The notes below the pieces were generated by a model that saw nothing but the letters and a program-made list of their open reading frames with translations, searched no databases and had not been told where the DNA came from. Shown here one piece after another: positions 1-64,000 of a DNA stretch of 64,000 bases. Within the stretch, counting starts at the first letter, position 1, and every line of letters starts with the position of its first letter. The stretch lies in assembly GCA_022651385.1 (NCBI GenBank), contig JALCQR010000009.1:1-64000 (forward strand). Reading direction: 5' to 3'. Both the position numbers and the translations under genes were made by a program. Origin of the DNA: Clostridia bacterium (lineage in GTDB: Bacteria; Bacillota; Clostridia; Lachnospirales; Anaerotignaceae).

Positions 1-200
1 AAAAAAGCCGCTTAAAAAGCGGCAAGTTGGGGCATAGGTGCACTTGGCGGATATTCAATGCACCATTAGGTGCTGCTGGTAAAAGGCCCTTATAGGGCAA
101 AATCAAACTACCGGCTAAGCCGGTAGTCATGATTTATAAATCTAAAAGACAACATTAATACCGTACTTGGCGGATGCTCATGTATATTTTTTAATAGCAA
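1..200. mobile_element. Hairpin-rich element, possible IS200/IS605-type end (fragment)
   Basis: No gene is visible here. The stretch holds four close hairpins: 7-23 (GCCGCTT arms), 37-64 (GGTGCA/TGCACC arms), 86-98 (GCCCT/AGGGC) and 108-126 (a perfect CTACCGGCT/AGCCGGTAG stem). The 11-mer ACTTGGCGGAT occurs twice, at 42-52 and 165-175. Dense subterminal hairpins are usual for IS200/IS605 ends and for the non-coding end next to TnpB genes. The transposase or tnpB would lie left of the window, so the assignment is an inference. It could equally be a MITE or a cluster of intergenic repeats. Confidence 0.4.
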
Positions 201-219
201 TGATACAAAACAAAAAATA

Positions 220-726
220 CTATCGAAACATAGTGGCTAATGGCTGAATCTCACCGCAAGCTATTTTAGCCCGTGCGCCTCCTGTTGTCTGATCTGTAAA
301 GTTATCAGGAGCTATATGAATTATTACGGAACGTCCTATTACTTCATTAACAGTAAATCTGTCAGTTAAAAAAATCATAAAAGCATAGCCTTCATTGCCG
401 AATAGCGGAGGAAGATCACCGGCATGTGCAGGATGTGGACAACCGTTAGGATTGTAATGCTCACCTACATCGGCAAATGGATCATTGATATTTCCGGTAC
501 ACGAACCTCCTCTGTGAATATGAAATCCGTAAATATTAAAAGAACAGAGCTGATTTTCATCAGGAAGACCTTCAATTTCTGTCATAACTATTGTTCCGCT
601 ATCGGTTTGATAAAATGAAACCTCGCCTTGTATGTCAGGATAATCCTGACTGCCGTTTACAATAGCTCTGGCATCAGGTATTCGTCTTAGTAAATTTTGT
701 AATTGATTTGCTCCAAACTGCGCCAT
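220..726 (-). CDS. Cu/Zn superoxide dismutase-like protein, cytosolic
   Basis: A 168-residue protein of the Cu/Zn SOD fold, expected to dismutate superoxide. All seven metal ligands can be matched: copper ligands H69 and H71 (FHIH), bridging H90 (HYNP), zinc ligands H98, H101 and D104 (HPAHAGD), and H137 (IIHIAPDNF). The disulfide pair is probably C76 and the Cys of IACGEI. The H90-H98-H101 loop is much shorter than in eukaryotic enzymes. There is no signal peptide or lipobox, unlike most bacterial SodC, so the protein should be cytosolic. The start at 726 is chosen because AAGGAGG lies at 744-738; the GTG at 738 is inside that ribosome binding site. Monocistronic, on the strand opposite the alcohol dehydrogenase. 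Cu/Zn SOD is uncommon in strict anaerobes. Confidence 0.85.
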   Translation of the reverse strand: MAQFGANQLQNLLRRIPDARAIVNGSQDYPDIQGEVSFYQTDSGTIVMTEIEGLPDENQLCSFNIYGFHIHRGGSCTGNINDPFADVGEHYNPNGCPHPAHAGDLPPLFGNEGYAFMIFLTDRFTVNEVIGRSVIIHIAPDNFTDQTTGGARAKIACGEIQPLATMFR

Positions 727-940
727 AATTATAAACACCTCCTTAAAAATATATTATGCTGGCGTCGATAGATTGCCAACAAAAAAAGAGCATTATTGTA
801 ACTGTCATTATTTTTTAATAAACTGTTGGAATTATGTTCATTATTTCTGCAAATACTTTTATATAAATTATATTATTTAAAATTTTGACAATACTTTATT
901 ATTTTAATCTGTCATATTATGGCAGAATTTATGTTTTTTA

Positions 941-969
941 TTGACTTTGCTGGAAAAATGTACTATTAT
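941..969 (+). promoter_or_regulatory. Promoter of the secondary alcohol dehydrogenase gene
   Basis: TTGACT (941-946), a 17-base spacer and TATTAT (964-969) form a good sigma-A-type promoter. The expected transcript start is about 976, inside the palindrome at 971-988, and the untranslated leader would be about 70 bases. Confidence 0.65.
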
Positions 970-970
970 A

Positions 971-988
971 TCAGTAACATGTTACTGA
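971..988. promoter_or_regulatory. Perfect 18-bp palindromic operator at the adh transcription start
   Basis: TCAGTAACATGTTACTGA is a perfect palindrome placed directly after the -10 box, where a bound repressor would block transcription. No regulator gene lies next to it; the nearest one, the LysR gene at 2187-3068, is downstream of adh. Confidence 0.6.
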
Positions 989-1047
989 GTGTTAGTTATT
1001 TAACAAACAATATATATAACTATTCAAATGAAGGAGTCGAATTATAT

Positions 1048-2106
1048 ATGAAGGCATTTGCAATGTTAGGAATCGGGAAAACGGGCTGGATTGAGAAAGA
1101 AAAGCCTAAATGCGGACCTATGGATGCTATCTGCCGTCCAATTGCCCTTGCGCCTTGTACATCTGATGTTCACACTGTATGGGAAGGGGCAATAGGTGAG
1201 CGTCATGATATGGTTTTGGGACATGAAGCGGTAGGAGAAGTTGTTGAAGTAGGAAACATGGTCAAAGACTTTAAACCGGGAGACAAGGTAATTGTTCCTG
1301 CAATTACTCCTGACTGGAACTCATTGGAAGCTCAGGCCGGTTATCAAATGCACTCCGGCGGAATGTTGGCCGGATGGAAATTTTCCAACTTCAAAGACGG
1401 TGTATTTGCTGAATATTTCCATGTAAACGATGCAGACGGAAACCTTGCTATTCTTCCTGAAGGCATGGATCCGGCAGCGGCTTGTATGCTCTCAGACATG
1501 GTTCCTACAGGATTTCATGGTGTTGAGCTTGCTGATATTCAGTTTGGCGATACAGTTGTGGTAGTAGGCATAGGGCCGGTTGGGCTTATGGCTGTTGCTG
1601 GAGCTTCGCTTAGAGGTGCAGGACGCCTTTTTGCAGTTGGTTCACGTCCAAATTGTGTAAAAGCAGCAAAAGAATATGGTGCAACGGATATCATTAATTA
1701 CCATGAGGGAGATATTGTAGATCAAATTATGGGAAAAACAAATGGCAAAGGCGTTGACCGTATTGTCATTGCCGGCGGAAACGTGGATACATTTGCTCAG
1801 GCGGTAAGCATGCTTAAACCGGGAGGAAGAATTGGCAATGTAAATTATCTCGGCGAAGGTGATTATATTAAGATTCCTCGTGTTGAATGGGGATGCGGCA
1901 TGGGACACAAAACTATTGTGGGCGGCCTTATGCCGGGAGGCAGACTTAGAATGGAGAAACTTGCTTCACTTATTGTAAACGGGCGGCTTGACACAAGCAA
2001 GCTTGTTACTCATCGTTTTGACGGCCTTGACAAGGTTGAGGAAGCTCTCATGTTAATGAAAGACAAGCCAAAGGATTTAATTAAGCCTGTAGTATTAATA
2101 AAATAA
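1048..2106 (+). CDS. adh: NADP-dependent zinc-containing secondary alcohol dehydrogenase
   Basis: A 352-residue medium-chain dehydrogenase closely resembling, from memory, the Thermoanaerobacter brockii and Clostridium beijerinckii secondary alcohol dehydrogenases, which interconvert 2-propanol/acetone and similar pairs with NADP(H). C37 and H59 (GHEAVGE) are zinc ligands. GIGPVGL is the dinucleotide-binding loop, and the following GSRP segment is the NADPH-discriminating region of this family. The long frame opens at 919, but the start is set at the ATG at 1048, preceded by GAAGGAG at 1030-1035; the upstream residues are not part of the family and lie across the promoter. Single-gene unit with its own promoter, operator and terminator. 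Real substrate not determinable from sequence. Confidence 0.93.
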   Translation: MKAFAMLGIGKTGWIEKEKPKCGPMDAICRPIALAPCTSDVHTVWEGAIGERHDMVLGHEAVGEVVEVGNMVKDFKPGDKVIVPAITPDWNSLEAQAGYQMHSGGMLAGWKFSNFKDGVFAEYFHVNDADGNLAILPEGMDPAAACMLSDMVPTGFHGVELADIQFGDTVVVVGIGPVGLMAVAGASLRGAGRLFAVGSRPNCVKAAKEYGATDIINYHEGDIVDQIMGKTNGKGVDRIVIAGGNVDTFAQAVSMLKPGGRIGNVNYLGEGDYIKIPRVEWGCGMGHKTIVGGLMPGGRLRMEKLASLIVNGRLDTSKLVTHRFDGLDKVEEALMLMKDKPKDLIKPVVLIK

Positions 2107-2119
2107 GTTAAAATTATGG

Positions 2120-2151
2120 AGCTGCCATATAAATTTGGTAGCTTTTTTTTT
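2120..2151 (+). terminator. Rho-independent terminator of adh
   Basis: AGCTGCCA and TGGTAGCT arms around an AT-rich loop, followed by a run of nine T, 13 bases after the adh stop. Confidence 0.8.
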
Positions 2152-2186
2152 AGCACTTAAATTAAGTATATTTAATAAACACACCG

Positions 2187-3068
2187 TCAGTTAAACTTAG
2201 GATGATTTTTTCTGTATGGTAAATATTTAAGGAATCGTTGTGCCGCCAACGATAGGGATTTTTTGCTGCTCATAGCAATACCTATATTTCGATAAGCCGG
2301 AATTTCCAATTCTTTTATAACAATATTATAAGGAACACGTTGTAAAATAAGCTCCGGCAAAATACTTATGCCAAGGCCATTTTCAACCATAGACATTATT
2401 GCGTAATCATCCCATGTTGTGAATTGCACATGAGGGTGTAAGTGATTGTGTTCAAAAATGGCTGGAATTTCAGAATTGTCTCCCTTTTCCAAGAGCATAA
2501 ACGGATAGTTTTCCAGCTCTTTCATAGGAAATTTGTTGCAGCCGGCAAACGGATTATCTTTAGGCAGCACAACAAGCAGTCTGTCCAATTCTACAGAAAT
2601 AGTATCTAACTGCGTATTGGTTGGAAGTCTTAAAAAACCAAAGTCAACACGCCCTTCATGTATCCATGATTCAATCTCTTTATAATCTCCCAAAAGCATT
2701 TCAAAGTCAATTTTTGGATAATCTATCTGAAATTGTTTAATCATGTTGGGTAGCCAATGAGTTGCAACACTTGAAAATGTGCCTATCCTTACAATTCCGG
2801 ATTGACAATCATGCAGCTCATCTATCTGTGATGAAAGAAGCTTCTGTTCATTGCAGATACGCTTAATTTGCGGGAACAATTTTAATCCGTCGGATGTAAG
2901 CGTTACGCCGGATTTTCCGCGTTCCAAAAGGACTACTCCCCATTCTGTCTCGATATCATTAATCATGCGGCTAATGCCAGACTGGGTGTAATTTAAGGCT
3001 TCTGCGGCTTTTGTAAAACTTCCGTATTCAACAGCTTTCACAAAGGCCATATATTTTTGGACATTCAT
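2187..3068 (-). CDS. LysR-family transcriptional regulator
   Basis: A 293-residue LysR-type regulator. Residues 1-60 are the winged helix-turn-helix (FTKAAEALNYTQSGISRMINDIE), and the rest is the periplasmic-binding-like effector domain, with the usual IGTFSSVATHWLP opening. The start is the ATG at 3068, 6 bases after AGGTGAT; the in-frame GTG at 3077 lies in that site. It is transcribed away from the DMT transporter at 3179, and the shared 110-bp gap holds a nested inverted repeat, the normal arrangement for a LysR protein that controls itself and its neighbour. The effector is unknown. Confidence 0.9.
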   Translation of the reverse strand: MNVQKYMAFVKAVEYGSFTKAAEALNYTQSGISRMINDIETEWGVVLLERGKSGVTLTSDGLKLFPQIKRICNEQKLLSSQIDELHDCQSGIVRIGTFSSVATHWLPNMIKQFQIDYPKIDFEMLLGDYKEIESWIHEGRVDFGFLRLPTNTQLDTISVELDRLLVVLPKDNPFAGCNKFPMKELENYPFMLLEKGDNSEIPAIFEHNHLHPHVQFTTWDDYAIMSMVENGLGISILPELILQRVPYNIVIKELEIPAYRNIGIAMSSKKSLSLAAQRFLKYLPYRKNHPKFN

Positions 3069-3090
3069 ATATATCACCTATAATATTTTG

Positions 3091-3139
3091 TCATGTAATC
3101 CATAACAAACATTCGCTATTATTATGGATAAATACATGA
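3091..3139. promoter_or_regulatory. Nested inverted repeat between lysR and DMT transporter genes
   Basis: Outer arms TCATGTA (3091-3097) and TACATGA (3133-3139) enclose inner arms ATCCATAA (3098-3105) and TTATGGAT (3122-3129). Position and symmetry suit a tetrameric LysR operator. Confidence 0.55.
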
Positions 3140-3178
3140 TATATTACTGTTGTTTGAAATTCAAGAGGGGATGAAAAG

Positions 3179-4057
3179 ATGAATGTAAAAAAATCTTATT
3201 TCAAGTATTTTGTATCACTTTTTATGTTTGGCACTAACGGAATTGTGGCAAGTTATATTGCTCTAAGCAGTTATGAAATTGTATTTTCAAGAACACTTAT
3301 AGGATGCCTGTTTCTGATTTTGATTTTTGCTCTTAAGCGGAAACACGTAAATATGTTTAAAAATAAAAGACATGCGCTATGTTTGATTTTTTCCGGCATT
3401 TCCATGGGCATAAGTTGGATGTTTTTGTATGAAGCATACAAAAGAATAGGCGTAAGTGTTGCGTCTTTAGCTTACTACTGCGGTCCTGTTATAGTTATTG
3501 CACTTTCTCCTTTATTGTTTAAAGAAAAGCTGACGTGGCCAAAAGTTTTAGGTTTCTTGGCAGTAATTACAGGAATGTTTTGTGTTAATATTAATTCACT
3601 GAATGAGGCTAAAACAACTTGGGGTCTGTTTTGCGGAATTATGTCTGCCGTCATGTATGCTTTTATGATAATATTTAATAAGAAAGCCGAAGGCATCACC
3701 GGCATTGAAAATTCCATGTGGCAGCTTATTGCAAGTTTTGTTACGGTGGCGGTATTTGTATGTATTAAGCAGGGTTTTGTTATACATACGCCTTTAAGCT
3801 GGATTCCAATAATGGTTCTCGGCATTTTTAATACCGGCATAGGTTGCTATTTATACTTTTCCTCAATTGGAAGCTTACGTGTTCAGACAGTATCAATATG
3901 CGGGTATATTGAACCACTGTCAGCTGTTATTTTTTCAGCACTTTTTCTTAATGAAAGCATGAGTATGATACAAATTATAGGAGTTTTGCTGATTATAGGA
4001 GGGGCAGTATTCGGGGAATTATTTAATTTTCAAAATAAAAAAAGGATACTTATATAA
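3179..4057 (+). CDS. EamA/DMT-superfamily transporter
   Basis: A 292-residue membrane protein with about ten hydrophobic helices in two EamA repeats (roughly residues 5-140 and 150-285), ending in a short basic tail. EamA proteins are drug/metabolite transporters, often exporters of amino acids or small metabolites. The start ATG at 3179 follows AAGAGGGG. Divergent from the LysR gene, which probably controls it. It ends 9 bp before the convergent MFS gene with no clear terminator between. Substrate unknown. Confidence 0.85.
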   Translation: MNVKKSYFKYFVSLFMFGTNGIVASYIALSSYEIVFSRTLIGCLFLILIFALKRKHVNMFKNKRHALCLIFSGISMGISWMFLYEAYKRIGVSVASLAYYCGPVIVIALSPLLFKEKLTWPKVLGFLAVITGMFCVNINSLNEAKTTWGLFCGIMSAVMYAFMIIFNKKAEGITGIENSMWQLIASFVTVAVFVCIKQGFVIHTPLSWIPIMVLGIFNTGIGCYLYFSSIGSLRVQTVSICGYIEPLSAVIFSALFLNESMSMIQIIGVLLIIGGAVFGELFNFQNKKRILI

Positions 4058-4066
4058 ATGTTTAAT

Positions 4067-5638
4067 TTATTTATTCTGGAATTTTTCTCTTGATATACAC
4101 TTTGTCCTTTTTATTGTTACAGGTGCTTCGCGTAAGAAAAATGCTCCAATAAAGCCTATAATGGCAAAGAAAATGCAAAACAGAAAAACATAATGAATTG
4201 AGTTTGCAAGAACACCTTTTGTTTTGATGTACACATCATCAAAATAATTCAAGTAAATACTGGGCACTTTTAAGCGAATATCGGCAACTGTTTTTGCGTT
4301 TGTTATAACCTGTGTGTTTCTGAGTTCCTGCTGTATATTTTCAGGCAATTTACTCATATTCAGTTTGTTAAATCCAGAATTTATAGTGCCAGTCATTATT
4401 ACTCCGTAAATGGCTGAGCCTACAGTGCTTCCGAGCCTTCGGAAAAACATAACAGCTGATGTCGCAGAACCGATTTGCTGCCTTGGTGCTGCGGTTTGAG
4501 TGTTTACATTTGTTATCGGCATACTCATGCCAACTCCGAAACCAAGTATAGCCATAAAAACAATTGCGCTGAGGTATGTGGTTTTAATGCCCATTGTTGA
4601 AAGAAGATATTCCCCAATACCCATTACCAGAAACGCAAGCACAGACAGCATTCTTGCTTTTCCTGCTCTCGATATCAGCTGACCGGTTATATTGCTTGCA
4701 ATAAGAAGCCCAAGCATCATAGGCGTTATAACAGCTCCGGAAGTTGTGGCTGTGGAGCTTATTACTCCCTGAATAAAATACGGAAGATACATAATTGCAG
4801 AAAACATAATTGCCTGTGAAAAAAACGCAATTAAAAATGATATTGATATGGCACGGTCATTAAAAAAAGAAAGCGGAAGCATAGGATTACGCGATTTTCT
4901 TTCAATTATAATGAACATTATTGTCATTACGGCTGAGAAAATAAAAAGACAGACGCGCAGGAAAAAGATTTTACCGGATAAGCTTAAAGCTAAGATTAAT
5001 GGAACAAGTGCAAGCACCAAAGAAGCAATACCTGCATAATCAATAGATTTTTTTGTTTCTCTGCTTTTATAGCGCGGCATTGTAAAAATAATTATTATAG
5101 CTGCTGCTGTACCCAAAGGCAGATTCATAAAGAAAATCCAGCGCCAGCCTAAATTATCCGTTATAAAACCTCCTGCAAGAGGCCCGATAATACTGGCAAG
5201 GCCATACATAGAGGTTACAATTCCAGTGTACTTTCCTCTGTCAGCCGGCTCAAAAATATCGGCTACAGCAGTAAAAACACTTGATACAATCATTCCTCCG
5301 CCTATGCCTTGAATTCCTCTAAAAATAATTAACTGTATCATGCTTTGTGCCAGCCCGCATAATATTGAACCAGCGAGAAACTCAACGATACCGATTATAA
5401 AAATCGGTTTGTGACCGTAAATATCTGTAAGACCGCCGCATACAGGTATTGCAAGCATTGAAAACAGCATGTAAATTGTAAAAGGCCACGAATAATACTT
5501 CATTCCACCGAAGTTTTCTACTATGCTTTTCATTGCCGTGCTTACAACTGTTGAGTCAAGCGCCGACAAAAGCAGGCTAAACATAAGGCCTATAAGAAGA
5601 AAAATAATTTTTGATTTACTTATTTGTTTTTCAGACAT
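4067..5638 (-). CDS. MFS drug efflux transporter, DHA2 (14-helix) family
   Basis: A 523-residue, 14-helix major facilitator protein of the EmrB/QacA (DHA2) type, which exports hydrophobic compounds using the proton gradient. Visible family motifs are LDSTVVSTAM in helix 1, GGLTDIYGHKPIF in the helix 2-3 loop and GWRWIFFMNLPLG after helix 5. The ATG at 5638 follows AAGGAGG with good spacing. A PadR-family repressor gene lies just upstream on the same strand, and both genes have near-identical 23-bp sites before them, which points to a repressor-efflux pump pair. Confidence 0.9.
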   Translation of the reverse strand: MSEKQISKSKIIFLLIGLMFSLLLSALDSTVVSTAMKSIVENFGGMKYYSWPFTIYMLFSMLAIPVCGGLTDIYGHKPIFIIGIVEFLAGSILCGLAQSMIQLIIFRGIQGIGGGMIVSSVFTAVADIFEPADRGKYTGIVTSMYGLASIIGPLAGGFITDNLGWRWIFFMNLPLGTAAAIIIIFTMPRYKSRETKKSIDYAGIASLVLALVPLILALSLSGKIFFLRVCLFIFSAVMTIMFIIIERKSRNPMLPLSFFNDRAISISFLIAFFSQAIMFSAIMYLPYFIQGVISSTATTSGAVITPMMLGLLIASNITGQLISRAGKARMLSVLAFLVMGIGEYLLSTMGIKTTYLSAIVFMAILGFGVGMSMPITNVNTQTAAPRQQIGSATSAVMFFRRLGSTVGSAIYGVIMTGTINSGFNKLNMSKLPENIQQELRNTQVITNAKTVADIRLKVPSIYLNYFDDVYIKTKGVLANSIHYVFLFCIFFAIIGFIGAFFLREAPVTIKRTKCISREKFQNK

Positions 5639-5667
5639 AAATAATACCTCCTTATACTATATACTAT

Positions 5668-5690
5668 ACTGATATAATTTATACTACTAT
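5668..5690. promoter_or_regulatory. Candidate PadR operator, site A (before MFS gene)
   Basis: This 23-bp site, core ATATAATTTATACTA, matches site B at 6258-6280 in 20 of 23 positions. It lies about 30 bp upstream of the MFS start codon on the promoter side. Confidence 0.55.
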
Positions 5691-5702
5691 GGCAAAAAAA
5701 TA

Positions 5703-6242
5703 TTAGCCGGTATTATAGTTTTTAATGTATTCCTCTTTAAATTTTTCAGTCCAGTTACAGAATAACTCAAACATTTGGGAGTAAAGCTCTATAACTGATT
5801 TTGCATAAAAAGATTCTTTATATGCAGGGGATGAAAGATGGTCATTTACACTGTCGCGTTTTACTGAAAGATTTTCCTCAAGGCGTTCTATCATTTTTAG
5901 CCCAGTTTTAAAATCTACATTATATAGGTTTGATATAAAAGCACAGAAATCTATATATATTTTACCTGGATTTTCAGAATACTGCTCCATAAGGCGCATA
6001 AAATATTTTTTGCCTTTTTCATTAATAGTATATATAGTTTTTTCGGGCATTTCACCTTCTTTGATGGTTTTGCCGTCCACATATCCCAGTTTATTTAGTT
6101 TCAGAAAATTTTTATAAATAGAAGGAGAACTTATTTTAATCCAGTTTTGTATACTCCTTTCCTCCATTTCTTTTTTCATTTCATAAGCATTCATCGGTTT
6201 TTGCATTAAAACACCAAGCAGCATTAAATCAATAGTTGACAT
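5703..6242 (-). CDS. PadR-family transcriptional repressor
   Basis: A 179-residue PadR regulator: N-terminal winged helix (residues about 1-85, with the ISSPSIYKNFLKLNKLGYVDG recognition region shortened here to SPSIYKNF..LGYV) and a C-terminal helical dimerisation domain of the Vir/PadR_C type. PadR proteins repress efflux or stress genes and release DNA on binding small aromatic or cationic compounds. The ATG at 6242 is chosen since family alignment begins at STIDLMLLG and an AGGATGGGA site precedes it; the extra 23 upstream codons run through the promoter. It lies 64 bp upstream of the MFS gene on the same strand. Confidence 0.88.
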   Translation of the reverse strand: MSTIDLMLLGVLMQKPMNAYEMKKEMEERSIQNWIKISSPSIYKNFLKLNKLGYVDGKTIKEGEMPEKTIYTINEKGKKYFMRLMEQYSENPGKIYIDFCAFISNLYNVDFKTGLKMIERLEENLSVKRDSVNDHLSSPAYKESFYAKSVIELYSQMFELFCNWTEKFKEEYIKNYNTG

Positions 6243-6257
6243 CGAATCCCATCCTAC

Positions 6258-6280
6258 ACTAATATAATTGATACTAATAT
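6258..6280. promoter_or_regulatory. Candidate PadR operator, site B (padR promoter)
   Basis: Second copy of the 23-bp motif, core ATATAATTGATACTA. On the minus strand TTGACA (6311-6306), 17 bases and TACTTT (6288-6283) could serve as the promoter, so the site would sit at the transcription start, as expected for autorepression. Confidence 0.55.
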
Positions 6281-6435
6281 AAAGTATATATATATAACTA
6301 ATTAATGTCAATATATTTCCAAATAAAATCTGTATATGTGTGCAATAAACTTGGCAAAAACTGACGAAGCAAAAAGCACCGCCAGCTTCTGCAAAGTAAA
6401 TTTACTAAAGAAGAATTTACAAACGAAATGAACTA

Positions 6436-7422
6436 TCATGTTATTGGACCGACATATTCTATATCTTGCGGAATATGATTGATTGTTACAGGCTCAAACG
6501 GAATATATATGGCATATGGATTATCCGGTGAAACATTATATCCTGTACCTCTGTCAATTGGGTCACCGTTAAGCATGTTGGTAAGAGCGGTTATGGAAGT
6601 TTCGCCCTGAGCTTTTGCATTCTGAAATACCGTCATTGCCAAGGTACCCTCTTTAATAGCTTTTAATGCTGCATAAATTGCGTCAACGCCCACAATAGGT
6701 GTCTCTGCAGGGTCCATATCAAGTGCTTCAAGAGCATCAATGGCACCCAATGCCATTTCGTCGTTGTTGGAAATAATAGTGTCAAATTTTATATCGGAAA
6801 TAAGAATAGGGAAAATTTTATACAGGGCTTCATCTCGGCTGAAATTTGCAATTATAGGCAAAGCTGCCTCAGTTGCATTAATGCCTCCGTCTGATAATGC
6901 CTGCAAAGCAGAGGAAGTACGCTGAATTGTAGTTGGAAGTCCCGGGGTACCCTCAAGCAAAATATACTTAATATCATTTTTGCGTTTAAAATTAAAGTAG
7001 TCAACAAGCCATTCTCCCTGCATTCTGCCTGCAACATTATTGTCGGAACCCACGTAAATTGCATTTTCATTTAGTAGACTCATATCGGAAGGAATACGAT
7101 TTATAAATATTACTTTCATGTCTCCAGCTGCTTCTAAAATATTAGGGGCATCATATGGATCAACTAAATTTACGATAATTGAGTTTCCGCCATTTTCTGA
7201 TGCTGCTTTTACCTGATTAAGCTGAACTCCGGCACTGTTTTTGGAATCAAGAATTTTCAGGTCATATCCGGCGTGTTTGGCTGCTTCTTTAACCGCCAAT
7301 GCCATAGATGTAATATATTCATCACCGCTTCTATAAATCAGCAATGTGGTATGTTTGTCGTCGGAAAAATTATTTTGCAATATTCTTATTATTGGTCTTT
7401 TTACCGTTTTTTTCCAAATCAT
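6436..7422 (-). CDS. Sugar-binding periplasmic-protein-like protein without signal peptide
   Basis: A 328-residue protein of the type 1 periplasmic-binding fold (Peripla_BP_4, galactose/ribose-binding group). TTLLIYRSGDEYITSMALAV opens lobe 1, VGSDNNVAGRMQGEWL and NNDEMALGAIDALEA are typical of MglB-like proteins. A good ribosome binding site (AGGAGG, 7 bases before the ATG at 7422) fixes the start, yet the protein has neither a signal peptide nor a lipobox Cys. It also lacks an HTH domain, so it is not a LacI regulator. No ABC or kinase partner is adjacent. It may be a cytosolic sensor, or an exported protein that lost its leader. Confidence 0.75.
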   Translation of the reverse strand: MIWKKTVKRPIIRILQNNFSDDKHTTLLIYRSGDEYITSMALAVKEAAKHAGYDLKILDSKNSAGVQLNQVKAASENGGNSIIVNLVDPYDAPNILEAAGDMKVIFINRIPSDMSLLNENAIYVGSDNNVAGRMQGEWLVDYFNFKRKNDIKYILLEGTPGLPTTIQRTSSALQALSDGGINATEAALPIIANFSRDEALYKIFPILISDIKFDTIISNNDEMALGAIDALEALDMDPAETPIVGVDAIYAALKAIKEGTLAMTVFQNAKAQGETSITALTNMLNGDPIDRGTGYNVSPDNPYAIYIPFEPVTINHIPQDIEYVGPIT

Positions 7423-7580
7423 AGCAACCTCCTTATGAATGTTTTTGCTTTACTTATTTTATTCACGTTATAAAAATATAGTGCGTTCTATTATGTATTC
7501 AGGTAATCCAAATTTTATGAAAATATTATTTAAAAAGAATATGGTGATTTTTATCAAGTATATGGAATTGCAATTTTTTC

Positions 7581-7609
7581 TTGACGAAACTTGTTTTATA
7601 CTATACAAT
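7581..7609 (+). promoter_or_regulatory. Promoter of the ZTP riboswitch-purH unit
   Basis: TTGACG (7581-7586), a 17-base spacer and TACAAT (7604-7609), starting the transcript about 20 bases before the riboswitch aptamer. The rest of 7423-7580 shows nothing else. Confidence 0.7.
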
Positions 7610-7633
7610 GTATGCGTAAATATTGAATATAAA

Positions 7634-7740
7634 GCCTGCACAACTGGCGGAAAGTGGAGTAAACCACAGGGAGTGCAGATGTTTTAACAGCCGACCGCCT
7701 GGGCAGCTCTTGAGTTGTTCAGAGCGGTTTTTTATATTTT
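7634..7740 (+). ncRNA. ZTP (pfl) riboswitch with terminator, upstream of purH
   Basis: The aptamer is recognised by the ACTGGCGG segment (7643-7650), the GTGG/CCAC hairpin (7654-7667), GGGAGTG, and the conserved CCGACCGCCTGGGCA near 7691-7705 that forms the pseudoknot. The expression platform is GCTCTTGA and TTCAGAGC (7707-7724) followed by GG and six T. By family knowledge, ZTP/ZMP binding prevents termination when 10-formyl-tetrahydrofolate is short, here raising purH, whose product uses exactly that cofactor and ZMP. Confidence 0.92.
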
Positions 7741-7755
7741 TAGGAGGTTAAACAT

Positions 7756-9315
7756 ATGAAAAGAGCACTTTTAAGCGTTTCGGACAAAACAGGCATTGTG
7801 GATTTTGCAAAACAGCTTACAGACCTTGGCTGGGAAATAATATCAACAGGCGGAACTCATAAAACTCTTGAAAATGCCGGCATTAAAGTAACAAGTGTTT
7901 CAGATGTAACCGGATTTCCGGAATGTCTTGACGGACGAGTAAAAACACTTCATCCTGCAATACATGCAGGAATACTTGCAATGAGAAGCAATCCTGAACA
8001 TATGAGACAGCTAAAAGAACTTGGTATTGACACAATAGACATGGTAGTTGTAAATCTCTATCCTTTTAAGCAGACTATTTTAAAAGAGAACGTTACAAGA
8101 GAAACGGCTATTGAAAACATTGATATAGGCGGACCTACAATGATTCGTGCGGCAGCCAAAAATTATCAGGATGTTGCAGTTATTGTTGACCCTAAAGATT
8201 ACGCAAAGATTATAGACGAGCTTAAATCAAACGGAGAAGTAAGCTATGACACAAAATTATATCTCTGCGCAAAAGTCTTTATGCATACGGCTCATTATGA
8301 CAGTCTTATTGCTTCATATATGAAAAAAGAAGCCAATATTAAAGGATTTACAGACACTCTTACACTTACTTATGAAAAAGCACAGGACATGAGATACGGC
8401 GAAAATCCTCACCAGAAAGCAGCTTTTTATAAGGAAATAGGAAATTATAAAGGCCTTCTTACAAATGCAGTTCAGCTTCACGGAAAAGAATTATCATTTA
8501 ACAATATAAATGACACAAACGGAGCTCTTGAGCTTTTAAAAGAATTCACCGATGAGCCTACAATTGTTGCATGTAAACACGCAAATCCATGCGGCGTCGG
8601 GAGTGCTTCTACAATACACGAGGCTTATATAAAGGCTTATACTTCTGACCCTGTTTCGGTTTTCGGCGGAATAATTGTTTCAAACAGAGAAATTGACGCT
8701 GACACGGCAAGTGAAATAAGCAAGATTTTTGTTGAAATAGTGGTTGCTCCTTCATTTACAAAAGAAGCTTTTGATATTTTGTCGAAAAAGAAAAATATCC
8801 GTATAATGGAGCTTAAAAATATTCTTGAAAAACAGCCGGCAGATGCAATTGATATAAAGAAAGTTTCAGGCGGACTTCTTGTTCAGGAGTTAGACAGCAT
8901 ACTTTATGACGACGCAGATATAAAGGTAGTAACCAAAAAAGCCCCTACTGCAAAAGAAATGGAAGACCTTAAATTTGCAATGAAGCTTGTTAAGCATGCA
9001 AAATCAAACGGAATTGCCATTGCCAAAAACAAACAGTCCGTCGGCGTAGGTCCGGGACAGGTAAATAGAATTTGGGCCTGCAAGCAAGCTATTGAGCACG
9101 GAGTTGAACAGCTTGGTGCCGACTATGTAAAAGGTGCATGCCTTGCTTCAGACGCATACTTTCCATTTCCGGATTGTGTTGAGGAAGCGGCAAAAGCGGG
9201 TATATCTGCTATTGTAACTCCGGGAGGCTCTATACGTGACCAGCTTTCAATTGATGCCTGCGACAAGTATGGAATTGCTATGATTTTTACAGGCAAAAGG
9301 CATTTTAGACACTGA
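7756..9315 (+). CDS. purH: Bifunctional AICAR formyltransferase / IMP cyclohydrolase
   Basis: A 519-residue PurH, catalysing the last two steps of de novo IMP synthesis: ZMP (AICAR) plus 10-formyl-THF to FAICAR, then ring closure to IMP. Residues 1-130 are the MGS-like cyclohydrolase domain (SVSDKTGI at the N-terminus, [15 protein letters not shown] at its end); the remainder is the transformylase domain with [19 protein letters not shown] and [11 protein letters not shown]. Length is normal for the family. ATG at 7756 follows TAGGAGG. It stands alone, controlled by the ZTP riboswitch and closed by a strong terminator, rather than sitting in a pur operon. Confidence 0.98.
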
Positions 9316-9364
9316 TTTGTTATTAATTAAGTATTCTAAACTTGATAACATTATTTTGATAATT

Positions 9365-9397
9365 GGGACCACATTTTTGTTGTGTGGTTCCTTTTTT
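9365..9397 (+). terminator. Rho-independent terminator of purH
   Basis: GGGACCACA and TGTGGTTCC arms followed by six T. Confidence 0.85.
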
Positions 9398-9422
9398 GTG
9401 TTAAAATGGAAAGAAAACGGGA

Positions 9423-10211
9423 ATGATTATCGTGATTAAAAAAATAATGGAAAAAACGGCATGGCAGATGCCTGTTTTAAAAGCCTATGGAACGGGCCAT
9501 ATTCTGATACTCATTTTTGGTTTTAGTATGTGTTTCTACTTATTATATAGGTGCAGAAAATTTGATGACAAAAGAACCGACAAAATGTTTTTTATAATAG
9601 GCATTGTACTCATGATTTCGGAAGTGTACAAAGAAATGTTTTTGGCAACCGTTTGGCAGACGGGATACAGCTGGAATGATTTTCCGCTTCAGCTTTGCTC
9701 AATGCCTATGTACTTTGGTGTGATGTATCCTTTTTTAAAAGGAAAAGCAAAGCAGACAATTACAACTTTTCTTGCCACATTTACATTAATGGGAGGATTT
9801 GCTGCAGTTTTTGACCCAACATGCTCTTTTTACAGCTATATTACAATGACGGTTCATTCAATTGCGTGGCATTTTGTATTGATTTTTATGGGGCTTCATC
9901 TTTGGACTTCGCATAAAAATATTTTAAATTTTGAATATGCCGAAATACTATATTTACTCTTAGGGGCGCTGGCTTATTTTCTAAACTATATTTTTATGGA
10001 CATATCTAAAAATACGATGAATCTTTTTTTTGTGGGGCCGGGGCCGGCTCCTATCATATTGTTTGACGACATTTCGGCAAAATATGGTCCAGTTGCGGAA
10101 AGCCTGCTGTTTTTATATGTTTCATCTGCTACGGCTTTATACATTTATTTGGCTGGAAAGCTCATTTTCAGAAGGGCAACTGCCAAAGAATGCAAATCTA
10201 CTAAAATTTAA
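9423..10211 (+). CDS. YwaF/TMEM164-like integral membrane protein
   Basis: A 262-residue protein with about seven hydrophobic helices (first at roughly residues 27-45, last at 230-250). The helix-3 segment with DFPLQLCSMPMY matches, from memory, the YwaF / TP0381 family of small integral membrane proteins of unknown role. The start at 9423 has only a weak ribosome binding site (GAAAG then GGGA); GTG at 9435 or ATG at 9450 are possible alternatives. It stands alone between purH and the rpsJ promoter. Function not established. Confidence 0.7.
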   Translation: MIIVIKKIMEKTAWQMPVLKAYGTGHILILIFGFSMCFYLLYRCRKFDDKRTDKMFFIIGIVLMISEVYKEMFLATVWQTGYSWNDFPLQLCSMPMYFGVMYPFLKGKAKQTITTFLATFTLMGGFAAVFDPTCSFYSYITMTVHSIAWHFVLIFMGLHLWTSHKNILNFEYAEILYLLLGALAYFLNYIFMDISKNTMNLFFVGPGPAPIILFDDISAKYGPVAESLLFLYVSSATALYIYLAGKLIFRRATAKECKSTKI

Positions 10212-10341
10212 TACCAAAGTTTGGATATAACGTTATTTTAAATTTATATAAACACATTGAGCTTGTGCAGTTTGAACATATAATACTGGCAAAAACTTTA
10301 AAATTTCGTTGGGATTTAATGAAAAAATACGAAAATTTTTC

Positions 10342-10370
10342 TTGCAAAAAGTTAAAGTATAAGGTATAAT
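10342..10370 (+). promoter_or_regulatory. Promoter of the S10-spc-alpha ribosomal operon
   Basis: TTGCAA (10342-10347), 17 bases, TATAAT (10365-10370). No other comparably strong promoter was seen before rplQ, though a weaker one is possible near 23346-23372. Confidence 0.75.
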
Positions 10371-10376
10371 GGTCAC

Positions 10377-10598
10377 TGTTGTGACATAGAGCAATGAAAC
10401 GGAGGTTGCCGCAGTAATGTGGGTTTTCCGCGGAGCGATGTCCAGTTCACGAAACCGGGCGACAAGGTCACTGTACTGAATATTGGGAGTAAGAATCTTT
10501 ATGAAAGATTCTGTGCGCTTTTTTGCGCATCCGGATAAGTGTGCAGTCACCACTTGTCGTGCTGAAAGTTAAAGTACGAAAAGGAGGGGACTTTTTTT
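10377..10598 (+). ncRNA. Structured 5' leader of rpsJ
   Basis: About 220 untranslated bases separate the promoter from rpsJ. They hold GTCAC/GTGAC (near 10372-10386), a perfect 9-bp hairpin AGAATCTTT/AAAGATTCT (10492-10512) and TGCGC/GCGCA (10514-10529). AAAGTTAAAGTA occurs in the promoter spacer and again just before the rpsJ ribosome binding site. I see no coding frame on either strand that looks real. A role in autoregulation by a ribosomal protein is an inference from position; I do not recognise a known family. The stretch 10212-10341 shows nothing. Confidence 0.5.
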
Positions 10599-10910
10599 AT
10601 GGCAAACCAAAAAATAAGAATCAGTCTTAAAGCATATGATCACAAGCTGATCGATCAATCAGCAGTTCAGATTATCGAAACTGCTAAGAAAACAGGAGCT
10701 CAGATAAGCGGACCTATCCCGCTTCCTACCAAAAAGGAAGTAGTTACAATCCTCAGAGCTGTTCACAAGTACAAAGACTCAAGAGAGCAGTTTGAAATGA
10801 GAACTCATAAAAGACTGATTGATATCCTTATGCCTACACCAAAGACTGTTGACGCTCTCAGCAGACTTGATTTACCGGCAGGCGTAGATATCACATTAAA
10901 AATCATGTAA
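10599..10910 (+). CDS. rpsJ: Ribosomal protein S10
   Basis: 103 residues, the usual S10 length; a 30S head protein that also acts with NusB/NusG in antitermination. [14 protein letters not shown] and the [12 protein letters not shown] loop are diagnostic. First gene of the super-operon, preceded by AAGGAGGGGA. A 102-bp gap with a small CCGC/GCGG hairpin separates it from rplC, wider than most gaps downstream. Confidence 0.98.
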
Positions 10911-11012
10911 TTTTAGTCCAAGAACGGTTTATATAAGCTGCAAACTTATATTAAACTAGTATGATTACCGCAAAAGCGGCAATCCGCTGTAGAAAAACAG
11001 GAGGTGCAGGAA

Positions 11013-11642
11013 ATGAAAAAAGCTATTATGGCTAAGAAAATCGGAATGACTCAGATTTTCAATGAAACAGGCAATCTTATTCCTGTTACTGTTCTTGAAG
11101 CTGGACCTTGTGCAGTAGTTCAGAAAAAGACAGTTGAAAATGACGGTTATTCAGCAATCCAGATTGGTTTTATAGATGAAAAGACCAATAAAGTAACAAA
11201 GCCTGAAAAAGGTCACTTTGAAAAGGCAGGAGTTGCTGTTAAGAAGTATTTAAAGGAATTTAAACTTGACGACGCAGACAGCTATGAGCTTGGAGCAGAA
11301 ATCAAGGCAAACATCTTCGCTACAGGCGACAAAGTCGATGTAAGCGGTGTTTCCAAAGGTAAAGGATATCAGGGCGCGATTAAGAGATACGGCCAACACA
11401 GAGGTCCTGTTACTCACGGTTCTAAATCTCACAGAGTTGTAGGTTCTATGGGTACATCAGCTACACCAAGTAAGGTTAAAAAGAACAAACATATGGCAGG
11501 CCACATGGGTGCTGTAAACGTAACAGTTCAGAATCTTGAAATCGTTAGCGCAGACGCAGAAAAGAACCTTCTTCTTATTAAAGGTGCAGTTCCTGGACCT
11601 AAAGGCTCAATTCTTGTTGTTAAAGAAAGCGTTAAAGCTTGA
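11013..11642 (+). CDS. rplC: Ribosomal protein L3
   Basis: 209 residues from the ATG at 11013, chosen because AGGAGGTG at 11000-11006 is its ribosome binding site and contains the upstream in-frame GTG. L3 is an early 50S assembly protein near the peptidyl-transferase centre. [11 protein letters not shown] is the typical start (here after five extra residues), and [16 protein letters not shown] is the C-terminal signature. 26 bp before rplD. Confidence 0.98.
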
Positions 11643-11668
11643 TTACTTTACGAAAGGAGGAAAAGTAG

Positions 11669-12289
11669 ATGGCAGACGTTAAAGTTTTAAATATGAGCGG
11701 AGCTGAGGTTGGCACAATAAGCCTTAACGACGACATTTTTGGTATAGAAGCAAACGAACACGCAATGCACATGGCTGTAATTAGTTACCTTGCAAATCAA
11801 AGACAGGGTACACAAAGCACAAAAACACGTGCTGAAGTTAGCGGTGGCGGAAGAAAACCTTGGAGACAAAAAGGCACAGGCCGTGCAAGACAGGGCTCAA
11901 TTCGTTCTCCACAGTGGAAAGGCGGCGGAGTGGTATTCGCACCAAAGCCAAGAGACTATACAATGAGACTCAACAAAAAATTAAAGAGACTTGCTCTTAA
12001 GTCGGCTCTTTCAACTAAAGTAGCTGAAGAAAAAATAATTGTACTTGATGAGCTTACTCTTTCAGAAGTTAAGACAAAGGAAATGGCAAATGTTCTCGCA
12101 AATATAAATGCAGGCAAAGCACTTGTGGTTATGGATGGCTCAAACACAAATGTAATCCTTTCAGCAAGAAATATTCCTGAAGTCAAGACTGCTGCAGTAA
12201 ACACTATAAATGTATATGACATCCTTAAATACAATACGCTTGTACTTACAAAGGATGCCGTAGCTAAGATTCAGGAGGTGTACGCATAA
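11669..12289 (+). CDS. rplD: Ribosomal protein L4
   Basis: 206 residues, normal for L4 (RplD/L1e family). The basic loop [16 protein letters not shown] at about residues 62-77 lines the exit tunnel. In E. coli L4 represses the S10 operon; whether it does so here is unknown. The stop codon overlaps the rplW start by one base (TAATG), implying coupled translation. Confidence 0.98.
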
Positions 12290-12588
12290 TGGCAGATTTA
12301 AAATATTATGACGTTATACTTAAACCGGTTATAACAGAATCAAGCATGGCTGGCTATGAAAACAAAAAATACACTTTCTTAGTACATCCGGAAGCAACAA
12401 AGATTCAGATTAAAGAAGCTGTTGAAAAAATGTTTGACGGAATAACCGTTGCTTCAGTTCACACAATGAACTATGACGGCAAAACAAAAAGACGTGGAAT
12501 GATTTACGGCAAGACCGCTAAAAGAAAGAAAGCTATTGTTCAGCTTACTAAAGACAGCAAAGACATCGAGATATTCCACGGAGTTTGA
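12289..12588 (+). CDS. rplW: Ribosomal protein L23
   Basis: 99 residues; L23 sits at the tunnel exit and docks trigger factor and SRP. Recognised from YDVILKPVITESS, KIQIKEAVEKMF and GKTKRRG. Start overlaps the rplD stop. A 68-bp gap follows before rplB. Confidence 0.97.
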   Translation: MADLKYYDVILKPVITESSMAGYENKKYTFLVHPEATKIQIKEAVEKMFDGITVASVHTMNYDGKTKRRGMIYGKTAKRKKAIVQLTKDSKDIEIFHGV

Positions 12589-12656
12589 TAAATCAGATAA
12601 CAAGAATATTTAATATAAATTGTTAAAGACTCAGCTTATCGAAAGGAGTGTAAAAG

Positions 12657-13484
12657 ATGGGCATTAAAAGATATAAGCCTTATACACCTTCAAGAAGACA
12701 CATGACTGTGTCAACATTTGAAGAAATCACAAAATCAACTCCTGAAAAATCCTTAGTTGTTCATGTAAAGAAAAACTCAGGAAGAAACAATCAGGGTAAA
12801 CTTACAGTTCGTCACAAAGGCGGCGGAGCTAAGATAAAATACAGATTAATTGATTTTAAAAGGAACAAAGACAATGTGCCTGCAAAGGTAACAGCTATTG
12901 AGTATGATCCTAACAGAACAGCAAATATAGCACTTATTGTTTATGCCGACGGCACAAAGAGTTATATACTTGCTCCTGACGGACTTAAAGTCGGCGACTC
13001 ACTGATGAACGGAGACAAAGCCGAGGTGCGTATAGGAAATTCACTTCCTATGAAAAACATCCCTGTAGGTGCAAATATCCACAACGTTGAAATGTATCCG
13101 GGAAAAGGCGGACAGCTTGCTCGTGCAGCAGGTATGGTTGCTCAGCTTATGGCTAAGGATGAAAAATATGCAACAGTTAAGCTTCCTTCAGGCGAGATGA
13201 GACTTCTTCCTATAGACTGCCGCGCAACAATCGGACAGATTGGAAATCTTGACCATGAGCTTGTTAAAATCGGCAAGGCCGGCAGAACAAGAAATATGGG
13301 TGTAAGACCTACAGTAAGAGGTTCTGTTATGAACCCTAACGACCATCCACACGGCGGTGGTGAAGGTAGAGCACCAGTAGGACGTCCGTCACCTATGACA
13401 CCTTGGGGCAAACCGACACTCGGTTACAAGACAAGAAAGAAACACAAAGCTTCAAACAAATATATCATTCACCATAGAGGTTGA
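12657..13484 (+). CDS. rplB: Ribosomal protein L2
   Basis: 275 residues, standard length. L2 binds 23S rRNA near the peptidyl-transferase centre and helps join the subunits. [13 protein letters not shown] at the start and the highly conserved [14 protein letters not shown] with its catalytic-region His near residue 230 are diagnostic. GAAAGGAGTG precedes the ATG. Confidence 0.99.
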
Positions 13485-13531
13485 TTTTAAATCAGCATAA
13501 CCGATAGAAACAAAAAAAGGAGGAAGTATAC

Positions 13532-13816
13532 ATGAGCAGATCACTTAAAAAGGGTCCTTTCATAGATGAGCATCTTGCTAAGAAGATAGACGCGCTCAAC
13601 GTAGCAGGCGAAAAGACTGTTATTAAAACATGGTCACGCCGCTCAACCATTTTCCCTTCAATGATTGGCCACACAATAGCAGTTCATGACGGCAGAAAAC
13701 ATGTGCCTGTATATATCACGGAAGATATGGTAGGCCATAAACTTGGCGAATTTGCCTTAACAAGGACATACAGAGGACACGGAAGAGACGCAGAAAAGAA
13801 GACAAAATTAGTTTAA
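13532..13816 (+). CDS. rpsS: Ribosomal protein S19
   Basis: 94 residues; 30S head protein contacting S13 and the 50[13 protein letters not shown] and [13 protein letters not shown] are the family signatures. AGGAGG lies 10 bases before the ATG; 26 bp before rplV. Confidence 0.98.
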
Positions 13817-13842
13817 TCAGTTAGGAAGGAGGTTTGGTTGTC

Positions 13843-14232
13843 ATGGCAAAGGGACATAGAAGCCAGATTAAAAAACAGAGAAATACAGATACCGCAGACA
13901 AAAGACCACAAGCAACTGCAAAATACGTTGGAATCCCTGCTTCCAAAGCTAAGATCGTTTTAGACCAAATTCAGGGCAAAGATGTAAAAACAGCAGCCGC
14001 TTTACTTAAATATAACCCAAGAATCGCAGCCGAAATCATAGGAAAGGTTCTTAATTCAGCAGTAGCTAATGCAGAGAACAATTTGGGCATGGATGTTAGC
14101 AAATTATTTGTTGAAGAGGTAATAGCAGGTCAGGGTCCGACTTTAAAACGTATCCGTCCAAGAGCACAGGGCAGAGCTTACAAGATCCTTAAGAGATCAT
14201 GCCATATATCCATCATTCTCAATGAGAGATAA
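13843..14232 (+). CDS. rplV: Ribosomal protein L22
   Basis: 129 residues from the ATG at 13843; AAGGAGG at 13826-13832 gives good spacing to it, whereas the upstream in-frame TTG at 13834 is too close. L22's long hairpin reaches into the exit tunnel ([15 protein letters not shown] in the C-terminal part). The N-terminus is a little longer and more basic than in B. subtilis. 11 bp before rpsC. Confidence 0.97.
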
Positions 14233-14243
14233 GGAGGTTAACA

Positions 14244-14903
14244 ATGGGACAGAAAGTAAATCCGCATGGATTAAGAGTTGGCATTATCAAAGACTGGGAT
14301 ACTAAATGGTACTCAGAAAAAAATTATGCCGATAATTTAGTTGAAGATGTAAAGATAAGAAAGTTTATTAAAAAGAAATTATACGCTTCAGGCGTTTCAA
14401 AAATTTTAATTGAAAGAACAACTGAAAGAATTAAAATTTCAATTTATACTGCAAAACCTGGCATCGTAATCGGAAGAAACGGCTCTTCAATTGAAGAACT
14501 TAAAAATGAAGTTCAGAAAATGACAAGTGCTAAAGTAAACATTAACATAGAAGAAATTAAGAGACCTGAGCTTGACAGTCAGCTTGTAGCCGAAAATATC
14601 GCTCAGCAGCTTGAAAACCGTGTTACATTCCGTCGTGCTATGAAACAGTCAATGGGAAGAACAATGAAATCCGGAGCTAAAGGCATAAAGACTTCATGCA
14701 GCGGCCGTCTTGGCGGAGCAGATATGGCAAGAAGAGAAACATATCATGATGGAACAATCCCTCTTCAGACACTTCGTGCCGATATTGATTATGGTTTTGC
14801 TGAAGCAAACACAACTTATGGCAAAGTCGGCGTAAAAGTATGGATTTATAAAGGAGAGGTTCTTCCTGTAAAGTCAACAAAAAAGGAAGGAGGCGCTAAG
14901 TAA
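14244..14903 (+). CDS. rpsC: Ribosomal protein S3
   Basis: 219 residues: KH type 2 domain ([15 protein letters not shown] at about residues 73-87) and a C-terminal domain ([11 protein letters not shown]) at the mRNA entry channel. [13 protein letters not shown] is the classic N-terminus. Overlaps rplP by one base. Confidence 0.99.
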
Positions 14904-15349
14904 TGTTAATGCCTAAAAGAGTAAAAAGACGTAAACAGTTCAGAGGCAGATTAAAGGGCAAAGCTCTTAGAGGAAATAAAGTTACTTACGGTGATTATGG
15001 AATCGTAGCTCTTGAACCGAGCTGGATTACATCAAATCAGATTGAGGCAGCCCGTATTGCCATGACAAGATTTGTAAAACGTGGTGGTCAGGTTTGGATA
15101 AAAATATTTCCAGACAAACCTGTAACAGCTAAACCTGCTGAAACTCGAATGGGTTCAGGCAAGGGCTCACCAGAATATTGGGTTGCAGTGGTTAAACCAG
15201 GCAGAGTTATGTTTGAGCTTGGCGGTGTAAGTGAAGAAATAGCAAAAGAGGCTCTTCGTCTTGCTATACACAAACTTCCTATCAAGTGTAAAATCGTTTC
15301 TCGTGCTGATCAAGAGGCAGAAATGGTAGGTGAAAGCAATGAAAACTAA
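14903..15349 (+). CDS. rplP: Ribosomal protein L16
   Basis: 148 residues; L16 helps position tRNAs on the 50[16 protein letters not shown] start and [19 protein letters not shown] are diagnostic. Start overlaps the rpsC stop; its last 11 bases overlap the rpmC start. Confidence 0.98.
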
Positions 15350-15548
15350 ATCTTATTTAGACGGTTTAAGAAATAAAACTGTTGAAGAATTAAATCAGGA
15401 TCTCGTTGCTGCAAAGAAGGAATTATTTAATCTCAGATTCCAGAATGCTACAAACCAGCTTGACAACACATCAAGAATTAGCGAGGTACGTAAAAATATA
15501 GCTAGGATTCAGACAATTATTACACTGAACCAGAGAGCAGCACAATAA
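15339..15548 (+). CDS. rpmC: Ribosomal protein L29
   Basis: 69 residues from the ATG at 15339 (AGGTG lies upstream inside rplP; an in-frame GTG at 15330 would add three residues and is less likely). Two-helix protein at the tunnel exit; [16 protein letters not shown] is the family motif. Confidence 0.96.
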
Positions 15549-15569
15549 TCTTGAAAGGAGGCAATAATA

Positions 15570-15827
15570 GTGGAAGAAAGAAACCTTCGTAAAACTAGAG
15601 TAGGTATGGTTGTAAGCGACAAGATGGATAAAACTATCGTTGTAGCTGTTGCAGACAGAGTTAAACATCCACTTTACGGAAAAATCATAGATAGAACTTA
15701 CAAGCTTAAAGCACATGATGAAAACAATGAGTGCCGTATCGGCGATAAGGTAAAAGTAATGGAAACAAGACCTTTGTCAAAAGATAAGAGATGGAGACTC
15801 ATTAAGATTATAGATAAAGCTAAATAA
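15570..15827 (+). CDS. rpsQ: Ribosomal protein S17
   Basis: 85 residues, GTG start at 15570 after GAAAGGAGG. Primary 16S-binding protein of the OB fold; [14 protein letters not shown] and the terminal [10 protein letters not shown] are typical. Confidence 0.97.
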
Positions 15828-15853
15828 ATTCTGTTGCGAGAGGAGGCAATGTT

Positions 15854-16222
15854 ATGGTTCAGCAGGAAACCAGATTAAAAGTAGCAGATAATTCAGGCGC
15901 TAAAGAACTTCTCTGCATTAGAGTTTTAGGTGGATCCACCAGAAGATATGCAGGAGTTGGAGATATAATTGTTGCCAGCGTTAAAGAAGCAACACCTGGC
16001 GGCGTTGTTAAGAAAGGTGAAGTTGTTAGAGCAGTAGTAGTAAGAACAGTAAAGCCTGTCGGTAGACCGGACGGCTCATACATCAGATTTGATGAAAATG
16101 CTGCTGTTATTATCAAGGATGACAAAACTCCAAGAGGTACCCGTATATTTGGACCGGTTGCAAGAGAGCTCAGAGAAAAACAGTTTATGAAGATCTTGTC
16201 TCTTGCTCCTGAAGTATTATAA
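15854..16222 (+). CDS. rplN: Ribosomal protein L14
   Basis: 122 residues, invariant length. First gene of the classical spc part. [19 protein letters not shown] and [11 protein letters not shown] are diagnostic. L14 binds L19 and the silencing factor RsfS in the family. Confidence 0.99.
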
Positions 16223-16236
16223 GGGAGGAAAGAAAA

Positions 16237-16548
16237 ATGGCAAGCACAAAATTAAAAACCGGCGATAACGTAGTAGTTATTACTGGTAAAAATAAAGGAA
16301 AACAGGGCAAAATTCTTATTGTTGATAGAAAAAAAGGCAGAGTTCTTGTTGAGGGTGTTAACATGGTTTCAAAACATCAGAAACCAAATGCACAAAATCA
16401 GCAGGGCGGCATAGTAAAAAAAGAAAATTATATTGATGCTTCTAACGTTATGTATCTTCATAACGGCAAGGCAACAAGAATTGGTGCTAAGATAGAAGAC
16501 GGCAAAAAGTTTAGAATTGCTAAGTCAACAGGCGAAGTAATCGACTGA
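16237..16548 (+). CDS. rplX: Ribosomal protein L24
   Basis: 103 residues with an N-terminal KOW motif ([18 protein letters not shown]). 50S assembly initiator. 14 bp after rplN, 21 bp before rplE. Confidence 0.98.
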
Positions 16549-16569
16549 TTTTTGAAAGGAGGTAATTAA

Positions 16570-17109
16570 GTGAGCAGATTAAAAGAGTTCTACGATACGG
16601 AAATTGTAGAGGGATTAAGTAAGAAATTTTCTTATAAAAATAAAATGGCAGTTCCAAAGCTTTCAAAAATCGTTATAAACATGGGAGTAGGCGAAGCTAA
16701 GGAAAACTCAAAGGTTCTTGACAGCGCAGTTAAAGACCTTACAATAATTTCGGGCCAAAAACCAATTATCACAAAGGCTAAAAAATCTGTTGCTGCATTC
16801 AAACTCCGTCAGGGAATGCCAATTGGCTGCAAAGTTACTCTCAGAGGTGAAAGAATGTATGATTTTGCTGACAGATTAATCAACATTTCTCTTCCTCGTG
16901 TACGTGACTTCAGAGGAGTAAAGACAAACTCCTTCGACGGAAGAGGCAACTATACACTGGGCATAAAGGAACAGCTTATTTTCCCTGAAATCGAATATGA
17001 TAAAGTTGACAAAATCAGAGGTATGGACATAATTTTTGTAACAACTGCAAAAACAGATGAAGAAGGCAGAGAGTTACTTAGATTATTTGGTATGCCATTC
17101 GAGAAATAA
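16570..17109 (+). CDS. rplE: Ribosomal protein L5
   Basis: 179 residues, GTG start after AAAGGAGG. L5 binds 5S rRNA in the central protuberance. [17 protein letters not shown] and [17 protein letters not shown] are diagnostic. Confidence 0.99.
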
Positions 17110-17122
17110 GGAGGAAAATTAA

Positions 17123-17308
17123 ATGGCTAAAAAATCAATGGTACTTAAGCAGGAAAGAAAACCTAAGTTTTCGACGAGAGCTTATACACGTTGCAGAATA
17201 TGCGGAAGACCACATTCTGTATTGAAAAAATTTGGAATTTGTCGTATATGCTTCCGCGAATTAGCGTATAAGGGCCAGATTCCTGGAGTAAAGAAAGCCA
17301 GCTGGTAA
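17123..17308 (+). CDS. rpsN: Ribosomal protein S14, zinc type
   Basis: 61 residues with CRIC-x12-CRIC, the zinc-binding form of S14 (type Z) usual in Firmicutes. A second, zinc-free copy used in zinc starvation, if any, is not in this window. Confidence 0.98.
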
Positions 17309-17329
17309 TCGGAAAGGAGGATTTTCACT

Positions 17330-17731
17330 ATGTCAATGAGCGACCCAATCGCAGATATGCTTACAAGAATCAGAAACGCTAACACGGCAAAGCACGACAC
17401 AGTAGATGTTCCTGTTTCTATAATGAAAAAAGCAATTGCTGATATATTAACAAACGAAGGCTACATCAACGGCTACGAAATCATCGAAGACGGTGTAAAA
17501 AGCTCAATGAGATTAAGCCTTAAATATGGAAAAGACAAAAACGAAAAAGTTATATCAGGTATTAAGAGAATTTCAAAACCTGGTCTTAGAGTTTTTGCAG
17601 GCAAGGCAGATTTACCAAAAGTACTTGGCGGCCTGGGAATTGCAATTATTTCAACAAGCCAAGGTCTTATGACTGATAAAGAGGCAAGAAAAAACGGCAT
17701 CGGCGGCGAAGTTGTTGCCTTTGTATGGTAA
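17330..17731 (+). CDS. rpsH: Ribosomal protein S8
   Basis: 133 residues; binds the central 16S domain and in E. coli represses the spc operon. [16 protein letters not shown] and the C-terminal [11 protein letters not shown] are diagnostic. Two starts are possible (17330 or 17336); the first has better spacing from GGAGG. Confidence 0.98.
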
Positions 17732-17762
17732 TTGATAGAAATAATTAACGGAGGTGCAGAAC

Positions 17763-18305
17763 ATGTCAAGAATTGGCAAGTTACCAATCACTATACCTGC
17801 CGGTGTAGAAGTTAAAATTGAAGACGGTAACCTTATTACTGTAAAAGGACCTAAGGGTACTTTACAGCGTAAACTCTCAGCTGACATGAATATCGCAATG
17901 GAAAATGGTCAGATAACAGTGTCAAGACCAAATGACCTTAAGAAATTCAGAGAATTGCACGGTTTAACAAGAACACTTATTCACAACATGGTTGAAGGTG
18001 TTACAAAAGGTTTTGAAAAAACTCTTGAGATAAACGGTGTTGGATATAGAGCAGCAAAGCAGGGCAAGAAACTTGTTCTTACTCTTGGATACTCTCATCT
18101 TGTAGATATCATGGATCCGGAAGGGATTGAAACAGTTGTTGAAGGCCAGAACAAGATTATTGTTAAAGGCATCAGCAAAGAAAAAGTTGGACAGTTCGCA
18201 GCTGAAATCAGAACAAAACGTCCTCCAGAGCCTTATAAAGGCAAGGGCATTAAATATGACTACGAACATATCAGACGTAAAGTTGGTAAGACCGGTAAGA
18301 AGTAA
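17763..18305 (+). CDS. rplF: Ribosomal protein L6
   Basis: 180 residues from the ATG at 17763 after GGAGGTG; the in-frame GTG at 17754 is inside that site. Two repeated L6 folds; the C-terminal [19 protein letters not shown] binds 23S rRNA. A 70-bp gap to rplR follows. Confidence 0.98.
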
Positions 18306-18375
18306 TTAAAGGCGGCTTAAACTTTTCTTACTTATATCGGAAAGTGACTAATTTATAGAAAGGTGTGAATTTCAC

Positions 18376-18744
18376 ATGATTAAAAAGCCATCACGTGCAA
18401 CAGCCCGTATTAAGCGTCATTACAGAATACGTAATAAAATAAGCGGCACGGCAAATATTCCAAGACTTGCCGTTTTCCGTTCAAATAAACACATGTATGC
18501 ACAACTTATAGATGATGTTAACGGCACAACACTTGCCGCTGCATCTACAATGGAAAGTGAAATTGCAAGCAAGCTTGAAGCAACTTCAAATGTTGAAGCT
18601 GCAAAGGCTGTAGGCGAGGCTATCGCTAAAAAAGCAAACGCAAAAGGTATAACAGAAGCAGTATTCGACAGAGGCGGTTACATTTACCACGGCAGAGTTC
18701 AGGCCTTGGCTGAAGCAGCCCGCGAAGCTGGTTTACAGTTCTAA
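18376..18744 (+). CDS. rplR: Ribosomal protein L18
   Basis: 122 residues; 5S rRNA-binding partner of L5. [19 protein letters not shown] and [23 protein letters not shown] are family signatures. ATG at 18376 after GAAAGGTG. Confidence 0.98.
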
Positions 18745-18761
18745 GCGAGGAGGAATAGACG

Positions 18762-19265
18762 TTGAAGAGAATCGATCCAAGTACACTCGATCTTAAAGAT
18801 AACGTAGTAACAATAAACCGTGTTACTAAAGTTGTTAAAGGCGGACGTACATTCAGATTCGCAGCACTCGTAGTAGTGGGCGATGGAAATGGTCACGTTG
18901 GCTGCGGTATTGGTAAAGCAGCAGAAATTCCTGATGCTATCCGCAAAGGCAAAGAAGACGCCATGAAGAACATAATTTTTGTTGAAAGAAACGACGTTGA
19001 CAGTCTTTATCATGAAACAACAGGCATTTTTGGCAGTGCAAGTGTAAAACTTATGCCTGCTGCTGAAGGTACTGGTGTTATCGCAGGCGGCCCTGCCCGT
19101 TCAGTTCTTGAACTTGCGGGTATCAGAAACATCAGAACAAAATCTTTAGGATCAAACAACAAACGAAACGTAGTAAGCGCAACAATTGAAGGTCTTGCAA
19201 ATGTAACAACACCTGAGAAAGTAGCAAAATTACGCGGAAAATCAGTTGCTGAGATCTTAGGCTGA
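18762..19265 (+). CDS. rpsE: Ribosomal protein S5
   Basis: 167 residues with a rare TTG start at 18762 after GAGGAGG. S5 contributes to decoding fidelity. [17 protein letters not shown] and [15 protein letters not shown] are diagnostic. Confidence 0.98.
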
Positions 19266-19278
19266 GGAGGAATTTAAA

Positions 19279-19458
19279 GTGGCTGAAATCAAAATCACAT
19301 TAGTGAAATCGACTATCGGTGCAATTCCGAAGCATAAAAAAACAGTTCAGGCTTTAGGCCTTGGAAAATTGAATTCTTCAGTTATCCAGCAGGATAACGT
19401 TGCCATAAGAGGTATGGTTAACCAAGTTAGCCACCTTGTAAAGGTAGAAGAAATATAA
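19279..19458 (+). CDS. rpmD: Ribosomal protein L30
   Basis: 59 residues with a GTG start at 19279, 8 bases after GAGGAGG. Recognised from [18 protein letters not shown] and the [16 protein letters not shown] end. Lies between rpsE and rplO as in most bacteria. Confidence 0.97.
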
Positions 19459-19481
19459 TTAAAGATTAAGGAGGTGCCAAA

Positions 19482-19922
19482 ATGAACTTAGGTGAATTAA
19501 GACCAGCTGAAGGCTCAAACGCTAAGGCGTGGAGAAGAGGCAGGGGTCACGCTTCAGGCAACGGTAAAACAGCAGGCAGAGGCCATAAAGGTCAAGGCGC
19601 TCGTTCAGGATCAGGCGGAAAGGCAGGATTTGAGGGTGGCCAGATGCCTCTTTACAGACGACTTCCTAAAAGAGGTTTTACCTGTATTAATAAAAAAGAA
19701 ATAGTAGGAATTAATGTATGTGCATTAAACATATTTGACAATGACGCAGTTGTAGATTTAACTGCACTTAAAGAGGCAGGTATCGTTAAAAACCCAAGAG
19801 ACGGTATCAAAATTCTTGGTGTAGGCGAGCTTGAAAAGAAACTCACAGTTAAAGTTAATCAGTTCAGCAATACAGCTAAAGAAAAAATAGAGGCAGCAGG
19901 CGGAAAAGCTGAGGTGATCTAA
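19482..19922 (+). CDS. rplO: Ribosomal protein L15
   Basis: 146 residues with the Gly/Arg-rich N-terminal extension ([18 protein letters not shown]) that threads into 23S rRNA. Its stop directly abuts the TTG start of secY. Confidence 0.98.
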
Positions 19923-21185
19923 TTGATTAAGTTGTTTGTGAATGCATGGAAAGCAAAAGAAGTGAGAAATAAAATACTTTACACTTTCCTGATACTTGCT
20001 ATAATAAGATTAGGTGTCCACGTGGCGCTTCCAGGTATTGACGTTCAGTCTATACTTGCTACTGAAAGCTCTGCAAGCACAGGCACTTTATACAACATAA
20101 TAGCAGGTGGAGCAAATTCCAGATGGTCAATATTTTCATTAGGTATCGGACCATATATCAATGCAGCAATCATTATGCAGCTTTTGACAGTTGCAATTCC
20201 TAAAATTGAACAGCTTAATAAAGAGGGCGAAGAAGGCAGAAAAAAGATAGAAAATTATACACGTTATCTTACGGTTGCCCTTGCTTTGATACAGGCAATA
20301 GGTGTTACGTACAGCTATAGATCGGTATTCAGTGCAAATTCTATAGTTATATTTACTATTTCCGTAATATGTCTTGTCTGCGGTGCGACATTTATAATGT
20401 GGCTTGCAGAACAGATTACCGACAGAGGCATTACAAACGGTTCATCTATGATAATCTTTGTGAATATCGTTTCTAATCTTCCAAGCGGTGTAAGATCTCT
20501 TACTTTATATGGAGCAGGCGGAGATTACTCCGGAGTCATAAAAGTTATAATTATACTTGTACTTTTATTGGCTGATATTTTATTTATTGTCTTTATTAAT
20601 GAGGGCGAAAGAAGAATACCTGTACAATACTCAAGTAAAATGATGGGCAGAAGATCATTTGGTGGCCAAAGCACGTTTATGCCTATAAAAATCAGCACAT
20701 CTGGCGTACTTGCTATCATCTTCGCAATTTCAATCCTTCAATTCCCGGAAACAATAGGACAGTTTGTTCATGTTGGTAGTGTATTCCAGAAAGTAATTGA
20801 TGTATTAAGAATAACAAATCCTATCGGAACTTTGATATATATAGTGCTTATCTTCTTCTTCTCGTATTTCTACACATCAATTATTATCAATCCTAATGAG
20901 ATGGCGGAAAACATGAAGAAAAGCGGCGGTTTTATCCCTGGTATAAGACCTGGACAGCCGACAAGCGCTTATATTGACAGAGTAGTTAACAGAGTAACAT
21001 TTATCGGAGCTATTTCATTTGTTCTTATAGCCCTTGTTCCTCTTGTACTGCAGTGGGTATTTGGACTTAATGTAGGCTTCGGCGGCACAACGCTCATAAT
21101 CGTTGTCGGCGTAGCTCTTGACATAGTTAAAGCTATGGAATCACAGCTCCTTATGCGTCACTACAAAGGATTTTTAAATGATTAA
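19923..21185 (+). CDS. secY: Preprotein translocase channel subunit SecY
   Basis: 420 residues with ten predicted membrane helices; forms the SecYEG protein-export channel in the cytoplasmic membrane. Start is TTG at 19923 immediately after the rplO stop, with GAGGTGAT as ribosome binding site inside rplO. FGGQSTFMPIKISTSGV and the cytoplasmic loop FIPGIRPGQPTSAYIDRV are diagnostic. Slightly shorter than B. subtilis SecY. Confidence 0.98.
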   Translation: MIKLFVNAWKAKEVRNKILYTFLILAIIRLGVHVALPGIDVQSILATESSASTGTLYNIIAGGANSRWSIFSLGIGPYINAAIIMQLLTVAIPKIEQLNKEGEEGRKKIENYTRYLTVALALIQAIGVTYSYRSVFSANSIVIFTISVICLVCGATFIMWLAEQITDRGITNGSSMIIFVNIVSNLPSGVRSLTLYGAGGDYSGVIKVIIILVLLLADILFIVFINEGERRIPVQYSSKMMGRRSFGGQSTFMPIKISTSGVLAIIFAISILQFPETIGQFVHVGSVFQKVIDVLRITNPIGTLIYIVLIFFFSYFYTSIIINPNEMAENMKKSGGFIPGIRPGQPTSAYIDRVVNRVTFIGAISFVLIALVPLVLQWVFGLNVGFGGTTLIIVVGVALDIVKAMESQLLMRHYKGFLND

Positions 21186-21196
21186 TACCGGTCTTG

Positions 21197-21221
21197 TGGG
21201 AAATGCAGAAAGCATTTCCCA
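21197..21221 (+). other. Stable hairpin between secY and adk
   Basis: Perfect 10-bp stem TGGGAAATGC/GCATTTCCCA with a five-base loop. No T-run follows, so it is more likely an mRNA processing or stability element than a terminator. Confidence 0.6.
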
Positions 21222-21252
21222 TGTGGCTGATGATTAGGAAAGAGGGAATATA

Positions 21253-21885
21253 ATGAAATTAGTACTTATTGGTGCTCCGGCAGCAGGAAAAGGGACTCAG
21301 GCCAGAAAACTTATCGAAAAATATCACCTTGCGTATATATCAACAGGCGATATGCTTAGAGAAGAAGTTGCCAAGGGCACTGAGCTTGGACTTAAAGTTA
21401 AAAGTATTATGGCATCAGGCAGTCTTGTTTCAGATGACTTGATCATCGCCATCGTAAAAGAACGTATTAAAGCAGATGACTGCAAAAACGGATTCATTCT
21501 TGATGGATTTCCACGTACGGTAGTTCAGGCTGAAAAGCTTGATGAACTTATTGGAAGTGTAGATACAACCATTTATATAAAATGCCCGGACGATGTTTTG
21601 CTTAAGAGAATTACAGCTCGCCAAACATGCCCGAAGTGTGGTGCTACTTACAACAAGATTTCAGTACCTTCAAAGGTAGCAGGAATATGTGATGTATGCG
21701 GCACAAAACTTGTACAGCGTAAGGATGATACAATTGAGGCAGGAAAAGCACGTCTTGCCACATTCCACCAGCAGAGTGAGCCGCTTGTTGCTTACTATAA
21801 AGCGCAGGGAAAGCTTTTTGAGGTTGATGGTCTTATGGGACTTGACAATATTACAAAAGCTATTTTTGCTAGACTGGGAGAATGA
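21253..21885 (+). CDS. adk: Adenylate kinase, zinc-lid type
   Basis: 210 residues; converts ATP + AMP to 2 ADP. P-loop GAPAAGKGT at residues 7-15, DGFPRTVVQAE, and a lid with CPKC and CDVC pairs that bind zinc structurally, as in Gram-positive enzymes. 6 bp before map. Confidence 0.98.
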   Translation: MKLVLIGAPAAGKGTQARKLIEKYHLAYISTGDMLREEVAKGTELGLKVKSIMASGSLVSDDLIIAIVKERIKADDCKNGFILDGFPRTVVQAEKLDELIGSVDTTIYIKCPDDVLLKRITARQTCPKCGATYNKISVPSKVAGICDVCGTKLVQRKDDTIEAGKARLATFHQQSEPLVAYYKAQGKLFEVDGLMGLDNITKAIFARLGE

Positions 21886-21891
21886 TTTATA

Positions 21892-22638
21892 ATGGCTATA
21901 ACAATAAAAACTGAAGAACAAATAGAAAAAATGAGAGACGCCGGAAATATACTTAAAGATCTTGATGAGATTTTAAGAGATAAAATAAAACCGGGTGTAA
22001 CAACTCTCGAACTTGATAAAATTGCAGATGACTTTGTCAGAAGCCGCAATGCTGTACCTTCATTTAAAGGCTACGGCGGTTATCCGGGCTCAATATGTAC
22101 ATCTGTAAATGAAGAAATAGTCCACGGTATACCTTCAAAACGTAGACTTAAATCAGGTGATATTATAAGCATAGACATGGGTTCGATTTTTGAAGGATTT
22201 AACGGCGACTGTGCAAGAACCTATGGCGTTGGCGAGATATCAGAAGAAGACAAAAAGCTTATTGAAGTTACAAAACAGAGCTTTTTTGAAGGTATAAAGT
22301 ACGCAAAAGCCGGATATCATCTACATGATATATCGGCGGCCGTTCAGAAATATGCCGAAAGCTATGGCTTTGGCGTTGTAAGAGATTATGTTGGCCACGG
22401 TATAGGCAGACATATGCACGAGGATCCTGCAATTCCAAACTATAAACAGAAAAACAGAGGTCCAAAGCTTGTAAAGGGTATGTGTCTTGCTGTAGAGCCT
22501 ATGATAACGGCCGGAACATATGAATTAAAGGTACTGAAGGATGGCTGGACAGCGGTTACTTTAGACGGTCGTAATGCTGCACATTATGAGAACACTGTGT
22601 GTATAACTGACGGTGAGCCTGAAATACTTACTTTATAA
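21892..22638 (+). CDS. map: Methionine aminopeptidase type I
   Basis: 248 residues; removes the initiator Met from new proteins. Dimetal site residues are visible: the two Asp in SIDMGS and FNGDCAR, His in GHGIGRHMHE, Glu in AVEPM and Glu in YENTV. The N-terminus lacks the zinc-finger extension. Follows adk as is usual in Firmicutes. Confidence 0.98.
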   Translation: MAITIKTEEQIEKMRDAGNILKDLDEILRDKIKPGVTTLELDKIADDFVRSRNAVPSFKGYGGYPGSICTSVNEEIVHGIPSKRRLKSGDIISIDMGSIFEGFNGDCARTYGVGEISEEDKKLIEVTKQSFFEGIKYAKAGYHLHDISAAVQKYAESYGFGVVRDYVGHGIGRHMHEDPAIPNYKQKNRGPKLVKGMCLAVEPMITAGTYELKVLKDGWTAVTLDGRNAAHYENTVCITDGEPEILTL

Positions 22639-22680
22639 TTATGAACAGGCTGGATTTCAGTGCAGTTTGAGGTGAAAGAC

Positions 22681-22944
22681 ATGGAATTAACCAAAGGTCA
22701 GGTAGTATATTCTAAAAGCGGACACGATAAGGGCCTGGCATTTATAATAGTGGATGTGCAGGAAGGTTATGTGATTTTAGCTGATGGAAGACTACGCAAG
22801 CTTGAACACCCTAAACGTAAAAAAATTAAGCATGTTCAGATAACCAACATTGTAGTTGAAAACATAAAGAAAAAGCTTGAGGATGGAAGTTATCTGCTTG
22901 ACGCGGATATATCCAAAGCGTTAAAAGAGTATTACAGGAGATAG
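22681..22944 (+). CDS. KOW-domain RNA-binding protein (L14e-like)
   Basis: 87 residues from the ATG at 22681 (TGAGGTG site; GTG at 22660 is an alternative). A short KOW/SH3-like fold ([17 protein letters not shown]...[21 protein letters not shown] split around the barrel) rich in Lys/Arg. A gene of this type regularly lies between map and infA in Clostridia. Role unknown; a ribosome- or RNA-associated function is likely. Confidence 0.9.
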
Positions 22945-22960
22945 TAAAGGGGGTTCAGTT

Positions 22961-23179
22961 ATGTCAAAGGACGACGTAATCGAATTGGAAGGTACCGTTG
23001 TTGAGAAATTACCAAATGCCATGTTTCAGGTAGAACTTGAAAATGGACACAGAATTTTAGCTCATATCTCCGGAAAGCTTCGTATGAATTTCATAAGAAT
23101 TTTACCTGGAGATAAAGTATCAATAGAAATGTCACCATATGATCTTACAAAAGGCAGGATTATTTGGAGGGCAAAATAA
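22961..23179 (+). CDS. infA: Translation initiation factor IF-1
   Basis: 72 residues, the invariant length; OB-fold protein that occupies the 30S A site during initiation. [21 protein letters not shown] and the GRIIWRAK end are diagnostic. Confidence 0.99.
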
Positions 23180-23210
23180 ATTTTAAAGGATTTAGAAAGG
23201 AGAAATCACA

Positions 23211-23324
23211 ATGAAAGTCAGACCATCAGTTAAGCCTATGTGTGAAAAATGCAGGGTTATAAAGAGAAAAGGCCACGTAATGGTTATATGTGAAAATCCA
23301 AAGCATAAACAAAGACAAGGCTGA
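23211..23324 (+). CDS. rpmJ: Ribosomal protein L36, zinc type
   Basis: 37 residues starting [11 protein letters not shown], with zinc ligands in CEKC, a Cys 12 residues on and the His of NPKH (C-x2-C-x12-C-x4-H). GAAAGGAG precedes the ATG. Followed by a 217-bp gap. Confidence 0.98.
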
Positions 23325-23541
23325 TATGCGAATTTTTTCATTAGCTTAAACTTAAAAAATTGTGGTTATAATTATGGCTCAAATTAGGTGCATCGAACCT
23401 TTAGAGCAGACTTAAATTAAATCCGTCATTTTGATTTTGGATTGCTTTTTCAGAAAGCGGCTGGCGATATATTTCTGGAAGCATCCAAAAGAACAGTCAG
23501 AATTTTAAATATTTGTTTATTAATGGAGGTGCAAAGTACAC
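23325..23541 (+). other. Long untranslated gap before rpsM
   Basis: At 217 bp this is the longest gap inside the super-operon. It contains a TATAAT (23367-23372) with only weak -35 candidates (TTAAAC at 23346), and small hairpins AATCC/GGATT and GCTTT/AAAGC near 23418-23460. It could hold an internal promoter and leader for the rpsM-rplQ part. No coding frame is visible. Confidence 0.4.
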
Positions 23542-23913
23542 ATGGCACGTATCGCTGGTGTAGATTTACCAAGAGAGAAACGTATTGAAATAGGCCTTAC
23601 TTATGTATACGGTATCGGACGCGCAAAATCTAACAAGATTCTTTCTCAGGCAGGCGTTAGCCCTGACACAAGAGTAAGAGATCTTACAGACGATGAAGTA
23701 TCCAAAATCCGTGATGCTATAGATGCAACAATGACAATAGTTGAAGGTGACTTAAGAAGAGAGAAAGCTCTTAACATCAAACGTCTTACAGAAATAGGAT
23801 GCTACAGAGGTATCCGTCATAAAAGAGGACTTCCTGTAAGAGGTCAGAAAACTAAGACAAACGCAAGAACAAGAAAAGGTCCAAGAAAAACTGTTGCAAA
23901 TAAGAAGAAATAA
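23542..23913 (+). CDS. rpsM: Ribosomal protein S13
   Basis: 123 residues; 30S head protein at the subunit bridge. [22 protein letters not shown] shortened here to RIAGVDLPR.., and the basic tail [17 protein letters not shown] are typical. First gene of the alpha part. Confidence 0.99.
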
Positions 23914-23932
23914 GTAGGGAGGTTTAGGTCAA

Positions 23933-24334
23933 ATGGCAAAGAAAGCTGTTAAAAAAACGACAACTCGTAGACGTCGTGACAAAAAGCATGTAGAACGTGG
24001 TCAGGCACATATCCAGTCTACATTTAATAATACAATAGTTACAATTACAGATGCTGCAGGCAATGCTTTATCATGGGCAAGTGCTGGTCAGTTAGGCTTC
24101 AGAGGCTCAAGGAAGTCAACTCCTTACGCTGCACAGATGGCTGCAGAAACAGCGGCATCAACTGCTGAGAATTTTGGTCTTAAGACAGTTGAAGTATTTG
24201 TAAAAGGTCCTGGTTCAGGACGTGAAGCTGCAATCCGTGCCCTTCAGGCAGCAGGACTGAGTGTGACGATGATTAAAGACGTAACACCTGTTCCTCATAA
24301 CGGATGCAGGCCACCAAAACGCAGAAGAGTATAA
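23933..24334 (+). CDS. rpsK: Ribosomal protein S11
   Basis: 133 residues; 30S platform protein. [16 protein letters not shown] and the conserved [11 protein letters not shown] tail are diagnostic. Confidence 0.99.
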
Positions 24335-24352
24335 CAGGGGGTGCAAATATAA

Positions 24353-24955
24353 ATGGCAAGAGATATGGTTCCTGTTCTTAAGAGATGCAGATCACTCGAC
24401 CTTGATCCTGTGTTCTTAGGAATTGCTAAAAAATCAAAAAAACAGCCTGCTAACAGCAGAAGAAAAATAAGTGAATATGGCCTTCAGATGAGGGAAAAAC
24501 AAAAAGCAAAATTCATCTACGGTGTACTTGAAAGACAGTTTAGAGGATATTATGCAAAGGCTGTTAAGATGTCTAAAAAAGAGGGTATTCCTGGTGAAAA
24601 CCTTCTTATGCTTCTTGAACTCAGACTTGATAACGCTTTATTCAGACTTGGATACGGCAGAACAAGAAAAGAAGCAAGACAAATTGTACGTCATAAACAT
24701 ATTACAGTTAATGGTAAACCAGTAGATATACCATCCTATCAGTTAAAAGTTGGCGATGTTGTCGCTGTTAAGGATAAATTTGCTACAGCTCAGAGATATA
24801 AAGACATTCTTGAGGTAACAGGTTCAAGAATTGTGCCGGAATGGCTTACCGCTGATCATGAAAAACTTAGCGGTACAGTAGTGGCAAGACCTACAAGAGC
24901 ACAGATCGATGTTCCTGTAGAGGATACACTTATCGTCGAACTCTATTCAAAATAA
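24353..24955 (+). CDS. rpsD: Ribosomal protein S4
   Basis: 200 residues with the S4 RNA-binding domain at about residues 90-155 (RLDNALFRLGYGRTRKEARQ). Here rpsD lies in the alpha operon, unlike B. subtilis where it stands alone under S4 control. The start ATG follows a GGGGGTG site. Confidence 0.98.
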   Translation: MARDMVPVLKRCRSLDLDPVFLGIAKKSKKQPANSRRKISEYGLQMREKQKAKFIYGVLERQFRGYYAKAVKMSKKEGIPGENLLMLLELRLDNALFRLGYGRTRKEARQIVRHKHITVNGKPVDIPSYQLKVGDVVAVKDKFATAQRYKDILEVTGSRIVPEWLTADHEKLSGTVVARPTRAQIDVPVEDTLIVELYSK

Positions 24956-24971
24956 TTGCGGCGAAATTACA

Positions 24972-25002
24972 AAGCAGTGGGACATTTTTTGTTCCACTGC
25001 TT
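24972..25002 (+). other. Hairpin in the rpsD-rpoA gap
   Basis: AAGCAGTGG (24972-24980) pairs with CCACTGCTT near 24994-25002, extended by TTAC/GTAA with one bulge. No T-run follows. The sequence just before it, GCGAAATTACA, is repeated before rplQ. Confidence 0.55.
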
Positions 25003-25057
25003 GTAAAACTTATAAAAAGCTGTTATCGAATATTTATCCACAGAGGAGGTTTAAATT

Positions 25058-26017
25058 GTGTTAGAGTTTGAAAAACCTCGTATTGAGATTGCTGAAATGG
25101 CACCGGATGGAACATACGGAAAATTTGTGGTTGAACCTCTTGAAAGAGGTTATGGAACAACCCTTGGCAATTCCCTTAGAAGGATTCTTCTTTCTTCACT
25201 GCCTGGAGCTGCCGTAAGTAATATTAAAATTGACCGTGTACTTCACGAATTCAGTGTTATTCCTGGCGTAAAGGAAGATGTTTCAGAAATTATATTAAAC
25301 CTCAAAGGTCTTGCAATTAAAAATACAAGTGACGGATTTGAACCAAAATTAGCTTATATCGATGTTGAAGGTGAAGGCGAAGTTAAGGCTTCAGACATCA
25401 AGGTAGACAGCGATATCGAGATAATGAATCCCGATCATCACATTGCAACGTTGAGCGGAGGCCCTAACAGTAAGCTTTATATGGAAATAACAATCACAAG
25501 AGGCCGTGGCTATGTTGGAGCTGACAAAAATAAAAAAGATGATCAGCCGATAGGCATGCTTCCTGTTGATTCTATTTATACTCCAGTCAGAAGGGTAAAT
25601 TTCCTTGTTGAAAACACTCGTGTAGGCCAGATAACTGATTATGATAAGCTTACACTTGAAGTGTGGACTAACGGAACAATTACTCCTGATGATGCTGTAA
25701 GTTACGGTGCAAAGATTCTTAATGAGCATCTTAACTTATTTGTAGATCTTTCGGAAAATGCTAAAAATGCTGAGATTATGGTTGAAAAAGAAGAAGGAAA
25801 GAAAGAAAAAGTTCTTGAAATGAGTATTGAAGAGCTTGACCTTTCTGTACGTTCTTACAACTGCCTGAAACGTGCAGGTATTAATACTGTTGAAGACTTG
25901 GCAAGCAAGACGGAAGACGAAATGATGAAAGTGCGTAATCTTGGCAGAAAATCCCTTGAGGAAGTTCTTAACAAGATGGCAGAACTTGGCCTTAGCTTAA
26001 AGCCAAGCGAAGAATAA
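25058..26017 (+). CDS. rpoA: RNA polymerase alpha subunit
   Basis: 319 residues, GTG start after AGAGGAGG. N-terminal dimerisation domain ([19 protein letters not shown] at about 31-49) and C-terminal DNA- and activator-binding domain ([19 protein letters not shown]). The gap before it (102 bp) holds a stable hairpin. Confidence 0.99.
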
Positions 26018-26035
26018 AATAGTTGTTTATATGCG

Positions 26036-26096
26036 CGAAATTACAGTAAAGCATAAGACCGGAAGTGCAGTTTTACTGGGGTAAATTTCGCAGAAA
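26036..26096 (+). other. Hairpin in the rpoA-rplQ gap
   Basis: GCGAAATT (about 26037-26044) pairs with AATTTCGC (about 26085-26092), with an inner AGTAAA/TTTACT helix. It shares the GCGAAATTACA start with the region before rpoA, suggesting a common element. Confidence 0.5.
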
Positions 26097-26111
26097 GCGG
26101 AGGATTTTAAA

Positions 26112-26654
26112 ATGACAGGATCAGGTTATAGAAAACTTGGAAGAACATCATCACAGAGAAAGGCGCTTTTAAGAAATCAAGTTACAAATTTACTTTACCA
26201 TGGCAAAATTACAACTACTGTAACGAGAGCTAAAGAAGTAAGAAGACTTGCAGAAAAGCTTATAACTCTTGCAGTTAAAGAAAAAGACAACTTTACTGAG
26301 GTTGAAATAACAGCAAAAGTTGCTAAAAAAGATGCCGACGGTAAAAGAGTAAAAGAGACAGTTAATGGCAAAAGAGTAACTGTATACGATGAAGTTAAGA
26401 AAACAGTTAAGAAAGACAATCCTTCAAGACTTAATGCAAGAAGAAAAATGCTTGCAGAGCTTTATACTGTTACAGAAGTTCCAAAAGACGGCAAGAAAGT
26501 AAGAAAACTTTCAAAGGATATTGATATGGTTGCAAAACTCTTTGATGATATTGCACCAAAGTATGCTGAGCGTAAAGGCGGTTATACTCGTATGATTAAA
26601 ATCGGACCTCGTAAAGGCGATGCAGCTGAAATGGTAATCCTTGAACTTGTTTGA
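26112..26654 (+). CDS. rplQ: Ribosomal protein L17 with internal insertion
   Basis: 180 residues, against about 120 in B. subtilis. Residues 1-55 ([17 protein letters not shown]) and the end ([20 protein letters not shown]) are standard; between them lies a Lys-rich insertion, about residues 56-125, with [14 protein letters not shown] and a second positively charged block. Similar extended L17 proteins are, from memory, common in Lachnospiraceae. Last gene of the super-operon, closed by a terminator 40 bp on. Confidence 0.96.
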
Positions 26655-26693
26655 TTTCGAAATCTCAAGATTTCTTGGTTAACTGAAAATAAA

Positions 26694-26729
26694 AAGGGGA
26701 TTAAGGCTTTTTCTTAGTCCTCTTTTTTT
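26694..26729 (+). terminator. Terminator of the ribosomal super-operon
   Basis: AGGGGATTAAG and CTTAGTCCTCT arms followed by a run of seven T. Confidence 0.85.
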
Positions 26730-26745
26730 GAGTATAACAGTCCAA

Positions 26746-26858
26746 ATTGGTGCCGAAGACTTATTAAAGTTTACGGCCGCACTTTTAAGTACCGCGAAGA
26801 TGCACGGACGCCGCAGGCGGATTTTAAAAAGTAAACTTTTAATGCCTTTGGCACCAAT
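26746..26858. repeat. MITE-like imperfect inverted repeat
   Basis: Arms ATTGGTGCC (26746-26754) and GGCACCAAT (26850-26858) continue inward through AGTTTAC/GTAAACT, giving about 30 bp of interrupted pairing around a GC-rich centre with CGCAGGCGG. The centre is more GC-rich than the surroundings. No coding frame. Looks like a small non-autonomous element or a palindromic repeat. Confidence 0.45.
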
Positions 26859-26880
26859 CAAAAAGTTTTAATTATTTGAT

Positions 26881-26896
26881 ATTGTATCCATACAAT
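26881..26896. promoter_or_regulatory. Short dyad upstream of ecfA1
   Basis: ATTGTATCCATACAAT has 7-bp perfect arms about 90 bp before ecfA1, in AT-rich DNA that should hold its promoter. Operator function is a guess. Confidence 0.3.
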
Positions 26897-26982
26897 TTAC
26901 TTTTATTACAGTGAAAATATTGTAAGATTATTTGTTTTATGGTATTTTCACTATGATAAACTATTTAAAAGAGGTGTGTATT

Positions 26983-27843
26983 TTGGAGGAAATGATAAAA
27001 ACCAAAGACCTCAAATATAAATATAAAACCACCTATGAGGAAAAAGGAAAAACTATAACTAAAGAAATAACCGCACTCGACGATATTAATATTTCTATAA
27101 AAAAGGGCAGCTTTGTGGCGGTGCTTGGACATAACGGTTCCGGTAAATCCACATTGGCAAAGCATATAAACGCTCTTGTAAAACCGACTTCAGGTACAAT
27201 ATGGGTTAAAGGCATGGACAGCAAAGATGAATCAAAACTGTGGGACATAAGACAAACGGCAGGTATGGTTTTTCAAAATCCGGATAACCAGATTGTAGCT
27301 ACAATTGTTGAGGAAGATGTGGCTTTCGGGCCCGAAAACCTTGGAATACCGAGAGATGAAATTATAAAAAGAGTAGATGCCGCTCTCAAATGTGTAAGCA
27401 TGGAAAAATATAGGAAAAATGAACCGGCAAGGCTAAGCGGCGGACAAAAGCAGCGTGTAGCAATTGCAGGAGTGCTGGCAATGAAGCCTGACTGTATAGT
27501 TTTTGACGAACCTACAGCCATGCTTGACCCTGAAGGCAGAAAAGATGTAATGGAAACAATAAAAAAGCTGAACAAAGAAGAAAACATAACATGCATTTTA
27601 ATTACACATTACATGAATGAGGCAGTGCAGGCAGACAGGGTGATAATTATAGATGACGGGCGCATTGTGATGGACGGAACGCCGCGAGAGGTTTTTGTTC
27701 AGGTTGACAAGGTAAAAGGATACGGACTTGATGTTCCGCAGGCAACTGAAATTGCATATGAGCTAAGAAAAAAAGGTATTGATATACCGGCTGATATTAT
27801 GACAGCAGAGGAAATGGTAGGTGCAATATGCCGATTAAAGTAG
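26983..27843 (+). CDS. ecfA1: ECF transporter ATPase EcfA1
   Basis: About 286 residues from the TTG at 26983, 6 bases after GAGGTG; the ATG at 26992 is the alternative. Energises uptake of vitamins or metals by the shared group II ECF module in the membrane. Walker [11 protein letters not shown]-loop VFQNPDNQ, signature LSGGQKQR, Walker [10 protein letters not shown]. Overlaps ecfA2 by 16 bp. Substrate-specific S proteins are encoded elsewhere. Confidence 0.95.
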
Positions 27844-28682
27844 ACCATTTAACACATGAATATAATCCCGGTACATCTATGGCTCAAAAAGCCGTGAATG
27901 ATGTCAGTTTTGAAATACAAGACGGTGAATTTATAGGTCTCATTGGACATACCGGTTCGGGAAAATCAACGCTTATTCAGCATTTTAACGCTCTCATAAA
28001 GCCTACGTCAGGCAAGATTTATTTGGACGGCGAGGACATAAATGCCGACAAAAGCAAGCTGAAAAGTGTAAGACGCAGAGTAGGACTTGTTTTTCAATAT
28101 CCGGAATATCAGCTTTTTGAAATGACTGTACTTAAAGATGTATGTTACGGGCCGACAAATCTCGGTCTTTCGGAAGGCGAGATAAACAAAGCGGCTAAAG
28201 AAGCTCTTACGCTTGTCGGAATTGATGAGAGCTATTATGAAAAGTCGCCGTTTGAACTAAGCGGCGGAGAAAAACGACGTGTAGCAATTGCAGGCATACT
28301 TGCAATGAAGCCAAAAATACTTGTACTTGACGAACCGGCCGCAGGTGTTGACCCGAGAGGCAGAAACGAAATACTTGAGGCAATTAAAAAAATGCACGAC
28401 GAAACAGGCATAACTGTAATTATGGTAAGTCACAGCATGGAAGACGTGGCAAAATACGCCAATCGCATACTTGTTATGGACAAGGGAAAACTGGCTATGG
28501 AAGGTACTCCAAAGGAAATATTTTCTAAAGTTGATGAGCTTGAAAAAATCGGTCTTGCAGCGCCGGAAGTTAGCTACATTATGAGGGGAATAAGTAAAAA
28601 ATTTGATGTTCCCAGCGATATTTTTACAGTTGAAGAAGCGGTAGATGCAATATATAAAATGCTTAAAGGTGATTCAAGATGA
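27828..28682 (+). CDS. ecfA2: ECF transporter ATPase EcfA2
   Basis: 284 residues; pairs with EcfA1. Walker [11 protein letters not shown]-loop [11 protein letters not shown] (the Tyr-rich form typical of EcfA2), signature LSGGEKRR, Walker B ILVLDEPA. Overlaps both neighbours, so the three subunits are translationally coupled. Confidence 0.95.
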
Positions 28683-29482
28683 TAAGAGACATTACTATAG
28701 GCCAGTATTACAGGGCTGATTCCTGTATACACAAACTTGACCCAAGAACAAAATTAATTGCGACCATGGTATATGTTGTGGTTTTGTTTATAATAAACGA
28801 TATTTACACTTATGCGTTTTCGATTGCCGTCCTTGCAGCTGCCATAATACTTTCAAAAGTACCTCTGAAGTTTATAATGAGAGGCATAAAGAGTATTCTT
28901 TTTATAATTATACTTACAGGAATACTTAATTTATTTACAACAAGAGGCACACATATTTTGTGGCAATTCGGAATACTTAAAATGACTCTTGAAGGTGCTG
29001 TTATGGCCGCTAAAATGGTTGTAAGGCTTATTATACTTATAATATGTTCATCGCTTCTGACTCTTACCACAACGCCTATAGAGCTTACTGACGGAATAGA
29101 ATACCTGCTTAAGCCTTTCAGAAGGTTTGGCGTGCCGGCTGGGGAAATAGCCATGATGATGAGCATTGCCCTCAGATTTATACCGACTCTGCTTGATGAA
29201 ACGGATAAAATAATCAAGGCACAGCAGGCAAGATGTGCGGATTTTGATACAGGAGGATTAAAAGAAAAGGCTAAGAGTCTTATACCTGTGCTTGTGCCGC
29301 TTTTTATTTCTGCTTTCAGACGTGCGGACGAACTGGCGACTGCTATGGAGGCAAGGTGCTACCGCGGTGGCGACGGCAGAACAAGAATGAAAAATATGGA
29401 ATTTGGAAAAAATGACTACAGATGTATGATTGTGCTTGTTTTGTTTGTAGCAATAACAATAATAATGATGTTGGTGCTTTAA
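28679..29482 (+). CDS. ecfT: ECF transporter transmembrane subunit EcfT
   Basis: 267 residues with five to six membrane helices and two cytoplasmic Ala-Arg motifs (AQQARC and AMEARC) on the coupling helices that contact the ATPases. LDPRTKLIA at residues 20-28 is a family signature. Overlaps ecfA2 by 4 bp and is followed at once by truA, the usual Firmicutes order. Confidence 0.95.
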   Translation: MIRDITIGQYYRADSCIHKLDPRTKLIATMVYVVVLFIINDIYTYAFSIAVLAAAIILSKVPLKFIMRGIKSILFIIILTGILNLFTTRGTHILWQFGILKMTLEGAVMAAKMVVRLIILIICSSLLTLTTTPIELTDGIEYLLKPFRRFGVPAGEIAMMMSIALRFIPTLLDETDKIIKAQQARCADFDTGGLKEKAKSLIPVLVPLFISAFRRADELATAMEARCYRGGDGRTRMKNMEFGKNDYRCMIVLVLFVAITIIMMLVL

Positions 29483-29483
29483 T

Positions 29484-30230
29484 ATGAGTATGAGAAGAAT
29501 ACTGTTTACTATAGCGTATGACGGGTCCGACTTTTTCGGATGGCAGAAACAATCAGGCAAAAATATAAGAACCGTACAGGGATGCTTTGAAGAAGCATTA
29601 AGCAATTTTTTTAAAACGGAAGTGACTTGTATAGGCGCAAGCCGAACCGACAGAGGCGTGCATGCTTTTGGACAAAGGGCTGTAATAGATATTGATACTA
29701 CAGTGCCTACAGACAGGCTCCCATTGGCACTTCATTCTTTTATGCCTGATGATATTTCGGTAGTTGACGCCAAAGATGTAAATGACGAATTTAACCCGCG
29801 TTACGACTGTGTTATGAAAACTTACGAATATAGAATATATAACGCTAAATACAGAAATCCCATTTATAGAAAATATTCGGAATATTGTCATATACCGCTT
29901 GACGAAAGAAAAATGGATGATGCCGCAAAGGCGTTTTTAGGCACTCATGATTTTGCGGCTTTCGCTGCTTCCGGCAATAGCTCCAAAACCACAATAAGGA
30001 CCATTTTTGATATAAATGTTAGACGCGAAGGTGATTTTGTAATTATTAAGGTTATAGGCGACGGTTTTTTATATAACATGGTAAGAATTATTTCCGGAAC
30101 ACTTATGTCGGCAGGCATTGGCAAAATTGACAGGATAAAAACAACCGGGATAATAGAGAAAAGAAACCGTGCTCTTGCAGGCAAAACAGCCGGTCCGGAA
30201 GGTCTTACGCTTATTGAAATTAAATACTAA
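29484..30230 (+). CDS. truA: tRNA pseudouridine synthase A
   Basis: 248 residues; makes pseudouridine at positions 38-40 of tRNA. The catalytic Asp is in RTDRGVHAFGQ near residue 54. ATG at 29484 or 29490. One base after ecfT. Confidence 0.97.
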   Translation: MSMRRILFTIAYDGSDFFGWQKQSGKNIRTVQGCFEEALSNFFKTEVTCIGASRTDRGVHAFGQRAVIDIDTTVPTDRLPLALHSFMPDDISVVDAKDVNDEFNPRYDCVMKTYEYRIYNAKYRNPIYRKYSEYCHIPLDERKMDDAAKAFLGTHDFAAFAASGNSSKTTIRTIFDINVRREGDFVIIKVIGDGFLYNMVRIISGTLMSAGIGKIDRIKTTGIIEKRNRALAGKTAGPEGLTLIEIKY

Positions 30231-30246
30231 AATCAATAAAAAAACC

Positions 30247-30276
30247 TTGACAATGCTTGTTGGAATATAATATAAT
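30247..30276 (+). promoter_or_regulatory. Promoter of rplM-rpsI
   Basis: TTGACA (30247-30252), 18 bases, TATAAT (30271-30276): consensus hexamers. A roughly 130-base leader follows to rplM; it contains GCCCCGGG and several short hairpins and may carry an L13-type regulatory leader, but I cannot match the known consensus. Confidence 0.75.
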
Positions 30277-30415
30277 TTAAGCATTGTGTATAGCCACTTA
30301 TAAACTCGTTAGCCCCGGGTTTTTATATAAAAGAAACTTATTTGGTTCGGCTGTCATTCTGAATTTCCCGCAGATTTACGGTTTCGGACAAAGACTTTAA
30401 GGAGGTCATTTTACT

Positions 30416-30853
30416 ATGAGAACAACATATATGCCTAACGCAGATAGTGTTGATAGAAAATGGTATGTTGTGGATGCCAGTGGCAAAACTTTAGGACGTC
30501 TCGCATCAGAAATAGCAAAAGTTTTAAGCGGAAAAAATAAACCGATTTATACATCATTTGTTGACGCAGGTGATTATGTTATAGTTATTAACGCAGAAAA
30601 GATTGCTGTTACAGGTAAGAAATTAAACAAAAAGGTTTATACACACCATACAGGTTATATTGGCGGTCTTAAACAGATAACTTTAAAGCATTTGCTTGAG
30701 AAAAAGCCACAGGAAGTTATAGAACATGCTGTAAAAGGTATGCTTCCGAAAAATACACTTGGCAGAGACATGATGAAAAAACTTCACGTTTATGCTGGTC
30801 CTGAACATCCGCATGCAGCACAGAAACCTGAAGTTCTTGAAATCAAAGCTTGA
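30416..30853 (+). CDS. rplM: Ribosomal protein L13
   Basis: 145 residues; early 50S assembly protein. [19 protein letters not shown] and [21 protein letters not shown] are diagnostic. AAGGAGG precedes the ATG. 24 bp before rpsI. Confidence 0.99.
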
Positions 30854-30877
30854 TTAGTATAATAAGGAGGAAGCAAA

Positions 30878-31270
30878 ATGGCAGTAGCAAGATATTACGG
30901 CACAGGCAGAAGAAAATCATCTGTAGCTAGAGTATATTTAGTTCCTGGAAACGGCAGTATTAAAATAAACAAGAGAGATATCGACGATTATTTTGGTCTT
31001 GAAACACTTAAGCTTATTGTTCGTCAGCCTCTTGAACTTACAGATACAATCGCAAAGTTTGATGTACTTGTTAATGTATGCGGCGGCGGGCTTACAGGCC
31101 AGGCAGGCGCTATAAGACATGGTATTTCAAGAGCTTTGCTTGAAGCAGACGCTGATTACAGACCGACTCTCAAGAAAGCTGGATTCCTTACTCGTGATCC
31201 GAGAATGAAGGAAAGAAAGAAATATGGTCTCAAAGCTGCAAGACGTGCTCCGCAGTTCAGCAAGAGATAA
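30878..31270 (+). CDS. rpsI: Ribosomal protein S9
   Basis: 130 residues ending in the basic [17 protein letters not shown] tail that reaches the P-site t[17 protein letters not shown] is the N-terminal signature. Partner of L13 in the standard pair. Confidence 0.99.
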
Positions 31271-31283
31271 TCATTATAAAAGC

Positions 31284-31323
31284 AAAATCCTCGAAAATTC
31301 AATGTTTTCGGGGATTTTTTTTA
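31284..31323 (+). terminator. Terminator of rplM-rpsI
   Basis: AAATCCTCGAAAA and TTTTCGGGGATTT arms, then a run of T. Confidence 0.85.
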
Positions 31324-31536
31324 TTGTGAAAATTGCCTTAAACATCTCAAAAATCTGTCTACAAGTAACAAATATCAAATTTTTACAATGTTTTTGATAC
31401 ATATTAAGAGTATAAATTTAGATTCTTTGAAACACAGTTTCAAATGCACAATTATATTATAAAAAAACCAACTTTTAAAAAAAAATATTTATTTATATTT
31501 AGGTTTATTGTAATATGTATAAGAGGAGGTGTTAAT

Positions 31537-33756
31537 ATGAAAAGTTTTAGAAAAATATTGTCATTGTTTATATCGTTTATCATGGCATTTAGCATGATTT
31601 TAATATACCCTATGACAGCAATGGCGGATGGCGGAACTAGTTTTGCAACAGCTGTACAGGCAACTAATTCCGGCAGTAGTTATACAATTTCTAGCACTGT
31701 GCATAGTAGGTATTTTTATTTTATTCCAGCAGAGTCGGCTGCCTATACAATTTATTCAAATAATTCTGATTTTGATTCTTGTGCATGGCTGTATAGCAGC
31801 GATGATACAGTGACTGCAATTGCAGCGGGAGACGACGAGAATGGTTTTGCTTTTTCAATATCAGTAAACTTAACAGAGGGTACTAAGTATTATTTGAAGG
31901 TAAGCGCATATGGAAATGTAACGGATACATTTAATATTATTGGAAAACTTCAGGAAGAAACGCCAAATATCCAGATAGATTATGAAAATGAAAAACTGAC
32001 AGGCTTTGTTTCGGGAGATACATATACAATTAATAGTATAACGACAACTCCAGATTCAGTATCAATAGACATAAATGAAGATTGGTTCGGCGCAAACATT
32101 TCAATTGTAAAGAAGGGCGACGGTACAACCATAACAGACAGCAGCGCACAGAGCTTGACAGTACCGTCAAAGCCAAGCGCACCGAATGCAGTGGTAGTAA
32201 ATGAGACGTATTCCGGGGCAAACGATGGTGAGATAACAGGCTTAGACAGTACAATGGAATACAGTACGGACCAAACAAATTGGACATCTGTATCAGGAAC
32301 GGAAATAACGGGATTATCAAACGGAACATATTATTTACGTGTTAAAGCAACAACAGACAGTTTTGCGTCGTCAATAGAAACTGTCGCAATAGGAACGGAT
32401 GACAGCGAACCGGAAGAAACGCCGAATATCCAGATAGATTTTGAAAATGAAGAACTGACAGGATTTACTTCAGGAGCCGCATATTCAATAAACGGCACAA
32501 CGACAACGTCGGATTCAGTATCAATAGATATTGATGATGATTGGTTCTGCGATAGCCTTTCAATAGTAAAAAAAGGAAACGGCACAACCACGACAGACAG
32601 TACGGCACAATCTTTATCTATTCCTTCAAGACCGACAATTGATAACGTTTATATAGACTTAAACACAAACAGTATTGTGGTTACATGTGATGATAGCGGC
32701 TGCGAATTTTCAATAGACGGAAAAAATTGGCAAGACAATGGAACGTTTACAGGCTTAGAAAGCGGAACAGAATATACAATATATGTACGAAAGAAGGCAA
32801 CCAAGAGTTCCTTTAGGTCATTATCTGATAAGGAAATAGTAACTACGGCTGAAAATAAAAGCACATCAGGCGAAAGCAGTTCATATTATTATACAATTAC
32901 AGCAAGTGCGGGAGACGGCGGAAGTATATCACCAATCGGCAGCGTTTCTGTAGAGGAAGGTGAATACAAAACATATACAATTACACCTAAAGGCGGATAC
33001 AGAATTGAAAACGTAACAGTAGACGGAGACAGTATGGGAGCTGTAGAAAGCTATTCATTTGAAAATGTTAATGAAGACCATACAATAAAGGCTGAATTTG
33101 AAAAATCAGACACACCAAATGAGGACACAAGCAAAGATAATACAGGTAATGAAAACACAGGTGAAGATACAAACAATGATAATACAGGTAACAAAAACAC
33201 AGATGAATCGTTAGAGAATACATTTAAAGATATCAGTGAAACCGACTGGTTCTATAATGATGTGTTGAACATTTATGATAAAGGCATAATGTCGGGAATT
33301 ACTGACAATGAGTTTGGCCCAAGCCTTCCTACAACACGAGGAATGATAGCAGTTATATTATATCGTCTTTCAGAATCAACAGAGAAAACAGGCAGTAGTT
33401 TTTCGTATGTAGCAAGTGATAAGTATTACTATAATGCAATAGGATGGGCAGAAAAAAATGGGTTTATAAGCGGATATGATAACGGCATGTTTGGACCTAA
33501 CGACAATATTACAAGAGAACAGATAGTGTCAATACTCTGGAGATACGCCGGCTCACCGGAAACCGAAAATTGTAATACTTTAAAACAGTTCAACGATTAC
33601 ATTGATATATCAGAATATGCAAAATCAGCATTGGCATGGGCATATGAAGAAGGAATTATTAGTGGTAAGGGAAATAAAAATCTTGACCCTAAAGGAATTG
33701 CAACAAGAGCAGAAGTAGCAAAGATTTTAAGCAGTTATTTAGAGGTAAGTGAATAA
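31537..33756 (+). CDS. Secreted S-layer-homology (SLH) surface protein
   Basis: 739 residues from the ATG at 31537, which follows AGAGGAGG; the 31 upstream in-frame codons have no site. A signal peptide (residues 1-30, ending TAMA) is followed by a pre-peptidase C-terminal-like beta domain (about 32-138), two copies of a 73-residue repeat starting EETPNIQID (about 140-212 and 293-365) with fibronectin-like segments after each, an InlB-B-like repeat (about 453-522, YTITASAGDGGSISPIG), an Asn/Asp/Thr-rich linker (about 523-558) and three SLH motifs (about 562-735). SLH domains anchor proteins to wall polysaccharide. No enzyme domain is visible, so an adhesin or structural role is likely. Single gene with its own terminator. 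Confidence 0.88.
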   Translation: MKSFRKILSLFISFIMAFSMILIYPMTAMADGGTSFATAVQATNSGSSYTISSTVHSRYFYFIPAESAAYTIYSNNSDFDSCAWLYSSDDTVTAIAAGDDENGFAFSISVNLTEGTKYYLKVSAYGNVTDTFNIIGKLQEETPNIQIDYENEKLTGFVSGDTYTINSITTTPDSVSIDINEDWFGANISIVKKGDGTTITDSSAQSLTVPSKPSAPNAVVVNETYSGANDGEITGLDSTMEYSTDQTNWTSVSGTEITGLSNGTYYLRVKATTDSFASSIETVAIGTDDSEPEETPNIQIDFENEELTGFTSGAAYSINGTTTTSDSVSIDIDDDWFCDSLSIVKKGNGTTTTDSTAQSLSIPSRPTIDNVYIDLNTNSIVVTCDDSGCEFSIDGKNWQDNGTFTGLESGTEYTIYVRKKATKSSFRSLSDKEIVTTAENKSTSGESSSYYYTITASAGDGGSISPIGSVSVEEGEYKTYTITPKGGYRIENVTVDGDSMGAVESYSFENVNEDHTIKAEFEKSDTPNEDTSKDNTGNENTGEDTNNDNTGNKNTDESLENTFKDISETDWFYNDVLNIYDKGIMSGITDNEFGPSLPTTRGMIAVILYRLSESTEKTGSSFSYVASDKYYYNAIGWAEKNGFISGYDNGMFGPNDNITREQIVSILWRYAGSPETENCNTLKQFNDYIDISEYAKSALAWAYEEGIISGKGNKNLDPKGIATRAEVAKILSSYLEVSE

Positions 33757-33764
33757 TAAAAAAT

Positions 33765-33798
33765 AAAGCCTTGATATTTCAGGGCTTTTTATTTTTTG
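33765..33798 (+). terminator. Terminator of the SLH protein gene
   Basis: AAAGCC-TTGA and TCAGGGCTTT arms followed by T-rich DNA. Confidence 0.75.
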
Positions 33799-33832
33799 TA
33801 CTTACCGTTTATAATTAAATGAATTAAGCTTA

Positions 33833-34687
33833 TCAATGATGTTTTTTAATCATATAGGCAGCCAATAAAATTACAATCCAATAAAAAATAATTGCAATTA
33901 AGGATGATTCTACTCCGAAATTTCCTCCAGTCATAATTTTTGAATTATTAGAAGAAAAAACATAGGTTAATAGTTGGTTATTGGCTGGTTTATCTCCAAA
34001 ACCAATAAAGGTACAGCGTAAATTCCATAATCCGTGAATAATCACGCTGGGCCAGATTGAGTTACTATGATACGTAATAATAGAAAACATTATACCTGCG
34101 CTTGTACCTGCTATAAGTAGCAAAGCAAAGTCTTGTATCCCCATATTATCACACATTACGACATGTGCCGTGGCAAAAATTATGGAAGGAGCTATCATTC
34201 CTGCAATTATTCCAAAACGTTTCTCTACAACTCGCATTGCAAATCCGCGGAAAATAATTTCTTCTGTAAATGCTGCGCCAATGCATGAACCTACAATGCC
34301 GTTTACCAGTATACCGATAAGTTCACTAAAACTATATTCGTGAATAATGATTTTTCCCGGAATAAAAATCATTAAACAGATTGTCACTGCAAACGGAAGT
34401 ATAAAAGCGCAGGTGAGCCAAATCGGTTTCCAAGTGAATTTTGTCACACGACACTCAGTCATTGTTACATGTGCTACTTTATTTCCATATAAAGAAATAA
34501 GGCATGCAACTAATGAAATTTGTACCACAATGTTCAGTATTATTGCGATTTCCTGCTGAGGTATCTGCATTATTAAAATGGCGGGAAGTTGTGAAACTAT
34601 CCAAATTGCAAATGCAACTATGATATGCAGAATAGTTATTATCTTTCCACAATGAATTGTAGAACAATTTTTTTCTTTTATGGGCAT
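33833..34687 (-). CDS. CPBP-family intramembrane metalloprotease
   Basis: 284 residues with about eight hydrophobic helices. The CPBP (Abi) motif is present: FTEEIIFRGFAMRV with the EE and R, then FATAHV with the His of motif 2. Such proteases act in prenyl-protein-like processing or in bacteriocin self-immunity. The ATG at 34687 is preferred because GAGGAG lies 12 bases upstream; the in-frame TTG at 34705 is in that site. 51 bp downstream of an XRE regulator on the same strand, forming a likely two-gene unit. Confidence 0.85.
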   Translation of the reverse strand: MPIKEKNCSTIHCGKIITILHIIVAFAIWIVSQLPAILIMQIPQQEIAIILNIVVQISLVACLISLYGNKVAHVTMTECRVTKFTWKPIWLTCAFILPFAVTICLMIFIPGKIIIHEYSFSELIGILVNGIVGSCIGAAFTEEIIFRGFAMRVVEKRFGIIAGMIAPSIIFATAHVVMCDNMGIQDFALLLIAGTSAGIMFSIITYHSNSIWPSVIIHGLWNLRCTFIGFGDKPANNQLLTYVFSSNNSKIMTGGNFGVESSLIAIIFYWIVILLAAYMIKKHH

Positions 34688-34738
34688 TACGTATAATCTC
34701 CTCAATAAAACAACAAGTAAACTATATAAAAGTACGTT

Positions 34739-35212
34739 TTATTTTTCACCTTCATGGCGCTTAATGAGATGATTATACAAAAGCAGTCCGGTAGCAATAG
34801 CAATTGATAAAAACATTAAAAAAACACCTTTGCCGCTGCCGCCGGGCAATTCACCGAGCAAGTCAAACCAGAATGGACTAATGACGTATAGCATAATTGC
34901 CAAGGCGGTACGCATATGGTTATATTGATGCTTTGAAACAATATGCTCATTATGTATTTTTTTGACTCTTTTCAAAACGTCTGAACTGTTTTTGCAGTCA
35001 ACTTCATTTTTTGATTCTCTGCCTTTGACTAAGTAATCAATGCTAACATTAAATAGATTGCTTAAAGAAATCAATTTTTCTATTTCAGGATAAGCGGCAT
35101 TTGATTCCCATTTTGATATAGCCTGTCTGGATACTTCAAGAATTTCAGCCAACTTTTCTTGTGATAATCCTTTTTCTTTTCTTAATTTCTGTAGATTTTC
35201 TCCAAAGTTCAT
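34739..35212 (-). CDS. XRE-family regulator with membrane-associated C-terminus
   Basis: 157 residues from the ATG at 35212 (AAGAGGTG upstream). Residues 1-65 form a helix-turn-helix of the Cro/C1 type (LSQEKLAEILEVSRQAISKWE). The C-terminal third has two hydrophobic helices (RTALAIMLYVISPFWF and FLMFLSIAIATGLLLY), so the protein probably sits at the membrane. This layout is common for regulators beside CPBP or transporter genes. Effector unknown. Confidence 0.85.
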   Translation of the reverse strand: MNFGENLQKLRKEKGLSQEKLAEILEVSRQAISKWESNAAYPEIEKLISLSNLFNVSIDYLVKGRESKNEVDCKNSSDVLKRVKKIHNEHIVSKHQYNHMRTALAIMLYVISPFWFDLLGELPGGSGKGVFLMFLSIAIATGLLLYNHLIKRHEGEK

Positions 35213-35239
35213 ATCTGCACCTCTTATTAATTTTGTCAT

Positions 35240-35500
35240 TAAGTAGTTATTTTTCTGATTTCAGCTTCTATTATGAAATAACTCTTTAATTTCTAAATGT
35301 GTTTTTGGAATTTTTATACATTCTGCTAATAATAATTATATTGCTAAAAAATGTATAACTCAACCAACTTTGTTTTGCAATTTGTAAACTACAGGTTGCC
35401 GCTTGCTGTGCTTACGGTTGCAATAAACTTGAAAACATTATGTGTTTTTAATGACAGAAAAAACAGACGTGCAATTTATCAAAAATTTTCTTTATTTTTA
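35240..35500. other. Intergenic region with no visible feature
   Basis: AT-rich DNA between the XRE gene and the M20 hydrolase, both on the minus strand. I see no clear terminator, gene or repeat. Confidence 0.5.
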
Positions 35501-36820
35501 TCAGATTGAAGTACCGATGATTTTGCCGGTATTGGCACAGGAAAAGAATATTGATATATTTCCCTCAAGAGCTGTTTTCATATAATCTATACGTACTTTG
35601 TCATAGGGAGTATGTGCGTATTGTTCCTGCATTGGGGAATAGCCTATGCAGGGTTTATTATAAATACCTGCCGTGACACTCATATCTGTACCGAAAATCC
35701 AATAATCATACTTAACTTCCTGACCGACTGCCTTAAGCCCTTCTGCGGCAGCCTTTACAAACGGATGCTCCTTTTCAATTTTCCACGGCAATCCGTCTTT
35801 TGGCAAAGTTAATTTAAGTCCGGTATATGAAGTCTCGGTTCCCTGCTTTATTTCAACTGTGGCTTTAAACTCGGAGTCTTTTTCGGATAGTTTATCTATT
35901 ATATTCTGAAACTGCTGTTTGACGTCTTCTGATTTCTCTCCTGGTATAGTTCTGCGGTCAATTGAAAGCATACATTTATCAGGCACAATGGACAGTGCTC
36001 CCGGGGAACATTCTATAATGTTTAATGAAATGGACGACTGTCCTAAATCATGGTCAGACGGCAGTGACGGATAAAGAACATCTTTCATTTCCTCTATGTA
36101 CGGAAGCGCTTTGTAGACAGCGTTAATTCCAAGCCATGGCGCGCTTCCATGAGATGTTTGACCATAAGTGGTAACAAGATACTCGGTGCGTCCGCGGTGC
36201 CCCAAGTAAAGTTTTAGAGAAGTAGCTTCTGAGGATACAATGCAGTCGTAATCCAGACTATGAGCAGGAAGGGTTTTGCTTATAAGATATCTCATACCTA
36301 AATTTTCACCTGTTTCTTCCAAAACAACACCGGTAAACATGAATGTACCTTTTAGGGTATAGCCTTCTTTTTTAAGAGAAGCTATAATTGCGCCTGAATA
36401 AATCTGAACGGCGGCACCGCCTTTTACGTCTGAAGCGGCACGGCCATGTATACACTTAGACATTTCTTTTTGGGTTTTCTCCTGATTATCAACTTCACAT
36501 ACATCAATTAAAGCACCGTAAGGGTCATAGCCTTCCCAATTTGAAAGCTCACCTTCATCAACATGATCCAGATGTGAATTATACATAATTGTCGGGCCGG
36601 TCTCATCGCCGTAAATGATGCCGATTACATTTCCGATATCATCTCTGAAAACCTCATCATATTTAAGCTTATTCATTTCCTTTATATATAGGTTTGCGAC
36701 ATTTTTTTCATGCCCGCTTATGCTCTTTGTTTGTATCAGACGTATTGCGAAGTCTATCATACCGTCTTTATACATAGAAATTTTGCTTTCAATTAAGCTT
36801 TTATTAATTTCTTTTTCCAT
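35501..36820 (-). CDS. M20 metallohydrolase, YgeY-like
   Basis: 439 residues of the M20 peptidase family, closest in memory to YgeY, the selenium-metabolism-linked hydrolase found in purine-degradation gene sets. Metal site elements are NSHLDHVDEG, ASDVKGGAA, VLEETGEN and the terminal YAHTPYDKVR; GQTSHGSAPWLG is in the dimerisation domain. It hydrolyses an amide or carbamoyl bond in an unknown metabolite. Divergent from the ABC-pyrimidine operon and probably part of the same catabolic island. ATG at 36820 after GAATGC is weakly supported. Confidence 0.82.
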   Translation of the reverse strand: MEKEINKSLIESKISMYKDGMIDFAIRLIQTKSISGHEKNVANLYIKEMNKLKYDEVFRDDIGNVIGIIYGDETGPTIMYNSHLDHVDEGELSNWEGYDPYGALIDVCEVDNQEKTQKEMSKCIHGRAASDVKGGAAVQIYSGAIIASLKKEGYTLKGTFMFTGVVLEETGENLGMRYLISKTLPAHSLDYDCIVSSEATSLKLYLGHRGRTEYLVTTYGQTSHGSAPWLGINAVYKALPYIEEMKDVLYPSLPSDHDLGQSSISLNIIECSPGALSIVPDKCMLSIDRRTIPGEKSEDVKQQFQNIIDKLSEKDSEFKATVEIKQGTETSYTGLKLTLPKDGLPWKIEKEHPFVKAAAEGLKAVGQEVKYDYWIFGTDMSVTAGIYNKPCIGYSPMQEQYAHTPYDKVRIDYMKTALEGNISIFFSCANTGKIIGTSI

Positions 36821-37044
36821 ATAGCATTCCTCGCTTTCTATAACTCTGCTTCTTAGTTAAATTTTAGCATTAAAAAATTATTGTTTATATGTCCATTAAA
36901 AACAATTATCGGCCTGCATTTTTGTATACGTGCGTTTTTTGATTCGTGTTATTATAAATACATATTTAATAAGTGACAGAGTTTTTATAATAATAAAAAA
37001 ACATATTAAAAGAAGTTTCATACTATAAATAAAACAGATAATGC

Positions 37045-37085
37045 AATGGCGCAGGACAATTTGAGTTCTGCGCCATTTTTATTTT
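37045..37085 (+). terminator. Terminator-like hairpin in the leader of the ABC operon (attenuator?)
   Basis: AATGGCGCAG and CTGCGCCATT form a perfect 10-bp stem, followed by TTTATTTT, just 16 bases before the first gene of the operon. No gene upstream reads in this direction, so it would terminate the operon's own leader. The rest of 36825-37044 is AT-rich with no clear promoter or aptamer that I recognise. Confidence 0.65.
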
Positions 37086-37100
37086 AAGGGGGAAAGAATT

Positions 37101-37940
37101 ATGACTGAGAAGATGATTAAACAACAAGACTTTGAATTTGTGGAAAAAGATTTCTCCGAACCAGCAAGCACAAAGATAAAAATTAAAATCGAAAATGTAG
37201 GCGTAAAGTTTCAAGATAAAAATGGAATAGAACCTGTAATTGCCCTCAAGGATGTAAATCTTGCTATAAAGGAAGGCGAGTTTATATCATTGCTCGGACC
37301 GTCAGGATGCGGAAAAACTACATTATTAAGATGTATAGCAGATTTGCTGCATCCAACAAGCGGAAAAATCACAATTGACGGCCAGTCGCCAAGAGATATA
37401 CGTCTCCAGAAAAAATTCGGAATAGTATTTCAAAGTCCAGTGCTTTATGAGTGGAGAACAGTAAGAAGAAACGTATGTATGCCAATGGAATTGTTGGGAC
37501 TGCCTAAAAAAGAAAGAACGGCAATGGTTACAAAAACTTTGGAGCTTGTAGGGCTTATGGAATTTGGACACAAATATCCTCACGAGTTAAGCGGCGGCAT
37601 GCAGCAAAGAGTTGGAATTGCCAGAGCGCTGGCAATTAACCCGGAGCTTCTTTTGATGGATGAACCGTTTTCCGCATTGGATGAGTTTACTAAGGAAAAA
37701 TTACATGTTGATTTGCTTCGCATATGGAGAAAAACTAACAAAACAATTATTTTTGTTACCCATAATATTCAGGAAGCTGTGTTTTTGTCGGACAGAGTAG
37801 TGGTTTTATCACCTCGTCCGGGACGCGTATCAAGTGTTGTTGATATTAAATTACCTCGTCCAAGAGCGCTGAGTTTAAAAAATACACCGGAATTTAATGA
37901 TTATGTAATTAAAATCAGAAACAGCTTTGAGGGGGTATGA
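37101..37940 (+). CDS. ABC transporter ATP-binding protein (NitT/TauT type)
   Basis: 279 residues. Walker A GPSGCGKTT near residue 65, signature LSGGMQQRVGIARAL, Walker B LLLMDEPFSALD and the H-loop FVTHN. The family powers uptake of nitrate, taurine, and of pyrimidine-containing compounds such as hydroxymethylpyrimidine and riboflavin. It has about 30 extra residues at the N-terminus. Followed after 3 bp by a permease. Likely imports the substrate of the degradative enzymes downstream. Confidence 0.93.
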   Translation: MTEKMIKQQDFEFVEKDFSEPASTKIKIKIENVGVKFQDKNGIEPVIALKDVNLAIKEGEFISLLGPSGCGKTTLLRCIADLLHPTSGKITIDGQSPRDIRLQKKFGIVFQSPVLYEWRTVRRNVCMPMELLGLPKKERTAMVTKTLELVGLMEFGHKYPHELSGGMQQRVGIARALAINPELLLMDEPFSALDEFTKEKLHVDLLRIWRKTNKTIIFVTHNIQEAVFLSDRVVVLSPRPGRVSSVVDIKLPRPRALSLKNTPEFNDYVIKIRNSFEGV

Positions 37941-37943
37941 CAT

Positions 37944-38756
37944 ATGAACAAAGCAAAGAAATTGTTGCTGTCCAAAAAAATGATAATCCTCTACTGGGTA
38001 CTGGGACTGATTGCGGTTTGGGAAGTTATAGCAAGCATAGTTGCCGTAACAAAGCGTTCGCCGGAAAATGTGCTGCCGCATATATATCAGGTTATTGCAT
38101 CTGTTTTCAGCAATACTATGGCAGGCCCCACTAAGACCATTACGCAGATTGTTATTTCCAATGCCGGCATGACATTATGGCGGGCGGCAGTTGGCTTTTT
38201 AATAGGCATGGCGGTGGGATATATTCTGGCACTGCTTATGAGTTTATTTAAGACAGTTGAAAAAGTAGCATTTCCATATCTCATGATTATTCAGATGATA
38301 CCTATTCTCGGTATTGCGCCAATTATTTTGGCCATTACAAAGGACATTGACGCAAGCCGAATAATAATTGCGGCAATTCTTACATTCTATCCTGTATCAA
38401 CAAATGTACTGGCCGGTTTTAAATCAGTGCAGCAGGAAAAGCTTGATTTGATGTTTTCACTTGCCGCTAAGAGAAAAGACGTATATATGAAACTGATGGT
38501 TCCGGCAAGCATGCCTTACTTTTTTACCGGACTTAAAATTGCGGCTCCTATGGCAATAACGGCATCAATTCTTGTAGATACTTTGCAGGGCGGCGGCGGT
38601 CTTGGATGTATGTTGTCACAGTCACTTAAACATGCAATGTCAATATACGTATTCTGGCAGATTGCGTTTTTAAGTGCGATTGTCGGTATATTAAGCTTCT
38701 GCCTTATGGGAGTGATTGAAAAAATATTGTCGCCTCAGAGAAAAGCCAAACTTTAA
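37944..38756 (+). CDS. ABC transporter permease 1 (NitT/TauT type)
   Basis: 270 residues, about six membrane helices, with the BPD-type coupling loop around AAKRKDVYMKLMVPASMPYFFTG shortened to RKDVYMKLMVPASMP. ATG at 37944 directly after the ATPase stop. Forms the channel with permease 2. Confidence 0.92.
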   Translation: MNKAKKLLLSKKMIILYWVLGLIAVWEVIASIVAVTKRSPENVLPHIYQVIASVFSNTMAGPTKTITQIVISNAGMTLWRAAVGFLIGMAVGYILALLMSLFKTVEKVAFPYLMIIQMIPILGIAPIILAITKDIDASRIIIAAILTFYPVSTNVLAGFKSVQQEKLDLMFSLAAKRKDVYMKLMVPASMPYFFTGLKIAAPMAITASILVDTLQGGGGLGCMLSQSLKHAMSIYVFWQIAFLSAIVGILSFCLMGVIEKILSPQRKAKL

Positions 38757-38771
38757 GGGGGTGCGATTAAA

Positions 38772-39575
38772 ATGAAGACAAAAAAAATAAACAAAAATAT
38801 GGTAACAAACATTTTATACCCTGTTATATTCGGAGCAATTATTTTAATTTTGTGCCAGACACAAATAATGCATAAGATTTTAGGCACAGATGTGTTTACA
38901 CTGCCTCTTCCAAGCCGAATCATAGAAATTATAAGTGAAAACATTCCTAAAATTATGGTGAATGTGAAAGCCACTTTAATTGTATCGGTAGGGGGATTGA
39001 TAATTGGGTCATTGTTAGGATATCTGCTTGCAATAATCGCAACAGTTTTTCCAAAAGGCGGAGCAGGCGGACTTTCTGTTGCGGCGGCGTTTAATGCGAT
39101 TCCCATTGTTGTTATTGCGCCTATATTTAATAACCTTACAAAAGGAATAAGCTCAGATGCCAGTTTCAGAAGCATGATTGCAAAAACACTTGTAGTAACT
39201 GTGTTTTGCATGGCGTCAATGAGTATCAACGCTTACAGAGGACTAAACGAACTTCCTCCGTTTTCAGTAGACTTGCTCAAATCTTATGCGGCAGGCAATT
39301 TTACAATATTTAAAAAGCTGAGACTGCCTAACAGTATACCATATATTTTTATAGCTTTAAGAGTTACAGTTCCGGGATGTATTATAAGCGGCGTTGTTTG
39401 TGAATATTTTGCGGAATATGTTATTGGAGTCGGACGTCAGATACGTGAAAATATAGTAACTGCACAGTATGCTACAGCGTGGGCATACATTACTGTTGCA
39501 TGTATTATGGGAATTATTATGTATATTATTTTGCTTATTGCTGAAAACGTTTTATTAAAGGGAAGAAAAAGTTAG
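38772..39575 (+). CDS. ABC transporter permease 2 (NitT/TauT type)
   Basis: 267 residues, six helices; coupling loop FTIFKKLRLPNSIPYIF. Its moderate likeness to permease 1 suggests a heteromeric channel, as in other pyrimidine-type importers. GGGGTG precedes the ATG. Confidence 0.92.
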   Translation: MKTKKINKNMVTNILYPVIFGAIILILCQTQIMHKILGTDVFTLPLPSRIIEIISENIPKIMVNVKATLIVSVGGLIIGSLLGYLLAIIATVFPKGGAGGLSVAAAFNAIPIVVIAPIFNNLTKGISSDASFRSMIAKTLVVTVFCMASMSINAYRGLNELPPFSVDLLKSYAAGNFTIFKKLRLPNSIPYIFIALRVTVPGCIISGVVCEYFAEYVIGVGRQIRENIVTAQYATAWAYITVACIMGIIMYIILLIAENVLLKGRKS

Positions 39576-39660
39576 ACCTATTTTACGGTATGATCAGGAC
39601 TCTTTAAGATGTCCTGCAAAATTAAATATTTCATTATTTTTTAGAATGGGAGGAATATGT

Positions 39661-40839
39661 ATGAGAAAACGGTTTAAAGAGTTTGGTGCACTTTTAACAG
39701 CAGTTATGATGGTATGCTTTACAGTTTCAGGATGCGGAAGCACAGCTACTTCTTCTGCCACAGGCAGTACATCAGGCAGTGAAACGGCATCATCTGCAAA
39801 ATCTTCTTCAGCTACAGAATCAACGTCATCAAGCGGAAAATATTTTGATAAAGACGCAACTGTAAAAGAAGTTCTTACAAAAGCAAGCGAAGAAGGCAAA
39901 ATTGGAAACTGGGGAGGCGGAAACGAATATGAATTGTTGGCTTTACTTTCAAAATATGGCCTTAAAACTTCATTTTTAAGCCAAGGCTATGACATGGATG
40001 GATTTGATGACGACTCAATTTTATTGGCATCGGTTATGACCTACAATGAAAAAGGGCTTGTTAAAAACAGTTACCCTGGCGGCTACGGCTATGGTGATAA
40101 GGTTAAGACAATTGACTTTAACCAAGAAGGCGTAGGAATGTTGGAAGACAACATATTCTGCACAAAGGATTTTGCAAAGGCAAATCCAAATACAGTAAAG
40201 GCTTTTATTTCAGCATCCCTTAAAGGCTGGAAAGATGCCTGCGCAGACCCTGAGGCAGCAGCCGAAACCGTGTATAAATACGGCTCTTCTGTATCTTCGC
40301 AGCATCAGTCTTACATGGCAAAAGAGGTTAAGAAACTTGTAGAAACAGACATAAACGGAAACGCAGTTTCTGATGATAAATTGGGATATATAAATGATGA
40401 TGCAATGCAGCAGACATTGGATATATTCAGAAAATATGTAAAATTGGACGATTCTTCTGCAAATGATGCCCTTCAGAAAATGGCTCTTGATGATTTCAGA
40501 GATAATTCATACTGGGAGGGAGCAACATCAGGCGATTTCGGTACACCTGAGAAATCAGACGTTACTATACAGTTAAAATGGCTACCGCAGGCACAGTTTA
40601 TGGGATATTATGTAGCTTTGGATAAAGGATACTATAAAGATCTCGGCTTAAATGTAACAATTACACCTGGCGGCGGCGATATCGGTGAGACAACGGCTGT
40701 ATATACAGGCCAGGCTGATTTTGGAACTACATGGCCAGCAACATTAATCTCCGCAGATGCCAGCGGTATGGGACTGCTTGAGGTTGCACAGATTTACCAG
40801 CGCTCAGGACTGCAGATGGTTTACAAAATAAATCAATAA
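39661..40839 (+). CDS. ABC substrate-binding lipoprotein, NMT1/THI5 type, circularly permuted
   Basis: 392 residues from the ATG at 39661 (GGGAGG 7 bases upstream). A lipoprotein signal ends in VSGC with C25 as the lipid anchor, followed by a Ser/Thr linker to about residue 60. Residues about 81-290 (IGNWGGGNEYELLALL, then YNEKGLV, GVGMLEDNIF and SLKGWKDA) match the second half of THI5/NMT1-type binding proteins. Residues 301-392 (VTIQLKWLPQAQFMGYYVA, then the Gly-rich PGGGDIG, ADFG and QIYQRSGLQMV) match the part that normally comes directly after the signal peptide. The normal order is therefore swapped at the hinge. The family binds pyrimidines and related rings, consistent with the enzymes encoded next. 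No frameshift or stop interrupts it. Confidence 0.88.
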   Translation: MRKRFKEFGALLTAVMMVCFTVSGCGSTATSSATGSTSGSETASSAKSSSATESTSSSGKYFDKDATVKEVLTKASEEGKIGNWGGGNEYELLALLSKYGLKTSFLSQGYDMDGFDDDSILLASVMTYNEKGLVKNSYPGGYGYGDKVKTIDFNQEGVGMLEDNIFCTKDFAKANPNTVKAFISASLKGWKDACADPEAAAETVYKYGSSVSSQHQSYMAKEVKKLVETDINGNAVSDDKLGYINDDAMQQTLDIFRKYVKLDDSSANDALQKMALDDFRDNSYWEGATSGDFGTPEKSDVTIQLKWLPQAQFMGYYVALDKGYYKDLGLNVTITPGGGDIGETTAVYTGQADFGTTWPATLISADASGMGLLEVAQIYQRSGLQMVYKINQ

Positions 40840-40854
40840 AGTTATAACTTTCAT

Positions 40855-40875
40855 GCAGGCGCTTGCGGCGCCTGC
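40855..40875 (+). other. GC-rich hairpin after the binding-protein gene
   Basis: GCAGGCGC and GCGCCTGC form a perfect 8-bp stem with a five-base loop and no T-run. In many ABC operons such a hairpin protects the upstream mRNA so that the binding protein is made in excess. Confidence 0.6.
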
Positions 40876-40901
40876 GTACTGTATTAAGGAGGCTCAAAAG
40901 T

Positions 40902-42269
40902 ATGGATTTAATTATTAAAAACGGAACAATAGTTACGGCAAAAGAAAGCTATATTGCAGATATTGCGGTAAAAGACGGGAAAATAGTAAATATCGGCATA
41001 AATCTTACTGATGACGGGGCCAAAGTTATAGATGCAACAGGAAAACTGGTGCTTCCTGGAGCAATTGACGCTCATACACATCTTAATATGCCTTTTGGAG
41101 GAACTGTATCGGCAGACAGCTACCTTGCCGGCACAAGAGCTGCGGCATGCGGCGGTGTAACTACTGTTTTTGATTATCCTGTGCAGAGAAAAGGCAGCGG
41201 AATAATGGAGACAATTAACGGAAAAAAAGAAATATGCGAAAAAGAAGCATGTGTTGATTATGCTTTCCATTGCTGTATTACAGACTTAAACGGAGGCGCA
41301 ATATTAGATGAATTTAAAGACGCTGTTGCAAACGGTATAACGAGTTTTAAATGTTTTTTTGTATATAAAAAAGAAGGAATGATGGTAGACGACGGAACAT
41401 TTGTTAAAATTCTTTTAAGGGCAAAAGAAGTAGGTGCGATGACAAATGTTCATGCCGAAAATCCGGACCTTATTGATATGAACACAGAAAAGTTTTTAAA
41501 AGAAGGAAAGACATCGGCTTGGTATCACTATTTGAGCAGACCGGAATTTGTGGAAGCTGAAGCTGACAAAAGAGCTGTTCATTGGGCCAAATCGGTAAAT
41601 GCACCTGTATATATTGTACATATGGCGGACAAAGAAGGCTTGGAAGCCGCAATTGCCGCAAAAGAGGACGGAGCTGAAATCTATATCGAAACTTGCCCGC
41701 AGTACCTTGAATTTACATGTGATGTATATAAGAGAGAAGACGGACGCAATTTCGTATGTTCACCGCCTATGAAAGGCAAGGAAAGCCAAGACGCATTGTG
41801 GAAAGCTATAAAAACTGGTGCAATTGACACTGTAGCTACAGACCATTGTCCTTTCCAAAGTTATGAGAAGGATTGGGGCAAAGATGATTTTACAAAAATT
41901 CCAAACGGCTGTGCCGGAGTTGAAAACCTGTATCCTTACATGCTTTCGGCAGCAACAGACGGAAAAATTACATATAACCGTGTTGTGGAATTATGTTCCA
42001 CAAACCCGGCTAAGATATTCGGATGTACAAAAAAGGGCTCTCTTGCTATCGGAAAAGACGCCGATATAGTAATTTATGATCCTACAAAGGACTTTACGAT
42101 TTCAGTAAAAAATATGCACTCCGATTATGACCATACAATATGGGAAGGCAAGACTGTACACGGCTATCCGGTACAGACATATGTACGTGGAAAACTTGTA
42201 TTTGACAACGGTAATTTTGTGGGTGAGCCGGGATACGGACAATTTATTAAGAGAGAACCGAGAAAATGA
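40902..42269 (+). CDS. hydA: Dihydropyrimidinase (D-hydantoinase family)
   Basis: 455 residues from the ATG at 40902, preceded by AAGGAGG. Hydrolyses the ring of dihydrouracil/dihydrothymine to N-carbamoyl-beta-amino acids. Zinc ligands: H58 and H60 (DAHTH), carboxylated K150 (SFKCFF), the His of YIVHMADKEG and the catalytic-site Asp of ATDHCPF. Length is typical. Hydantoins are an alternative substrate, but the PreA gene 12 bp downstream favours pyrimidines. Confidence 0.93.
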   Translation: MDLIIKNGTIVTAKESYIADIAVKDGKIVNIGINLTDDGAKVIDATGKLVLPGAIDAHTHLNMPFGGTVSADSYLAGTRAAACGGVTTVFDYPVQRKGSGIMETINGKKEICEKEACVDYAFHCCITDLNGGAILDEFKDAVANGITSFKCFFVYKKEGMMVDDGTFVKILLRAKEVGAMTNVHAENPDLIDMNTEKFLKEGKTSAWYHYLSRPEFVEAEADKRAVHWAKSVNAPVYIVHMADKEGLEAAIAAKEDGAEIYIETCPQYLEFTCDVYKREDGRNFVCSPPMKGKESQDALWKAIKTGAIDTVATDHCPFQSYEKDWGKDDFTKIPNGCAGVENLYPYMLSAATDGKITYNRVVELCSTNPAKIFGCTKKGSLAIGKDADIVIYDPTKDFTISVKNMHSDYDHTIWEGKTVHGYPVQTYVRGKLVFDNGNFVGEPGYGQFIKREPRK

Positions 42270-42281
42270 AGGGGGCATACT

Positions 42282-43781
42282 ATGGCTGATGCGAAATACA
42301 AAGAACAGGTGCTAACGGAAGAATGCGGCCAGTGTCTTCTTTGTGAAAAAGGAGCCTGTGCAGAGGCTTGCCCATATGGTATTAAAACCGATGAGGTAAT
42401 ACGAAGCATTCGTTTTGAAAATATATCAGGCGCTGCGGCAAAACTGCCGAAATATCTGCCTTGTGATACATGTGAGGGCAAACCATGCAAAACGGCCTGC
42501 ATAAAAAGCAAAATAAATAAGTCTGTTGCGATTGATGAAATCATGAAGTTATGTTCTTTGACAAAAACAACTGAAAAAGCAGAAGCTGACTTGTCAATAG
42601 ATTTTTGCGGGCTTCATTGTGAAAATCCATTTTTCTTGTCTTCTTCCGTAGTTGGAAGCGGCTATGAGATGATTGCAAAGGCATTTGAAATGGGCTGGTC
42701 AGGTGTGGTATATAAAACGATAACAAGTTTTACTCATGATGAGGTTTCTCCGCGTTTTGCCGCGTTAAAAAAAGAGGCTAATCCGTTTATTGGATTTAAA
42801 AATTTAGAGCAGACATCGGAAAAACCATTAAAAGAAGATATTGATACTTTAAAACGCTTGAAAAATGACTATCCGGATAAAATCGTTATAGCGTCTATTA
42901 TGGGGCAAAACGAGGAAGATTGGAGTTATCTTGCCAAACTTTCAACAGAAGCCGGTGTGGATGCGCTTGAGCTTAATTTTTCGTGTCCGCATATGGCACA
43001 CGGCGGAATGGGCTCTGATGTAGGCGAAAATCCAGAGGTTGTGGCAGAATATGTAAAAGCTGTAAAAAAGGCGACAAATATTCCTGTTATTGCTAAAACG
43101 ACTCCAAATACTGGGAATATGGTGCCTTCGGCAGTTGCGGCAGTAAAAGCGGGAGCTGATGCCTTGGCGGCAATAAATACCATAAAAAGTATTATGAATA
43201 TTCATCCGGAATCTTTTGTGTCAGAACCTGAAATATGCCAAAAAAGCGCAGTAGGCGGCTATTCAGGAAAGGCAGTTAAGCCTATAGCCTGCCGCTTTAT
43301 TTACGATATGGCAACTTCAAAAGAGCTTAAAGGTGTCCCTTTAACAGGAATGGGCGGTATCGAAACATGGAAAGATGCAATGGAATTTATTGCACTTGGA
43401 TGTACAAATATACAGGTGACGACTTCCGTAATGCAGTATGGTTACAGAATAATTGAAGATATGATAGACGGCATGAAACGGTTTCTTTATGAAAACGGTT
43501 TTGACAGCATAACGGAAATTGTTGGCGCGGCTTTGCCGAATATTATTCAAACAGATGAACTGGAACGCAGAAGTATATGTTATCCGAAATTCAGCTTAGA
43601 TAAATGCGTGGGCTGCGGACGATGCTATATATCATGCTTTGACGGAGGACATCAGGCACTTGCAATGGTTGATAAAAAACCGCGCATTAATGCTGAAAAA
43701 TGTGTAGGATGTCACTTATGTCTTGCCGTATGCCCGGCAGGCGCAATATCCGCCGGTCCTCGTGTGGGACGTAAAATGTAA
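42282..43781 (+). CDS. preA: Dihydropyrimidine dehydrogenase PreA subunit with extra N-terminal Fe-S domain
   Basis: 499 residues. From about residue 95 it is a PreA: FMN-binding barrel (NPFFLSSSVVGSGYE, GFKNLEQ, NFSCPH, INTIKS, GYSGKAVKPIA, GGIETW) and two C-terminal 4Fe-4S motifs (CVGCGRCYISC and CVGCHLCLAVCP). It interconverts uracil/thymine and their dihydro forms. Residues 1-80 are an added Cys-rich domain with C15, C18, C21, C26, C30 and C61, C64, C69, C73, of the kind that opens full-length DPD and PreT/GltD proteins. The FAD and NADPH domains normally joined to it are absent, and no preT is adjacent, so the electron donor may be ferredoxin (inference). Confidence 0.92.
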   Translation: MADAKYKEQVLTEECGQCLLCEKGACAEACPYGIKTDEVIRSIRFENISGAAAKLPKYLPCDTCEGKPCKTACIKSKINKSVAIDEIMKLCSLTKTTEKAEADLSIDFCGLHCENPFFLSSSVVGSGYEMIAKAFEMGWSGVVYKTITSFTHDEVSPRFAALKKEANPFIGFKNLEQTSEKPLKEDIDTLKRLKNDYPDKIVIASIMGQNEEDWSYLAKLSTEAGVDALELNFSCPHMAHGGMGSDVGENPEVVAEYVKAVKKATNIPVIAKTTPNTGNMVPSAVAAVKAGADALAAINTIKSIMNIHPESFVSEPEICQKSAVGGYSGKAVKPIACRFIYDMATSKELKGVPLTGMGGIETWKDAMEFIALGCTNIQVTTSVMQYGYRIIEDMIDGMKRFLYENGFDSITEIVGAALPNIIQTDELERRSICYPKFSLDKCVGCGRCYISCFDGGHQALAMVDKKPRINAEKCVGCHLCLAVCPAGAISAGPRVGRKM

Positions 43782-43807
43782 ATTATATAGAAAGGGAAGT
43801 GCTTATT

Positions 43808-45070
43808 ATGTATACATGCAGTATTGAAAGAATGAAAGACAAAATTAAAACAATGAGTAAGTTTGGAGATGCCGGACACGGCGGCGTAACAAGATACGCT
43901 TTATCTCCCGAGGATATCATGGCACGTAATGAGTTTATAAAGAGAATGGAAGCCATAGGGGCAAAAATAGAAATTGATGATGTGGCAGACATGTATGCGA
44001 CACTGCCGGGCAGTGAGCCTGGTGCAAAGCGTATTGTTATGGCATCACATAGTGATTCTGTTAAAAACGGCGGAAACTATGACGGCATTTTAGGTGTTAT
44101 GTCAGCAATGGAAGTATTGGAGACTGTTGCGGATTTAAAAATTCCTCATAAGCATCCTTTAACGGCCATGGTTTGGACAAATGAGGAGGGCTCGTTATAT
44201 CCGCCTGCAATGATGTGTTCAGGTATTGTATGCTATGATTACCTGCCGGAAGACATAAGGCAGAAGTTTAAATATGAGGACATGATGGCTTCAAAGAGCA
44301 TTTTGGACCCTACCAAGAATTTTGGTGAAGCATTGGAAAAATCAGGATTCAAGGGAGACAAAAAATACCGCTTAAATCCGGAAAAATATAAATACATGTT
44401 TGAAACACATATTGAGCAGGGACCTATTCTGGAGGATGCCGGAAATGACATAGGCGTTGTTGACTGTGTGCTTGGAATGTTTAACTACCGTTTGAAATTT
44501 TACGGGCAGACAACGCATGCGGGAACATTTCCTATGCCTAAAAGAAAAGACGCATTTTTTGCGGCAGCCAAGGCATTATGTTATCTGCATGAAGAGATTG
44601 ATAAGTTAGGATATCCGGAACTGGTATACACAACAGGTGAAGTGGTTTGCCACCCATGTGTACATACATGTGTGCCTGATTATTTCGATTTCTCATTTGA
44701 CTCAAGACATGAGGATCCTAAAGTATTGGATAAAGTGCTTTCTATTGTAAAAAGCTGTGCTGACAAAGAATGGTGCGGATGTACATGCAAAGTTGAAAAA
44801 GCCTGGAACCGTGACACAGTATATTGGGATAAAAATCTGGTAAGCTACGTAAAAGAAGCTGCTGAGGAATTAGGCGTAAAACACCAGTATATTCATTCAG
44901 GGGCCGGACATGATGCGCAGTTTGCATCATACATGCTTCCTACAACAATGATATTTGTACAGTCTAAAAACGGATTATCACATTGTGAGCCTGAGTATTC
45001 TTCTCCTGAACACTGCACCGAAGGCGCATCGGTTTTATTAAACGCAGTGTTAAAGGCAGATGCCGAATAA
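43808..45070 (+). CDS. M20 N-carbamoyl-beta-amino-acid amidohydrolase (beta-ureidopropionase type)
   Basis: 420 residues from the ATG at 43808 (AAAGGGA site; the GTG at 43799 is too near it). Zn-dependent amidase/carbamoylase of the M20 family: SHSDSVKNGGNYDG and TNEEGS hold metal ligands, FETHIEQGP, GQTTHAGTFPMPKRKD and SGAGHDAQF complete the active site. Expected to release beta-alanine (or 3-aminoisobutyrate), CO2 and NH3 from the dihydropyrimidinase product. Last gene of the operon that starts at 37101. Confidence 0.9.
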   Translation: MYTCSIERMKDKIKTMSKFGDAGHGGVTRYALSPEDIMARNEFIKRMEAIGAKIEIDDVADMYATLPGSEPGAKRIVMASHSDSVKNGGNYDGILGVMSAMEVLETVADLKIPHKHPLTAMVWTNEEGSLYPPAMMCSGIVCYDYLPEDIRQKFKYEDMMASKSILDPTKNFGEALEKSGFKGDKKYRLNPEKYKYMFETHIEQGPILEDAGNDIGVVDCVLGMFNYRLKFYGQTTHAGTFPMPKRKDAFFAAAKALCYLHEEIDKLGYPELVYTTGEVVCHPCVHTCVPDYFDFSFDSRHEDPKVLDKVLSIVKSCADKEWCGCTCKVEKAWNRDTVYWDKNLVSYVKEAAEELGVKHQYIHSGAGHDAQFASYMLPTTMIFVQSKNGLSHCEPEYSSPEHCTEGASVLLNAVLKADAE

Positions 45071-45149
45071 TAAATTGGGTACTCTGGAGCACTTGACTAA
45101 GGAGAAAAAGTGTGATAAGTTGATAATATTATGTAATGTTATATGAAAA

Positions 45150-45190
45150 ACAGCGCAAGGAAGCACAAACTTCTTTGCGCTGTTTTTTTT
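45150..45190 (+). terminator. Terminator of the ABC-pyrimidine operon
   Basis: CAGCGCAAGGAAG and CTTCTTTGCGCTG arms followed by eight T. Confidence 0.9.
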
Positions 45191-45226
45191 AAAAAAAGAA
45201 TTCTGTTTTCAAAGGAGTGATTGCGT

Positions 45227-46447
45227 ATGACGACATTTGAACAGATACTTGCATTGGAAGAATTAAAGGACGCAAAAGTTATTGCGGGAAAGCAGGGCAT
45301 GAATACGCCTATCAGCTGGGTGCATATTGTTTTTGACGTGGATATAAGCTCATGGATTAGCAAAGGCAATCTTTTGATTGTAAACGGAGCCGGATTCCGA
45401 TATGCTGAACGGGATTTAATAAGCATAATTGAACAGCTTAATCAGGTAAAAGCAGCAGGCATAATTGTTGAAAAAGGCAAGTACATAAATGTGATTTCCA
45501 AAAAAGTAATCCGGAAGGCAGATGAACTCGGGATTTTGGTAATAGAAGTTTGCCGTAAACTTGATATGGAAAGCCTTACATATGCGATAGGACAGCTTTG
45601 CTTTAAAGATTCTCAAATGAAAAACCGCTCTGAAATTTTAAAGGAGATTGTTTATCTGCCGTATATCGAAGAACGCAGAAAGGAACTAATAAATTTAGGT
45701 TATGATGAAAATGAGCCTTATGCGGTGGCAGCAATTGAACCTAATTTGGAATCCGTTGATTCTATAAAAGCCAAAAGCGAACATTTTTGGACACATATAA
45801 AAGACCGGTTTTTGTCATTGGTAAGCTCAGAATTTCTAACAGACGAAAGCAAGCTGTGGCATTTTAACGAAAACGGAATTTATATTTATCTTGTAAAGCT
45901 TCCTCAAAGGGACTGTGCAAAAAAAACTATTATTGACCACATGAAAAATATAAAAAATAATATAACAAATACTGAAGGCGGAATAACCGTAAGCATTGGC
46001 ATAGGCAATATTATTTATGATATAAAGGGGATAAGAGCCAGCGTATACCAGGCAAAATACGCTTTGTCTTCGCTTAGTTTGTGCAAACGTTCAAACGAGG
46101 TGCGGCTTTACGAGGACATGGGTGTATACCGTATATTTTTTCAGTATCACAATGACGAGAAACTAATTGAGCTTTATAAGCGTATATTAGGTGAATTGGA
46201 AAGACAGGATAAGGAATACAACAGTCAGATGTTAGATACTTTAGAGACATACTTTACATGTAACTGTAATCTAAGCCGGACTGCCGATGTACTGTTTATA
46301 CACAGAAATACTCTTAAATATCGCTTAAAGAAAATTAAAGAAATACTTATGATTGATTTTGATGACTGCAATGCAAGTTTTACTGTGCAGTTTGCGCTTA
46401 AAATAAAGAAATACCTAAAGGCTCAGGGAACGGCTGTTGTTACCTGA
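45227..46447 (+). CDS. PucR-family transcriptional regulator 1
   Basis: 406 residues from the ATG at 45227 (AAGGAG 9 bases upstream). Residues about 1-120 are the PucR N-terminal domain (FEQILALEELKDAKVIAG), followed by a GGDEF-like central domain and a C-terminal helix-turn-helix (NLSRTADVLFIHRNTLKYRLKK). PucR proteins activate purine, pyrimidine or amino-acid catabolic genes in response to the substrate. It lies between the operon terminator and the aminotransferase gene and is a paralogue of the regulator at 48257. Confidence 0.9.
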   Translation: MTTFEQILALEELKDAKVIAGKQGMNTPISWVHIVFDVDISSWISKGNLLIVNGAGFRYAERDLISIIEQLNQVKAAGIIVEKGKYINVISKKVIRKADELGILVIEVCRKLDMESLTYAIGQLCFKDSQMKNRSEILKEIVYLPYIEERRKELINLGYDENEPYAVAAIEPNLESVDSIKAKSEHFWTHIKDRFLSLVSSEFLTDESKLWHFNENGIYIYLVKLPQRDCAKKTIIDHMKNIKNNITNTEGGITVSIGIGNIIYDIKGIRASVYQAKYALSSLSLCKRSNEVRLYEDMGVYRIFFQYHNDEKLIELYKRILGELERQDKEYNSQMLDTLETYFTCNCNLSRTADVLFIHRNTLKYRLKKIKEILMIDFDDCNASFTVQFALKIKKYLKAQGTAVVT

Positions 46448-46853
46448 ATGGACAAAAAAAGAGGATTATATTGTCAGATATAGACATAGCCAAAAACCTA
46501 TGAAGTGTTAAGATATTAATATCAAAACGAAAGCAGTTGAAATGGCATGGCGATAGATGATTGGTTTGAACTAAAAAAATGGGCATACTACTGCCGCATC
46601 TATGGCGGAAGCGATTGCATTGCATGAAATTAAGCTTTTGCAAAAATACTGCGAAAGTTATAAATAATGGGAATGATATAAAAGTGTATGAATATAATGT
46701 TAGGACAGTTAGGGGTTGGGCAATTTTAGACTCAGAGCCAAGCTGGAAGCATGACACATTTATAAACCGCAGCAATATAATTAATCTTAAATTTTGCCAC
46801 GGAGGGAAAAAACTTGTAATGCATAATGAACTATTTTAGTTTTAGAGGAGGAC
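46448..46853 (+). pseudogene. Possible decayed gene remnant in a 410-bp gap
   Basis: One forward frame reads protein-like stretches (DINIKTKAVEMAW near 46513, then GHTTAASMAEAIALHEIKLL near 46578-46640) broken by several in-frame stops. An 86-codon open frame at 46579-46839 in another frame has no ribosome binding site and an unlikely composition. I cannot name a family. It may be a relic of an enzyme gene of the same pathway, or chance. Confidence 0.3.
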
Positions 46854-46859
46854 ATGAAT

Positions 46860-48197
46860 ATGGGAAAATTAACTACAGAGCAAATTCAGGAATACGATAA
46901 TAAATATCTGCTTCATACATGGGGAGTTCAGAGCAATAAGCCTCGTACTGTAATAGAAAAAGCAGAAGGAATATATCTTTATGATTCCACAGGGAAGAAA
47001 TATTATGACATGACATCACAGGCGGTAAACGTTAATATCGGCCACGGAAATAAAAAGCTTATAGCAGCAATTAAAGCCGAAATGGATAACCTTCCGGCAC
47101 TCGGACCGTCATTTGCAACCGAAACACGTTCTCTGCTTGCAAAAAGAATATTAGGTCTTGTATCGGATAAAATGGGAAAGGTGTTTTTCACTTTGGCCGG
47201 AGCGGATGCCAATGAAAATGCCATTAAAATAGCAAGAATGTATACAAGAAAACCAAAAATTTTTACACGCTACCGTTCTTATCACGGTTCAACAAGCGGT
47301 GCTGGAAATCTGACCGGTGAACCGAGAAGGTTTGCAAACGAAATTGCTGGGAGTTTTGGATACATCAAGTTTTTTGACCCATATATATATCATGAAACAA
47401 TACCTTTTGAAAGCGAAGAAGCCGCAAGTGCTTATTACGTGAGCAAACTGAAAGAACAAATAATATATGAAGGCGTGGAAAGCGTAGCAGCCGTAATGTG
47501 TGAAACCATTACCGGAAGCAATGGCGTAATTATTCCTCCTAAAGGATATTTAAAAGGTGTGCGTCAGGTCTGCGACGAATTGGGTATATTAATGATTTGC
47601 GACGAGGTTATGGCTGGGTTTGGAAGAACAGGCAAGTATTTTGCTTTCCAAAACTTTGGCATAGAACCGGATATCATTACTTTTGCAAAGGGAATTACAT
47701 GCGGATATGTTCCTTTGGGCGGTGTTATTGTAAACAAGAAGATTGCAGAGTACTTTAACACTCATGTATTAAGCTGCGGTTTAACTTATGCTTCACATTC
47801 AGTTGGCTGTGCTGCGGGAAATGCTATGCTGGATATATATGAACAAGACCACGTTATGGAACACGTTCAGGAAGTCGGCAAGGTGCTTGGTGAAATTTTG
47901 GAAGATTTAAAAGCAAAACACAAATGCATAGGCGATGTAAGATATATAGGTCTGTTTTCGGCAATCGAGCTTGTTAAAAACAGAAAAACAAAAGAACCTA
48001 TTGTTCCTTACGGCAAAGATCCTGAGAAGATTATGCCTAATATTATAGGAAAATTAAAAGAAAAAGGTTTCTATTGCTATGGTCATGAGAATAATATTTT
48101 AGTAGCGCCTCCGCTGATTATTAAAGAAGAAGAATTGCGAGAAGCTATGAAAATAATGGATGAAGTATTGGACTATGTAGATACGATAGTTGATTAA
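46860..48197 (+). CDS. Class III PLP-dependent aminotransferase (omega-amino acid type)
   Basis: 445 residues from the ATG at 46860 (AGGAGG 8 bases upstream; the ATG at 46854 is too near). PLP site: DEVMAGFGRTGKYFAF and the Lys of FAKGITCGYVPLGG. The family includes beta-alanine:pyruvate, 4-aminobutyrate and taurine aminotransferases. In this setting it would convert beta-alanine or 3-aminoisobutyrate to the semialdehyde, with pyruvate or 2-oxoglutarate as acceptor (inference). Flanked by the two PucR genes. Confidence 0.9.
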   Translation: MGKLTTEQIQEYDNKYLLHTWGVQSNKPRTVIEKAEGIYLYDSTGKKYYDMTSQAVNVNIGHGNKKLIAAIKAEMDNLPALGPSFATETRSLLAKRILGLVSDKMGKVFFTLAGADANENAIKIARMYTRKPKIFTRYRSYHGSTSGAGNLTGEPRRFANEIAGSFGYIKFFDPYIYHETIPFESEEAASAYYVSKLKEQIIYEGVESVAAVMCETITGSNGVIIPPKGYLKGVRQVCDELGILMICDEVMAGFGRTGKYFAFQNFGIEPDIITFAKGITCGYVPLGGVIVNKKIAEYFNTHVLSCGLTYASHSVGCAAGNAMLDIYEQDHVMEHVQEVGKVLGEILEDLKAKHKCIGDVRYIGLFSAIELVKNRKTKEPIVPYGKDPEKIMPNIIGKLKEKGFYCYGHENNILVAPPLIIKEEELREAMKIMDEVLDYVDTIVD

Positions 48198-48256
48198 ATA
48201 TGCTTGTGGGGTTTATAAAAATGCTGCAATAACCAAAAGTAGTGGAGATGACATCT

Positions 48257-49441
48257 ATGTTTATCACTTATAAACAGTTATTGAGCATGAAAGAATTAAA
48301 CAGAGCGGAAATTGCCGGAGGCAAGGCCGGCTTATATCGTATTATATGCTGGTATTCCATTGCGGAAATCGTAAGTTACAAAGAAGAAAGCTATGAGGAT
48401 AAACTGGTCTTTGTTTCAGGCATTGGATTGACAAATTATAAACAGGAATTATTAAATATTATCCGTTATGTCATAAAAAAAGGTGCTGCCGGAATTGTGT
48501 TGGAAATAGGACCGTTTATTCATGATGTTCCGGATGAAATTCAAAAATTTGCAGATGAGAATGCATTTCCGGTACTTGCATTGCCATATGATATAAAAGT
48601 CAGTAATGTTACTTATGCAATGGCAAAAATTCTTTCCATGCAGACAAATTATTATCAGGGAATGCGCAAAGTCATGGATGAGCTTAGGACTCAAACTGTC
48701 ACAAATGAGCTTATGGAAAAGGCTTTTTATTACGGATATAAATCCAGAGAAGCCTACTATGGGATTATTGTTGAAGAAGACGATCATTTGCTGGCAACGC
48801 AAGATGGCGTAAAAGACAAACTGCTGCTTTCTTTTTTTGCTGTATTCGGCAGGCTTGATTACAAAGATATTTTCTGGTCTGAGGAAAACGGATGTCTGAT
48901 GTTTATTGTTGCTTGGCGTAACAGTGGTAACCTAAAGCAGGAAATCAGCAAATATATGACATTGCTGGAAAAAGACTGGCATTCTAAATATTATAAATGG
49001 AGCCTTAGCATAGGAGTAGGTTCTGTTTTTCATGATATTAAAGACGCGGCGCTGAGCTTGGAGCAGGCTAAAAAAGCACTGTATATGATAAGACAGTGTC
49101 ATAAACGTCATGAAATTCGGATATTTGAGGATACCGGAATTTATCGTCTGTTTTTTGAATACAATGATTCTTCCGAATTGGAAAACATTTATCACAGCGT
49201 ATTAGGCGATTTACTGGAATATGATAAAAAAAACGACGCTGAACTTACAAAAACCCTGGAAGTTTTTTTAAACTGCAATTGTAATATAAGTTTGACTTCT
49301 GAAACAATGAATGTTCACCGCAACACTATTAAGTATCGTGTAAAAAGAATACAGGAAATACTAAATTTAGACATAGCCAGCAACAATCAGTGCTTTAATC
49401 TGCGGCTTGCATTTAAAATCAAAAAATTCCTGCGAATATAA
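48257..49441 (+). CDS. PucR-family transcriptional regulator 2
   Basis: 394 residues from the ATG at 48257 (GGAG 9 bases upstream). Same three-part layout as the regulator at 45227: N-terminal PucR domain (YKQLLSMKELNRAEIAGG), central domain, and the helix-turn-helix SLTSETMNVHRNTIKYRVKR. 59 bp after the aminotransferase, so probably co-transcribed. Two related activators could sense different intermediates. Confidence 0.9.
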   Translation: MFITYKQLLSMKELNRAEIAGGKAGLYRIICWYSIAEIVSYKEESYEDKLVFVSGIGLTNYKQELLNIIRYVIKKGAAGIVLEIGPFIHDVPDEIQKFADENAFPVLALPYDIKVSNVTYAMAKILSMQTNYYQGMRKVMDELRTQTVTNELMEKAFYYGYKSREAYYGIIVEEDDHLLATQDGVKDKLLLSFFAVFGRLDYKDIFWSEENGCLMFIVAWRNSGNLKQEISKYMTLLEKDWHSKYYKWSLSIGVGSVFHDIKDAALSLEQAKKALYMIRQCHKRHEIRIFEDTGIYRLFFEYNDSSELENIYHSVLGDLLEYDKKNDAELTKTLEVFLNCNCNISLTSETMNVHRNTIKYRVKRIQEILNLDIASNNQCFNLRLAFKIKKFLRI

Positions 49442-49458
49442 ACACATAAGCATACAAA

Positions 49459-49490
49459 AATCCCGAAACTTTATGTTTTGGGATTTTTTT
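49459..49490 (+). terminator. Terminator after pucR 2
   Basis: AATCCCGAAAC and GTTTTGGGATT arms followed by T. Confidence 0.85.
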
Positions 49491-49580
49491 GACTGTAGAT
49501 AAATGCGTAATAAAAAAACATATACTACAAACATACAATGAGTAAAACTTGATAAATTTATGAAAAACGAAATATATACG

Positions 49581-49608
49581 TTGATATTTTTGATATATAT
49601 GATATTAT
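49581..49608 (+). promoter_or_regulatory. Promoter of the small membrane protein gene
   Basis: TTGATA (49581-49586), 16 bases, TATTAT (49603-49608), 24 bases before the start codon. Confidence 0.5.
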
Positions 49609-49631
49609 AAGTTAAAAGAGAGGTGTAATAA

Positions 49632-49895
49632 ATGAAAAGTAGAAATTGCAGAAAAATAAAAAACATAGTGAGTAATTTCGACAGCAGAGATAAAGTTTTA
49701 ATTGCAATAAGCTTTGCGGCATTGTCTGCGCTTTTTGGTGCTTCGGTAAGATATAAAAAGCGTAAAATTGTTTCTGCCGTTTCAGCGTTTTTGTTTATAG
49801 TATCCTCAATGCCTGTAATATGTGACATTGCAGAAACTGTGACTGCAGAAAGAAATGTGTATTATTTTGACGACGAAACTTTGAATAAAAAGTGA
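49632..49895 (+). CDS. Small membrane protein of unknown function
   Basis: 87 residues with a basic N-terminus (KSRNCRKIKNIV), a hydrophobic stretch at about 22-38 and a second at about 48-64, then an acidic tail. GAGAGGTG precedes the ATG. Codon use and a plausible promoter support a real gene, but I recognise no family. Confidence 0.6.
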   Translation: MKSRNCRKIKNIVSNFDSRDKVLIAISFAALSALFGASVRYKKRKIVSAVSAFLFIVSSMPVICDIAETVTAERNVYYFDDETLNKK

Positions 49896-49947
49896 TTTTT
49901 AAGGCGGCGGTTTAGCCCTTATTTTGGTGAAAAAAGTAAAAATATTA

Positions 49948-49976
49948 TTGACAATTGTTTAGTGCTGTGGTATTAT
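49948..49976 (+). promoter_or_regulatory. tRNA operon promoter
   Basis: TTGACA (49948-49953), 17 bases, TATTAT (49971-49976), 31 bases before tRNA-Asp. Confidence 0.75.
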
Positions 49977-50006
49977 AATCTTCGTCAGTTAAGAGAAAGG
50001 TAGTTT

Positions 50007-50080
<74 letters not shown>

Positions 50081-50100
50081 TTTGTAAATTTAATATTTTT

Positions 50101-50173
50101 GGGAGTTTAGCTCAGCTGGGAGAGCGCCTGCCTTACAAGCAGGATGTCACAGGTTCGAGCCCTGTAATTCCCA
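50101..50173 (+). tRNA. tRNA-Val (TAC)
   Basis: 73 bases: acceptor GGGAGTT/AATTCCC with discriminator A, anticodon stem CCTGC/GCAGG with loop CTTACAA, GGTTCGAGC T loop. CCA not encoded. 20 bp after tRNA-Asp. Confidence 0.97.
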
Positions 50174-50176
50174 TAA

Positions 50177-50207
50177 GACCAAATCTTTTGAGGTTTGGCC
50201 TTTTTTT
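50177..50207 (+). terminator. Terminator of the tRNA pair
   Basis: GACCAAAT and GGTTTGGCC arms followed by seven T. Confidence 0.8.
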
Positions 50208-50312
50208 GTCTGTATTTTTTAAGAATGATTTTGTGACAAATGAACAAATATATGATATATTATTTGTGCGACAAAGTTCGACATGCTTAAAAAATAAGGA
50301 GTTGTTTTAAAA

Positions 50313-51554
50313 ATGAAAAAAGCTAATTGCCTTGTAGCACAATCCGGTGGTCCTACGGCGGCCATAAATGCGACTTTGGCAGGCATTTATGAAGCGGCAC
50401 TTAAAAATGATGCTATTGACGGTATTTTTGGAGGGCTTTACGGTATTGGGGGCATAATTCACGGCAAGACAGTTGACCTTAAAAATATACTAAAAGATGA
50501 GAATATAAAGAGACTTAGAACCACACCTTCTTCGTTTCTCGGCTCATGCAGGTATAAACTTAAATATCCGGATATTGCACCGGATGACTACAAAAAGATA
50601 TTTGAACTGTTTAAAAGGCTGAATATAAAATATTTTTTGTACATAGGCGGAAATGACTCAATGGACACAATTTTAAAACTTAATGCGTATCAGTCAAAAT
50701 TTTCCGATGATGAAAAGGTAATGCTTGTTGGTGTGCCGAAAACAATTGATAATGATTTGCGTTGTGTTGACCATACACCGGGGTTTGGCAGTGCGGCAAA
50801 ATATATTGCCACAACGATAAAAGAAATTGCTTGGGACACGGCTGTATACGACATGAACAGCATACTTGTGGCAGAGGTAATGGGCAGAAACGCAGGCTGG
50901 CTTGCTCTTTCTGCAGGGCTTGCCCGTGACACAAAAGGAAGATGCGTAAGCGACCTTATATATATTCCTGAAAATCCATTTGATTTTGGAAAGCTTATTG
51001 ACGATATCAAAAAAATACAGAAAAATAAGAAACAAATCGTTATAACGGTTTCAGAAGGCATAAGATACAGCGACGGAACCCTTGTTGCGCAATCAGGCAA
51101 AAAAGATGTTTTTGGCCACGGACAGCTTGGCGGAGCTGCAAAAACCGTTGCTGAATACATAAAATTAAAGCTTGGCGTAAAAGTGAGAGCAGTTGAGATA
51201 AACGTTCTACAAAGATGTGCCGCTCACTGCCTTTCAAAAACAGATATAGATGAAAGTGTTTTAATTGGAAAGAAAGCAGTTGAAGTTGCTGCCGAGGGCA
51301 AAACCGGCGTTATGATTACAGGAAAGCGTACTTCCGGAGACATATACAGTCAGGAGCTTGGATATGAAAATATTGAGCTTATAGCAAATCTTGAAAAAAC
51401 GGTACCTGAAAACTTTATGAACAGAGAAAAAAACGGTGTTTCTGAAGAAGGGCTTAAATATCTTCTGCCACTTGTAGAAGGTGAAATTAATGTGGAGTAT
51501 AAAGAAGGAACTCCTGTATATATAAAACTTGACGACTTTTGTGACAGTTTATAA
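50313..51554 (+). CDS. pfp: Diphosphate-dependent 6-phosphofructokinase
   Basis: 413 residues. Phosphorylates fructose 6-phosphate, reversibly, with PPi. GGNDSMDT replaces the GGDGS of ATP enzymes, and PKTIDND has the Lys that marks PPi use. QSGGPTAAINATLAG is the N-terminal phosphate-binding part and VAEVMGRNAGWLAL the substrate loop. AAGGAG precedes the ATG. Stands alone behind the tRNA terminator. Confidence 0.93.
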   Translation: MKKANCLVAQSGGPTAAINATLAGIYEAALKNDAIDGIFGGLYGIGGIIHGKTVDLKNILKDENIKRLRTTPSSFLGSCRYKLKYPDIAPDDYKKIFELFKRLNIKYFLYIGGNDSMDTILKLNAYQSKFSDDEKVMLVGVPKTIDNDLRCVDHTPGFGSAAKYIATTIKEIAWDTAVYDMNSILVAEVMGRNAGWLALSAGLARDTKGRCVSDLIYIPENPFDFGKLIDDIKKIQKNKKQIVITVSEGIRYSDGTLVAQSGKKDVFGHGQLGGAAKTVAEYIKLKLGVKVRAVEINVLQRCAAHCLSKTDIDESVLIGKKAVEVAAEGKTGVMITGKRTSGDIYSQELGYENIELIANLEKTVPENFMNREKNGVSEEGLKYLLPLVEGEINVEYKEGTPVYIKLDDFCDSL

Positions 51555-51579
51555 GTGCATAAAAAATTATAAAAATATT

Positions 51580-51704
51580 ATTAAAATGAGAAGGCCTCTG
51601 AAATTTCAGAGGCCCATATAGTTAGGATTAACAAGTGGTCGGTATATCCTTATTTCGGTACTCTTTCGAGTGAGTAAGGAACTGTTTCGACCTCCGTAAC
51701 CCTA
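51580..51704 (-). ncRNA. Candidate structured small RNA
   Basis: On the minus strand a TATAAT (51716-51711) is followed, from about 51704, by a sequence that folds into a long rod: GGTCG/CGACC, CCTTA/TAAGG and a tip ACTC-GAAA-GAGT. It ends in a perfect palindrome GGCCTCTG..CAGAGGCC (51614-51593) and TTCTCATTTT, a plausible terminator. The -35 box is poor. No open frame fits. The plus strand folds too, so a 3' UTR of pfp is the alternative. I could not match it to 6S, SRP, tmRNA or other families I know. Confidence 0.5.
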
Positions 51705-51767
51705 TGACATATTATAATCATTTTTTTAAGTATAATACATCTTTTAAATTTTTTTATTTGCCCAATA

Positions 51768-51805
51768 TTAAAAAGACCGATTCATTTTTTATTTTATGAA
51801 TCGGT
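51768..51805 (-). terminator. Terminator of trmB
   Basis: ACCGATTCAT and ATGAATCGGT arms followed on the minus strand by CTTTTTAA. Confidence 0.8.
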
Positions 51806-51821
51806 TTAAAAAACCTGTATA

Positions 51822-52460
51822 TTAATTTTTTTCCCATCTGGCTTCAAGTCTATAAATAGGAAATCCTTTCTCTGAAAATTTTTCTTCATATTCAGTCATT
51901 ATATTACCCTCATAATCACTGTTATGGAGGTCAAGCGATATATTTGAAAGTTTCCAGTCATCAGCACAAAATTCATTAAGCGAAAACTCAAAAAGTATCC
52001 TGTTGTCGGTTTTAAAAAATATCTCGGCTTTGTCTCCGAAAACAGCTTTGTACTTTTCAAGAAAGTTTCTATGTGTGAGTCTGCGTTTTATCCATTTTTT
52101 CTTAGGCCACGGATCACAGAAATTTATATAAAGCCTTTTAATTTCTCCGACTTCAAAAAAATCAGCGAGGTTTTCCACATCTCCATGTATAAGATAAACA
52201 TTTTTTGCGTTATTTCCCAAATTGCGTGCCGCTGTTGCGACAATAGTAGACTGTCTTTCAATGCCTATAAAATTTATATCCGAGTTTTGTGCAGCCATTT
52301 GAGATATAAATCTTCCCTTGCCGCAGCCTATTTCAACATATATGGGGTTACCGTTTCCAAAAAGCTCATTCCATTTTCCCTTGTACTTTTCAGACTCGTG
52401 GCATATATGGATGTTGTTTTCATACTCGGCAACAGTCCATGCTTTTTTTCTGACTCTCAT
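51822..52460 (-). CDS. trmB: tRNA (guanine-46-N7)-methyltransferase
   Basis: 212 residues; methylates G46 in the variable loop of tRNA using SAM. EIGCGKGRFISQMA is the SAM loop, and FCDPWPKKKWIKRRLTHRNFL shortened as DPWPKKKW..RRL is the TrmB signature. Start at 52460 after AAAGGAG. Slightly shorter than some orthologues. Confidence 0.96.
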   Translation of the reverse strand: MRVRKKAWTVAEYENNIHICHESEKYKGKWNELFGNGNPIYVEIGCGKGRFISQMAAQNSDINFIGIERQSTIVATAARNLGNNAKNVYLIHGDVENLADFFEVGEIKRLYINFCDPWPKKKWIKRRLTHRNFLEKYKAVFGDKAEIFFKTDNRILFEFSLNEFCADDWKLSNISLDLHNSDYEGNIMTEYEEKFSEKGFPIYRLEARWEKN

Positions 52461-52534
52461 TTTTGTTTTTCTCCTTTATTGATTAAGTTTCACATTTATA
52501 ATACTACCCACGAGCTTTTTTAACAAGCATGATT

Positions 52535-53680
52535 TTACATATTCATTATCCAGTATCCAAAATTTTCTGAAGTTTTGTGTTTTGCGTCGGCGTTGCTTTT
52601 CCAAAAATCAACAAATCCTTCATCACGTGCTTCTTTTGAGTCTTTTTCACAATAATTGCATGGAACACCCACGACAACACAGCTTTTGTCCGAAGGGCAG
52701 CCTATTATTATGTATCCATTTTTACATTCGCTGCACAATACAAGAGGACGATATAATTTTTCGGCATCACATCCCAATATCCAAAGATCGTCTACTGTAC
52801 CTTTTACCCAATTAAAAGAACTGTTGTCAAAAGGATATATTTTTTCATTCATGTTAAGTACACTGCTTTTTTCTCCGCTTGGTTTGCCGTTTTCAATTTC
52901 TGCGGCCTCATTACTGTTTATTACCCCGAGAGACTCAAGTTTTTTCATCTGACTTGAAAAATCATTTATAATTTTTTTAAATGTATCTTCAGTTTTCACC
53001 TCGTCTTCATCAGGCTTATAATTAGTTTTTTGGCTTGATGATACTTCTGATTTTACACTCTTTTGTGATATTTCTGCTTTTTTATCATCACTTTTTTCAT
53101 TATCCGTTTTTTGTATATTTTTATTTTTTGCAACGTTTTCAGGTATTTTTTCTTTTACGTTTTTCGTGTCTTTTGTTTCTTCTTTTTTTGCAGTATTCGG
53201 TTTTGCAGTATCCAGTTTAGCGGTATCCGGATTTACGGTTTCGGGTTTTTCTGTTTTTTCACTTACGCTTTGTTGATTTTTATCCATGGTATTTTTAGGA
53301 GCTGTGTCATTTGACATGCCTTTTACATATATATTTTTAGGAGCTTCCGTACTTTTTATACTGCCCTCAAGATAACGGATTGATAGAGCGCCTTTTGAAT
53401 CGGCACGTCCTATTACGGCACCTGTTATTGTGCCGGCTATCTTGCTTTTGTCAAAAATATAAGATTTTTTATCTGCCTGTCCTAATCTGGTGTATTTTGT
53501 TCCTGTTTGTGTTTTTGAAGTGATAAATAGCGACAGTGAACTGTTTTGCCTGTTCCCTATTATGTTTATTCGGCTTTTAGGCTGCGTTAAATCCATAAAT
53601 ACAGCCGTATATCCGAAGCTTTTAATATTTCCTACAGGCCTTAACACTATCATATTTTTATTATTTTCTATCTTTTCCAT
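52535..53680 (-). CDS. Protein of unknown function with Cys-rich C-terminus
   Basis: 381 residues, no signal peptide or membrane helix. Three parts: residues about 9-110, a beta-rich domain (RPVGNIKSFGYTAVFMDL and SKSRINIIG-like strands); about 115-255, a low-complexity Lys/Thr/Glu linker with a TAKLDTAKPNTAK repeat; and about 280-381, a compact domain with WVKGTVDDLWILGCDAE, LCSEC, GCPSDKSC and CNYC, seven Cys in 50 residues that could hold a metal. ATG at 53680 after AAGGAATGG. No family recognised. Confidence 0.7.
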   Translation of the reverse strand: MEKIENNKNMIVLRPVGNIKSFGYTAVFMDLTQPKSRINIIGNRQNSSLSLFITSKTQTGTKYTRLGQADKKSYIFDKSKIAGTITGAVIGRADSKGALSIRYLEGSIKSTEAPKNIYVKGMSNDTAPKNTMDKNQQSVSEKTEKPETVNPDTAKLDTAKPNTAKKEETKDTKNVKEKIPENVAKNKNIQKTDNEKSDDKKAEISQKSVKSEVSSSQKTNYKPDEDEVKTEDTFKKIINDFSSQMKKLESLGVINSNEAAEIENGKPSGEKSSVLNMNEKIYPFDNSSFNWVKGTVDDLWILGCDAEKLYRPLVLCSECKNGYIIIGCPSDKSCVVVGVPCNYCEKDSKEARDEGFVDFWKSNADAKHKTSENFGYWIMNM

Positions 53681-53737
53681 ATGACCATTCCTTTCCGGTT
53701 AGAAAATTATATGTTTGTGAAAGAACTCTTATGCTGA

Positions 53738-53766
53738 TTGACAAATATTTTTATTACTTATATAAT
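53738..53766 (+). promoter_or_regulatory. Promoter of the COG2426-rsmA unit
   Basis: TTGACA (53738-53743), 17 bases, TATAAT (53761-53766): consensus hexamers, 82 bases before the start codon. Confidence 0.75.
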
Positions 53767-53848
53767 TAATAAATTAAACTTTATTTATGTTTTGTTTATA
53801 TATTTTGCATATAATAAAAACATATTTTTAATAATATCGGAGGAATAA

Positions 53849-54352
53849 TTGATGCAGAGTATAATTGATTTTTTTCTTTCTGTTCTTTCCGGAAAAGTTT
53901 CAAAAGACATGATTGTTTTTATCGTTTCACTTTTCCCTATTGTTGAACTGAGAGGCGGCATAATTACAGGCTATGCTCTAAATTTATCTCTTTTCAGGTC
54001 GTTTATAATTGCTTACATAGGTAACCTTTTACCAATACCTATAATATTACTGCTTATACACCATATATTCCGTTTTCTCAAAAAAACGCGGTATAGAAAA
54101 ATTGTAGACTTTTTTGAAAACAAGGCTATGAAAAAAAGTGGACAGGTACAAAAATATGGGTACTGGGGACTTTTTTTATTTGTTGCAATACCTCTTCCCG
54201 GAACAGGGGCTTGGACAGGAGCACTTGTGGCTAATCTTCTTGGACTTGATTTCAAAAAATCAATGCTTACAATAGCAGCCGGAGTATTTGCAGCCGGAGT
54301 TATAGTATCAATATTTTCATTTGGACTATTAAATATGATAGGAATAGGATAA
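53849..54352 (+). CDS. COG2426-type small membrane protein (putative small multidrug exporter)
   Basis: 167 residues with about four to five hydrophobic segments. FPIVELRGGIITGYALNLS and the PLPGTGAWTGALVANLLGLD motif mark the COG2426 / Sm_multidrug_ex family, distantly related to DedA-like transporters. True activity unproven. Ends 4 bp before rsmA, so co-transcribed. Confidence 0.85.
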   Translation: MMQSIIDFFLSVLSGKVSKDMIVFIVSLFPIVELRGGIITGYALNLSLFRSFIIAYIGNLLPIPIILLLIHHIFRFLKKTRYRKIVDFFENKAMKKSGQVQKYGYWGLFLFVAIPLPGTGAWTGALVANLLGLDFKKSMLTIAAGVFAAGVIVSIFSFGLLNMIGIG

Positions 54353-54356
54353 AATT

Positions 54357-55232
54357 ATGACGGATAAAATTTCGACACCTTTAAAGACAAAAGAATTAAT
54401 AGAAAAATATGGCTTTTACTTTAAGAAAAACTTTGGACAAAACTTTCTTATTGACTCAAATGTATTATCAAACATAGTGTCTGCTGCTGAAATACAAAAA
54501 GACGATTTTGTGCTTGAAATAGGCCCGGGAATAGGAAGTTTAACCCAATACCTTGCTGAAAGTGCCGGATATGTAACAGCTATAGAAATTGACAAAAATC
54601 TTATTCCAATATTGTCTGAGACGATGAATGGCTATGATAATTTTGAGGTAATAAATGAGGATGTATTAAAACTTGATATTAATGCTCTTATTGCCGAAAA
54701 TGGGAACGGCAAAAAAGCAAAGCTTGTGGCAAATCTGCCGTATTATATAACGACGCCTATTATTATGGAGATTTTGGAAAAACATGCTGACATAAAAAGT
54801 ATGACTGTAATGGTTCAGAAAGAAGTTGCGTTACGTATGCTGGCAAAACCTAAAAGCAAAGATTACGGTGCCCTTACAGCTGCTGTGCAATTCTACTGTG
54901 ACGCTAAATTGGATTTTATTGTTAAACCAAACTGTTTTATGCCAAGACCGAAAGTTGACAGTGCCGTTATTACATTAACGATTAAAGATAAGCCTATAAG
55001 TGTTAAAAATCAGGAATTTATGTTTAAAATAATAAAGTGTGCTTTTGGACAAAGACGAAAAACACTTTTGAACAGTTTGTATAATCAGGGCGGTTTTGGC
55101 TTGAGCAAAGATGAACTTGCATTAATTCTTAAAAATATGGACCTTGACAGCCGAGTACGCGGAGAAGAACTAAGTGTTGAGCAGTTTGCATATCTTTCAG
55201 ATTCAATTTACGAAAAAATAAATTATAAGTAA
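54357..55232 (+). CDS. rsmA: 16S rRNA adenine-1518/1519 dimethyltransferase
   Basis: 291 residues (KsgA); dimethylates two adjacent adenines in the 3' end of 16S rRNA. FGQNFLIDSNVL, EIGPGIGSLTQ (SAM loop) and VANLPYYITTPII (catalytic NLPY) are diagnostic. Standard length. Confidence 0.97.
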   Translation: MTDKISTPLKTKELIEKYGFYFKKNFGQNFLIDSNVLSNIVSAAEIQKDDFVLEIGPGIGSLTQYLAESAGYVTAIEIDKNLIPILSETMNGYDNFEVINEDVLKLDINALIAENGNGKKAKLVANLPYYITTPIIMEILEKHADIKSMTVMVQKEVALRMLAKPKSKDYGALTAAVQFYCDAKLDFIVKPNCFMPRPKVDSAVITLTIKDKPISVKNQEFMFKIIKCAFGQRRKTLLNSLYNQGGFGLSKDELALILKNMDLDSRVRGEELSVEQFAYLSDSIYEKINYK

Positions 55233-55271
55233 AAGGGGCGAATTTTCTGTAATTGAAAATTCGTCCTTTTA
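55231..55271. terminator. Bidirectional terminator between rsmA and lipoprotein gene
   Basis: AAAAGGGGCGAATTTTC and GAAAATTCGTCCTTTT arms overlapping the rsmA stop; T-rich on both sides. Confidence 0.8.
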
Positions 55272-55291
55272 ATGTGTTTTAAATAGACAGA

Positions 55292-55729
55292 TTATTTGTC
55301 ATAATATCCCTGAAAGCCGCTGTCGTCACCATATCTTGTTCCGGTTATGCCGTCATTAAAACCGTTTTTAAGATAGCTGTTGGTGTCTTTGCTGTTTGTG
55401 TAGTATCCGCTACGTGTTGTAGTACCAAAGCCTGCACCATAATTTGTGGTGCCATACATATTTGTGGCATTGCTGCTTGTTCCGTCACCGTTTACATTAT
55501 TTAAATTGTTTGTGTTCGGTATGGTTCCGTTGTTATTGTTATTGCCATTGCCATAGGTTCCGTCCCATGTGTCATTGTAATATGTGCCATAGCCGCCGTC
55601 CCATGAGCTGTAGTCATCATTAAGTGCTCTTCCGAGGTTGCTCTGTGTTCCTGTTCCGGCACAGCCAGACATAAACATACAAGCGCATATCATCGTTGCC
55701 GCTAATACATAAACCCTTGACTTCATCAT
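55292..55729 (-). CDS. Asn/Gly/Tyr-rich lipoprotein of unknown function
   Basis: 145 residues (start at 55729 or 55726, after GGAGGT). Lipoprotein signal with MSGC lipobox at about residue 23. The mature part is low complexity: GTYGNGNNNNNGTIPNTNN and repeated YGTTNYG/TRYGDD segments, with almost no Lys and no hydrophobic core. Probably a flexible surface-exposed protein. Divergent from malQ. Confidence 0.7.
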   Translation of the reverse strand: MMKSRVYVLAATMICACMFMSGCAGTGTQSNLGRALNDDYSSWDGGYGTYYNDTWDGTYGNGNNNNNGTIPNTNNLNNVNGDGTSSNATNMYGTTNYGAGFGTTTRSGYYTNSKDTNSYLKNGFNDGITGTRYGDDSGFQGYYDK

Positions 55730-55852
55730 AATTACCTCCGTATCAAATTTATATTGTATTGCCGTATTATTTTTTGTAAAATATATCATAATATGCAGTG
55801 ATAAATATGGTACATATTCAATTATTTACAATTTACAAATTTGGAGGATTAC

Positions 55853-57427
55853 ATGGAACATATACGTAAAAGCGGTATACTGCTTAGCCCGACTTCATTT
55901 CCGTCAAATTACGGTATCGGAGATTTGGGAAAATCAGCGTATGATTTTATTGATTTTCTTAAAGAAAGCGGTATGAAATACTGGCAGATTCTGCCTTTAA
56001 ATCCCACGGGATTCAAGGATTCGCCATATCAGAGTTTTTCTGCTTTTGCCGGAAATTTTTATCTTATAAGCCCGGATATTTTAATAAATGAAAAACTTAT
56101 AAGCCCGGAGGACATAGAAAATATTAACTTTTTAGATGAAAAAGTTGAATATGGAAAAGTAATACCATATAAAATGGGAATTTTTAAAAAAGCATTTAAA
56201 AATTTTAAGAATATGGCAAAAACGGATATTCAGTTTATAAAATTTTGCCAAGACAATGAATTTTGGCTAAATAATTATGCTCTTTTTGTCTCTATTAAAG
56301 ATTATTATATTCAAAAACGCAAAAATGAATTCAAATCCGAAAAACAGGATGATTTTTGTAAAATTACAGCCTCTGTTCTTAATGAAAATACTCAGAAAGA
56401 CTATTATTACGGCGGTGTTTGGGCATCTTGGGATGAAGAGCTGATAAACAGAAATCCTTTAGCTTTGAGGAAAATGTCATATTTGTTAGAGGAAAAAATT
56501 ACATTTTACAAATTTTTACAATTTGAGTTTTTTTCACAGTGGAGTAAACTCAAGAAATATGCCAATTCAAACGGCATTGAGATAATAGGGGACATGCCTA
56601 TATTTGTGGCTTGGGACAGTGCCGACACATGGTCAAATCAAAATCTTTTTAAGCTGGACTCAAATGGTTTTCCTACGGAGGTGGCCGGTGTACCGCCTGA
56701 TTATTTCAGCAAAACAGGACAACTTTGGGGAAATCCCGTTTACAGATGGGAAGAACATGAAAAAAACGGCTATTTATGGTGGTGCGAACGTATAAAAAAT
56801 ACACTTTTGCTGACTGACAAAATACGAATAGACCATTTTAGGGGTTTTGAAAGCAATTACTGTATACCTTTTGGAAGCAAAGACGCAACAGTAGGAAAAT
56901 GGAAAAAAGGTCCGCAAAGTAAGTTGTTCAAAGTGATAGAAGAAAAAATAGGACTGCCGTTTATTGCTGAAGATTTAGGCATAATAACTAAAGAAGTTGA
57001 AGATTTAAGAGATGAATTTAATCTGCCCGGAATGCGCGTATTGCAGTTTGCTTTTGATAAAAGCAAGAATAATCCATATCTTCCTCATAACTATACAAAA
57101 AATTCAGTTGTATACACAGGAACTCACGACAATGATACATCTATAGGCTGGTACAGAAAAGCAACGGAATTTGAAAAAGACTTCTTAAGAAGATACATGA
57201 ACACTCCCGCAAACAGACCGTCTTGGGACCTTATAAGGCTTGCTATGTCGTCGGCTGCCGATACTGCAATTTTTCCTTTGCAGGATGTGCTGGAACTTGG
57301 AAGTGAAGCTCGAATGAATACTCCGGGAACTGAAAGCGGTAACTGGCAGTGGCGGTACAAGAAAGGTGACTTGACTGAAGAACGCATAAATGAACTTAAA
57401 TATCTTTGTAAGATTTTTAAAAGGTAA
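55853..57427 (+). CDS. malQ: 4-alpha-glucanotransferase (amylomaltase)
   Basis: 524 residues (GH77) from the ATG at 55853 after GGAGG. Transfers alpha-1,4-glucan chains in maltodextrin or glycogen use. The nucleophile Asp is in RIDHFRGF, the acid Glu in IAEDLG and the third Asp in GTHDNDT. Starts with the usual KSGILLSPTSFPSNYGIGDLG shortened as GILLSPTSFPS. Stands alone. Confidence 0.96.
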   Translation: MEHIRKSGILLSPTSFPSNYGIGDLGKSAYDFIDFLKESGMKYWQILPLNPTGFKDSPYQSFSAFAGNFYLISPDILINEKLISPEDIENINFLDEKVEYGKVIPYKMGIFKKAFKNFKNMAKTDIQFIKFCQDNEFWLNNYALFVSIKDYYIQKRKNEFKSEKQDDFCKITASVLNENTQKDYYYGGVWASWDEELINRNPLALRKMSYLLEEKITFYKFLQFEFFSQWSKLKKYANSNGIEIIGDMPIFVAWDSADTWSNQNLFKLDSNGFPTEVAGVPPDYFSKTGQLWGNPVYRWEEHEKNGYLWWCERIKNTLLLTDKIRIDHFRGFESNYCIPFGSKDATVGKWKKGPQSKLFKVIEEKIGLPFIAEDLGIITKEVEDLRDEFNLPGMRVLQFAFDKSKNNPYLPHNYTKNSVVYTGTHDNDTSIGWYRKATEFEKDFLRRYMNTPANRPSWDLIRLAMSSAADTAIFPLQDVLELGSEARMNTPGTESGNWQWRYKKGDLTEERINELKYLCKIFKR

Positions 57428-57475
57428 TTACGAGATTTGTTTGGGTAAAATAAGCGGAATTTTTTGAATATACAA

Positions 57476-57514
57476 ATAAGTGCCGAAGATTAATAGCAAG
57501 TCTTCGGCACTTAT
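57476..57514. terminator. Bidirectional terminator between malQ and LOG-family gene
   Basis: A perfect 14-bp stem, ATAAGTGCCGAAGA/TCTTCGGCACTTAT, between convergent genes. Confidence 0.85.
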
Positions 57515-57525
57515 GAATAAAAATG

Positions 57526-58065
57526 TTATTTTTCGGATTCTATATACTTTAATATTTCATCTGCCTTATCATATATTCCGTAAAGTTTATCATCATTTCT
57601 TCTTATAAAACCCTCTTTTTTTGAAAACAATATGAAATCCTGAATTTTATTAAAATATCCCGAGATATTAAAAAGTGCCATTGGCTTTTTGTGTTCTCCG
57701 GCGGCTTTTTGGGCAAGAGTCTCGAAAAACTCGTCCATTGTACCTATACCGCCCGGAAGAATAATAAAAGCGTCGGCATTATCCTCAAGAAGCCTTTTAC
57801 GTTCTTTAAGGTTATCGGTAAAAATTATTTTTGTGCAGTTTCCGAATATTTCACCGTCATAATTAAAGTATTTTGGTGAAATGCCGATTATTTTGCCGTT
57901 TTTTTCAAATGCACCTCTTGCAGCAGCACCCATAAGTCCGTTATTTCCGCCGCCGAAAATAAGAGCATGTCCTCTTTGAGCAATTGTGCGACCCAAATCT
58001 TCGGTGGCTGCTATGTATTCTTTATTGATATTATTGCTTGCTGCACCGTAAATACAAATATTCAT
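57526..58065 (-). CDS. LOG-family nucleotide-binding protein (TIGR00730)
   Basis: 179 residues, Rossmann-like. GGGNNGLMGAAARG and the signature LPGGIGTMDEFFE mark the lysine-decarboxylase-like LOG family, whose tested members cleave nucleoside 5'-monophosphates (release of ribose 5-phosphate). Cellular role in Clostridia unknown. AAAGGAGG precedes the ATG at 58065. Confidence 0.9.
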   Translation of the reverse strand: MNICIYGAASNNINKEYIAATEDLGRTIAQRGHALIFGGGNNGLMGAAARGAFEKNGKIIGISPKYFNYDGEIFGNCTKIIFTDNLKERKRLLEDNADAFIILPGGIGTMDEFFETLAQKAAGEHKKPMALFNISGYFNKIQDFILFSKKEGFIRRNDDKLYGIYDKADEILKYIESEK

Positions 58066-58143
58066 AAAAAACCTCCTTTACTACCTTGATTGTAAAACAT
58101 ATTTAAACTAAAATAAAGTAAAAAATACAAGGAGCGGCAATTT

Positions 58144-59346
58144 ATGAAATACGCTAAAGCAATTCTTAAAAAAGGTGAAGGCCGTACAATAAAGTCTGGA
58201 GGACCTTGGGTATATGATAATGAAATAGATTATACGGAAGGTGATTTTGAAGACGGCGACATAATAGATATTGTGGATTTTGACGGGTATCCCATGGGAA
58301 AGGGGTTTATAAACAGAAACTCAAAAATCACGATACGTATGATGACCAGAAATCCAAATCAGGAAATAGACGATGCTTTTTTAAAGCAGAGGGTAAAAAA
58401 TGCATGGGAATACCGTAAAAATGTTACAGATACGTCATCCTGCCGTGTAATTTTTGGCGAAGCTGATTTTCTGCCAGGTATTGTAATCGACAAATATTCA
58501 GATGTTTTGGTTGTAGAAAGTCTTGCGCTTGGGATTGACAGGTTTAAAATTAAGATAATAGATTTCTTGAAAGAAAGTCTTTTTGAGGACGGAATAAAAA
58601 TTCGCGGTGTATATGAAAGAAGCGACGCCAAAGTTAGGCTTCACGAAGGCATGGAGCGGGTAAAGGGTTTTATTGGAGAGCCTTTTGACACTAAAGTCAA
58701 AATAGTTGAAAACGGTGTAAAATATATTGTTGATGTTGAAGACGGACAAAAAACAGGATTTTTTCTCGACCAAAAATATAACCGTCTTGCCATACAAAAG
58801 ATTTGCAAAGGAAAAGACGTACTTGACTGTTTTACACATACAGGCTCATTTGCCTTAAATGCGGGAATTGCCGGTGCCAAAAATGTCATAGGCATTGACG
58901 CAAGTCAGCTTGCCGTTGACCAAGCTACGGAAAATGCAGATTTAAACGGACTTACGGAAATTGTGAAATTTGAGTGTGAGGATGTGTTTGAACTGCTGCC
59001 AAAACTTGAGAAAGAGGGAAAAAAGTTTGATGTGGTTATACTTGACCCTCCGGCTTTCACAAAATCACGAAACTCAGTAAAAAATGCAGTAAAAGGTTAT
59101 AGAGAAATAAATTTAAGAGCAATGAAGCTTATAAAAGACGGCGGTTTTTTAGCAACATGTTCGTGCTCACATTTTATGTCTTATGAGCTTTTTTCGCGGA
59201 CTATAGGACAGGCGGCAAAAGACGTGCACAGAAGGTTAAGACAGGTGGAATACAGAACTCAGGCTCCGGATCACCCAATACTTTGGGCTGCCGATGAATC
59301 ATATTATTTAAAGTTTTATATATTTCAAGTTTGTAAAGACATGTAA
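58144..59346 (+). CDS. Class I SAM-dependent rRNA methyltransferase, RlmI-like
   Basis: 400 residues: PUA domain (residues about 1-75), linker and Rossmann methyltransferase (VLDCFTHTGSFALNAG at about 221-236, VILDPPAFTKS with the NPPY-like motif, and CSCSHFMS with Cys). Related to RlmI, which forms m5C1962 in 23S rRNA; the exact site here is inferred. AAGGAG precedes the ATG. Confidence 0.92.
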   Translation: MKYAKAILKKGEGRTIKSGGPWVYDNEIDYTEGDFEDGDIIDIVDFDGYPMGKGFINRNSKITIRMMTRNPNQEIDDAFLKQRVKNAWEYRKNVTDTSSCRVIFGEADFLPGIVIDKYSDVLVVESLALGIDRFKIKIIDFLKESLFEDGIKIRGVYERSDAKVRLHEGMERVKGFIGEPFDTKVKIVENGVKYIVDVEDGQKTGFFLDQKYNRLAIQKICKGKDVLDCFTHTGSFALNAGIAGAKNVIGIDASQLAVDQATENADLNGLTEIVKFECEDVFELLPKLEKEGKKFDVVILDPPAFTKSRNSVKNAVKGYREINLRAMKLIKDGGFLATCSCSHFMSYELFSRTIGQAAKDVHRRLRQVEYRTQAPDHPILWAADESYYLKFYIFQVCKDM

Positions 59347-59352
59347 TATCTA

Positions 59353-59560
59353 AGGCTGTGCCAGTTTAGGCACAGCCTTTTGTCAAAATCAGGATTTTGA
59401 CAAGTACTGTATGTAAAAACAGATGAGTTCCGGCGGCACTCCTTGAAACTCACTGTTTTCCTCGACGGAAATGAATTCCGTCTGCGGATTAAAGTTGGGA
59501 AACAATTGTTTCCCAAACCTTTTTCGGCAATCTTGAGCTGTGTCAATTTAGACACAGCCT
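59353..59560. repeat. Dispersed structured repeat, copy A (with terminator of the RlmI-like gene)
   Basis: Begins with the hairpin GGCTGTGCC/GGCACAGCC + TTTT (59353-59381), which can end the upstream gene. It continues with TTTTGACAAGTACTGTATG, an AACAGATGAGTT/AACTCACTGTT stem, GACGGAA/TTCCGTC, TTGGGAAAC/GTTTCCCAA, and closes with a sister hairpin GCTGTGTC/GACACAGC (59537-59559) that differs from the first by paired changes. Copies B and C lie at 62165-62235 and 62719-62870. Confidence 0.6.
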
Positions 59561-59563
59561 ATT

Positions 59564-60475
59564 TTAAATTTTATTTTTAATATTAGTGGTCTGTTTTAGC
59601 CTTATGAATTTTCCGTCGGAAATTACAAGACCAATTATTATAAGTATAATACCGCATATTTCAAGATACGTTATTTTTTCATTGAGCACTATAAATGAAA
59701 AAACAGTTGCTATAACAGGCGAAAGATATATGTATGAGCTGGTTTTTGTTGCACCGAGTATTTTTATGGCACCGTTCCATGTGACGTAACATATACCGGA
59801 GCCTATACAGCCAAGAAAAAGAAAGCTTAGCAGCACATTTTTTTCTGTTATATAATCAAATGGTATTTTGTTTTTGGAAAATAAAATAACCGGTATCATA
59901 ATTAATAAGGCATACATAAATGTATGTTTTGTGGCTCCCAAAGCAGGATAGCCTTTAAGTGTAAGTTTCTTTGACGCTGTGGAATATGCCGCCCAAACAA
60001 TAGCAGCCAAAAGTGCCAGAGTGTCGCCTTTCGGATTAAGCTCGAGCACAAATTTACCGTTAAATGTTATAACTGTAATTCCTATCATTGATACTATAAA
60101 GCCTATAAAAAAGCATTTTTTAAGTTCCTCTTTAAGAAATAGACGGCTGAGCAAAGCTGTAATAAACGGTGATACGGCCACAAGTATACCGACATTTGCC
60201 GCTGTTGTATATACTAAAGCTGTATTTTCAAAAAGAAAATAAAACACTACTCCTGTTAATGCCGCGAATATGAATAGCAGTTCATCTTTAAAGCATATGT
60301 ATTTTATTCTTTTATGGTCGATTACTGTCAATAGTAAAAACGCTATAAAAAATCTTATAAATAGTATTTGATACGGCGAAAAATACTTAAGCAGTATCTT
60401 TGTTACGGTAAAAGTTGTTCCCCAAACAAAAACCGTAAATAAAGCTGTTATATGTCCTCTTATATCTTTTGTCAT
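59564..60475 (-). CDS. EamA/DMT-superfamily transporter
   Basis: 303 residues, ten helices in two EamA repeats (FVWGTTFTVTKI near residue 18; second repeat from about 155). Probable exporter of amino acids or metabolites; substrate unknown. GGGGGGAA precedes the ATG at 60475. A basic tail follows the last helix. Distinct from the DMT protein at 3179. Confidence 0.88.
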   Translation of the reverse strand: MTKDIRGHITALFTVFVWGTTFTVTKILLKYFSPYQILFIRFFIAFLLLTVIDHKRIKYICFKDELLFIFAALTGVVFYFLFENTALVYTTAANVGILVAVSPFITALLSRLFLKEELKKCFFIGFIVSMIGITVITFNGKFVLELNPKGDTLALLAAIVWAAYSTASKKLTLKGYPALGATKHTFMYALLIMIPVILFSKNKIPFDYITEKNVLLSFLFLGCIGSGICYVTWNGAIKILGATKTSSYIYLSPVIATVFSFIVLNEKITYLEICGIILIIIGLVISDGKFIRLKQTTNIKNKI

Positions 60476-60596
60476 TATATTCCCCCCAAAGTATTATATA
60501 AAAATTACTACATGTTTCATAATTTGTAAATAGTTTTTTTAATTGTCTTAAATTAAGTGCTTGACTTATTTATTTTATGGTGTAAAATCATTTTAT

Positions 60597-60858
60597 AAAG
60601 GCTTTGACGGGAAGGAGTACCTTCTTGCTCACACTCCAGAGAGAAGATGTATGGTGTAAATCTTCGTGTGGCTTTTTGGAAAGCAGTCCCCGAGCTTCGA
60701 ACCCAACGGAAATTTTTCTTAGTAGACTTCGACGGCGTTTCACCGTTATATGAAAGCGGTATGTTAGTATCGGCAAAGAGCAGAGCAATCTGAATTTAGG
60801 TGGTAACACGGACATATATGTTCGCCCTAAGCGTATAATACGTTTAGGGCGTTTTTTT
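60597..60858 (+). ncRNA. T-box riboswitch upstream of alaA
   Basis: Recognised by the GAAGGAGTACCTT start with the AGTA S-turn (about 60611-60623), AGAGAGAAGATG and GGTGTAA of the stem I tip, the GACGG/CCGTT stem III (60728-60748), the T-box core AGGTGGTAACACGG (60798-60811), and the terminator CGCCCTAAGCGTA/TACGTTTAGGGCG plus seven T (60823-60858). A GCT alanine codon at 60694-60696 follows GA and is a candidate specifier; it fits the gene downstream, but I cannot fix the stem I pairing by eye. Uncharged tRNA would promote read-through. Confidence 0.88.
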
Positions 60859-60922
60859 ATGCCAAAGGTCAGACACATACCGAAAACAACTTAATTTTTA
60901 TATATAAATGGAGGAAAAGACA

Positions 60923-62137
60923 ATGTATTTTGAAAAATCTCACAAACTTGATAACGTATGCTACGATATAAGAGGCCCGGTAATGGACGAGGCTAACCGT
61001 ATGACTGAGCAAGGCATAAATATATTAAAACTTAATATAGGAAACCCTGCTAAGTTTAAATTTACGGCTCCTGACGAAATAATATCTGATATGATAGTTA
61101 ATCTCCGCGACAGCGAGGGATATTCTGATTCAAAAGGCATATTTTCGGCCAGAAAAGCCATAATGCAGTACTGCCAGCTTAAAAGAATACCTAATGTGGA
61201 CATAAATGATATATATACGGGAAACGGCGCAAGCGAGCTTATAACAATGTGTATGCAGGGCCTTTTAAATCCGGGCGATGAAATACTGGTTCCGTCTCCG
61301 GATTATCCTCTTTGGACGGCTTCCGTTACTCTTGCAGGAGGAACGGCTGTTCACTATATTTGTGACGAGCAGGCCGAATGGTATCCTGACATTGACGACT
61401 TAAGAAGCAAAGTCACATCAAGAACAAAAGGCATTGTGGTAATTAACCCGAATAACCCAACTGGCGCACTTTATCCGAAAGAAGTACTTCTTGATATTGT
61501 TCAGGTCGCAAGGGAACATGACCTTATTCTTTTTGCGGATGAAATATATGACAGGCTTGTAATGGACGGTCTTCAGCATGTTGCTTTGGGCTCTCTTGCT
61601 CCGGACCTTATGGTTGTAAACATAAACGGCCTTTCAAAATCTCACAGAGTAGCCGGTTTCAGGTGCGGATGGATGTGTCTGAGCGGTGACAAGAGCAGAG
61701 CAAAAGGGTATATAGAAGGCCTTAACCTGCTTTCATCAATGCGCCTTTGTTCAAATGTTCCTTCCCAGAGTATAATTCAGACAGCTCTCGGCGGTATTCA
61801 GAGCGCAGATGAGCTTCTTTTGCCGGGAGGAAGAATATATGAGCAAAGAGAAGTTGTATACAATGCTCTTTCAAATATAGACGGAATAAGTGTTGTTAAG
61901 CCTAAGGCTGCATTTTATATATTCCCTAAGATAGATACTGAAAAGATACACATTTATGATGATGAAAAGTTTGCCTATGACCTTCTTAAGGAAAAACGCA
62001 TTCTAATTACCCACGGAAAAGGTTTCCATTGGGAAAAACCGGATCATTTCCGTATTGTATATCTTCCAGAAAAAGAAGTGCTTGTTGAGGCATGTAGAAA
62101 AATAGGAGATTTTCTCTCAACATATTCACAGGATTAA
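60923..62137 (+). CDS. alaA: Glutamate-pyruvate aminotransferase AlaA
   Basis: 404 residues from the ATG at 60923 (GGAGG upstream; the ATG at 60908 is 5' of that site). Class I/II PLP enzyme closely following E. coli AlaA in memory: LDNVCYDIRGPVMDEA, LKLNIGNPA, PDYPLWTA, NPNNPTGALY and the PLP Lys in NGLSKSHRVAGFR. Makes alanine from pyruvate and glutamate. Controlled by the T-box leader. Confidence 0.95.
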   Translation: MYFEKSHKLDNVCYDIRGPVMDEANRMTEQGINILKLNIGNPAKFKFTAPDEIISDMIVNLRDSEGYSDSKGIFSARKAIMQYCQLKRIPNVDINDIYTGNGASELITMCMQGLLNPGDEILVPSPDYPLWTASVTLAGGTAVHYICDEQAEWYPDIDDLRSKVTSRTKGIVVINPNNPTGALYPKEVLLDIVQVAREHDLILFADEIYDRLVMDGLQHVALGSLAPDLMVVNINGLSKSHRVAGFRCGWMCLSGDKSRAKGYIEGLNLLSSMRLCSNVPSQSIIQTALGGIQSADELLLPGGRIYEQREVVYNALSNIDGISVVKPKAAFYIFPKIDTEKIHIYDDEKFAYDLLKEKRILITHGKGFHWEKPDHFRIVYLPEKEVLVEACRKIGDFLSTYSQD

Positions 62138-62164
62138 TTAAAATGACCGTTGTTTCGTTTTAAG

Positions 62165-62235
62165 ACGAGGCTGTCGATAAAGTCGGCAGCCTTTTAAATC
62201 TGATTTTGACAAGAATGTATGAAACAGATGCGGTA
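62165..62235. repeat. Dispersed structured repeat, copy B (truncated)
   Basis: GGCTGTCGA..TCGGCAGCC hairpin plus TTTT, which can terminate alaA, then GATTTTGACAAGAATGTATG and AAACAGATG. The remainder of the element is missing. Confidence 0.5.
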
Positions 62236-62270
62236 TAGCACAAATGTAAAATTTTTTTATTATAAAAACC

Positions 62271-62298
62271 TTGTAATCCGATAGGAATATGGTAATAT
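62271..62298 (+). promoter_or_regulatory. Promoter of the Rrf2 regulator gene
   Basis: TTGTAA (62271-62276), 16 bases, TAATAT (62293-62298), 21 bases before the ATG. Confidence 0.4.
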
Positions 62299-62318
62299 TA
62301 TATTTGAGGTGATTTACT

Positions 62319-62717
62319 ATGAAAATTTCTACAAAAGGAAGGTACGCTCTCAGAATAATGCTTGATATTGCCGAAAATGACGATGGAGGATATATTTCAT
62401 TAAGAGATATTTCCGAAAGAGAGGGTATCAGCATAAAATATATGGAGCAGATAATACCGTCTCTGCACAGAGCAGGATATCTTAAAAGTCTTAGAGGAAA
62501 CGGCGGAGGATACCGCCTTACAAAAAAACCGGAAGAATATGTAGTCGGCGACATTTTAAGGGTAATGGAAGGCGCTCTTGCTCCGGTTGCATGTCTGGCT
62601 GATGAAATTAACGAATGCTCACGATGTGATACATGCCAGACACTTGGATTTTGGAAAGGATTGCAAAACACAATTGATAAATATGTTGACTCGGTTACTT
62701 TAAGAGATTTAATGTAA
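62319..62717 (+). CDS. iscR: Rrf2-family regulator, IscR-like
   Basis: 132 residues. Winged helix (KISTKGRYALRIMLDIAEN, then ISIKYMEQIIPSLHRAGYLKSLRG) and a C-terminal segment with CLADEINECSRCDTC, giving the three closely placed Cys that hold an Fe-S cluster in IscR. Expected to sense Fe-S status and repress the desulfurase gene downstream. Homologues such as CymR lack these Cys. GAGGTG precedes the ATG. Confidence 0.9.
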   Translation: MKISTKGRYALRIMLDIAENDDGGYISLRDISEREGISIKYMEQIIPSLHRAGYLKSLRGNGGGYRLTKKPEEYVVGDILRVMEGALAPVACLADEINECSRCDTCQTLGFWKGLQNTIDKYVDSVTLRDLM

Positions 62718-62718
62718 A

Positions 62719-62870
62719 GATGCTGTCATTAAAACCGACAGCTTTTGACAAATACTGTATGAAACAGATGAGTTCCGGTGGCAAAATTAATTGAAACTCA
62801 CTGTTTTTCTTAAATGAATTCCTTATATGCAATATAAGTTTAAGAATCTATTCGTTTCTTAAACATTTCT
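62719..62870. repeat. Dispersed structured repeat, copy C
   Basis: GCTGTC/GACAGC hairpin plus TTTT after iscR, then TTTTGACAAATACTGTATG, the AACAGATGAGTT/AACTCACTGTT stem, AAATGAATTCC, CTTATAT/ATATAAG and TTTAAGAA/TTCTTAAA. Same order of elements as copy A with different stem sequences. Confidence 0.6.
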
Positions 62871-62966
62871 GTTATACAAAAATAACTTTTTGACAATCTA
62901 AAAACACCTATTTTTTTTCAAATTACTATTCCTATAAAAATAATATGAAAAACTTTTATGAAAATG

Positions 62967-62995
62967 TTGACAAACTCCTACCATGATAGTAGTAT
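62967..62995 (+). promoter_or_regulatory. iscS promoter with overlapping dyad
   Basis: TTGACA (62967-62972), 17 bases, TAGTAT (62990-62995). The spacer holds CTACCATGATAGTAG (62978-62992), an imperfect dyad with CTAC/GTAG ends, a likely Rrf2/IscR operator. Confidence 0.65.
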
Positions 62996-63053
62996 ATAAC
63001 TATAGTAATCCTATATGAATACAGGGTAATAATAATTTGAAAGGATGATATAA

Positions 63054-64000
63054 ATGATATATCTTGATAATGCAGCAACAACTCCTGTAAGACCTGAAGT
63101 ATTTGAGGAAATGAAGCCGTATTTCACAGAGCATTTCGGAAATGCCTCAAGTATTTACTCAATAGCAAAAGATAGCAAAAAAGCAATGGACAAGGCAAGA
63201 AAGCAAGTTGCCGACGCAATAGGCGCAAAACCTGAAGAAATATTCTTCACAGGCTGCGGCTCGGAAAGCGACAACTGGGCTCTTAAAGGCACGGCAGACG
63301 CTCTTTCAAAAAAGGGAAAACATATTATTACAACCAAAATTGAGCATCATGCAATTCTTCATACTGCCGAATTTCTTGAGAAACATGGTTTTGAGGTGAC
63401 ATATCTTGATGTTGACAAATATGGATTTATCAATATTGAAGAGCTTAAAAAGGCTATAAGAGATGACACTATTCTTATTTCAGTAATGTTTGCCAACAAC
63501 GAAATAGGCACTATAGAACCTATAGCGGAAATAGGAAAAATTGCTCACGAGAGAGGAATACTTTTCCACACAGACGCTGTTCAGGCAATGGGACATGTTA
63601 AGATAGATGTTAATAAAATGAATATAGACATGCTTTCAATATCCGGACATAAGCTCGGTGCGCAGAAAGGCATTGGCGTACTTTACAAGAGAAACGGAAT
63701 AAAGATATCGCAGCTTATACACGGCGGAGCTCAGGAACAGCAGCAAAGAGCCGGTACTGAAAACATACCTGCTATAGTTGGTCTTGGAAAGGCAGCGGAA
63801 CTTGCAGTAAAAGAAATGGACGAGACAAATGCCAGAATAACAAAGCTTCGTGACAAGCTTATAAACGGTTTACTTGAAAAAATACCGTATTGTTCACTTA
63901 ATGGACATCCTTCAAAAAGACTTCCGGGAAATGTAAACATGTCTTTTGATTTTATTGAGGGTGAATCAATGCTTCTAATGCTGGACATGAAAGGCATTTG
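63054..64000 (+). CDS. iscS: Cysteine desulfurase, NifS/IscS type (partial, runs off the window)
   Basis: 315 residues are visible from the ATG at 63054; the frame is still open at 64000. Supplies sulfur from cysteine for Fe-S clusters. [16 protein letters not shown] start, [31 protein letters not shown] and the PLP Lys in [12 protein letters not shown] are diagnostic. Preceded by iscR; an iscU-type scaffold gene would be expected just after the window edge. Confidence 0.96.

Follow-up and report, generated by a model that had tools for sequence, protein, structure and literature searches.

A probable natural circular permutant of NMT1/THI5-like proteins, the putative binding lipoprotein of a pyrimidine-degradation ABC importer

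The locus and its genes

The window analyzed here is a stretch of 64,000 nucleotides from a Clostridia bacterium. The genes described below, from a transporter ATPase to an aminotransferase, are all on its + strand. Three components of an ABC transporter come first: the ATPase (37101–37940; Pfam ABC_tran, E 1.2e-36), permease A (37944–38756; Pfam BPD_transp_1, E 6.8e-20) and permease B (38772–39575; Pfam BPD_transp_1, E 8.3e-13). They are followed by the gene of main interest (39661–40839), which encodes an NMT1/THI5-like substrate-binding lipoprotein of 392 amino acids plus a stop that appears to be circularly permuted. Downstream of it are a dihydropyrimidinase (HydA/PydB; 40902–42269; TIGR02033, 499.3 bits with a cut-off of 393.25), a PreA-like dihydropyrimidine dehydrogenase (42282–43781; NF006183, 546.3 bits with a cut-off of 335), an N-carbamoyl amidohydrolase of the ureidopropionase/allantoate hydrolase family (43811–45070; NF006771, 424.4 bits with a cut-off of 399; TIGR01879, 323.7 bits with a cut-off of 204), a PucR-family regulator (45221–46447; PF07905, E 2.1e-23), and a class III aminotransferase (46854–48197; Aminotran_3, E 1.5e-87) that, judging from the operon, is probably a beta-alanine aminotransferase (PydD-like). 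A second regulator (48242–49441), behind the aminotransferase gene, has a weak C-terminal AdeR-type match that is below the curated cut-off; the aminotransferase gene is flanked by two PucR-like regulators.

The dehydrogenase, dihydropyrimidinase, carbamoyl hydrolase and aminotransferase together make up an operon for reductive pyrimidine degradation (Pyd). HydA and PreA score above NCBIfam equivalog cut-offs and the carbamoyl hydrolase above subfamily cut-offs, and the aminotransferase is assigned by Pfam only. The PreA-like dehydrogenase has an N-terminal Fer4_20 domain, and its Pfam matches include no FAD domain. With its iron-sulfur domain at the N-terminus and the FAD domain not matched, it resembles the ferredoxin-dependent PydAc of Clostridium chromiireducens, as described in the available part of PMC7332683.

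An earlier note on this DNA described the binding-protein gene as having an intact frame, a good ribosome binding site, a lipobox and a Ser/Thr linker, and a reading of the sequence confirmed each of these. The ribosome binding site GGGAGGA (39648–39654, +) is upstream of the ATG at 39661. A lipoprotein signal peptide (39661–39735, +) extends through the lipobox cysteine, Cys25 (codon 39733–39735), and is followed by a Ser/Thr linker (residues 26–58; 39736–39834, +), in which the structural model described below has pLDDT block means of about 41–65. With a signal peptide ending in a lipobox cysteine, an ATPase and two permeases, the locus has the components of an ABC importer with a binding lipoprotein.

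The spacer between the genes for the binding protein and the dihydropyrimidinase contains a GC-rich hairpin (40853–40877), whose centroid structure has 11 pairs and a loop of 3 bases. It has no T run behind it, and its z is −1.8, with 10 of 200 shuffles equally good; it may protect the transcript, or cause partial termination.

Order of the two parts of the chain

Residues 59–290 of the window protein (39835–40530, +) correspond to the second part of an NMT1 protein of normal order, and residues 301–392 (40561–40836, +) are the counterpart of the first part. In a search of the window's own genome, positions 95–216 of the PF09084 (NMT1) profile matched at 39898–40260 (E 2.2e-10) and positions 2–81 matched at 40591–40830 (E 6.5e-16) – that is, the segments are in reversed order. 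The structure of SsuA, 3ksj, also aligns by its residues 95–289 to residues 60–284 of the model. The counterpart of the first part appears to end in the first hinge strand (model strand 384–390). Between the two parts, at about residues 291–300 (40531–40560, +), is the new joint, where the former C-terminus connects to the former mature N-terminus, as placed by the optimum of a rotation scan and by an EK motif. This motif directly precedes LKWLP in 78 of the 82 permuted proteins, the window protein included.

The whole-protein score for PF09084 is 98.2 bits, which passes the Pfam gathering cut-off of 20.5, and the profile is found in all 37 aligned members of the permuted family (E up to 0.001), but the segments of the window protein are not in the usual N-to-C order. 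Judged from its sequence, the protein is a member of NMT1 by family and not by chain order, and is thus placed in a permuted subfamily. NCBIfam has no family above its cut-off for this protein – the SsuA aliphatic sulfonate family, TIGR01728, reaches 23 bits with a cut-off of 163.5 – and Pfam gives two reversed fragments, so the permutation is hidden by automatic annotation. In the closest solved relative by sequence, the normal-order PDB chain 4nmy_A, chain residues 6–74 match query residues 299–368 and chain residues 194–257 match query residues 163–222; this second match is weak with a single sequence (i-E 0.1) and firmer with a family profile (1.4e-5).

For the rotation scan, residues 59–392 were compared by global scores with 7 of 13 normal-order relatives, and for all seven the best rotation begins at residues 274–303. 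Against L124, a normal-order protein from the same phylum, the score is 356 in the native order and 582 once rotated (at residues 290–302), compared with 15.9 ± 8.6 for shuffled sequences, which excludes a chance origin of the order. Identity after rotation is 44.4% (136/306) to L124 and 46.6% (139/298) to L125, from the same phylum. Two controls behaved as colinear pairs: L131, a permuted relative, scores best near the native order (1026 native; 1034 at best, at residues 63–65), and in comparisons of L124 with six other normal-order proteins the native order is either the best or at most 7 points below the best.

The same order is found elsewhere. When genome contigs were scanned, 127 relatives were found; the best 80 of these were retained, and L131 was added from a separate genome search. 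The window protein aligns colinearly with every one of these 81. Both halves were matched in 94 loci, namely these 81 and 13 of the opposite order, and 21 further loci (L103–L123) in which BLAST matched a single half were excluded from the order count and from the trees. A near full-length match with no stop is present in 8 of 146 genomes of the same taxonomic order, the window's own included. It is therefore extremely improbable that the order is an artefact of an assembly error or a misread frame in a gene that is truly of normal order. Nothing beyond the oddity of the order speaks for this, and all 81 relatives, from other assemblies that include both isolates and metagenome bins, are colinear, which rules out misassembly or a frame error. 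A single odd gene, or a recent event confined to this genome, is also ruled out by the colinear relatives elsewhere.

Circular permutation with the break at the inter-lobe hinge, which the earlier note had proposed, is thus supported by the order of the profile segments, the rotation scan and the 81 colinear relatives. The sequence evidence for it is strong, and the evidence from the modelled structure is suggestive. An AlphaFold2 model made with a 37-row alignment has a pLDDT of 86.2 and a pTM of 0.81. Only 4 of its 734 Foldseek matches have E ≤ 0.001; all four are B. subtilis OpuAC, and their TM-scores are low (0.34–0.39 by model, 0.47–0.53 by target). VIA-align was used for a second look at the Foldseek top 1000; 50 rows are listed, with only the end residues of each alignment. 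The best match is again OpuAC, with residues 5–263 of 2b4l aligned to model residues 54–392 (Z 11.1, rmsd 5.2, 226 residues aligned, 15% identity). Only the later parts of SsuA 3ksj (95–289) and of 3un6 (124–324) align, to model residues 60–291. These two, together with four entries that bear the title 'Enzyme of biosynthetic pathway', are the 6 of the 50 rows in which the alignment stops at about model residue 291. The other 44 reach residue 391–392; LysR effector domains and molybdate-binding proteins, which are type II proteins of normal order, are among them, at Z of about 8–9. Because the lobes are alike and normal-order proteins also span the model, the fold search supports, rather than proves, an OpuAC topology. 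4nmy and 3ix1 are absent among the 50 VIA-align matches listed, which carries no information on the fold, and the OpuAC Pfam family is not among the matches at E up to 1, a range in which HMMER drops most matches above about 0.1.

Relatives, partners and history

The permuted proteins are found mostly in Clostridia: of the 80 relatives kept as the best of 127, 68 are assigned to this class and 7 to Spirochaetia, and 5 have no class assigned. Among 398 genomes drawn from the phylum, 129 had some match, and a full-length match was present in just 2, the window's own included. In the next best phylum genomes listed (G367, G219, G022, G105, G066, G376 and G335), a single open frame contains both halves, in the normal order. 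The window's own genome has other NMT1 genes, none matching the window protein over its length; its other four matches are to a signal-peptide-like stretch (three) or to residues 299–367 (one).

Mean identity inside the permuted clade is 80.0% for the block of residues 297–390 and 73.8% for the block of residues 77–278. This conservation and the operon suggest that the protein is a working one, as the earlier note had it. Within the two blocks, the window protein differs at 11 positions where at least 95% of the 81 others agree; its departures from the clade consensus include V352A, N361T, L131K and M153F. It also has a long end branch in the binding-protein tree, 0.5 compared with a median of 0.15. 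Together, the 11 departures and the long branch raise the possibility of a change of ligand in this protein.

A regular expression finds a lipobox-like motif in 75 of the 81 permuted relatives. The six without a lipobox-like cysteine (L023, L027, L030, L034, L040 and L042), five of them spirochaetal, are perhaps free periplasmic or secreted forms of a protein that is usually anchored.

The gene neighborhood is also conserved. All three importer partners are present in 75 of the 81 permuted loci, and HydA or PreA in 77. Of the four loci lacking both enzymes, three are on contigs that end at most 250 bases past the gene; the true exception is L042, which has the transporter and no pyrimidine gene in about 13 kb. 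One locus, L080 (594–3462), has rearranged transporter genes, with permease B and the binding protein on one strand and permease A and the ATPase on the other.

A homolog of dihydropyrimidine dehydrogenase is present in 72 of the 81 loci, which points to an oxidized pyrimidine base as the starting compound of the pathway and argues against a different cargo. That the transporter instead carries hydantoins, dihydropyrimidines, ureido acids or a thiamin-type pyrimidine is conceivable but rather doubtful. Hydantoins are also substrates of enzymes of the dihydropyrimidinase family, the solved relatives 3ix1 and 4h65 are named for thiamin-precursor pyrimidines, and some residues are found in the permutants only, all of which count in favor of another cargo. 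Among these clade-specific residues are G79, G85 and Y388, near the new ends, and G339, E343, T345 and A346, in one loop that may touch the ligand or alter which ligand is bound.

The 13 loci of opposite order, seven from genomes of the phylum and six from plasmids, have similar surroundings. An ATPase is present in all 13, and HydA or PreA in 12 within the stretch examined. Pyrimidine genes adjoin the normal-order relatives on a Klebsiella plasmid (L133), a Deinococcus plasmid (L134), Thalassospira plasmids and others; the exception, L135, has no pyrimidine gene in about 17 kb. Residues that are identical in all 13 normal-order proteins include W84, N129, E130, E162, D163, W307, Q312, F313 and D340, which suggests that the mechanism has been kept. 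The ATPases have a mean identity of 66.9% among the loci with a permuted binding protein, and of 63.8% to the ATPase of L124.

In the trees, a single branch parts the permuted from the normal-order proteins. In the binding-protein tree this split has support of 100/100, and in the tree of the ATPase and permeases the same split has an SH-aLRT of 100, from a quick tree. The split itself has a value of 1.0, where a rerooted tree shows 0.683 at the permuted group. The supported trees contain 37 of the 82 permuted rows, the window's own included, with 13 normal-order rows for the binding protein or 12 for the partners, and the fast trees contain 82 + 13 and 76 + 12 rows. The simplest reading is a single origin, in a transporter whose partners stayed of the same kind. 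The branch to the permuted clade is long, with 1.99 changes per column compared with a median end branch of 0.15. The nearest sister of this clade may be L124, which is unsure because of the long branches (L134, L124) and the midpoint root.

The spirochaete proteins nest within the clostridial clade, where they fall into two supported groups (L023/L027/L040/L042 and L035/L044), which suggests transfer between phyla. The branching between these groups is weak in the tree.

The identity to the nearest normal-order relatives, L124–L127, is not the same in the two blocks: 49–55% for residues 297–390 and 41–44% for residues 77–278. This difference speaks for a fusion of pieces of two different genes, with a first-half piece of one paralog placed behind a second-half piece of another, rather than permutation of one gene, and no intermediate with duplicated halves was noticed among the matches listed from the 398 phylum genomes and the 146 genomes of the taxonomic order. 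Such a fusion is nevertheless unlikely, as both blocks share L124–L127 as their nearest relatives and the block 297–390 is the more conserved one within the permuted clade as well, so that the difference may reflect constraint. The earlier note suggested a tandem duplication followed by loss of the outer halves, which is a possible route; a fusion of two copies of the gene would give the same end product.

Proposed architecture and comparison with known systems

Taken together, these results make it quite probable that the window protein is a natural circular permutant of NMT1/THI5-like proteins and the putative binding lipoprotein of an ABC importer for pyrimidine degradation. From what was computed – the reversed order, the conservation, the single clade opposed to the normal-order proteins, and the operon – we infer the assignment of the lobes, the number of hinge crossings, binding, docking, the ligand and transport as follows. 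The chain of a normal-order type II binding protein runs through lobe I, a hinge, lobe II, a second hinge, and lobe I again. In the permutant, the chain would have been opened at the first inter-lobe hinge, and the old N- and C-termini bridged by a short linker of about ten residues (about 291–300) before QLKWLPQAQF. The lipid-anchored N-terminus would then lead straight into lobe II by way of helix 68–77, and the C-terminus would be in the hinge strand of lobe I, a few residues past the conserved VYK. Each lobe would be continuous, with one covalent crossover between them rather than two, and the ends of the old hinge pair would still be close to each other in the fold. The lobes would still close over a ligand, which is most likely a compound with a pyrimidine ring such as uracil or thymine, and the binding protein would dock on the two permeases.

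A permutant and an unpermuted sister of 44–47% identity, in similar operons and with related permeases and ATPases, make a valuable natural pair. With related partners for both orders, one can test directly how chain order affects folding, the motion of the hinge and coupling to the importer. The permuted family is also a candidate component of pyrimidine uptake in many Clostridia. According to the available part of PMC11036815, 5-fluorouracil is a substrate of this degradation pathway in one gut bacterium, although no link to the permuted protein is implied.

The closest known systems are the normal-order NMT1/THI5 proteins, among which L124 and L125, from the same phylum, have 44–47% identity to the window protein after rotation. 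Relative to them, the halves of the window protein are reversed, and the anchor probably leads into the other lobe. The window protein has a helix (model residues 68–77) before the GNWG motif, where the normal-order proteins have a SPADLKGK-type segment, and unlike theirs its chain ends a few residues past the conserved YK of the old hinge.

Among the glycine betaine-binding proteins a permutation is on record for OpuAC, and 2b4l and 1r9l appear in a figure in the available part of PMC2395249. OpuAC (2b4l) is the best structural match to the window protein, colinear over the whole chain, and may have the same permuted topology. The two differ in ligand and in partners, with 15% identity in the structural alignment. 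Since the window protein is 44–47% identical to normal-order NMT1 proteins and 15% identical to OpuAC, the permutations in the OpuAC and NMT1 families appear to be independent.

A further natural circular permutant, the glucose-binding lipoprotein TpMglB-2 (Tp0684) of Treponema pallidum, has been proposed as 'Type Ic / Cluster Bc' (PMC4990184, in the part available, as for the statements on it below). It retains ligand binding and the change of shape, and has relatives in treponemes and gut Gram-positives; its permutation adds a fourth crossover (PMC4990184). The TpMglB-2 fold is type I, its ligand is a sugar and its cut is a different one – a crossover was gained there, whereas here one was probably lost. 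Its spread over treponemes and gut Gram-positives (PMC4990184) is similar to the spirochaetal and clostridial spread of the NMT1 permutants, to which it is unrelated.

The authors of the TpMglB-2 work consider a fusion of pieces from two different genes, and propose an explanation based on the tether (PMC4990184). As a cause of the NMT1-family permutation the tether explanation is weakened, because 6 of the 81 permuted proteins have no lipobox-like motif and lipobox-like sequences can be read in the normal-order proteins L124–L127. The same facts, which leave tethering alone as no explanation, speak for a selectively neutral permutation – a single founder event, fixed and then inherited, with the mechanism unchanged – as do the single clade, the similar partners and operon, and the many positions that were kept: at 37 of 52 and at 54 of 86 conserved positions, two or more of the four normal-order proteins that are closest have the same residue. 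The long branch to the clade argues against neutrality, as does the recurrence of permutation in unrelated binding proteins (PMC2395249, PMC4990184, in the parts available). We give a neutral origin even chances.

The earlier note knew of no described example. This holds for the NMT1/THI5 family, for which no description of a permutation was found in the openly licensed literature searched, and 'permut' is absent from the available part of PMC2861598; it does not hold for substrate-binding proteins as such, given OpuAC and TpMglB-2. What appears to be new here, on firm sequence evidence, is thus the permutation in the NMT1/THI5 family, while permuted binding proteins in general were already known.
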